Position numbers and translations under genes: made by a program | The notes under the pieces: model-generated | What the model saw: the letters and a program-made list of their open reading frames with translations, nothing else | The model's database searches: none | What the model was told of the DNA's origin: nothing | Assembly (NCBI GenBank): GCA_026982395.1 | Contig: JALSHD010000180.1 | Location: 1-41,673 of the forward strand | Origin: Chromatiales bacterium | GTDB taxonomy: Bacteria > Pseudomonadota > Gammaproteobacteria > Thiohalospirales > Thiohalospiraceae | Reading direction: 5' to 3' | Length of the DNA stretch: 41,673 bases | Shown here: positions 1 through 41,673 of the stretch, piece by piece | How positions within the stretch are numbered: position 1 is the first letter of the stretch | Layout: the number at the start of each line of letters is the position of its first letter

Positions 1-20
1 GCTGCGGTAACGGATCATAG

Positions 21-67
21 GTGCACGCCTTTTCTTGGCCAGGGAACATTTTTCGTGCACTATTATA
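21..67 (-). promoter_or_regulatory. Putative sigma70 promoter with flanking palindromic half-sites, for a gene leaving the left edge
   Basis: Read on the minus strand, a perfect TATAAT (62-67) is followed by the half-site GTGCACG (54-60) and, 26 bases on, its inverted partner CGTGCAC (21-27). An ATG at 16-18 opens a frame (M-I-R-Y-R-S) that runs off the left edge. No good -35 box lies 16-18 bases upstream. The layout suggests a promoter and possible operator or leader hairpin for a minus-strand gene outside the window. The -10 match and the inverted repeat are seen; the function is inferred. Confidence 0.35.
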
Positions 68-167
68 CCCTCTGATGAACCTGTTTCATGTATGTTTCAA
101 CGGGTTATGCTTTTTGAGGAGGCTCTAAATACCTGACTGTTTATCCTGGAGTCTGGCGGCAGCTGCT

Positions 168-1109
168 TTATGGTACTTCCTCCTGCTCAACCCCTTCCTT
201 CTCCACTGGCATCAGATCTGTCTTGCTTACCCCCAGCGCCAAGGCTGCAGAGCTCGCAACATAGATAGATGAATAGGTCCCTACAATAACCCCTATCAGC
301 AGTGCAGTAGCAAAACCATGAATAAGTTCACCACCAAACACAAACAGCGCCAGCACTACAAGCAGGGTGGTAAATGAGGTCATCAAGGTACGAGCCATAG
401 TCTGGTTGATGGAGATATTCATCACCTCAAGGGGGGTGCCGGTACGCAGCTTGATAAAATTCTCCCGGATACGATCAAAAACAACAATCGTATCATTGAG
501 CGAGTAGCCGATAATCGCCAGTATCGCCGCCAAGACCGTAAGGTCAAAATCCAGCTGCAACAAGGAAAAAATACCCAGCGTGAGAATAACATCGTGAACC
601 AGGGCAGCAACAGAACCAACAGCAAAGCGATATTCAAACCGGAGTGCAACGTAAATGAGCACACCGATAAGAGCATACAGCATCGCCAGTCCGCCATCGT
701 TGGTCAGTTCATCACCAACCTGTGGTCCAACGAACTCCACCCGGCGCATCTTGATATCACCAACCCCCTCCTGCTGTTGCAGGACAGTCAGGATCCTGGT
801 ACTCAATTCAGCGCTGTTAAGCCCTTCGCGGGGTGGCACCCGTACCAGCACTTCACGCGAGGTTCCAAAGTGTTGCACAACAGCATCATCGAAACCTGCG
901 CTGGCCAGCGTCTCGCGCACCTCAACCAGTTCAGCGGGCTGAGGATAACCCACTTCGATAAGGGTACCACCGGTAAAATCAATTCCCAGATTCAATCCCC
1001 GCACAAACAGTGATGTAAGGGAAATAACAATAAGCACTACCGATATCGCCACTGCGACCTTGCGCACCCCGAGGAAATTGATTTCGGTGGTTTTGTTGAA
1101 CAGCTGCAT
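168..1109 (-). CDS. secF: Protein translocase subunit SecF
   Basis: SecF pairs with SecD in the inner membrane and uses the proton gradient to help pull exported proteins through SecYEG. The protein is 313 residues, the usual length. It has one N-terminal membrane helix (about residues 17-38), a periplasmic domain (about 40-130) and five C-terminal helices. The family motif FTGGTLIEVG lies near residues 45-54 and the helix motif YSLNDTIVVFDRIRENF near 201-217. It starts 9 bp after the secD stop, as the last gene of the queA-tgt-yajC-secD-secF operon. No convincing terminator was found between its stop and the left edge. Confidence 0.97.
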   Translation of the reverse strand: MQLFNKTTEINFLGVRKVAVAISVVLIVISLTSLFVRGLNLGIDFTGGTLIEVGYPQPAELVEVRETLASAGFDDAVVQHFGTSREVLVRVPPREGLNSAELSTRILTVLQQQEGVGDIKMRRVEFVGPQVGDELTNDGGLAMLYALIGVLIYVALRFEYRFAVGSVAALVHDVILTLGIFSLLQLDFDLTVLAAILAIIGYSLNDTIVVFDRIRENFIKLRTGTPLEVMNISINQTMARTLMTSFTTLLVVLALFVFGGELIHGFATALLIGVIVGTYSSIYVASSAALALGVSKTDLMPVEKEGVEQEEVP

Positions 1110-1118
1110 TACCCGCCC

Positions 1119-2984
1119 TCAAATAGACAGTTTACCAAGACGCCGTTTCCGGCCATAGACCAGGTTTGCCACCGCCCGCGTAACCATGATAGCGGTAAAC
1201 ATCGAGGTGATAATCCCGATTGACAGGGTCACGGCAAAACCCTTGATGGGGCCGGTGCCAAATCCGAACAGCACCAGCGCCGCCAGCAGAGTGGTGATGT
1301 TTGCATCGGCGATGGTGGAAAATGCCTTGGCATAGCCAGCGTTGATACTCGACTGCGGTGTGTTGCCATTACGCAACTCCTCCCGGATCCGCTCGAAGAT
1401 CAATACATTGGCATCCACCGCCATACCCACAGTAAGCACGATACCGGCGATACCCGGCAGGGTCAGGGTAGCCTGTAGCATGGACAACACGGCAACGATA
1501 ATCACCAGGTTAAGGGTCAGAGCCAGGTTGGCCATCAGGCCGAAACCACGGTACCAGAGCAACATAAACACCAATACCAGTACGAAACCGATTACGACCG
1601 AACGCACTCCCTTGTCTATGTTTTCCTGCCCGAGACTGGGACCGATAGTCCGCTCCTCTACGATCTCAATGGGGGCCGCAAGCGCACCGGCACGTAACAG
1701 CAGGGCAAGATTACGGGCTTCACGAGTATCATCCAGACCCGAGATCTGGAAACGCTTCCCAAGCTGATCGCGAATTGTGGCAACATTGATGACCTCTTCC
1801 ACCTTTTTCCGGGTCTTGACTGGCTTGCCATCAACAATCCGGGTCTCACTCTTGAGCTCAATGAATACCACCGCCATGGACTTGCCAATATTGTCCCGGG
1901 TAGCATTGCTCATCATGCGAGCACCCTTGCCGTCAAGAGTGATAAATACCGCTGGAGAGCCGGTCTGCTGTTCGATACCTGAGGAGGCATCGGTGATGTA
2001 GTCACCCGTAATAATAACCTGCTTTTTCAGCAGCAACGGTCTGCCGTTACGCTCATGGTAGAGACGGGAGGTTGGTGGCACTCTCCCCGCCAGAGCGGCC
2101 TGCACGTCGCCCCGCTCGTCAACCATGCGAAACTCCAGAGTCGCTGTGGCGCCAAGGATCTCCTTGGCTCGGGCAGTATCCTGAACACCCGGCAACTGAA
2201 CCACTATACGCTCCTGGCCCTGCTGCTGGATCACTGGCTCCGCCACACCCAGTTCGTTTACGCGATTACGTAACGTAGTAATATTCTGCTGCAGCGCAAA
2301 ACGACGAATTTCACGCTGCGCCGCTTTTTGCAAACCGGCGAGCAGATAGTAACTTCCATCACGCTCTTCCCGGGTAAATTCAAGGTCGCTATAGTCATCG
2401 TTGTCACGCAGCAGTGTATAGGCCGAATCCCGCTGTTGTTGATCGCGGAATTTGACCTCCACACGGTCACCTTCACGGATGATGGTAAGGTAGCGCAGTT
2501 TCACCTCCCGCAATGTGCCGCGGAAATCACCAACATAGCGCTCAAGCGCTTGGGTAAGAGCGGTTTCCATATCCACTTCCATGAGGAAATGCACACCACC
2601 TCGCAGATCGAGGCCCAGATACATTGGCGCTGCATTGAGTGAACGTAACCAGCCAGGAGTGGCCGGGGCAAGATTCAGTGCTACGGTATAGTTTCCACCC
2701 AATACATCCCGAATCAAATCGTAGGCTTTGAGCTGGATCTCGGTATCGGTGAAACGCAACAGCATATGCTGTTCAGTGTACTCGACACGCAGGGGAGTGA
2801 TCTTGTCCTGCTCCAGCACATTGAGTACCTTTTGATGGACCGTCTCGTCTATCTGGGCACTACGTGCTGGCGAAATCTGTATGGCGGGGTCTTCACCATA
2901 CAGATTTGGCAATGCATAGATCACTCCGGCGATCACAATGACCGCTATCAGCAGATATTTCCAGAGAGGATACTGGTTCATCAT
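1119..2984 (-). CDS. secD: Protein translocase subunit SecD
   Basis: SecD is the large RND-like partner of SecF in the Sec accessory complex, acting on the periplasmic side of protein export. The protein is 621 residues, normal for gammaproteobacteria. The N-terminal helix is at about residues 9-25, and the P1 periplasmic domain carries the conserved GLDLRGGVHFLMEVD. A large periplasmic region follows, then five C-terminal helices with AVDANVLIFERIREELRNG. Two adjacent Met codons begin the frame, so the start is uncertain by one residue. It lies 12 bp from yajC and 9 bp from secF and is surely co-transcribed with them. Confidence 0.97.
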   Translation of the reverse strand: MMNQYPLWKYLLIAVIVIAGVIYALPNLYGEDPAIQISPARSAQIDETVHQKVLNVLEQDKITPLRVEYTEQHMLLRFTDTEIQLKAYDLIRDVLGGNYTVALNLAPATPGWLRSLNAAPMYLGLDLRGGVHFLMEVDMETALTQALERYVGDFRGTLREVKLRYLTIIREGDRVEVKFRDQQQRDSAYTLLRDNDDYSDLEFTREERDGSYYLLAGLQKAAQREIRRFALQQNITTLRNRVNELGVAEPVIQQQGQERIVVQLPGVQDTARAKEILGATATLEFRMVDERGDVQAALAGRVPPTSRLYHERNGRPLLLKKQVIITGDYITDASSGIEQQTGSPAVFITLDGKGARMMSNATRDNIGKSMAVVFIELKSETRIVDGKPVKTRKKVEEVINVATIRDQLGKRFQISGLDDTREARNLALLLRAGALAAPIEIVEERTIGPSLGQENIDKGVRSVVIGFVLVLVFMLLWYRGFGLMANLALTLNLVIIVAVLSMLQATLTLPGIAGIVLTVGMAVDANVLIFERIREELRNGNTPQSSINAGYAKAFSTIADANITTLLAALVLFGFGTGPIKGFAVTLSIGIITSMFTAIMVTRAVANLVYGRKRRLGKLSI

Positions 2985-2996
2985 ATTGGTTTTTTC

Positions 2997-3329
2997 TTAC
3001 GCCTCTTTCAGCGTTCCTTTTGGCAATACCGCAGTAACCGCATCTTTCTGGACCTTAACCTGCACATCCTCGGCGATCTCCAGACTGACAAAACTGTCGC
3101 CTACATTGGTTATCTTGCCGCCTATTCCTCCGCTGGTAACCACTTCGTCACCTTTTGCCAGTTCTGATATCAGTTTGCGGTGTTCCTTGGCTCGCTTCAT
3201 CTGCGGACGGATAAGCATGAAATAGAACACGGCAAACAGGATAATAAGGGGCAACAGCCCGGCCAGTGGACTACCCTGACCGGCGGCAGGCGCGGCCTCG
3301 GCCCATGCGTTGGAGATAAAAAAGCTCAT
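2997..3329 (-). CDS. yajC: Preprotein translocase subunit YajC
   Basis: YajC is the small single-helix inner-membrane partner of SecDF. At 110 residues it is the usual size. The membrane helix is about residues 22-43 (LAGLLPLIILFAVFYFMLIR), followed by the conserved RPQMKRAKEHRKLI and a cytosolic domain with KGDEVVTSGGIGGKI. It lies between tgt and secD in the standard order. The gap to tgt (3330-3369) holds only the ribosome-binding region. Confidence 0.97.
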   Translation of the reverse strand: MSFFISNAWAEAAPAAGQGSPLAGLLPLIILFAVFYFMLIRPQMKRAKEHRKLISELAKGDEVVTSGGIGGKITNVGDSFVSLEIAEDVQVKVQKDAVTAVLPKGTLKEA

Positions 3330-3369
3330 CTTTACATTCCTCTTGCTATTGACTCACGAAATTCTTGCA

Positions 3370-5507
<2,138 letters not shown>

Positions 5508-5544
5508 ACAGGGAGCATATTACCAAATAACACGCCATGATGCC

Positions 5545-5572
5545 TTGCCTCAAGGCCAGGATCTCATATAAT
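5545..5572 (+). promoter_or_regulatory. Promoter of tRNA-Leu(CAA)
   Basis: TTGCCT (5545-5550) and TATAAT (5567-5572) are separated by 16 bp. They are followed by a GC-rich discriminator (AGCGGGG) that is typical of stable-RNA promoters under stringent control. The predicted start near 5579 lies about 8 bases before the mature tRNA. Confidence 0.6.
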
Positions 5573-5586
5573 AGCGGGGTCAATCC

Positions 5587-5671
5587 GGCGATGTGGTGGA
5601 ATTGGTAGACACGCAGCACTCAAAATGCTGTGCCTTCGGGCGTGTCGGTTCGACTCCGACCATCGCTACCA
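5587..5671 (+). tRNA. tRNA-Leu(CAA)
   Basis: The 85-nt sequence has an encoded CCA end. The acceptor stem GGCGATG pairs with CATCGCT, with a G-U first pair. The D-loop is Leu-type (GTGGAATTGGTAGAC). The anticodon stem CAGCA/TGCTG encloses CTCAAAA, which gives anticodon CAA. A short variable arm (about GTGCCTTCGGGCGT) and the T-loop GGTTCGACTCC follow. It is a class II tRNA, decodes UUG, and is the only tRNA on the plus strand here. Confidence 0.96.
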
Positions 5672-5705
5672 TGCTCTGCCCGGAGCCTCACAAGGTTCCT
5701 CAAGA

Positions 5706-5742
5706 AAAAAGTGTAACTACTCGATGAGCAGTTACACTTTTT
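5706..5742. terminator. Bidirectional intrinsic terminator between tRNA-Leu and nuoN
   Basis: AAAAAGTGTAACT (5706-5718) pairs perfectly with AGTTACACTTTTT (5730-5742), and the inner CTC/GAG adds three pairs. The outer A and T runs supply a U tract on either strand, so it can end both the tRNA-Leu transcript (plus) and the 14-gene nuo transcript (minus). The inner part GTAACTACTC...GAGCAGTTAC matches the ends of the dispersed element described at 23393, 27313 and 31680. Confidence 0.75.
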
Positions 5743-5792
5743 GGATTACTTTCCGAATACCGTTTAGCCCGAACCCAGGTCAAATAAAACCC

Positions 5793-7241
5793 TTACGCCG
5801 GAAATGCATTAACACATAATCCCATCAATGCTCCGGGGAAAAGTCCAAGCCCCAGAATTGCCAAGCTGTTGGCACTCAGCATTACTCGAACATCTATTTC
5901 GCTATCAATGGGCGTTGTATCTTCGGGTTTGTCAAAATACATCAGCTTGACGATGCGCAAATAATAAAACGCGCCGATGATGGAGAATATCACGGCGACC
6001 GCTGCAAGCCATACCATATCCGCCTCAACTACCGCTGAAAGCACAGAAAGCTTGGCCCAGAACCCTAAAAACACGGGCACTCCAGCCATGGAAAACATCA
6101 ATATCAGCATCATGAAGGCAAACCAGGGACTACGCTCGTTCAGCCCCTTGAAATCATCGATCCTGTCGGCCTCGAATCCAGTGCGGCTCAACAGCATAAT
6201 CATACCGAACCCCCCCAGACTCATCAGCGCATAGACAATAGTATAAAACATGGAAGAGGCATAGCCACTCTGAGTACCGCTAAGCACCCCCAACAACAGA
6301 TATCCGACATGCGCAATGGTGGAATAGGCGAGCATACGTTTGATATTGGTCTGTGCAATCGCGGTAATGTTGCCCAGAGCTAGGGAAAGAATCACCAGAA
6401 TAATCAACATCCCCTGCCACTGTTCCTGCAACCCTTCCAGACCATCTACCAACAGGCGCATTACCATGGCGAAGGCCGCAATTTTTGGTGCGCTGCCAAG
6501 GTACACTGTCACCGCCGTAGGAGATCCCTGATAAACATCGGGAACCCACATATGAAAAGGTACCGCGCCCAACTTGAATGCAATACCTACAACTGTAAAT
6601 ACCAGTCCGAAAACAAGCACCATATTGTCAGCACCAGCGACCGTGACGCCAGCGCTGATTTGAGCCAGTTCCAGGGAGCCGGTAACACCGTAGAGCATCG
6701 ACATCCCGTACAGCAGCATTCCGGAGGCCAAAGCACCAAGCACGAAATATTTCATCGCGGCTTCCGATGCGTAGCTGGAGTCACGGTTCATTGCCACCAG
6801 CGCATACATCGACAGCGAGAGCAGCTCCAGACCAAGATAGAGTGTCAGCAAGCTATGTGCAGACACCATTACCATCATCCCCAGAACACCAAACAGGCCG
6901 AGGACGTAGAATTCGCCTTTGAAAAGATTCCGCGCTTGCAAATAGGAGCGGGAATAAAGGAATACGACAAAAACCGAAAGATAAATGAATACCTTCAGGG
7001 TATCGCCCATACCGTCGCGAATAAAGTTTCCGTCAAAGGCGATCTCAGGGATGCCAAACTGGTATCCCATCGAAGCAATGGCTGCACCAATCAGGGTGGC
7101 TTGGGCCAGCAGATAGGTAATAATGCGGTTTTTGTCAGTCAAAAACAGATCGATGATCAGGATCAGGCAGGCCATGCCAAGAACGAACATCTCTGGGAGA
7201 GCAACGCTCATATTCGGTATCTCAAATTCCATAGCAGGCAT
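5793..7241 (-). CDS. nuoN: NADH-quinone oxidoreductase subunit N
   Basis: NuoN is one of the three antiporter-like proton-pumping subunits in the membrane arm of complex I. It has 482 residues and about 14 hydrophobic helices. The proton-path region is recognisable as [20 protein letters not shown] (about 221-240), followed by [16 protein letters not shown]. It is the last gene of the nuo operon and starts 5 bp after the nuoM stop. In-frame Met codons at residues 1, 4 and 11 leave the exact start open. Confidence 0.97.
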
Positions 7242-7246
7242 ACCCG

Positions 7247-8764
7247 TTACAACTTCGATTGCGCAATATGTTCAAGCAGATGCTGGACAGAAACACTCAT
7301 CACCTCCAGCAGCGGAGCAGGATATATTCCAAAAAACAGTACCGCAACCGCCAGCACCGACAATATGATAAATTCGCGTGAATTGAGGTCCTTCAATTTG
7401 GCAACATTGTCGTTTGCAACTTCACCAAAGAAAACCCTTTTAACCATCCATAACGTATACGCCGCTCCGATGATCAAGGTTAGCGCTGCCAGGAAGGCAA
7501 ACCAGAAGTTGGCCTTGAAAGCGCTTAAAATAACCATGAACTCACCAACAAACCCGGAGGTTCCTGGCAACCCCGCATTGGCCATGGCAAATAACACTGC
7601 AAATGCGGCAAAAGTCGGCATGGTGTTGGTCACGCCACCATAGGCGCTGATTTCGCGACTATGAACACGATCATAGAGTACACCAATACAAAGGAACATC
7701 GCTGCCGAAATAAAACCGTGGGATATCATCTGTACGATAGCGCCTTCCATTCCCATGGCAGCGCCTTTCCAGCTACCAGTATTCTCGAAAATGGTAAACG
7801 CGATGAAAAAACCCAGGGTGACAAACCCCATGTGCGAAATTGAAGAGTAGGCAATCAGCTTCTTCATATCTTTCTGCACCAGTGCAACAAATCCGATATA
7901 CACCACAGCAATTAACGATAAGGTAATCATCAGCCAGTCAAGCTCCTGACTGGCATCCGGTGTCATCGGCAGGCTGAAGCGCAGGAAACCGTACGCACCC
8001 AGTTTGAGCATGATGGCAGCCAGGATCACGGACCCGCCGGTGGGTGCTTCCACATGGGCGTCCGGCAACCAGGTATGGACCGGCCACATAGGAACCTTCA
8101 CGGCAAAAGCCAGCAGAAAAGCAAGGAAAATCAGTATCTGCTCCGTCATACCCAGCTGCAGGGCATGAAAATCAAGAATAGCAAAGCTGTCTGCCTGGAA
8201 ATACATGTAGATCAGGGAGACCAGCATGAATACTGAACCAAGGAATGTGTACAAAAAGAACTTGATAGTGGCATACACCCGCCGCGGCCCACCCCATATT
8301 CCGATCACCACAAACATGGGGATCAGTAATGCCTCCCAGAACACATAGAACAGCATCCCGTCCAGCGCGGCAAACACGCCGTTCATCAGGCCTTCCATAA
8401 TCAGGAATGCGGCCATGTATTGTGCGGGTTTGTACTGGATAACCTCCCAACCTGCCAGCACCACCAGTACTGTGGTAAAAGTGGTCAGAATAATCAACGG
8501 CATCGAAATGCCATCCACACCCAAGTGATAGTTAATGTTGAATCGTTCAATCCAGGGGTACAGCTCTACAAACTGCATCTGGAAAGTGGTTGAATCAAAC
8601 TGAACATACAGGGGTATTGAGATGGCGAAGGTCAAAAGCGATACCAGCAGCGCCACCACCCGGGCCTCAAGCACATGCTTGCCACTGCCTATGGCCAGCA
8701 CCAACAGGCCACCAATAATCGGCGTCCAGATAACCAGACTCAGGAGTGGCAGTTCAGAGGACAT
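7247..8764 (-). CDS. nuoM: NADH-quinone oxidoreductase subunit M
   Basis: NuoM is the middle antiporter-like subunit of the complex I membrane arm. It has 505 residues and many helices. The family motifs are [10 protein letters not shown] near residues 80-90, [18 protein letters not shown] (the Glu on the proton path), [20 protein letters not shown] and [18 protein letters not shown]. It lies 30 bp after nuoL and 5 bp before nuoN. Confidence 0.98.
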
Positions 8765-8794
8765 GCATTCCCACCTTTAAATATGTTATTCCAG

Positions 8795-10756
8795 TCAAAA
8801 TACAAAAAGAGCAATCAGTGCGAACAGACCCACAAACATTGCAAACGCATAATGGTACAAAAACCCGGTCTGGATATGCTTTATCACGCTTGAAAACCAT
8901 CCAACGCTTTTCGCTGCACCATTGACGATGAATCCATCAATCACCTTTACATCACCAACCTGCCACAGCAACCGACCCAGTGCACGACTGCCAGCGGCAA
9001 TAACCTTGTCGTTAAAATCGTCAAACCCGTATTTACGATCCAGAATGGTATACAGCAGACCGGATTTTTCCTTGAGCATCTCCGGGATATCAGGCCGTTT
9101 CATATACAGAAACCAGGCCGCACCTATCCCCGCCATAGCCAAATAGAACGGCGGCATCACCAAACCATGCAAGACGAAACCGAACCAGCCATGAAAATTT
9201 TCGCCTAGCTGTCCAAGCACATCACGCCCTTCACTCACATAGATCGCGTCCTTGAAAAAGTCACCAAACAACATTGGGCCAACAAATATTGCACCAATAA
9301 ATATGGAAGGGATCGCCAGAGCTATCAGTGGTCCGGTAACAACCCAGGGGGTTTCGTGGAGATGCTCCCTGGTATGTTTATCCATCCGCTCTTCGCCGTG
9401 GAATACCAGAAAAAACATCCGGAAGCTGTAGAACGCGGTAATAAAGACACCAATCAGTACGGCGAAGTAGGCAAACCCGGCACCCGGCGTATTTGAAAGA
9501 TGAACCGCCTCAATAATGGCATCCTTGGAGAAGAAACCGGCAAAACCGGGGAATCCAATCAGAGCCAGCGAACCTATCAACATGGTCCAGTAGGTAATGG
9601 GCATATATTTTTTAATTCCGCCCATCTTGCGGATATCTTGTTCATGATGCATTCCGATAATTACCGAACCCGCGGCCAGAAACAGCAGTGCCTTGAAAAA
9701 GGCGTGGGTCATCAGGTGAAAAACACCGGCAGCATATGCAGACGCGCCCAGTGCCACGGTCATGTACCCCAGTTGAGAAAGTGTGGAATAAGCAACCACC
9801 CGCTTGATGTCATTCTGGATGATACCGAGAATCCCCATAAACAAGGCAGTAATCGAGCCGATAACCAGAACTACTCCCAGCGCCGTGGTGGACAGCTCAT
9901 ACAGCGGGGACATCCTTGCCACCATAAATATGCCGGCGGTAACCATGGTTGCCGCATGGATCAGCGCAGAGATCGGAGTTGGGCCTTCCATCGAGTCAGG
10001 CAACCAGACATGTAGCGGAACCTGGGCAGATTTGCCCATTGCACCGATAAACAGCAATATACATATCACTGTCATCAGCGACCACTCAACGCCCGGAATT
10101 ACCTGGATAGTCATGTCTGCCATCATTGGTGCAGCTTCAAACACATCTGCATAATCCAGACTGTTAAAATACATCAGCACCGCAGCTATCCCGAGCAGAA
10201 AACCAAAATCCCCCACGCGGTTGACCAGAAAAGCCTTCATATTTGCAAAAATTGCTGTCGGCCTTTTGTACCAGAAGCCAATCAGCAGATATGAAACCAG
10301 TCCTACAGCCTCCCAGCCAAAGAATAGCTGCATGAAGTTGTTGGACATCACCAAGATCAACATGGAGAAAGTAAACAGGGAGATATAGCTGAAAAAGCGC
10401 TTATAGCCCGGATCGTCGTGCATGTAACCAATGGTGTAAATATGCACCATCAGAGAAACGAAAGTTACCACGGCCATCATCATGGCGGTCAGGGAGTCGA
10501 CCAGAAATCCCACCTCAAAACGGATTCCGTCGCTGATCATCCATGTATATACAGTACCATTGAAGACCTCTCCCCCATCAATGACGATGTATTTAAATAC
10601 ATAGAGGGAAAGAATGGCGGATACGGCTACGCAGGCGATGGTTACCGTATGGGCAACCGTGCGGCTGATAAAGCGGCCAAACAGGCCCGCGATTATGGCT
10701 CCGAACAGTGGAGCCAGCGCGATAGTGAGATAGACGGTTTGCATATTATCGGCCAC
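8795..10756 (-). CDS. nuoL: NADH-quinone oxidoreductase subunit L
   Basis: NuoL is the distal antiporter-like subunit, carrying the long lateral helix of complex I. The protein is 653 residues. The motifs are FFGWEAVGLVSYLLIGFW, GKSAQVPLHVWLPDSMEGPT and KRVVAYSTLSQLGYM; a hydrophobic C-terminal helix anchors the arm. I chose the GTG at 10756 because AAGGGA lies about 7 bases upstream, inside the end of nuoK; an ATG four codons later (10744) is the alternative. It is 4 bp from nuoK. Confidence 0.97.
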   Translation of the reverse strand: MADNMQTVYLTIALAPLFGAIIAGLFGRFISRTVAHTVTIACVAVSAILSLYVFKYIVIDGGEVFNGTVYTWMISDGIRFEVGFLVDSLTAMMMAVVTFVSLMVHIYTIGYMHDDPGYKRFFSYISLFTFSMLILVMSNNFMQLFFGWEAVGLVSYLLIGFWYKRPTAIFANMKAFLVNRVGDFGFLLGIAAVLMYFNSLDYADVFEAAPMMADMTIQVIPGVEWSLMTVICILLFIGAMGKSAQVPLHVWLPDSMEGPTPISALIHAATMVTAGIFMVARMSPLYELSTTALGVVLVIGSITALFMGILGIIQNDIKRVVAYSTLSQLGYMTVALGASAYAAGVFHLMTHAFFKALLFLAAGSVIIGMHHEQDIRKMGGIKKYMPITYWTMLIGSLALIGFPGFAGFFSKDAIIEAVHLSNTPGAGFAYFAVLIGVFITAFYSFRMFFLVFHGEERMDKHTREHLHETPWVVTGPLIALAIPSIFIGAIFVGPMLFGDFFKDAIYVSEGRDVLGQLGENFHGWFGFVLHGLVMPPFYLAMAGIGAAWFLYMKRPDIPEMLKEKSGLLYTILDRKYGFDDFNDKVIAAGSRALGRLLWQVGDVKVIDGFIVNGAAKSVGWFSSVIKHIQTGFLYHYAFAMFVGLFALIALFVF

Positions 10757-10760
10757 GATG

Positions 10761-11066
10761 CTATCCCTTCAGCGAATCCAGATCGTCAACGTTGATGGTG
10801 TGTTTGTTACGGAACAACACCACCAGAATGGCAAGTCCAATTGCCGCTTCCGCTGCTGCTACGGTGAGGATAAAAAACACAAACACCTGCCCTGCAATGT
10901 CACCCAGGTAATGGGAAAAGGCGATAAAGTTTATATTGACCGCAAGCAGCATCAGCTCAATCGACATCAGTATGATAATGATATTCTTGCGATTGAGAAA
11001 AACTCCGGCAACACTGATACCGAACAGGACTGCCCCCAGAATCAGATAATCAGAGAGTGCAATCAT
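10761..11066 (-). CDS. nuoK: NADH-quinone oxidoreductase subunit K
   Basis: NuoK is a three-helix membrane subunit of complex I (101 residues). It carries the two conserved buried glutamates of the proton path, in [16 protein letters not shown] (about residues 33-48) and in the [13 protein letters not shown] helix (about 69-81). Its ATG overlaps the nuoJ stop (ATGA), indicating coupled translation. Confidence 0.97.
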
Positions 11067-11692
11067 CTTTTGTCCTCAAGGTTTGCCGGCTGTGATTTTT
11101 TCGCATCGGACTTGATAATACGCAGTCGATCCTCCTTGCGCACAGCTATCTGCAGATCCGGGTTCTGATGCTTGGTCAGCGGCCGTTTTCGCAGCGCCAG
11201 AGAAATTGCGGCAATAATCGCCACCAGCAGAATTACAGCCGCGATCTCGAAGGGATAGACATAAACGGTATAAAGAACTCTACCCAGCTGTTTGGTATTG
11301 CTGTAGTCCGCAGGATGGCCGACCGGTTCGGCGAATTTCTCCAGACCGAAGTTTTCGGGTCCGACAACATAAGCCATCATGCCGATTACCAACAACGCCA
11401 TCACCACGCCAACCGGCAGCAATTTGACAAAACCCTCTCGCAACCGGGCAAGATTGATATCCAGCATCATGACCACAAACAGGAACAACACCATCACCGC
11501 ACCGACATAAACCAGAACTAGTGTGATAGCGAGAAACTCCGCCTCCAGAAGCAACCACAAGGCAGCTCCGGAGAAAAATGTAAGCACCAGGGAAAGCGCC
11601 GCATGCACCGGATTACGCATGGTAATCACCATCATGGCGGAACCCAGCATGGCCGCAGCAAACAAATAGAAGATGAACTGCTCAAAACTCAT
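11063..11692 (-). CDS. nuoJ: NADH-quinone oxidoreductase subunit J
   Basis: NuoJ is a five-helix membrane subunit (209 residues) next to the quinone-site end of the membrane arm. The signature region [20 protein letters not shown] (about 57-76) contains the helix that changes shape during turnover in complex I structures. The C-terminal tail is hydrophilic and basic (about 165-209). It overlaps nuoK by 4 bp and lies 21 bp after nuoI. Confidence 0.96.
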
Positions 11693-11713
11693 CTGAATAT
11701 CAATACCTGTCAG

Positions 11714-12202
11714 TTAACGATAGGGTGCATCTAGTGCGCGGTCGGCAGCAATCTGCGCTTCAAGCCGGTCACCAACTGCCAGCAGTTCTTCCTTGCTTTT
11801 CACCAGATCGCTGCGCTTGTCACCAAAATACTCAAATACCCGGGTCTCAACGATGGCGTCCACCGGACAGGACTCTTCGCAAAATCCACAAAAAATACAC
11901 TTGGTCAAATCAATTTCGTAACGAGAGGTACGCCGGCTGCCGTCCTCCCTTGGTTCAGCCTCAATGGTAATGGCCATCGCGGGACATACTGCTTCACACA
12001 ACTTGCAGGCGATGCAACGCTCTTCCCCGTTAGGATAGCGACGCTGGGCATGCAAGCCACGAAAACGTGGTGACTGTGGCGTCTTTTCCTCTGGATAGAT
12101 TATGGTAACTTTCTTGTCCAGCATATAACGCCCGGTCAGTCTCAGCCCCCGCAACAACTCCAGCAGAAACAGACTTTTGAAAAAGCGACCCAATGCATTC
12201 AT
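11714..12202 (-). CDS. nuoI: NADH-quinone oxidoreductase subunit I
   Basis: NuoI is a two-[4Fe-4S] ferredoxin-like subunit (clusters N6a and N6b) passing electrons towards NuoB. Two Cys motifs are visible, [12 protein letters not shown] and [12 protein letters not shown], after the conserved [21 protein letters not shown] place the start at the ATG at 12202 (MNALGRFF), giving 162 residues, the normal length. GGAG lies about 9 bases upstream, and an in-frame TTG lies two codons earlier. Confidence 0.97.
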
Positions 12203-12223
12203 CTTCAAAATCTCCGCTCCTGG

Positions 12224-13255
12224 CTATGCGCCATCAAACCACGGACCAAGTCCGCCTACAACTGCCGCACCAACCACAAGCAACCAGGCGATGGTAATCG
12301 GAATTAATATCTTCCACCCCAACCGCATCAGCTGATCATATCGGTAACGGGGGAAGGTAGCACGCACCCACAGGAACAACAGCAGGAAAAACGATGTCTT
12401 GAGCAGCAGCCAGACAATTCCCGGTACCCAGCTAAACAGACTGTCGAGAACCGGAATCCCCTGGAACGGAGATAACCAGCCACCGAGAAACATCAGCGCA
12501 GTCAACATGGAAATAAGAATCATGTTGGCATATTCGGCAAGGAAGAACACGCCAAAACTCATGCCGGAATACTCAACATGGAAACCGGCCACAATCTCGG
12601 ACTCACCTTCTGCCAGGTCAAAAGGCGCCCGGTTGGTTTCTGCGAGGCCGGCAATAAAATAGACTACAAACAGAGGCAACAGCGGCAACCAGAACCAGTG
12701 CAGCAGGCTTCCCTGCTGGGCCAGAACAATCTCGCGGAGATTCATGCTGCCGGCAGCCAGCAACACCCCCACCAGCGCAAACCCCATTGCAATCTCATAA
12801 GAGACCACTTGAGCGGCCGACCGCAACGCACCGAGAAAGGCGTATTTGGAGTTCGATGCCCAGCCGGCAATAATGATGCCGTAGACGCTTAATGAAGTAA
12901 CTGCCAACACATACAGCAGCCCGGCATTGATATCGGTAATGTACAGATTTTCGCCCAGAGGCATTACCGCCCAAGCAGCAATCGACGGCCCCATAGCCAG
13001 CAAAGGCGCCAGCAGAAACAGGAACCGGTTAGCTCCTGCGGGAATAATAATTTCCTTGAAAATCAGTTTGACCGCATCGGCGATAGGCTGAAGCCACCCG
13101 CGCGGGCCAACATGCAGGGGGCCGACACGTCCCTGGATATAGCCAATGATCTTGCGCTCTGCAAAGGTCAGGTAGGCAACCGCCACCATCAGCGGAACGA
13201 GCAGCGCCACAATTTTGAGCAGCACAATCACCAATGTCAGTAACGCATCAAGCAT
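12224..13255 (-). CDS. nuoH: NADH-quinone oxidoreductase subunit H
   Basis: NuoH is the eight-helix membrane subunit that forms the quinone chamber of complex I with NuoB and NuoD. Motifs are [20 protein letters not shown] (about 33-52), [13 protein letters not shown], the acidic loop [20 protein letters not shown] and [18 protein letters not shown]. The start is the ATG at 13255; an in-frame TTG directly before it is less likely. It is 343 residues and lies 27 bp after nuoG. Confidence 0.97.
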
Positions 13256-13282
13256 CAATAATCCATCCGCTTCTGTTCATCT

Positions 13283-15655
13283 TCAATTCTTGCTGACATC
13301 CACCGGGCCATAAATCGCTCCCAGCTCCGCTGTTTCTGGCAGTGCAGCGGGAATAACAGCACAACCATCAGCCACTCGTTCATCAATCACCACTGGCAAC
13401 CAGACTGAACCACCACCCTGTGTTACCTGGGCAATATCCCCTTCAATCAGCCCCAGACTTGTGGCTACAGACTCATTGATGCGTACAGCGGCTACTACCG
13501 CGTCTTCTGTTTCCTGCAAGGGACCCGAGCGACGGACAAGAGCATCGGTTGCATAAATCGGCACCTCGCCAAGCCTGTACAGGCTTCCAGCAGCAGTATT
13601 TAAATCGGAAGGACAGCGCCAGCCCACCTCTGCTGATGGTTCAACCTGCCCGCATGACGCTTTCAGTTCGTCACGCACCTGTTCGCTCGAGGTGTATTCA
13701 AAGCCTTGCAGGTCAAACAGATTCCCCAAAACTCTCAGCACCTTCCACGCGGGGCGCGAATCACCCAATGGAGCAACAGCGCCGGCAAAACTCTGCCAAT
13801 GTCCTTCAATATTAACAAAAGTTCCTGATGTTTCTGAAAAAGGTGAAATTGGCAACAGCACATCGGCATACTGTTTCATCGTGTCACTCACAAAGGAGGT
13901 AAGTGATACGACAAACCCGGCCTCCTCAAGAACCTTGGTAGCAGCGACGGGGTGAGAGCTGTCCAGTTCCGGCTCTACACCCACCAACAAATATCCCCGC
14001 AACGGGTGTTCAAACATCGCCGAGGCATTCACCAAACTGGTAACAGGTGTCTTCTGGCCGACAGGACCACGATGGGGAATGGCCCCAGCCAACCAGCCAC
14101 CACTGCTATTGGACCCTTCAGGCAGAAGCCCGAAGCGGGCACCACTCAATTTTGCGATCAGGACAGCCAGGGCGCGAAGAGAGGAGAGCTGCTGGCTCCC
14201 GTGCGCCAAAACGCCCAGCAGTACGGCAGCGCTTTCAGCCGCCTTCAGGTGCCCGGCAATGGCCAGTTCGGTATCGCCAACTGGGATATTTTCCAGCAAT
14301 GGGGTCAATCCCTCCGGAGCCTCCTCTCCGGTGATATCCAGCAAGGCCTTGGCAATGGCTGCCAGCATACGCACCATCTGCGCTGGATGGCCGATCAACT
14401 TTTCTGCGACCGGGAAGTTGAACGGGAAGTCAACAGGATTTACAAACATTATATTTGCACCGCCAACGGCAGCCTTGCGCAGACGGTGGCCAATAATCGG
14501 TTGGTCCTTGCGCACATTAGAGCCAATCAGCAGTGCAGCATCGACCTTTTCCAGCTCCTCAATTCCTTGCCCGAGCCACGGGAACGGCGGCAAAAGATCC
14601 TGATCAGAGAAATCACCCTGACGCAGTCGGTGATCGATATTGGCGCTACCTAGCGCCCGCATCAGTTTTTGCAACAGATACATCTCTTCCAGTGTTGCAC
14701 TGGGCGAAATCAGGGCACCGAGCTGATCCGCCCCATGCGCATCAACCAGCTTTCTCACTCCCTTGCTTACCTGCTCAAGCGCACTGTTCCAGTCAATCTC
14801 CCGCCACTCCCCCTCCACCTTGATCATGGGGGTTCTCAAACGCTCCTTATCATTCAGTCCAACGTAACTGAATCGATCACGGTCAGAGATCCAGGTCTCG
14901 TTAATAGCCTCGTTGGAGCGTGGCAGAGAACGCATCACTTTGTTCCGCCGGGACTGCAAAGTCAGGTTGGAGCCGACACAGTCATGAGGAGCTACAGTGG
15001 CTGAATCGGTCAGCTCCCAGGATCGGGCCGTAAAACGGAATGGCTTGGAGGTAAGAGCACCAACAGGACAGAGGTCAATAATATTCCCGGACAATTCGGA
15101 ACTGACGCTCTTCTCCACGTAGGTTCCAATCTCCATATACTCCCCCCGGCCGGTAGCACCCAGCTCCCGGATACCGGCAATTTCCTGACCGAAACGCACA
15201 CAGCGGGTACAGTGGATACAGCGGGTAAAATCGGTGGCAATCAGTGGCCCAATATCCTTGCTCTTGACCACGCGCTTGATCTCGGCAAAGCGGGAAACGT
15301 CGCTGCCGTATCCTACGGCAATATCCTGCAGATCACACTCACCGCCCTGATCACAAATCGGGCAATCTAGGGGATGATTAATCAACAGGAATTCCATAAC
15401 ATTTTTTTGCGCGGCCAACGCCTTGGGCGAGTTGGTCCACACCTTCATCCCATCAGTCACGGGTGTGGCACAGGCTGGCAATGGCTTTGGAGCTTTTTCT
15501 ACCTCCACCAGACACATGCGGCAACTGGCCGCAACCGACAGCTTCTCGTGATAGCAGAAACGAGGGATTGTTATGCCGGCTTCATCGGCGGCCTCGATCA
15601 CCATCGCCCCATCACGGGCCTTGATCGTTTTGCCGTTGATTTCAATGTCTGCCAT
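13283..15655 (-). CDS. nuoG: NADH-quinone oxidoreductase subunit G
   Basis: NuoG (790 residues) is the large iron-sulfur subunit of the peripheral arm. The N-terminal [2Fe-2S] N1b ligands are Cys34, Cys45, Cys48 and Cys62. The His/Cys N5 site is His94, Cys98, Cys101 and Cys107. The N4 site is Cys146, Cys149, Cys152 and Cys196. The molybdopterin-oxidoreductase-like domain starts near residue 215, and its N7 site is missing: HDCVGSNLTLQSRRNKV holds a single Cys. This is the common non-enterobacterial form. It is followed by nuoH after 27 bp and preceded by nuoF after 48 bp. Confidence 0.98.
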   Translation of the reverse strand: MADIEINGKTIKARDGAMVIEAADEAGITIPRFCYHEKLSVAASCRMCLVEVEKAPKPLPACATPVTDGMKVWTNSPKALAAQKNVMEFLLINHPLDCPICDQGGECDLQDIAVGYGSDVSRFAEIKRVVKSKDIGPLIATDFTRCIHCTRCVRFGQEIAGIRELGATGRGEYMEIGTYVEKSVSSELSGNIIDLCPVGALTSKPFRFTARSWELTDSATVAPHDCVGSNLTLQSRRNKVMRSLPRSNEAINETWISDRDRFSYVGLNDKERLRTPMIKVEGEWREIDWNSALEQVSKGVRKLVDAHGADQLGALISPSATLEEMYLLQKLMRALGSANIDHRLRQGDFSDQDLLPPFPWLGQGIEELEKVDAALLIGSNVRKDQPIIGHRLRKAAVGGANIMFVNPVDFPFNFPVAEKLIGHPAQMVRMLAAIAKALLDITGEEAPEGLTPLLENIPVGDTELAIAGHLKAAESAAVLLGVLAHGSQQLSSLRALAVLIAKLSGARFGLLPEGSNSSGGWLAGAIPHRGPVGQKTPVTSLVNASAMFEHPLRGYLLVGVEPELDSSHPVAATKVLEEAGFVVSLTSFVSDTMKQYADVLLPISPFSETSGTFVNIEGHWQSFAGAVAPLGDSRPAWKVLRVLGNLFDLQGFEYTSSEQVRDELKASCGQVEPSAEVGWRCPSDLNTAAGSLYRLGEVPIYATDALVRRSGPLQETEDAVVAAVRINESVATSLGLIEGDIAQVTQGGGSVWLPVVIDERVADGCAVIPAALPETAELGAIYGPVDVSKN

Positions 15656-15703
15656 TGCCCGTCCTGTATTCCTGTAAATTCAGCCCTGTTTGTTTATTAT
15701 CTA

Positions 15704-16969
15704 TCACACCATGCATTTTTTATGGTCGATGTGATACTGAAATTCATCGCGAAAACGTGTAACAAAACTCGTCACCGGCATAGCTGCCGCGTCTCCCAGT
15801 GCACAGATGGTTTTCCCGGAAATACCATTGGCAACCTCGCTCAGCAGATCCAGATCCTCCTGCCGCCCCTGACCGTTTTCAATACGACTCACCACACGCT
15901 GCAACCAACCGGTACCTTCCCGGCATGGCGTACACTGACCACAAGACTCTTCGTAATAAAAGTAGGAGATTCTTGCCAGCGCCTTGACCATGCAAGTGGT
16001 CTCGTCCATTACGATAACTGAACCGGCCCCAAGCATGGATCCAGCCTTCGCGATAGAGTCATAGTCCATGGTGATATCCATTACCACATCTGCGGGTAGC
16101 ACGGGTGTCGAGGATCCACCGGGAATTACTGCCTTCAGTTTATGCCCGTCACGCACGCCACCGGCCATCTCCAACAACTCGGCAAACGGGGTCCCCATGG
16201 GAATCTCGAAATTTCCCGGCTTGTTGACATGTCCGGAAACACAAAACAGCTTGTTGCCACCATTGTTGGGCTTGCCCAGCTCCAAAAACCATTTGCCGCC
16301 ATTTTTCAGAATTACCGGAACAGATGCCAGTGTCTCTGTATTGTTAATGGTAGTCGGCCTGCCATACAAACCGTAGCTGGCCGGGAACGGTGGCTTGAAT
16401 CGGGGCTGACCTTTCTTTCCTTCGATGGATTCGATGAGCGCTGTCTCTTCGCCACACACATAGGCGCCGCCACCCAAGTGAACATGGATGTCAAAATCGA
16501 ATCCTGAATCCAGTATGTTTTTCCCCAAGAGGCCGGCTGCTCTTGCCTCCTCCAGCGCAGCTTCAAATCGCTCGTAGGGCTCCCAGAACTCGCCACGGAT
16601 GTAATTATATCCCATGGAGGCGCCGATACAGTAACCCGCGATTATCATCCCTTCAATGAGTTGATGCGGGTTGTAGCGCAGGATATCCCGATCCTTGCAT
16701 GTCCCCGGTTCACCTTCATCCGAGTTGCAAAGAATATATTTCTGCCCGGGAGCATTGCGCGGCATGAAGCTCCATTTCAAGCCGGTAGGAAACCCGGCAC
16801 CACCCCGCCCGCGCAGGGCTGAAGTTTTCAACTCGGAAATGATGTCATCCGGATCGGTCTTTTCCTTGAGGATCTTTTTCAAAACCTCATAACCATCCAC
16901 GCTCTGGTAAGTCGCCAATGTCCAGGGCTTTTCCAGATGCAGGGTTCGGAAACAGACTTGGTTATTCAT
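15704..16969 (-). CDS. nuoF: NADH-quinone oxidoreductase subunit F
   Basis: NuoF holds FMN, the NADH site and cluster N3, and is where NADH is oxidised. The 421-residue protein has the NADH/FMN glycine-rich motif [15 protein letters not shown] (about 54-68) and the FMN loop [15 protein letters not shown] (81-95). It also has the N3 ligands Cys343, Cys346 and Cys349 in [12 protein letters not shown], plus Cys389. It follows nuoE after 37 bp. Confidence 0.98.
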
Positions 16970-17006
16970 TCATTAACTCCAGCACCGCTATCTACCGCGT
17001 TCCTTC

Positions 17007-17504
17007 TCACTCAAGCTCATCCAGAATCTTGTCCACCTTTTCAGGCGTAAGATGCTCGTAATAGTGTTCGCCAATCTGGAACATGGGAGCACCAACACAG
17101 GCGCCAAGACACTCAACCTCTTTCAGCGAAAAACGGCCATCAGGAGTTACCTCACCAAAACCAACCCCCAGCTTTTCCTGCAAATGTTTAACTATTTTTT
17201 CTGAACCGCACAACATGCACGAAATGTTGGTACAGACACAGATTTTGTGCCGCCCGACCGGCTTCATTTCATACATCGAATAGAACGTGGCCACCTCGTA
17301 CACCGCGATGGCATCCATCTGCAGGTACTCCGCTACCGCATCCATCAGTTCGGTAGTCAAATGACCGCCATTCTGATCCTGCACAATCCGCAAGGCCGCC
17401 ATCACCGCTGACTGCTTTTGATCGGCCGGATACTTGGAGATCCAGCGATCGATCTCGGTACGCGAATCCACCGTCAGAAGATCAATCAGACTTTTCTCCG
17501 TCAC
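17007..17504 (-). CDS. nuoE: NADH-quinone oxidoreductase subunit E
   Basis: NuoE is the thioredoxin-fold subunit carrying [2Fe-2S] cluster N1a next to NuoF. The 165-residue protein has the ligands Cys91 and Cys96 (CTNISC) and Cys132 and Cys136 (CLGAC). The start codon is GTG, overlapping the nuoD stop as GTGA, which points to coupled translation. Confidence 0.97.
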
Positions 17505-18754
17505 CGGTCAACCTCCCCGAAAACGATATCCTGGGTTCCGATTATGGCCACCACATCGGCCAGCATATGACCACGGGACATCTCGTCAAGCGCAGACAGA
17601 TGCACAAAACCCGGTGCACGGATTTTCAAACGATAAGGTTTGTTGGCTCCGTCAGAAATCATGTAGATTCCAAACTCCCCTTTTGGATGTTCTACTGCTG
17701 CATATGCCTCACCTTCCGGTATGCAGTACCCTTCGGTGAACAGTTTGAAGTGGTGAATCAGGGACTCCATATCCCCTTTTACATCGTCACGACGGGGCGG
17801 AGTAACCTTGTGGTTATCCAACATCACCGGCCCGGGATTCTCACGCAGCCATTTGACGCACTGCTTGATAATACGGTTGGACTGGCGCATCTCCTCTACC
17901 CGTACCAGATAACGATCATAGGTATCCCCGTTTGTTCCGACCGGAATATCAAAATCCAGCTGGTCATAAACCTCGTAGGGCTGCTTTTTGCGCAGATCCC
18001 ACGCGATCCCCGAGCCCCGAATCATCGGGCCGGTAAAACCCAGTTGCAATGCCCGTTCGGGAGTAACAATACCGATGTCAACTGTACGCTGTTTCCAGAT
18101 ACGATTCTCTGTCAACAAAGTTTCGTACTCGTCAACACAGGTAGGGAAACGGTCAGTAAAATCCTCAATAAAGTCCAGCATGGAACCCTGTCGGTTACGA
18201 TTCAGCCGTTCCACATCCTTCGCATTGTGCCATTTGGAGGTTTCATACTTGGGCATGGAGTCCGGGAGATCACGATACACTCCACCCGGACGATAGTAGG
18301 CTGCATGCAAACGTGCGCCGGATACTGCCTCATAACAGTCCATCAGATCTTCACGCTCGCGGAAAGCGTACAGGAAGATAGTCATTGCTCCAATGTCCAG
18401 GCCATGCGCCCCAATCCACATAAGGTGGTTGAGAATGCGTGTTATCTCGTCGAACATCACCCGGATATATTGGGCACGAATGGGCACGGTAACACCCAGC
18501 ATTTTCTCGACAGCCATCACATAGGCGTGCTCATTGCACATCATGGAGACGTAGTCGAGCCGATCCATGTATGGGAGTGCCTGGTTATAGGTTCGCGTTT
18601 CGGCCAGTTTTTCTGTACCACGATGCAACAGCCCGATATGGGGATCCGCGCGCTCGATGACCTCGCCATCCATTTCCAGCACCAGGCGCAATACACCATG
18701 TGCAGCTGGATGTTGGGGGCCGAAGTTGAGGGTATAGTTGCGAATCTCAGGCAT
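17501..18754 (-). CDS. nuoD: NADH-quinone oxidoreductase subunit D
   Basis: NuoD is the 49-kDa-type subunit related to NiFe hydrogenase large subunits; it lines the quinone site with NuoB. Motifs are [18 protein letters not shown] near the N terminus, [27 protein letters not shown] and the C-terminal [10 protein letters not shown] chose the ATG at 18754 ([10 protein letters not shown], 417 residues) because GGGGAG lies about 7 bases upstream; ATGs at 18760 and 18790 are in frame. The start overlaps the nuoC stop by 8 bp. It is separate from nuoC, unlike the fused nuoCD of Escherichia coli. Confidence 0.97.
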
Positions 18755-19373
18755 TGCCATTCTCCCCTTCGCTTGAACTTCCATCCGCAAAACGATGATC
18801 GTGACGAATTACCCGGGGAATGTTGATACGCGTTTCGATACTCACCGGCTCATAGATAACGCGCCCTTTCTCTTCGTCGTAACGCATCTCCACATTGCCT
18901 GTCAACGGAAAATCCTTGCGGAAAGGATGACCAATAAAACCGTAATCGGTCAGAATACGACGCAGATCGGGATGTCCCTTGAACAGCACGCCAAACAGAT
19001 CGAACGCCTCCCGTTCAAACCAGTTGGCCGTCGCCCAGATATCAACAACAGAGTCGATTACGGGTTGCTGATCATCAAGGAAAACGCGCAAGCGCAGGCG
19101 CTGATTATGAGTTATCGACAATAGATGATAGACAACAGCAAAGCGTGGCCCTTCCCACTTTCCATCTCCGAATTCAGAGTAGTCAACAGCACACAGATCG
19201 ATCAACTCCTCAAAGGAAAAGCTGGGGTCATCGCGTAAAATGCCACAGGTTTCAAGAAGCTTTTCGCATGGAATTTCCAGTGTCACTTCACCCAAGGCTT
19301 CTTTACACAGGCCTCCGGCCTGCTGGAAGCGGCTTGTGGTCGACTCAACAAGTTTCCGGACAGAATCAGACAT
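18747..19373 (-). CDS. nuoC: NADH-quinone oxidoreductase subunit C
   Basis: NuoC is the 30-kDa-type subunit of the peripheral arm, with no cofactors. It has 208 residues. Recognisable elements are the [10 protein letters not shown] region, [40 protein letters not shown] (the family signature, about 117-156) and [10 protein letters not shown]. It overlaps nuoB by 8 bp at its start and nuoD by 8 bp at its end. Confidence 0.98.
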
Positions 19374-19851
19374 CGGTTCGGGCTATGGTGTTGGTGCGAT
19401 GAATTTTATTGCGTAGCTGCATGATACCGTACAACAACGCCTCGGCAGTGGGCGGACATCCCGGAACATAGATGTCAACAGGGACTACCCGATCACATCC
19501 TCGCACGACCGAGTAGGAGTAGTGATAGTAACCACCACCGTTGGCACAGGATCCCATGGAAATAACCCAGCGAGGTTCTGCCATCTGGTCATAAACCTTG
19601 CGCAATGCAGGGGCCATTTTGTTTATCAGGGTACCGGCAACAATCATCACATCAGACTGCCGGGGGCTAGGACGAAACAGCATGCCAAAACGATCAATAT
19701 CGTAACGGGAAGCTCCCGCTTGCATCATCTCCACAGCACAGCAGGCAAGACCAAACGTCATTGGCCACATCGAGCCGGTGCGGGCCCAGTTGATAAGGCT
19801 ATCGGCAGAGGTGGTTATCACTCCTTCTTTGAGGACACCTTCTATTCCCAT
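19366..19851 (-). CDS. nuoB: NADH-quinone oxidoreductase subunit B
   Basis: NuoB holds cluster N2, the last iron-sulfur centre before quinone. Ligands are the tandem Cys37-Cys38 ([10 protein letters not shown]), Cys102 (GSCANGGG) and Cys132 ([10 protein letters not shown]). The start [10 protein letters not shown] at 19851 gives 161 residues and has AAGGGG about 7 bases upstream; an in-frame GTG at 19872 is possible but less family-like. The start lies within the last codons of nuoA (10 bp overlap). Confidence 0.98.
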
Positions 19852-20198
19852 TCCAGAGCCCCTTTCTTCCACTCATAAATGAAACCAATAACCAGGATAC
19901 CAAGGAACAACACCATGGCGAGAAAACCGAACATCCCTATCTCCTCTAGCACCACTGCCCAAGGGAACAGAAACGCGATTTCCAAATCAAAAACGATAAA
20001 CAGGATAGCAACGAGATAGTATCTGACGTCAAACTTCATGCGGGTATCTTCGAAGGGCTCGAAACCGCATTCATAAGCTGACAGTTTTTGTTCATCGGGA
20101 CGGCTGGGAGCCAGCACCAGACCCAATCCGATCATGATCCCTCCCAGCAAGAAGCCGATAACCAGGAATACCAGGACGGGAAAATAGTTTTCTAGCAT
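19842..20198 (-). CDS. nuoA: NADH-quinone oxidoreductase subunit A
   Basis: NuoA is a three-helix membrane subunit (118 residues) at the junction of the membrane and peripheral arms. It has the family motif [43 protein letters not shown] (about 39-81), including the cysteine-bearing loop. It is the first gene of the 14-gene nuo operon, 182 bp after tRNA-Leu(GAG). Confidence 0.97.
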
Positions 20199-20259
20199 TG
20201 TTTATGGAGTCCCCAAGTTATTATCCATAACGCTGAAACAAAACTGTAATGGAGCAGAG

Positions 20260-20289
20260 AGCGTATGCTATGGGCAAACATGATGTCAA
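20260..20289 (-). promoter_or_regulatory. Putative sigma70 promoter of the nuo operon
   Basis: On the minus strand a consensus TTGACA (20284-20289) is followed 18 bp later by the weaker TACGCT (20260-20265). This would give a leader of about 55 bases before nuoA. Read-through from tpiA-secG-tRNA-Leu is also possible, because no strong terminator is seen between tRNA-Leu and nuoA. Confidence 0.45.
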
Positions 20290-20380
20290 CCCTTTCAAGC
20301 TCCGCTCCACCTATATTTTTTTGCGCCTTAAAACATTCAAATAACAACCAAATATCAACATATTGTGAGGCACCTGAAAG

Positions 20381-20465
20381 TGGTGCGGATGGCCGGACTC
20401 GAACCGGCACGGCTCGCGCCACCGCCCCCTCAAGACGGCGTGTCTACCAGTTCCACCACATCCGC
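20381..20465 (-). tRNA. tRNA-Leu(GAG)
   Basis: The 85-nt sequence has an encoded CCA. The acceptor GCGGATG/CATCCGC is perfect. The D-arm is GTGGAACTGGTAGAC. The anticodon stem CCGTC/GGCGG encloses TTGAGGG, giving anticodon GAG (decodes CUC and CUU). The variable arm is long (GTGGCGCGAGCC), and the T-loop is GGTTCGAGTCC. It lies 30 bp after secG, a gene order common in proteobacteria, and is probably cut from the secG transcript. Confidence 0.97.
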
Positions 20466-20495
20466 AAAACAACATATATCGAAAGGTAAAACATG

Positions 20496-20930
20496 TCACT
20501 CCTGTCTGCCGCCCGCTCCCGCAGCCGGGTCAGCTGCCGCCGGTACTGATGGTGTATCTGCCGCTGGCGCTGGAGCTGATTCTCCAGTTGGAGCTGCAGG
20601 TATTACCGGAACATCCGGAGCCGATGGCGCCGGCCCCTGCCGAATCTGCTCAACAGGTGGTAACGGGGAAAAATCTTCGGTTACGCTCTTGCGAACCACA
20701 GTTTGTCCAGACAGATAGGCCAGAGTCAAACTGGTCACGAAAAAAGCTGTTGCGAGGAGAGCCGTCGTGCGAGTAAGAAAAGAAGCAGATCCGCGGCTGC
20801 CAAAGACGGTTCCTGAGGCACCGCTGCCAAATGCTGCACCCATCTCCGCCCCCTTCCCGGTCTGAAGCAGAACCAGGACAATCAGGCTAACGGCAATGAC
20901 AATATGAATGGCAAGAATAATTGTTTGCAT
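20496..20930 (-). CDS. secG: Protein translocase subunit SecG
   Basis: SecG is the non-essential helper subunit of the SecYEG channel. I start it at the ATG at 20930 ([17 protein letters not shown]), giving 144 residues; the frame is open further upstream, but that part overlaps the end of tpiA and does not look like SecG. Two membrane helices (about 3-22 and 53-72) flank the conserved [27 protein letters not shown]. The C-terminal third (about 100-144) is rich in Pro and Ala, which is longer than in short SecG proteins. It lies between tpiA (25 bp) and tRNA-Leu. Confidence 0.96.
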
Positions 20931-20955
20931 GCTACTTCTGTTCGATTGTGATATG

Positions 20956-21708
20956 TCAAACGGCAGCCTGGCAGATGGAAATAAACTCATCCGCATCCAG
21001 CGAGGCTCCACCAATAAGCCCACCATCAATATCCGGCATGGCAAACAGCTCGGGAGCATTGGCACCTTTCACACTACCACCATAGAGGATCTGCACCTTC
21101 TCTGCTGTGGCAGCACTCTGCCGGGAAATACGGTTACGAATAAAGTTATGTACGTCCTGAGCCTGCTCCGGTGAGGCGGTTTTACCCGTGCCAATAGCCC
21201 ACACCGGCTCATAGGCGATAACCCCGTCAGCAAGCGCTTCAACTCCTTCCAGGGAAATTACAGCATCCAGCTGCCGCGCCACGACATCTTCGGTAACACC
21301 CTGTTCCCGCTCTTCCAGAACTTCCCCAACACACAGAACAGGCTTGATACCGGCAGCTCGTGCGGCCGCAAATTTGGCGGCTACCCGAGCATCATCTTCT
21401 CCATAAATGGAGCGACGTTCTGAATGTCCGACGATAGCGTAATGACACTGGAAATCCCACAACATGGATGTTGATATTTCCCCGGTATACGCACCGGACT
21501 CATGCTCGTTCACATTCTGCGCACCCAGAGAGATTCCGGTTCCCGCCAATTGTGCCTGAACCTCGGGAATATAGATGTACGGGGGACATACAACTACTTC
21601 CGCCTTGCTTACGGTATCAAGTGATTTTTTAATTCCGTCCAAAAGCAGTTTGATACTCTCGGTGGAACCGTTCATTTTCCAGTTCCCGGCGACCAGTGGT
21701 TGACGCAT
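20956..21708 (-). CDS. tpiA: Triosephosphate isomerase
   Basis: This enzyme interconverts dihydroxyacetone phosphate and glyceraldehyde 3-phosphate. It is a 250-residue TIM barrel. Active-site residues are visible: Asn9 and Lys11 (GNWKMNG), His95 (GHSERR) and Glu167 ([14 protein letters not shown], with flexible loop 6 at about 171-178). The phosphate-binding YGGSVK lies near the C terminus. It is 25 bp upstream of secG. Confidence 0.98.
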
Positions 21709-21799
21709 CTGTTTTCCCCTCAGTTCGCAACAAAAAGTCGGTGAAGCTTACCTTCCTTGGCCAGGAAAATCAATTTTCATATGCCGAAATTTTGCCTGT

Positions 21800-21828
21800 C
21801 AGCCGTTTGACCATTGGTAGAACGGCTG
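21800..21828 (-). terminator. Stem-loop downstream of glmM
   Basis: CAGCCGTT (21800-21807) pairs with AACGGCTG (21821-21828) around a 13-base loop, 171 bp after the glmM stop and 91 bp before tpiA. There is no following U run, so termination is uncertain; it may be a leader structure of tpiA. I see no gene in the 21709-21999 gap. Confidence 0.3.
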
Positions 21829-21999
21829 CCTTGACAAGCCGGAAACACTGTAAAATTCGTGATTTTCTTGTATAAACACGGAGTCAGTACCATCGCTCTT
21901 GCGAAAAAAACGCCCAAAAGCGATACATGCTGGTTTATTACATTGATGAAGTGCCAGGGGGGCGTTCTCAATTACCTGGGTATGCAGTGATTGAGCCAC

Positions 22000-23364
22000 C
22001 TAGTCCGCAATTGCGGCCTGCGCCACGATATCCGCCAGCTGCTTTGCAAGTGTCTCGACCTGTGGTGCATCATCACCCTCAACCATAACGCGAATCACCG
22101 GCTCTGTCCCTGATGGCCGCAGCAATACCCGGCCGCGCCCCGCCAGTTGCGCCTCCACATCACGCACTGCATTCTGTACATGCTCGGAATCGTCAGGCGA
22201 AAACCGGTTTTCCAGACGAACATTTATCATGGTTTGCGGAAATTTGGTCATGCCACGCTTCAGCGTATCCAGCGTCTGGCCACTGTTAACCATTGCCGCA
22301 ACCACCTGCAAGGCTGAAACTATCCCGTCACCGGTCGTGGTGCAATCACGGCAGATGATATGGCCGGAAGATTCGCCGCCGAGAATCCACCCTTCCTGCA
22401 TCATCATCTCGCCTACGTAACGATCCCCTACTGCCGCACGCCGAAACGGAATTCCGGCTTCTTTGAACGCCAGTTCCAGCCCCAGGTTACTCATCACTGT
22501 ACCGACAACACCCCCGTTATAGGCAGTTCCATTGCGATGACCATTGCCTTGCCGATCACGAGCGATAACAAACAGCAATTCATCACCATCCACTACTTCA
22601 CCCTTGTGGTCCACCATGATGAGGCGGTCACCATCACCATCCAGTGCAACTCCCAGCTCTGCGCCATGCTCGATGACCGCCTGCTGCAGTGTGGCTGGAT
22701 TGGTAGAACCGCACTCGGCGTTGATATTTACCCCGTCGGGATCGATTCCGATGGGAATGACCTCCGCTCCCAGCTCCTTGAACACCTTTGGCGCTACGTC
22801 ATAGGTCGCACCGTTGGCACAATCCACAACTATTCTCATGTTACCCAGCTCCAGGCCGAGCGGAACGGTGCTTTTGCAAAACTCGATGTATCGCCCAGCC
22901 GCGTCGTTTACTCTTGCAGCTTTACCCAGCTGACCTGATTCCACGCAGGTAACCGGATGATCAAGGTATTTTTCAATTTCATGCTCCGTTTCATCAGGCA
23001 GCTTGAAACCGAGACGGGAGAAAAACTTGATGCCGTTGTCAAAATAGGGATTGTGGGAAGCGCTGATGACGATACCTGCATCTGCCCGCATGGTTCGGGT
23101 CAGATAGGCGATGCCGGGCGTTGGCATAGGACCAAGCAGCCGGATGTCCACACCTGCGGCAGATAAACCGGCCTGCAAGGCTGATTCAAACATGTACCCG
23201 GAAATTCGTGTGTCTTTACCAATCACCACCTTGCCACGCCCACCATGGCTGGCCAGTACATGGCCAACCGCCCAGCCAAGATGCAATACAAACTCCGGCG
23301 TAATTGGATTACTGCCCACCTTGCCGCGAATACCATCAGTCCCAAAATAACGTTTACCCATCAT
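22000..23364 (-). CDS. glmM: Phosphoglucosamine mutase
   Basis: GlmM converts glucosamine 6-phosphate to glucosamine 1-phosphate for peptidoglycan and lipopolysaccharide synthesis. The 454-residue protein has the phosphoserine loop ISASHNP (Ser103; Ser102 if the second Met is the start). The Mg-binding loop is DGDGDR (242-247), the sugar-binding motif is GGESSGH and the C-terminal phosphate site is [15 protein letters not shown]. Two adjacent ATGs at 23364 and 23361 are both usable. It lies downstream of folP but is separated from it by the 152-bp repeat element. Confidence 0.98.
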
Positions 23365-23392
23365 TCTCTCTCTGTTCTTGTCTTGCCATTTC

Positions 23393-23544
23393 GTAACTAC
23401 TCAGCGAGTAGCGGATATATCGTGTAACTGCTCGGCTTGTTCCTGAAACACACCATCTCTGCGTTGGAAAATGGTCATTTACCCTTGTAAACTCCTGCTT
23501 TCCACCTTGAGCTGACCTGTTTCAGGAACAAGCCGAGCAGTTAC
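23393..23544 (-). mobile_element. MITE-like element, copy 1 (core reversed), with 31-bp outer module
   Basis: The core (23424-23544, 121 bp) has 27-bp perfect terminal inverted repeats starting GTAACTGCTCGGCTTG. The outer module (23393-23423) begins GTAACTACTC, so the full element still starts and ends with near-identical GTAACTRCTC termini. It is flanked by GCCATTTC (23385-23392) and GTCATTTC (23545-23552), an 8-bp direct repeat with one mismatch, read as a target-site duplication. By hand alignment the core is about 84% identical to the core at 27344 and lies in the opposite orientation. It fills the folP-glmM gap and starts 6 bp after the folP stop. There is no transposase inside. Confidence 0.75.
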
Positions 23545-23550
23545 GTCATT

Positions 23551-24390
23551 TCAATCAATCTGTTTTACCGCTGTAGCAATCTTCAAGGCATCGACGGTGG
23601 GCGCCACATCATGCACACGCACAATGGATGCCCCCTGCCATAAAGCCACTGTTGTCGCAGCGATACCGCCATAAAGACGTCCCCGAACCGGGCGGCCATC
23701 CAGCAAAAGACCCAGCATGGATTTGCGCGAAATCCCCACCAGTACCGGAAATCCCAGTGCGGTTATTTCTGGCAGCCGATTCAAAAGCCGCAGATTGTGC
23801 TGCAGAGTCTTGCCGAAACCAAAACCCGGGTCAATGAGCAGTTGATCGCGCCCCATACCCGCCCCCAGGCAGGCGTCGATCCGTTGGCGCAAAAAACCTT
23901 TTACCTCACCGACCACGTCATCATAATGCGGCTGTTTCTGCATGATACGGGGCTCACCCTGCATATGCATCAGGCAAACAGGAACTTTGCATTCAACGGC
24001 CGCAGTTACAGCGCCTTCCCGCCGGAGAGCATAGACATCATTAATCATCCCGGCACCCGCCCTGACCGCCTCCAGCATTACTTCGGGCTTGCTGGTATCG
24101 ACGGATATAATTACCGGCAGTTCCGCATGCAGCGCTTCAATAACCGGGATTACCCGATCCAGCTCCTCCTGCAAGGAGACAGGCCGGGCTCCGGGTCGAG
24201 TGGACTCTCCTCCGACATCGATGATCGCCGCTCCGTCCAGGCACATCTTCCGGGCCTGTTTAATAGCAGCAGCGGGGGTAAAAAAAACACCCCCGTCCGA
24301 AAAGGAGTCGGGAGTGCTATTCAGAATGCCCATGACCTGTGGCAAAGACAGGTCCAGCAATTTACCTGCGCAATCCAGGCGCTTGTTCAT
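23551..24390 (-). CDS. folP: Dihydropteroate synthase
   Basis: FolP joins para-aminobenzoate to the pterin pyrophosphate in folate synthesis and is the sulfonamide target. The 279-residue TIM barrel has MGILNSTPDSFSDGG (20-34, with Asn24), IDVGGESTRPGA (57-68), DPGFGFGKTLQHN (187-199), GISRKSMLG (219-227) and RVHDV (258-262). It lies between ftsH (17 bp) and glmM. Confidence 0.98.
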   Translation of the reverse strand: MNKRLDCAGKLLDLSLPQVMGILNSTPDSFSDGGVFFTPAAAIKQARKMCLDGAAIIDVGGESTRPGARPVSLQEELDRVIPVIEALHAELPVIISVDTSKPEVMLEAVRAGAGMINDVYALRREGAVTAAVECKVPVCLMHMQGEPRIMQKQPHYDDVVGEVKGFLRQRIDACLGAGMGRDQLLIDPGFGFGKTLQHNLRLLNRLPEITALGFPVLVGISRKSMLGLLLDGRPVRGRLYGGIAATTVALWQGASIVRVHDVAPTVDALKIATAVKQID

Positions 24391-24407
24391 TCAATACGAA
24401 AATACTA

Positions 24408-26342
24408 TTAGTGTTGACTCGCGGGTTCTCCAATGCTTCCGCCCTTTTTCTTTTTATCGTTATCGGTATCTTCATCACTGTTCACTGCGCTCCCTCCTCC
24501 GGAGCGGGGTTCCGGCTCATCCCAGTCTTTCGGGGGACGCGGCGGCTTGCCGGACATAATATCATCAATCTGCTTCGCGTCGATGGTTTCATATTTCATT
24601 AACGCATCAGCCATCATGTGCAGCTTGTCCATATTGTCGGTGAGCAGTTTTTTCGCTTTCTGGTAATTATGCTCGATGATTGAGCGTATCTCTTCATCAA
24701 TGATATGGGCGGTCTCGTCAGAAACGTTTTTATGCTGGGTTACCGAATGCCCGAGGAATACCTCTCCCTCTTCTTCACTGTAGGTCAGCGGCCCCAAGCG
24801 CTCCGACAGTCCCCATTTGGTAACCATATTGCGAGCAATCTCGGTTGTCCGCTGGATGTCGTTGGAAGCACCCGTGGTTACCTTCTCCGGGCCAAATACC
24901 AGCTCTTCAGCAATACGACCGCCAAACAGACTGCAAATCTGACTCTCCAGTCGCTGCTTGCTGTAGCTGTACCGATCCTCGGTAGGAAGGAACATGGTTA
25001 CACCCAGCGCACGCCCCCGGGGAATGATGGTTACCTTGTGCACAGGATCATGGTCAGGAACCAGTCTTCCAACAATGGCATGACCCGATTCATGATAGGC
25101 GGTGAGTTTTTTCTCTTCCTCACTCATCACCATGGACTTGCGTTCGGCACCCATCATGATCTTGTCTTTGGCCTTTTCAAAATCAGCCATTGTCACCGTC
25201 CGCTCACCAGATCGAGCCGCAAACAGTGCTGCCTCATTGACCAGGTTTGCCAGATCCGCGCCGGAAAACCCGGGCGTACCACGGGCAATAACCGAGGCCT
25301 GCACATCATCAGCAATCGGCACCTTGCGCATGTGAACCTTGAGGATCTGCTCACGACCACGCAGGTCGGGCAACGGCACCACCACCTGCCGGTCAAAGCG
25401 CCCCGGACGCAAAAGCGCAGGATCCAGCACATCCGGCCGGTTGGTGGCGGCAATGACAATCACCCCTTCATTGCCTTCGAAACCATCCATCTCCACCAGC
25501 AGCTGGTTCAGAGTCTGTTCACGTTCGTCATGACCACCGCCCAGCCCAGCGCCACGATGGCGGCCTACCGCATCAATCTCGTCAATGAAGATGATACAGG
25601 GAGCATGTTTTTTGGCCTGTTCAAACATATCACGTACACGGGATGCCCCCACGCCAACAAACATCTCTACAAAGTCAGAACCAGAGATGGTGAAAAATGG
25701 CACCTTGGCTTCGCCGGCAATGGCCTTGGCCAGCAGCGTTTTACCGGTTCCCGGCGGACCGACCATCAGTACACCCTGCGGAATTTTCCCGCCCAACTTC
25801 TGGAATTTGGCCGGTTCACGCAGAAACTCCACCAGTTCGGCAACATCTTCTTTGGCCTCTTCAGCACCAGCTACATCATTGAATGTTATCTTGACCTGGT
25901 TTTCACCCAGCATCCGGGCGCGGCTCTTGCCGAAAGACATGGCTCCACGTCCGCCAGCACCGCCCTGCATCTGGCGCATGAAGAAAATCCACACAGCAAT
26001 CAACAGCAGCATGGGGAACCAGGAGATAAAGATTTGAACCAGCAATGACTGCTGCTCGGGCGGGCGGGCGTCAATTACGACATTGTTATTAAGCAGATCG
26101 CCAATCAGCCCCGGGTCACCGGGACTATAGGTAACAAAAGTGCTGTCGTCAGCCGTTATTCCCCGAATGGTACGGCCTTCAATCGTCACTTTCTTGACCC
26201 GTCCATCGCGCACATCGGCAATGAAACGGGAGTATTCCAGCGGCTGCGCAGCCTGCTGGTGCGGGGTGAAGTTATTGAAAACCATCATTAAAATGATGGC
26301 GATCACAACCCACAACAGTATGTTTTTAACAATATCGTTCAA
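24408..26342 (-). CDS. ftsH: ATP-dependent zinc metalloprotease FtsH
   Basis: FtsH is a membrane-anchored AAA+ protease that degrades membrane proteins and short-lived regulators such as LpxC and RpoH. The 644-residue protein has two N-terminal helices (about 5-23 and 101-122) bounding a periplasmic domain. The AAA module has Walker A GPPGTGKT (195-202), Walker [10 protein letters not shown] (250-258) and the second region of homology with the arginine finger (about 298-318). The zinc site is HESGH (417-421). The C-terminal tail is charged and low-complexity. Its start lies 66 bp after rlmE. Confidence 0.99.
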
Positions 26343-26408
26343 AATACGCCTCGTGAATCTCTAAACCTGAATCTGCAACTGTATCATGCATCGACCGCCA
26401 CTACGTTA

Positions 26409-27029
26409 CTACAATATATAATTTCTTGCTACCAGATACACTTCCCGTGAGCGGGGCCGTGATGCGGCAGGCTTGCGGGTAACCACTTTCTGAAATGATT
26501 TGCGCAGCTCTCTCCTCAGCTCCCCCATGCCTTCGCCTTCAAACGCTTTTATCAGCAGATCCCCTCCCTGTGCCAAGACGTTACAGGAAAAATCTACCGC
26601 CAGCTCGGCAAGATACATGGCTCGCGGCTGATCAACAGCCTTCATTCCACTTATATTGGGGGCCATGTCTGAAATAACAAGATCCACCGGTCGCTCCCCC
26701 AGCAACTGCATCAACTGCTCATAAACTTTCTGTTCCCGGAAATCACCCTGAACAAACTCCACATCCGGCAACGGATCCATCGGCAGGATATCCAGCGCGA
26801 CTACACGACCTGTCCCGGTTGCAAACCGGGTGGCAAGCTGAGACCAGCCGCCGGGAGCGGCTCCGAGGTCAACCAGTGTCATTCCCGGCTTGATCAGTCT
26901 GTCTTTCTCCTGGATTTCGAGCAGTTTGTAGCTGGCCCGCGACCGGTACCCATCCCGCTGTGCCCGTTGGACATATGGGTCATCGAAATGTTCCTGCAAC
27001 CACTTCGAGCTACTTTTGCTGCGCGCCAC
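26409..27029 (-). CDS. rlmE: 23S rRNA 2'-O-methyltransferase RlmE (FtsJ/RrmJ)
   Basis: RlmE methylates U2552 of 23S rRNA late in large-subunit assembly. I start it at the GTG at 27029 ([10 protein letters not shown]), giving 206 residues, close to the family length; the longer open frame adds a Cys-rich, non-family N terminus. The SAM motif [12 protein letters not shown] is at about 53-64. The catalytic K-D-K triad appears as Lys35 (SYKLL), Asp121 (SDMAPN) and Lys161 (IKAFEGEG). It overlaps the upstream small membrane gene by 20 bp and precedes ftsH, the classic rlmE-ftsH pair. Confidence 0.97.
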
Positions 27030-27291
27030 TGTCCTGCTCCGCCTCAAGCTTTCGCAGCGTGGCACGGGTACGCAATACCAGCCACACCGCAGCAACACTG
27101 CCCAGCCCAAACAACACCGCAAACTGCACCAGAGAATCGGCAATCAGACGGCCCACCACCAGCCATATCAACGGAAGCAATACCAGCACCACTCCCAATT
27201 CAAATTTGACTTTATTGAAAGGACTGGGTGCTACTGTAATACTACGCCCTTTCCGGGTTATACTCCGGCCTGTTTCTATCTGTTTCGGCAC
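27010..27291 (-). CDS. Small two-helix membrane protein, unknown
   Basis: I do not recognise this 93-residue product. It has a basic N terminus, two closely spaced hydrophobic segments (roughly residues 31-46 and 52-71) and a charged Gln/Glu-rich C terminus ending SGAQQK. The frame is open as far as a TTG at 27327, but that part lies inside the mobile element at 27313-27465. The GTG at 27291, with AGAG about 10 bases upstream, is therefore the more credible start. It overlaps rlmE by 20 bp, which implies co-transcription and translational coupling with rlmE-ftsH. Its strong hydrophobic pattern and operon position argue that it is real. Confidence 0.55.
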
Positions 27292-27312
27292 TATCCGGTA
27301 CTCTCTAAAATA

Positions 27313-27465
27313 GTATCTACTCAGCAAGTAGTGAATATGTTGTGTAACTGCTCGGCTTGCTTCTGAATATAAGCCAGTTCAAGGCGGAAAACGGGAGTTT
27401 ACAAGGGTAAATGACCATTTTCCAACACCGAGATGGCGCGCTTCAGAAGCAAGCCGAACAGTTAC
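27313..27465 (+). mobile_element. MITE-like element, copy 2, with 31-bp outer module
   Basis: The core (27344-27465, 122 bp) has 24-bp terminal inverted repeats with one mismatch. The outer module (27313-27343) matches the copy-1 module at 25 of 31 positions and contains the small hairpin CTACTCAGCAAGTAG. It is flanked by perfect 7-bp direct repeats TAAAATA (27306-27312 and 27466-27472). It sits in the divergent gap between the rlmE-side membrane gene and yhbY and ends 21 bp before the yhbY start, so it has displaced or replaced the native promoter region. Confidence 0.75.
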
Positions 27466-27486
27466 TAAAATAATTACCCGGGAATT

Positions 27487-27783
27487 ATGACACTAAACAA
27501 CAAACAGATCCGGCACCTGCGCCAGCTCGCCCATTCACTCAAACCCGTCGTGCTTACCGGCCAGGCAGGGATCAGCAATTCTGTAATTGATGAAATCGAC
27601 CAGGCACTTGAGTTCCACGAGCTGATCAAGGTGAGACTCAGCTCTCCAGATCGGGAGAGCCGCCGCGCCATGGTGGATGAGATCTGCCGCCGAGCAGGAA
27701 GTGTACCGGTTCAATTAATCGGCCATATCACCGTATTGTACCGGAAATCCCGTAACAAGGAATCACGCATCTCACTGCCGTAG
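27487..27783 (+). CDS. yhbY: YhbY, CRM-domain ribosome assembly RNA-binding protein
   Basis: YhbY is a 98-residue single CRM (CRS1-YhbY) domain protein that binds pre-50S ribosomal particles. Visible features are KQIRHLRQLAHSLKPVVLTGQAGIS (with the GxxG-type loop) and EIDQALEFHELIKVRL, followed by VQLIGHITVLYRKSRNKESRISLP. It is the only confident plus-strand protein gene in the window and is divergent from rlmE-ftsH, a common arrangement in gammaproteobacteria. The upstream 14 bp before the ATG carry no clear Shine-Dalgarno sequence. Confidence 0.96.
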   Translation: MTLNNKQIRHLRQLAHSLKPVVLTGQAGISNSVIDEIDQALEFHELIKVRLSSPDRESRRAMVDEICRRAGSVPVQLIGHITVLYRKSRNKESRISLP

Positions 27784-27835
27784 CAAAAAGATCTGCCGCA
27801 AGCTGACCCCACTCAGGATTACATCTGCAACACTC

Positions 27836-27864
27836 CGGCAGGGGAGGCTGACCCTCCCCTGCCG
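27836..27864. terminator. Strong stem-loop between convergent yhbY and the envelope-protein gene
   Basis: CGGCAGGGGAGG (27836-27847) pairs perfectly with CCTCCCCTGCCG (27853-27864) around a 5-base loop, a 12-bp GC-rich stem. It lies 3 bp after the stop of the minus-strand gene and 52 bp after yhbY. Neither side has a U run, so it may act as a pause or RNA-end-protecting structure rather than a classic terminator. Confidence 0.55.
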
Positions 27865-27867
27865 CTG

Positions 27868-30800
27868 CTACTGTGCGCGCAAAACCTGAAACTCTACCCG
27901 TCTGTTCTGCGCCCGGCCCTCTTCAGTATTGTTGTCGGCAATCGGCTGGGTCTCGCCATAGCCCATTGGAATCAGTCTGCCGGTGGAGATCCCACGCTGA
28001 CCAAGGTAGTTGATCACACTCCTAGCCCGGCGCTCCGACAACCATAAATTGTATTTGGCAGAACCATCACTGTCCGTATGCGCCTGTACCTCTATCTTGA
28101 CTGTAGGATAGTTTTTCAGTTCTGCCGCCACCTCATCCAGAGTCTGTTTGGCGCCCTCGGTCAGTCTGGAAGAGTTATATTCAAAATTGACTCCCTGCAA
28201 TACACCTTCAAACATGGCACAACCCGCTTCATCCACCCGGGCACCTTCAGGCGTATTGGGGCATCCATCCCGGATATCATTGACACCGTCGCTATCCGAA
28301 TCCGGGATATTGAAAGCGACGTTTACCTCGGGAGCCGGAGAAGGTAGAGTCATCAGGGGTGCCACTGGCTCGGGTGTGCCGCCAAAGTATTTGAGAATGC
28401 TCACTGTAACCATCTGCGCATCTTTAGCCAGATATTCGTACTCACCACGGACCGCAACACCATTGCCAAACTCGTACTTCAGCCCTGCACCACCAAACAG
28501 CAGTAGCTCGTCATCACGTTTGTATGCAATGTTGGCGGAGTTGTCTATCTTGCTTATGCCAAACTTGAGCAGAGGGGAAAATCCACCAATATCACCAAGA
28601 AAGTCATATACCGCGCCCAGCGTATAACTGCTGTATTTTATTTGTTTATCATTCGGGATTAATTTCGCCTCACCCATGGGGCCGCCAGCCAGTTCAATGG
28701 CAATATGATCGGTTGCTTCATAGCCAATCATTACTTTGGCGCTCACATCACTGTCATCATCCACGGAGAATCCGGTTGAGCCAGTATCCGGGTCAAGGCG
28801 GCTCATTCCGGCACCTAGTCCAAGGTAATAACGCCCACCCTGGCGTGCTTTTTCCCCAACAACGGCAGAACCACTCTCTTCACTTTCCACTGTGACAGAA
28901 CTTTCCTGCTCACCCTCTGCTGCACTTGTATCGATACCATTTCCCGGAATATCAACAGCGGTTTCAGTCGGCAAGGACTCCTCTTCGGTCAGCTCCACTA
29001 TCTCAATTTCAAAAGGTTGCTCCAAGGCATCGGTATCAACCTCTTCAGCAACGATCTGGCCACTGAGTATCAGCATAAAAATGACAGGAACAGATCGATG
29101 CCGTGAAAACCGGCGAACCATTCCGGCCAGAGCCAGGAGCAGCAGACCCAACCCCATGGCTCCCCCCCCCATAGAGGTCGTCACTTCGGCATCATCGCTA
29201 TCGAGATAGTCGGGTTCATTGTCCGAGTCGCTATCGAGGTTCACTGCTTTTCCACCTTGAACTTCGGCGCGGGTCAGCTTGCCGTCATTGTCATCATCAT
29301 TATCCAGATAGTTGGGCATTCCATCGTTATCAAAATCGCCCGGCCGCTCATCACGGGTTGGAACCGAATCGTTGTCATCATCGGGATCGAGAGCGTCTAT
29401 AAGGCTATCGCCATCACTGTTTTTTGGCTTGTCAACATAACGGCCAATCTCTACCGAATCCTCAATGCCATCTTTATCTGTATCCTTGTCAAACGGATTC
29501 GTACCCAGCTTGACTTCATCCCTGGTCAACAAGCGATCGTTATCATCATCATCATCCAGGTAGTTGGGCACTCCATCACCGTCAAAATCACCTGCAGGCT
29601 CTTCTGATGTTGAGAGAGTATCGTTGTCATCATCGTTGTCCAGCGCATCGATGACACCATCTCTGTCGCTATCCACAGGCTGATCAACATTTCCGCCAAC
29701 TTCCAGCTGATCGGGTTTCCCGTCCTTGTCACTGTCAATGTCCAGTGGATCGGTTTTCAGTTTATATAGTTCATCACGAGTAGACAGTCCGTCGTTGTCA
29801 TCATCCCGATCCAGATAGTCAAAGTCGCCATCCCTGTCGGTATCCCGGGTAACCGGTCCCTCGTTTTTTGTCAGGATTCCGTCACCATCATCATCAGCAT
29901 CCCGGTAATCGGGAAGGTTGTCTCCATCAAAGTCGTCCCGGCTTTCACTCCGGGTTGGAATACTGTCTCCATCATCATCCTCGTCCCGCGCATCGATAAT
30001 ACCGTCATTGTCCGTATCCAGGGGACGAGCAACGTCAGAACCGATTTCAACCCCGTCAGGAATGCCGTCATTGTCAGTATCGGTATTCAGAGGGTCGGTA
30101 TTCAGTCGTCTCTCCACACTGGTAGGTACGCCGTCATTGTCATCATCGTTGTCGAGATAGTCCGGCGTTCCATCACCGTCTGCATCTTTGCTGGCAGGCA
30201 GCTCCACACCGGTAGGAATCCCATCTCCGTCATCATCCTCATCCCGGTAATCGGGAATCCCGTCTCCGTCCGTATCCAGGCCAGTACCCTTGCCTTCCTT
30301 GTTGTCCCGGATTCCGTCACCATCCGAGTCAGCATCTCTGGTGCTCACTTCAAAACGACCGGAAAACAGACCATCGCTTATTACCTCGTTTAGCTGGTTT
30401 CCATCATGGGGAGCTGTGTAAGAACGAACTTCGATAAAATAACGGGTGCCGCTATCCAGACCAATGATAGTGGCACTTCTGCTGTTTTTTCCTTCAACGC
30501 GGTTATCACTCCGGCCATCAACCAGAGCATCTTTAACTTCGGCTCCCTTCTCGTCAAAAACACGAATGACATACCCACCTTCCCGGAGATAACTCACCTC
30601 ATTCCAGGTCAGCCGGATAGACTGCTCATTGGGCTCTGCACTGACTCCAGTGGCATCCAGCGTCTGAGTGGCCAGAATATCGTTGTCTTTCTGCTTGCTG
30701 TTCAGACTATCAAGAACTTCCTGTCGTTTGCTATACAGTCCGTTGTACCTCACATCCAAACCGCCGGTATCCAGACTGACGGTCAAATCATTTCCCAGGG

Positions 30801-31317
30801 CATCGCCAATTTCCCCGGTCAGTTTATTGCTGTTTAAACGAAGTATTTTCAGTCCGCTCAGCTGATTTAGCGTTTCAGGCAGCGCCCCTTCCAGGCTGTT
30901 TTCTTCGAGCTTCAACTGCCTCAGCCTGGTTAAATGGCCTATCTCGTCGGGAATCGGTCCGGTCAATTCGTTGTCATGCAGATCCAGTCTTACCAGTTCC
31001 GTGAGTTCTCCGATTTCGGCAGGAATATTGCCCTTGAGTCCGTTCGACGCCAAATTCAATCCGGTTACACGGGTATCATCGGCATTGCAGGTAACGCCTT
31101 CCCAAGTGACTCCTGAATTACAAACCTCAGAGTCTGTATTCCAACCGGAGTTTTGCTTCCATTGGGGACCGCCGGTTTTCATGAAAAACTGTTTGAGCGC
31201 CTCCCTCTCGTTATCGGGAATATCCGCCAAAACCTGTCCGAACGTAACAAACTGGGCAGCTGCAACGATACCTGCCAGTTTTACCAGAAACTTACCCCAA
31301 CCCGATACCCGCTTCAT
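27868..31317 (-). CDS. LRR / FN3 / thrombospondin type-3 / OmpA multidomain envelope protein with internal sorting-signal junction
   Basis: The 1149-residue protein starts with a signal peptide (1-31, cleavage after VLA) at an ATG preceded by AGGGGGTG. Domains in order: a plant-type LRR cap (34-80) with Cys66 and Cys77; about four leucine-rich repeats (85-195, LTGxIP style); an FN3-like domain (219-327); thrombospondin type-3 Asp-rich repeats (329-708). Then comes GGGAMGLGLLLLALAGMVRR (717-736), which resembles a GlyGly-CTERM sorting tail, followed at once by a second signal-peptide-like stretch (733-757, ending IVA-EE). An acidic linker (758-825), a probable eight-stranded barrel (828-979), another type-3 repeat (1006-1033) and an OmpA peptidoglycan-binding domain (1038-1148, HTDSDGSAKYNLWLSERRA) complete it. 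It may be a fusion of two secreted proteins. A role in surface attachment or calcium-dependent structure is inference. Confidence 0.85.
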   Translation of the reverse strand: MKRVSGWGKFLVKLAGIVAAAQFVTFGQVLADIPDNEREALKQFFMKTGGPQWKQNSGWNTDSEVCNSGVTWEGVTCNADDTRVTGLNLASNGLKGNIPAEIGELTELVRLDLHDNELTGPIPDEIGHLTRLRQLKLEENSLEGALPETLNQLSGLKILRLNSNKLTGEIGDALGNDLTVSLDTGGLDVRYNGLYSKRQEVLDSLNSKQKDNDILATQTLDATGVSAEPNEQSIRLTWNEVSYLREGGYVIRVFDEKGAEVKDALVDGRSDNRVEGKNSRSATIIGLDSGTRYFIEVRSYTAPHDGNQLNEVISDGLFSGRFEVSTRDADSDGDGIRDNKEGKGTGLDTDGDGIPDYRDEDDDGDGIPTGVELPASKDADGDGTPDYLDNDDDNDGVPTSVERRLNTDPLNTDTDNDGIPDGVEIGSDVARPLDTDNDGIIDARDEDDDGDSIPTRSESRDDFDGDNLPDYRDADDDGDGILTKNEGPVTRDTDRDGDFDYLDRDDDNDGLSTRDELYKLKTDPLDIDSDKDGKPDQLEVGGNVDQPVDSDRDGVIDALDNDDDNDTLSTSEEPAGDFDGDGVPNYLDDDDDNDRLLTRDEVKLGTNPFDKDTDKDGIEDSVEIGRYVDKPKNSDGDSLIDALDPDDDNDSVPTRDERPGDFDNDGMPNYLDNDDDNDGKLTRAEVQGGKAVNLDSDSDNEPDYLDSDDAEVTTSMGGGAMGLGLLLLALAGMVRRFSRHRSVPVIFMLILSGQIVAEEVDTDALEQPFEIEIVELTEEESLPTETAVDIPGNGIDTSAAEGEQESSVTVESEESGSAVVGEKARQGGRYYLGLGAGMSRLDPDTGSTGFSVDDDSDVSAKVMIGYEATDHIAIELAGGPMGEAKLIPNDKQIKYSSYTLGAVYDFLGDIGGFSPLLKFGISKIDNSANIAYKRDDELLLFGGAGLKYEFGNGVAVRGEYEYLAKDAQMVTVSILKYFGGTPEPVAPLMTLPSPAPEVNVAFNIPDSDSDGVNDIRDGCPNTPEGARVDEAGCAMFEGVLQGVNFEYNSSRLTEGAKQTLDEVAAELKNYPTVKIEVQAHTDSDGSAKYNLWLSERRARSVINYLGQRGISTGRLIPMGYGETQPIADNNTEEGRAQNRRVEFQVLRAQ
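29194..30333 (-). repeat. Tandem repeat array encoding Asp-rich thrombospondin type-3 units
   Basis: This stretch encodes residues 329-708, made of repeated units such as DxDGIPDYxDxDDDxDG. Larger modules begin with D(T/S)D(N/K)DGxxDxxE(I/V)G at residues 413, 528 and 612, so units were duplicated in blocks. Type-3 repeats bind calcium through the Asp side chains (family knowledge). The DNA is full of short GTCATCATC-like strings and is a candidate for copy-number change. Confidence 0.85.
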
Positions 31318-31679
31318 TTTTTCACCCCCTGGATAAGCAAACCCTCATGAATTAATAATGTAGCATAAAATCTTAGAAAAGAAACAGTTACAGAGCAAAT
31401 TAAAACATGTGGCATAATACTTGCCGCATATATAATTGATCTAAAAGGTATTTAGACACACAAACAAGGAGCATGAATCTTGTGCACAAGGAAGGAAAAG
31501 CCTGTAAAAGCCGTGTTGCGGTAATAACAATGGATAAAATCAGCCGAAAAACAGTATCGCTCTGGAGAAGGAGGGTAGCGTATGTAACCAGCAGAATATC
31601 CGCTATGGAAAGTCGAACTGGACAGGGAAATCTTGTTCCGATCAGAGGAGCCCGGGAAACAGGTCTCGCTTCAAATACC
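31318..31679. other. Intergenic region upstream of the envelope-protein gene
   Basis: The part near 31318-31450 is AT-rich and should carry the minus-strand promoter of the envelope-protein gene. A weak candidate is TTGCTC, 17 bp, TAAGAT, together with the strong ribosome-binding sequence AGGGGGTG. From 31473 a plus-strand frame of 93 codons is open (AAGGAG precedes it), but it runs into the repeat element and has no recognisable features. I see no RNA gene here. Confidence 0.4.
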
Positions 31680-31852
31680 GTAACTGCTCAGATTGCTTCT
31701 GAAACAGGCCAGATCAAGACGGAAAATGTGAGTGTATGCCGAACAGGAGGTTAAAATGCCCTGTAGTAAATGGAAGTACGGGAACAGCCAAGGGTGAATG
31801 ACCATTTTCCAACACAGAGATGACGCCTTCCAGGAGCAAGCTGAGCAGTTAC
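31680..31852 (+). mobile_element. MITE-like element, copy 3, with enlarged interior
   Basis: The 173-bp element has GTAACTGCTCAG termini; the inverted repeats match at about 22 of 25 positions. The conserved segment GGTGAATGACCATTTTCC (31793-31810) places it in the family, in the same orientation as copy 2. About 50 bp of unrelated sequence replaces or interrupts the middle (roughly 31730-31788). It lacks the outer module. The flanks CAAATACC (31672-31679) and CAAATATC (31853-31860) form an 8-bp direct repeat with one mismatch. It ends 6 bp from the greA stop. Confidence 0.7.
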
Positions 31853-31858
31853 CAAATA

Positions 31859-32338
31859 TCAAATATACTGGACTTTGATAATCTCATATTCCTTGATGCC
31901 ACCAGGAGTCTTGACCTCGACGATATCGCCCTCTTCCTTGCTGATCAAAGCACGTGCCACGGGAGAGTTGATGGAAATGAGTCCCTGTTTGATATCCGCC
32001 TCATCATCACCGACAATCTGGTAGGTCACCTCTTCGCCGGTCTCTTCATCCGCCAGGGTAACAGTGGTTCCAAAAACAATCCGCCCTCCGGCATTAAGGG
32101 TGGTAACATCGATAACCTGCGCGTGGGACAGTTTGCTCTCAATCTCCTTGATGCGCCCCTCGATAAAGCCCTGCTGCTCGCGGGCTGCATGGTATTCGGC
32201 GTTTTCTTTCAGATCACCGTGCGCTCGCGCTTCGGCGATGGCCTCGACCACCCTGGGGCGTGCAACGGTCTTTAGCTCTTTCAGCTCTTCACGCAATTTC
32301 TCCGCGCCACGCGCGGTAAGAGGGACTTTGCTGTTCAC
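31859..32338 (-). CDS. greA: Transcription elongation factor GreA
   Basis: GreA rescues backtracked RNA polymerase by stimulating cleavage of the nascent RNA. The 159-residue protein has the coiled-coil tip [19 protein letters not shown] (about 47-65), where the acidic residues act in the polymerase channel. The FKBP-like C-terminal domain has [24 protein letters not shown]. The GTG start overlaps the carB stop as GTGA, so it is translationally coupled to carB. Confidence 0.98.
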
Positions 32339-35300
32339 GCTGTCAGCTCCTTGTGCAAATCCTGAAGACTGTTGATTTCAATGTCATCTTCCCGCTGCAG
32401 TGCAATGCAGATAGCTTCTGCACCGGTCAGGGTAGTAGTGTAGCTCACTTTATGCATCAGCGCTTCCCGCCGGATAGTATAGGAGTCGGCGATCGCCTGC
32501 TTGCCTTCGGTGGTGTTGACTATAAAACTAATTTCACCATTTTTGATCATATCCACAATGTGGGGGCGACCTTCTGTGACCTTGTTGATGTGCTGACAGG
32601 GGATTCCCGCCTTTTCCAGAACGCGGGCGGTACCGTGGGTAGCCACCAGCTCGAACCCCAGCTCCACCAGCTGTTCTGCAACATGGGCGATACCTTTTTT
32701 ATCTGTTTCACGAACACTGAGGAAAGCCCGCCCTCCACGCGCCAGTATTTCACCCGTCCCCTGCTGGGCCTTGCGGAAAGCTTCCCCGAAGCTGCGGCCG
32801 ATGCCCATCACTTCGCCGGTCGATTTCATCTCCGGCCCAAGAATCGGATCCACCCCACGGAACTTGGCAAACGGAAATACCGCCTCTTTTACCGAAAAAT
32901 AGCCGGGTGTTATCTCTGCATTTATTCCCTGCTCTGCCAGACTCGTGCCGGTCATGCAGCGGGCGGCAATTTTGGCCAGTGGCCGACCGGTCGCCTTGGA
33001 GACAAAGGGCACTGTGCGTGAAGCCCGCGGGTTGACCTCCAGTACAAAAACCTTGCCATTCTGGATGGCAAACTGGGTATTCATCAGACCAACCACACCC
33101 AGCTCCAGTGCCATTCTGCAAGCCTGCTCGCGTATAGTATCCAGCACCGCGGTATCCAGCGTGTAGGGCGGCAGGGAGCAGGCAGAATCACCGGAGTGCA
33201 CTCCGGCCTGTTCAATGTGTTCCATGATGCCGCCAATAACCACCCGACTACCGTCACTGACGGCATCCAGATCCACCTCGATAGCATCATCCAGAAAGCG
33301 ATCCAGCAACACGGGAGAGTCGTTGGAAACCTGTACCGCCTCAGTCATGTAGCGGCGCAGCTCGGATTCATTGTAGACAATCTCCATGGCTCGCCCCCCC
33401 AGCACATAGGATGGCCGTACTACCAGTGGATAACCGATCTCCTCCGCCAGCTGAACTGCCTCGTCTTCGGCCCGAGCGGTAAGGTTGGGAGGCTGAAGCA
33501 GACCCAGCTTTTCGATCATCTGCTGGAACCGTTCACGATCTTCGGCGAGATCAATCGAGTCTGGAGTTGTGCCGATAATGGGGGCACCCGCTGCCTCCAG
33601 CGCACGCGCCAGCTTGAGCGGTGTCTGACCGCCATACTGGACAATAATGCCCTTGGGGCGCTCCAGTTCCACCAGCTCCAGCACATCCTCCAGGGTCAGC
33701 GGCTCGAAGTAGAGCCGATCCGATGTATCGTAATCGGTGGAAACCGTCTCAGGGTTACAGTTGACCATGATAGTCTCATAGCCATCCTCCCGGCAGGCCT
33801 GAGCCGCATGTACGCAGCAATAGTCAAACTCAATCCCCTGCCCGATACGGTTGGGGCCGCCACCCAGCACCATCATCTTGTCACGTTGGGTAGGGGCAGC
33901 CTCACACTCTTCCTCATAGGTGGAGTACATGTAGGCAGTAGCGGTGGCAAACTCGGCAGCGCAAGTATCCACCCGCTTGTAGACCGGCCGTATGCCCAGC
34001 CGGTGACGCAGCTCCCGCACCTCCTGCTCGCTGACGCCCAGCAGAGTGGCAAGGCGGCTGTCGGAAAAACCCTTGCGTTTCAGAAAACGAAGCCGGTCAT
34101 AATCCAGAGCAACCAGCCCCTCCTTACGCACCTCTCCCTCCAACTGCACCAACTCTTCAATCTGCACAAGGAACCAAGGGTCAATACGGCACAGCTCGTG
34201 CACCTGCTCCAGAGTCATGCCGTAGCGGAACGCATCGGCCACATACCACAACCGTTCGGCACCGGGGCTGCGCAGCTCCTGGCGCAGGGTCTCTTTCACG
34301 GTTTCACTATCCGGGTCGATCTTTTCGTTCAGACCATCACTGCCAATCTCAAGGCTGCGCAGTGCTTTCTGCAGCGACTCCTGAAAACTTCGACCGATGG
34401 CCATCGCCTCGCCCACCGATTTCATCTGGGTGGTCAACCGGTTGTCGGCATCCGGGAATTTTTCGAAGGTAAACCGGGGTACCTTGGTAACCACATAGTC
34501 GATACTTGGCTCGAATGAGGCTGGAATAATTCCGCCGGTAATATCGTTATCCAGCTCGTCCAGTGTATAGCCAACCGCCAGTTTGGCGGCGACTTTGGCA
34601 ATAGGAAAGCCAGTGGCCTTGGAGGCCAGTGCAGAGGAGCGCGAAACCCGTGGATTCATCTCGATGATGATCATCCTCCCGTTTTCCGGGTTGATGGCAA
34701 ACTGGACGTTGGAGCCCCCCGTCTCCACCCCGATCTCGCGTAACACCGCCAGAGAGGCATCACGCATAATCTGGTACTCCTTATCGGTGAGGGTCTGGGC
34801 CGGCGCAACCGTAATGGAGTCACCGGTGTGTACGCCCATGGGATCGAAATTTTCAATGGAACAGATGACGATACAGTTGTCATTGCGATCCCGCACCACC
34901 TCCATCTCAAACTCTTTCCAGCCCAGAACGGACTCTTCAATCAGAAGTTCATTGGTGGGTGATAGCTCCAGTCCGAACTCGCAGATCTCCACAAACTCCT
35001 GCTTGTTGTAGGCAATACCCCCACCGCTGCCGCCCATGGTAAAGGAGGGACGGATAATGGCAGGGAAACCGATCTGGGCCTGTACCTGCAGCGCCTCCTC
35101 CATGCTGTGGGCAATAGCAGAACGGGGCGTATCAAGGCCAATTTTTTTCATCGCCAGACGAAACAGGTCCCGATCTTCCGCCTTGTCGATGGCTGCGCGG
35201 CTGGCACCGATCATTTCTACGCCATACTTTTCCAGCACACCGTTGCTGGCCAGGTCCAGGGCGCAGTTGAGGGCTGTCTGCCCTCCCATGGTGGGTAACA

Positions 35301-35556
35301 GCGCATCGGGCCGCTCCTTTTCGATGATGCGGGCCACAGTCTGCCAGCAGATTGGTTCGATATAGGTGGCATCCGCCATCTCCGGATCGGTCATGATGGT
35401 GGCTGGATTTGAATTGATCAGCACAATCCGGTAACCCTCTTCACGCAGCGCCTTGCAGGCCTGGGCGCCGGAATAGTCGAACTCGCAAGCCTGCCCAATG
35501 ACAATGGGGCCAGCGCCGATGACCAGAATAGTCTTTATGTCGGTACGTTTTGGCAT
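32335..35556 (-). CDS. carB: Carbamoyl phosphate synthase large subunit
   Basis: CarB makes carbamoyl phosphate from bicarbonate, ammonia and two ATP for arginine and pyrimidine synthesis. The 1073-residue protein shows the usual two ATP-grasp halves: [15 protein letters not shown] and [13 protein letters not shown] in the first, [16 protein letters not shown] and [13 protein letters not shown] in the second. The C-terminal allosteric MGS-like domain starts near residue 935. It begins 17 bp after carA. Confidence 0.99.
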
Positions 35557-35573
35557 GTTACTCCAGGCTCAAC

Positions 35574-36713
35574 TCATGCCTGACGGATGAGTTCAACAAA
35601 GCGGTCAAACAGGGGGGCCACATCATGCGGACCGGGACTGGCTTCCGGATGCCCCTGAAAACCGAAGGCTGGCAGATCCGTGCGCTCCACCCCCTGCAGG
35701 GTGCCATCGAACAGCGAGCGGTGAGTGGCACGGAGGTTGTCCGGGAGAGTGGCCTCGTCCACAGCAAAACCGTGATTCTGGCTGGTAATCATCACCCGTC
35801 CGCTGTCGAGGTCCTGCACCGGGTGGTTGGCTCCATGATGACCAAACTTCATCTTTACTGTGTTGGCGCCACTGGCCAGAGAGAGAAGCTGGTGACCGAG
35901 GCAGATGCCGAAGGTGGGAATTTTGTATGCCAGCAGTTCGCGGATCGCCTCGATCGCGTAATCACAAGGCTCCGGATCACCGGGTCCATTAGAGAGGAAC
36001 AGCCCGTCCGGTTGCAATTTAAACACCTCGGATGCAGGGGTCAACGCCGGTACGACAGTAATACGGCAGCCTCGATCCACCAGCATACGCAGAATATTGC
36101 GCTTGATGCCATAATCATAGGCCACTACATGCAGCGGAAGTTTCTCTTCAAGGGGGTGGGGGCACTCCGGCAAACCATCTTCGAGGGTCCAGCTTCCCTG
36201 CGCCCATTCGTAGGGCAGGTGGGTGGTCACCTCTTTGGCCAGGTCCATCCCCTTGAGACCGGGAAAGGCCTGTGCGGCTGCCAACGCCCGGTCTTCATCG
36301 ACTCCTTCCCCTGCCATGATGCATCCGTTCTGTGCACCTTTTTCGCGCAGGATACGGGTCAGCTTGCGGGTATCGATATCACTGATGGCCACAATCTGCT
36401 GACGGCGCAGATACGCCTCCAGGGACTCCTGGCTGCGCCAGCTGCTCACAATCGGAGAAAGTTCACGAATGATCAAGCCCGCAGCGGCAATACCGGAGGA
36501 TTCCTCATCGTCCAGGTTACATCCGGTATTACCGATATGGGGATAGGTCAGGGTTACAATCTGACGACTGTATGAGAGATCGGTGAGAATCTCCTGGTAA
36601 CCGGTCATGGCGGTATTGAATACCACCTCCCCGACGGTCTGGCCGTTATATCCAATAGATCTGCCGGGAAACGATGTCCCGTCTTCCAGAACCAGCAGGG
36701 CAGGCTCGCTCAC
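35574..36713 (-). CDS. carA: Carbamoyl phosphate synthase small subunit
   Basis: CarA is the glutaminase that feeds ammonia to CarB. The 379-residue protein has the N-terminal CPSase domain ([17 protein letters not shown]) and a class I glutaminase domain with Cys271 (GICLGHQLL) and the His355/Glu357 pair ([12 protein letters not shown]). The start codon is GTG, with a strong GGAGGT 3 bases upstream. It heads carA-carB-greA. Confidence 0.99.
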
Positions 36714-36736
36714 GTTACCTCCGTTTAGATGTACGA

Positions 36737-36768
36737 AGCGGGAGCGCTCCGTTCCGGAACCTCCCGCT
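36737..36768 (-). other. Stem-loop in the carA leader
   Basis: AGCGGGAG (36737-36744) pairs perfectly with CTCCCGCT (36761-36768). The 16-base loop contains two small palindromes (CGCTCCG and TTCCGGAA). It lies between the yfaZ-like stop and the carA ribosome-binding site, inside the predicted carA leader, with no U run. It could be a leader regulator or the end of the upstream transcript. Confidence 0.35.
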
Positions 36769-36775
36769 GCCGGTT

Positions 36776-36805
36776 ATTCTACTTTGAACACCGGCCGGCC
36801 GACAA
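36776..36805 (-). promoter_or_regulatory. Putative promoter of carA-carB-greA
   Basis: On the minus strand, TTGTCG (36800-36805) and TAGAAT (36776-36781) are 18 bp apart, 62 bp upstream of the carA GTG. The start point would fall at the edge of the leader stem-loop. Confidence 0.4.
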
Positions 36806-36819
36806 GCGCCCCGCGGCAA

Positions 36820-37395
36820 TTACTGAAATAAAATTCGCATCCCTACATGCGCGCCTTCATCCAGATCGTCTGTTTTACCACTATCCTCCAGCTCCGCTCT
36901 CAATAACCGATACCCGATATAGGCAAAAGCCTGGGGCAAAATCTGATACTCCACATTCAGCATGCCCTCAAGGATATTGTTTACATCACCAAAGGAGACT
37001 ATCTGCGGCGCATAATGCAGCTGCATACCAAATGCCAGCCGGTTAATGGTTGCCGGGTAGTAGCGCAACCCGAAACCAAGCCCCAGTGCTACCGCATCGA
37101 TATCCATGTCACTGGATGTTATGCCAATCAGTTTGCCACCAACACCCGCCTCAAGCGGATTCCCCTGTCTGCCGGTCTCACCCACCACGCGCACGCCAAT
37201 GGTGCCGACGTAGATACTGTCAGTGTTGTAGTAAATTGCTGCCTCTCCTTCCAGGCTGTTGGGTGAGGGGCTGGTCATCCAGCTCAGTGCCAGACGCACA
37301 CTGTCATCGTTCAGATTCACATCCAGCGCACCCGCTGTCGCTGCACTACTGGCAGCCAGCAGCATGCCGCCTATTGCAAAAGCCTTAATCGCCAT
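36820..37395 (-). CDS. YfaZ-like outer membrane protein
   Basis: The product is 191 residues with a clear signal peptide (MAIKAFAIGGMLLAASSAATA, cleavage near residue 21). Alternating beta-strand patterns follow (AIYYNTDSIYVGTIGVRVVG, LGLGFGLRYYP, FAYIGYRLLRAEL), and it ends in GMRILFQ, a C-terminal aromatic-type barrel signal. The pattern and length fit the YfaZ family of small outer-membrane barrels of unknown function. It lies 107 bp upstream of carA on the same strand. Confidence 0.75.
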   Translation of the reverse strand: MAIKAFAIGGMLLAASSAATAGALDVNLNDDSVRLALSWMTSPSPNSLEGEAAIYYNTDSIYVGTIGVRVVGETGRQGNPLEAGVGGKLIGITSSDMDIDAVALGLGFGLRYYPATINRLAFGMQLHYAPQIVSFGDVNNILEGMLNVEYQILPQAFAYIGYRLLRAELEDSGKTDDLDEGAHVGMRILFQ

Positions 37396-37421
37396 CTATT
37401 CCATTCCTGTATTTTGTGCTT

Positions 37422-37436
37422 GCCAAGCAGTTACGT
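37422..37436 (+). repeat. Solitary end resembling the MITE-like terminus
   Basis: GCCAAGCAGTTAC (37424-37436) differs by one base from the right terminus (GCCGAGCAGTTAC) of the elements at 23393 and 27313. No partner end or direct repeat is visible nearby, so it is a relic or a chance match. It lies in the 53-bp gap between the YfaZ-like gene and the 69-residue gene. Confidence 0.25.
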
Positions 37437-37448
37437 TTTTATTACGGT

Positions 37449-37658
37449 TCAGCTATCACGGTAGTGTGGATCAACCCAGCACCGCGGCAGATTTTCTCCC
37501 GACGGGAAAGTCAGCTCCTTCTTGTTGAACAGTTCTGTCTCCTGAAGTTCCTCACCCGAGTGAAATCGCCCTGTCACTCCACTTTTGAAGGGGTCAGCCA
37601 GTTCTCTTATCTCCACTATTTCAACCAAATCACCGCTGCTTTTCTGTTTCAGAAACAT
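37449..37658 (-). CDS. Small conserved protein, unknown
   Basis: The 69-residue product (MFLKQKSSGDLVEIVEI at the start, LPRCWVDPHYRDS at the end) has no signal peptide or membrane helix. It recalls short gammaproteobacterial proteins of unknown function sharing FKSGVTGRFHSGEELQ and FPSGE-LP-CW-DPHY; I name no activity. A good Shine-Dalgarno (GGGAG) lies about 9 bases upstream. It follows the DUF3683 oxidoreductase gene after 34 bp on the same strand and is probably in its operon. Confidence 0.7.
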   Translation of the reverse strand: MFLKQKSSGDLVEIVEIRELADPFKSGVTGRFHSGEELQETELFNKKELTFPSGENLPRCWVDPHYRDS

Positions 37659-37692
37659 GATTTTCTCTCCCAGGCACTACCATATATGTCCA

Positions 37693-40600
37693 TTATAGTA
37701 CCACCCGCTCAATACCCCCGTTTTTAACTCCATCTATAAAATTCCGCGGCCACTCGTCCCCCAACCGCTCACCGGCCAACTCCACCACAACGTAATCCAC
37801 CTCCAGCCCGGTATCCTCCGTATAGCGCAGCAGACCTGTCTGACAGGCAGGGCAGGAGGTGAGCATCTTCACCTTGCCGACCGAAACTGTCTCTTCACCT
37901 GTCAACTGCCGGATACCGCAGTGTAACTCCTCCTGCTTACGGTAACGCAGCTGGCTGGCAATATCGGGACGGGATATGGCCAGCGTGCCGGCTTCACCAC
38001 AACAGCGTTCAGAGAGCAGCACCTCCTGTGACATCAAACCGGAAACCACCTTGATCGGCTGCTCCGTTTTTATCGGTGTATGGCAGGGGTCGTGGTACAG
38101 ATAGGCGGTATCTTTGCTTCCCTGCATGCTGATCCCCTTTTCCAGCAGATATTCATGGATATCCAGCAGCCGGCAGCCGGGAAAAATCTTTTCAAACCGG
38201 TACTGCTGCAGCTGGTCCATGCAGGTGCCGCAGGAGACGATTACCGTTTTGATATCCAGATAGTTCAGGGTATTGGCCATGCGGTGAAACAGTACCTGGT
38301 TGTTGACCGATATCCGGGTCCCCTTTTTCCTGTCCCCCGCCGCAGTCTGCGGATAGCCACAGCAGAGATAGCCCGGAGGCAGCACAGTTTGCACGCCGGA
38401 TTCATACAGCATCGCCAGGGTTGCCAAACCTACCTGACTGAACAGCCGCTCCGAGCCGCAACCGGGGAAATAGAACACCGCCTCGGACTCATCATCCACC
38501 TTGCCGGGATGGCGCAGAATCGGCACGATTTCACTATCCTCGATTCCAAGCAACGCGCGCGGCGTCTGTTTGGGCAGACCGCCAGGCATCGGTTTGTCCA
38601 TAAACCGGATAATCTGCTCCTTGACCGGTGGCCGACCGGTTGTGGCCGCTGGCGCCTCATCCGCCCGCAGCAACCCGACCGACTTGGCGGCACGATGAGC
38701 CAGACGCTGGGCGGCGTAACCCCACTCGACCAGCCCCTTGCGCACCACGCGAATGGCCATCGGATCAGTCAGGTTCAAAAACATCATGGAGAGCCAGGCT
38801 CCGGGATTGCGCCGTTTTTTGCCCTGCTCGCGCAGGATATTACGCATACGAATAGTTACATCACCCGTATCGATATTCACCGGGCAGGGGGTCAGGCATT
38901 TGTGACAGATGGTACAGTGATCGGCCACATCGTTCAGCTCATCGAAATGGCGTACCGAAATCCCTCGCCGGGTCTGCTCTTCGTAAAGAAACGCTTCAAT
39001 GATAAGCCCGGTAGCCAGAATCTTGTTGCGCGGGGAGTAGAGCAGATTGGCGCGTGGAATATGAGTAGTACACACCGGCTTGCACTTGCCGCAGCGCAGA
39101 CAGTCCTTGATGTCGTTGTTCAGCTCACCCAGTTCGCTGGCCTCCAGCAGCAGCGCCTCCTGCTCCACCAAACGCAGTGAAGGAGTATAGGCATTTTGCA
39201 GACCGGAACCGGCCAACAGTTTGCCGCGGTTGAAATAGCCGTTGGGATCCACCTTCTGCTTATAACCGGTGAAGGCCTGCACCGCTTCGGGAACCAGGAA
39301 TTGCATCTTGGTCAGGCCGATACCGTGCTCGCCGGAGATCACTCCCCCCAGAGACTCTGCCAGCGCCATGATCCGTTCCACCACCTGATCCGCCTGGTGC
39401 AGCATCTCATAATCGTTGGAGTTCACCGGGATATTGGTATGGACATTGCCATCCCCCGCATGCATATGGGTAGCAACAAACAGGCGGCTGGCACGGCAGC
39501 GGGCATGAATCTCATCCAGCTTGCTGCGTATCGCCGCCAATTCCCGGCCGATAAAGATCTCTTTTAACGGCCGTTCTACCTGCTGACGGTAGGAGATGCG
39601 CAGATCCCGGCGCTGTAACAGGCGAAACAGAGTGTCATCCGGCTGCAGCCGCTGACCTGCCGCCTCATCAAACAACGACAGGTATCGGCTGGCCGGGGCA
39701 TCCAGGTTGTCAAGCAGTGTTCTCCAGCGCTGTCGTATCTGTTGCAGGTGCTCCAGGGCCGCCTGCTGCTTGGCGGCAAGGATCGCAACAGACTCAGCGC
39801 TCTCCTCGAAATCAGCGTCCTGCGTCAACACCGTCAGATCCCCACGAAGATACTCCTCTACCGCATCGATCATGGCCAGCTTGTTGCTGGTGGAGAGCTC
39901 GATGTTGATGCGTTCGATGCCATCATTATACTCCGGCAACCGCTCCAGCGGGATCACCACATCCTCATTGATCTTGAATGCATTGGTGTGGGCGGCAATG
40001 GCAGCGGTGCGCGCCCGATCCAGCCAGAAGTGGCGGCGGGCCTCCGGGCTGACGGCGATAAAGCCCTCGGCACCACGCTGACTGGCCAGCTTCACCACAC
40101 CGGATGCCGCACGGGCTACCGCATCCTCGTCGTCCCCGGCCACATCCACCAGCAAAACCATTTTGGGAAGTTCACGGCGGGGAGCCTTGGGGCTGTACTT
40201 GACCGCACGGACATAACGTTCATCGAGATGCTCCATGCCGGCCAGCACCACGCCGGAATCGTCATCCAGATAGTTTTTGGTCTCTACAATGGCAGGAACA
40301 GCGCGGTGCAGGTCCGGGTCGAAAAACTCCAGACAGATTGTGCGCATGGCGCGCGGCATCCGGTGCAGAATAAACACCGCAGAGGTAATCAGCCCGTCGC
40401 AGCCCTCCTTCTGCACCCCCGGCAAGCCGCCCAGAAACTTGTTGGTCACATCCTTGCCCAAACCGGACTTGCGCAGTTCGGAGCCGGGAATCTTCAGAAT
40501 CTCCGGCTCACCCAGCGGCTTTTTAAGATCAGGCCCATAACGGGTGAGACGAAACTCAACCAGCGGCTGCTCATGAATCTTGCCCAGATTGTGATTCAGG

Positions 40601-41538
40601 CGTTCCACCTTCAGCCAGTTGCCGTCCGGCATCACCATTCGCCAGGAGACCAGATTGTCCAGCGTGGTACCCCACAAGACCGCCTTCTTGCCACCGGCAT
40701 TCATGGCAATGTTGCCGCCAATACAGGAGGCGTCCTGAGAGGTCGGATCGACTGCAAATACATAGCCGGCCTGTTCGGCACGCTCGGCCACACGCCGGGT
40801 AACAACACCCGCTCCGGTACGAATGGTGGCCACCTCGGCCTGCACGCCGGGCAGGGATCGCATCTCCACCTTCCCCAGCGCGTCCAGTTTTTCGGTATTG
40901 ATTACCACGGAATCCTGAAACAGGGGCACCGCACCACCGGTATAACCGGTGCCGCCACCCCGGGGAATGATCGTCAGGCCCAGCTCGATACAGCCCCGTA
41001 CCAGCGCGCAAACCTCTTGTTCACTATCGGGGGTCAGCACCACCAGCGGATACTCCACCCGCCAGTCGGTAGCATCGGTCACATGAGAGACCCGCGCCAT
41101 GCCACTGAAATCGATATTATCGCGGCGTGTCAACCGGGAAAACCGTTTCAACAGTTTACTGCGCAAGGCCAGCTGGCGGGGAAACCACTGCTCAAATTCT
41201 GCCACCGCTTCCCGGGCCTTGCCGGCAAGCCAGAGGGCCTGCTGATTCCCGTCAGCACGGGCCACAATCTGATCCAGACGGTGATGCAGGGCATGACTCA
41301 ACGACTCTCTGCGCTTCTCGTTCTCCAGCAGATCATCCTGGATAAAGGGGTTGCGATTCACCACCCAGATATCCCCCAGCACCTCAAACAACATGCGGGC
41401 AGAACGACCGGTAACCCGCTCACCCCGCAACTGTTGCAGCATATCCCACGCCTCCCCTCCCAACAGGCGGATCACAATCTCCCGGTCAGAAAACGAGGTG
41501 TAGTTGTATGGAATCTCGCGGATGCGACGCTCGCTCAT
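37693..41538 (-). CDS. DUF3683 / GlcD-GlcF fusion FAD and iron-sulfur oxidoreductase
   Basis: The 1281-residue protein joins three parts: an N-terminal DUF3683-type region (about 1-125), a GlcD-like FAD domain and a GlcF-like iron-sulfur half. The FAD-binding loop is [13 protein letters not shown] (about 190-202). The metal-binding HAGDGNVH (about 693-700) and GEHGIG mark the FAD-oxidase C domain. Ferredoxin motifs [11 protein letters not shown] (about 812) and [11 protein letters not shown] (about 873) follow. Two CCG domains end the protein (PGCG...CCGYP about 1024-1062; DPCH...CCGEAG about 1149-1180), with CPACQ near 1234. Relatives oxidise D-2-hydroxy acids such as glycolate, D-lactate or D-2-hydroxyglutarate and pass electrons to quinone; the substrate here is unknown. 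All key Cys motifs are intact. Confidence 0.92.
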
Positions 41539-41596
41539 TGTTTATGCCACAGCTTCAGAACAAAAAGATGGTGAGAGAATAAACGATGTGGAAAAA

Positions 41597-41673
41597 ATGA
41601 TCGATGCCATCCACGTCGCAATCGCCGAAAAAAATCCGAATCGGCTGCGGGATGTATCATCATGGGGAGTGCC
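41597..41673 (+). CDS. Possible start of a divergent gene cut by the window edge
   Basis: From the ATG at 41597 a plus-strand frame (M-I-D-A-I-H-V-A-I-A-E-K-N-P-N-R-L-R-D-V) stays open to the last base, and it is also open back to 41522. The residue pattern looks coding, but no Shine-Dalgarno sequence is obvious and the start could equally be the GTG at 41588. The gene would diverge from the DUF3683 oxidoreductase. The product is not recognisable. Confidence 0.25.
   Translation, partial: MIDAIHVAIAEKNPNRLRDVSSWGV

Follow-up and report, generated by a model that had tools for sequence, protein, structure and literature searches.

A gammaproteobacterial gene that appears to encode a surface adhesin and an outer-membrane anchor as one protein with two adjoining signals

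The GlyGly-CTERM sorting tag is known to be transferable and to be cut by rhombosortase (PMC6219818, PMC13393428), and a 2011 survey stressed its position at the extreme C terminus of proteins (PMC3237569). In VesB of Vibrio cholerae, the tag comprises a glycine motif, a helix, and basic residues at the end of a single protein, and the genome encodes both rhombosortase and a type II secretin (PMC6219818). Two-gene neighbourhoods of the JDVT-CTERM/MrtJ type have been attributed to Haft 2024, as relayed in PMC11980579. In Myxococcus xanthus, the TraA/TraB system pairs a CTERM-sorted surface protein with a barrel-TSP3-OmpA partner; the two ORFs overlap by 4 bases and the products are 1:1 (PMC3325183, PMC12045341). 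The only bacterial precedent for an internal tag that we found in the literature is MXAN_5598 of the same species, in which a MYXO-CTERM links an adhesin half to a half made of a barrel and OmpA, and for which both processing of the N-terminal part and an origin by fusion of two genes have been proposed (PMC11980579). Because this protein was already noted in 2025, the idea is not new, and the statement in the earlier note on this DNA that no such case had been described was wrong.

Here we describe a gene of this architecture in a 41,673-nucleotide stretch of DNA from a Chromatiales bacterium (contig JALSHD010000180.1), referred to below as the window. This marine bacterium appears to encode a surface adhesin and an outer-membrane anchor as one long protein: positions 27868-31317 of the minus strand form a single continuous open frame of 1149 residues, which comprises the following features.

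27868..31317, minus strand: whole precursor gene, 1149 aa, frame unbroken; orthologous frames also lack stops
31225..31317, minus strand: N-terminal signal peptide, residues 1-31 (GQVLA^DIPD), read from the sequence; hydrophobic core also in orthologues
30802..31071, minus strand: leucine-rich repeats (LRR) of plant-receptor type, residues 83-172 (Pfam LRR; PDB matches)
30400..30645, minus strand: fibronectin type III-like domain, residues 225-306 (Pfam fn3, weak)
29182..30330, minus strand: Asp-rich calcium-type (TSP3-like) stalk, residues 330-712 (sequence; Pfam TSP3_bac)
29162..29170, no strand given: nine-base C/G homopolymer coding for GGG (sequence; absent from orthologues)
29113..29172, minus strand: internal GlyGly-CTERM tail, residues 716-735 (MGGGAMGLGLLLLALAGMVR; TIGR03501)
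29095..29115, minus strand: basic, predicted cytoplasmic loop RRFSRHR, residues 735-741, common to both signals (sequence)
29047..29094, minus strand: internal signal peptide core and putative signal peptidase I site, residues 742-757 (SGQIVA^EE; homology)
28849..29046, minus strand: variable disordered linker, residues 758-823, with predicted new N terminus E758 (pLDDT, conservation)
28387..28848, minus strand: eight-stranded outer-membrane beta-barrel, residues 824-977 (PF13505, AlphaFold)
27901..28302, minus strand: short TSP3 linker (1006-1024) and OmpA peptidoglycan-binding domain (1045-1139) (PF00691)

The Pfam fn3 match scored 21.3 bits in the window protein, under the 25-bit cut-off, and exceeded the cut-off in a relative from another family (G020); likewise, the TSP3_bac match was weak in the window protein and strong in relatives. 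Residues 758-823 had pLDDT values below 50 and were poorly conserved among orthologues. The barrel matched PF13505 (7e-13) and the OmpA barrel, with AlphaFold strands at 96-245 of the model, and the terminal domain matched PF00691 (4.5e-24) and the C-terminal domain of OprF (TM 0.81). The C half has the make-up of an OmpA-family protein, a barrel and an OmpA domain behind a signal peptide that is internal here and judged by homology. The window protein scored 99.8 bits with the TraB model NF033763, against a cut-off of 700. The closest PDB sequences to the repeats at 30802-31071 are plant LRR receptor kinases, despite the gammaproteobacterial host. A slip in the homopolymer at 29162-29170, a run that is not conserved, would delete the CTERM helix together with the entire OmpA half.

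At the junction of the halves, residues 716-757 (29172-29047, minus strand) read MGGGAMGLGLLLLALAGMVRRFSRHRSVPVIFMLILSGQIVA^EE, in the layout GGGAMGLGLLLLALAGMV-RRFSRHR-SVPVIFMLILSGQIVA^EE: GGG, a hydrophobic helix, and RR are followed by a signal peptide ending in IVA^EE and then by the β-barrel/OmpA protein. Re-reading the sequence confirmed the residues and coordinates that had been reported for this region, as well as their Gly-rich, hydrophobic, and basic GlyGly-CTERM-like layout, which TIGR03501 places above its cut-off, if only at the borderline. With a curated cut-off of 15.5 bits, the window tail scored 16.0 bits as a 32-aa fragment, 16.2 in a six-frame search, and only 10.8 in the truncated protein, so the GlyGly assignment is borderline in the window alone; the orthologous tails in G001 (19.7) and G004 (15.8) both exceed the cut-off. 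The tag occupies residues 716-735 of 1149 and not the extreme C terminus. A MYXO-CTERM tag was not found here, as TIGR03901 gave 16.5 bits against a cut-off of 20 and the signature Cys is absent. All five genomes compared retain the GlyGly motif and the RR that begins the loop, and the whole layout is conserved in three genomes of the same genus and in G020. A six-frame GlyGly-CTERM search of 20 relatives at E 0.001 gave no matches, since a model with only 22 positions cannot attain such significance.

The second hydrophobic segment had been read as a signal peptide, and this is supported by homology. In a paralogous family, whose internal tail is a JDVT-CTERM (35.3 bits, cut-off 27), the segment at the equivalent position lines up with the signal peptide that begins the OmpA protein of split homologues, in which the two halves are separate genes, and the A-x-A sites coincide. 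To gauge how widespread the arrangement is, we searched the class with the C half and then read the loci, several of which hold frames that reach a contig end. This yielded 31 fused frames from 20 genomes and 10 families of our gammaproteobacterial sample, with internal tails that are GlyGly-like, JDVT-CTERM above cut-off, or of related Gly-rich types. Under a fixed rule, an A-x-A motif follows the second helix in 29 of the 31 frames, compared with 18.9 expected when the residues behind that helix are shuffled, and follows the first helix in only 11; in the two misses, G001 (AAA) and G067 (VNA), the motif lies just beyond the scanned range. The loop is net positive in 30 frames, and the exception (L209) is a mis-parse by the helix finder that fits by eye. 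As the layout is conserved in relatives and recurs in these 31 frames, it reflects more than chance.

As this set was selected by its OmpA half, a survey of 30 JDVT loci picked irrespective of OmpA is the fairer test. Among these, 28 tags were C-terminal, and each of the two internal tags was followed by a signal peptide and an OmpA barrel. The N halves of the fused proteins are diverse, including LRR/fn3, invasin and Big_1 domains, cadherin-like domains, and HYDIN/VesB-type Ig domains, while the C half is conserved, a pattern consistent with one type of outer-membrane anchor that can carry interchangeable adhesins. In another genome of the genus, one more copy of the C half is truncated by the edge of its contig (G007:C137:18278-18778).

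Comparison of fused and split homologues gives additional insight into the relationship between the halves. Fourteen homologues in our tree of OmpA halves, and a truncated fifteenth, are two genes, with the CTERM-ending gene stopping anywhere from 85 nt upstream of the start of the signal-peptide OmpA gene to 31 nt within it, start positions in these pairs being guesses. The fused or split state changes six times on this tree (5-6 times across bootstrap trees, with four or more of the changes required by branches of good support); nine "split" rows without a confirmed state, owing to truncated contigs or the lack of a CTERM neighbour, were left out, and nine changes are counted when they are included. 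These changes may have run in either direction, fusion or splitting, and the in-frame gene fusion suggested in the earlier note is plausible as an evolutionary history. The split versus fused comparison that the note raised found fused orthologues of the window gene and real two-gene pairs in related families. L215 (fused) and L235 (split) are sisters whose DNA agrees to either side of the inter-signal loop and differs there by 26 nt, which shifts the frame; the split member may use a TTG start overlapping a TGA stop. Both signals survive every switch, as would be the case if processing of the fused protein gave the two products that the split genes encode. Distant split OmpA homologues at L042 (6378 and 3622 ORFs) have lipobox-like starts (VSACSIF, LSGCSIL) and not A-x-A.

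The enzymes that such processing would need are encoded in the source genome. Its rhombosortase scored 140 bits against a cut-off of 84, and the ORF shows the GLSGALHG and DSH motifs (Ser, His). Rhombosortase was found in all eight genomes of the genus and in each of 17 further genomes tested, including every fusion-bearing genome tested; it also occurs in genomes that yielded no fused gene, and is therefore not a specific marker of the fusions. The source genome also encodes the type II secretin GspD and, by a six-frame search at a loose threshold, at least one ordinary C-terminal GlyGly-CTERM protein (L246). On contig C182 of the same genome, a JDVT-CTERM TSP3 cargo, an OmpA gene, and MrtJ lie in a row (L134; G000:C182:32263-33861). 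The source genus has JDVT-tagged TSP3 proteins near MrtJ, as do the two-gene systems relayed in PMC11980579. In contrast to those systems as relayed there, an OmpA gene lies between cargo and MrtJ here, and the paralogous family fuses cargo and OmpA; the OmpA gene may be a standing part of the JDVT/MrtJ system. MrtJ is above cut-off in most genomes that carry fused JDVT genes, and it was not found in two with such genes, G005 and G006, which are MAGs of 86% and 96% completeness.

We considered whether the single frame might be produced by a frameshift, a stop loss, or an assembly error that joined two genes in the MAG, given that the nine-base homopolymer lies exactly at the junction in the source genome. 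However, the frame is open across the junction in G001 (1310 aa), G004 (1318 aa), and the 5'-truncated G005 of the same genus, as well as in G020 of another family (987 aa), and these independent genomes use other glycine codons and have no homopolymer of such length. A fusion artefact is therefore close to impossible, and sequencing error or a homopolymer frameshift is ruled out by the open orthologous frames. Orthologues with a stop between the halves, which had been named as the sign of an error here, were not found; since the orthologues keep the frame with different codons, the nine-base G run is a local feature of the window. It had also been suggested that internal initiation at Met733 would let one mRNA yield both the 1149-residue product and a separate 417-residue OmpA protein. 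Met733 directly precedes the basic residues, and the start sites of split relatives overlap and are probably coupled, but Met733 has neither a Shine-Dalgarno site nor a Met counterpart in orthologues, and G004 has no ATG, GTG, or TTG between the hydrophobic stretch of the tail and the end of the signal peptide. As an in-frame start codon preceded by anything like a Shine-Dalgarno site occurs at the junction in only four of the 31 fused frames, we consider this mechanism very improbable.

Two other alternatives concern the fate of the precursor, and we regard both as unlikely. The precursor might stay uncut, held in the inner membrane by a helix hairpin between a periplasmic adhesin and a barrel inserted in the outer membrane, and so form an envelope-spanning tether. 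The two helices, the basic cytoplasmic loop, and the long disordered linker before the barrel make this topology possible, but a plain hairpin would have no need of the CTERM motif before the first helix and the A-x-A after the second, which are both kept, and it sits poorly with the surface-adhesin architecture of the N half and with split relatives that produce two separate proteins. Alternatively, there might be a single cut, in which signal peptidase frees the barrel half. The adhesin would then retain the CTERM helix, or lose it to GlpG, and would either remain in the inner membrane or be released. In VesB, GlpG can cleave close to the rhombosortase site when rhombosortase is missing (PMC6219818, PMC13393428), a second rhomboid-type protein (38 bits) is encoded in the source genome, and the window tail is a borderline GlyGly match. 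The conservation of the GlyGly motif and loop RR in all five orthologues, with rhombosortase found in all of these genomes, argues against this.

Of the three options in the earlier note, the evidence best supports the third, in which a rhombosortase-type protease would divide the precursor into a surface protein and its partner in the outer membrane, with the cuts themselves inferred. We think it likely that rhombosortase and signal peptidase cut the precursor into a lipid-anchored adhesin and a 1:1 OmpA partner. The first signal peptide would start Sec export of the LRR-fn3-TSP3 adhesin half, and the GlyGly-CTERM helix would act as a stop-transfer segment in the inner membrane, with RR facing the cytoplasm. 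After the loop of about 7 residues, the second signal peptide would re-enter the translocon and export the beta-barrel/OmpA half. Rhombosortase would then cut on the periplasmic side of the first helix, at a position beside the glycines predicted from VesB (PMC6219818), and join the new C terminus of the adhesin to a phospholipid-type group, and the type II system would carry the adhesin to the cell surface. Signal peptidase I is predicted to cut at A757^E758, after which BAM would insert the barrel and the OmpA domain would grip peptidoglycan. Against this reading, known rhombosortase substrates end shortly after the basic residues, and the tag of VesB is C-terminal, whereas here a second helix, that of a signal peptide, follows. 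The end product would be an adhesin-anchor pair comparable to TraA/TraB, with 1:1 output given by construction in a fused gene. TraA/TraB serves by analogy as the working model for the presumed adhesion function, even though it consists of two ORFs, with a MYXO-CTERM, PA14, and Cys-rich repeats, and the window gene is one ORF with LRR, fn3, and TSP3.

MXAN_5598 resembles the window gene by architecture, with an adhesin N half, an internal CTERM, and a barrel and OmpA C half in one ORF. It is one atypical case that belongs to MYXO-CTERM/myxosortase, in contrast to the GlyGly/rhombosortase and JDVT/MrtJ forms described here, which span many gammaproteobacterial families, allow fused and split genes to be compared, and have an identified internal signal peptide. 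These two versions, their spread, and their repeated fusion or splitting are new: in the literature searched, which did not extend to Haft 2024, we did not find descriptions of the GlyGly or JDVT form, the internal signal peptide, the gammaproteobacterial spread, or the repeated change of state. On balance, we favour the broader view that Gammaproteobacteria commonly make a surface adhesin within one polyprotein that also contains its outer-membrane partner, which binds peptidoglycan, and that carries two signals, so that cleavage by signal peptidase I and an intramembrane sorting protease yields both in a fixed 1:1 ratio. On this view, the arrangement has undergone repeated gains or losses and employs two or more sorting proteases that are unrelated to each other. 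Cellular polyproteins in which a sorting tail acts as a stop-transfer segment and a signal peptide comes next are reminiscent of the envelope polyproteins of viruses, and a literature search for bacterial polyproteins with internal signal peptides returned only a viral review. The fused genes permit a direct test of whether rhombosortase and MrtJ cut non-terminal tags.

The fused and split pairs can also be regarded as natural experiments, which suggest that each CTERM cargo has a specific OmpA partner. They predict pairings and, as with TraA/TraB, may help to identify which outer-membrane proteins partner further sorted surface proteins. Both forms occur side by side at one locus, L130 (G002:C129), where a fused JDVT-OmpA gene has MrtJ and unfused JDVT cargo and OmpA genes as its neighbours.
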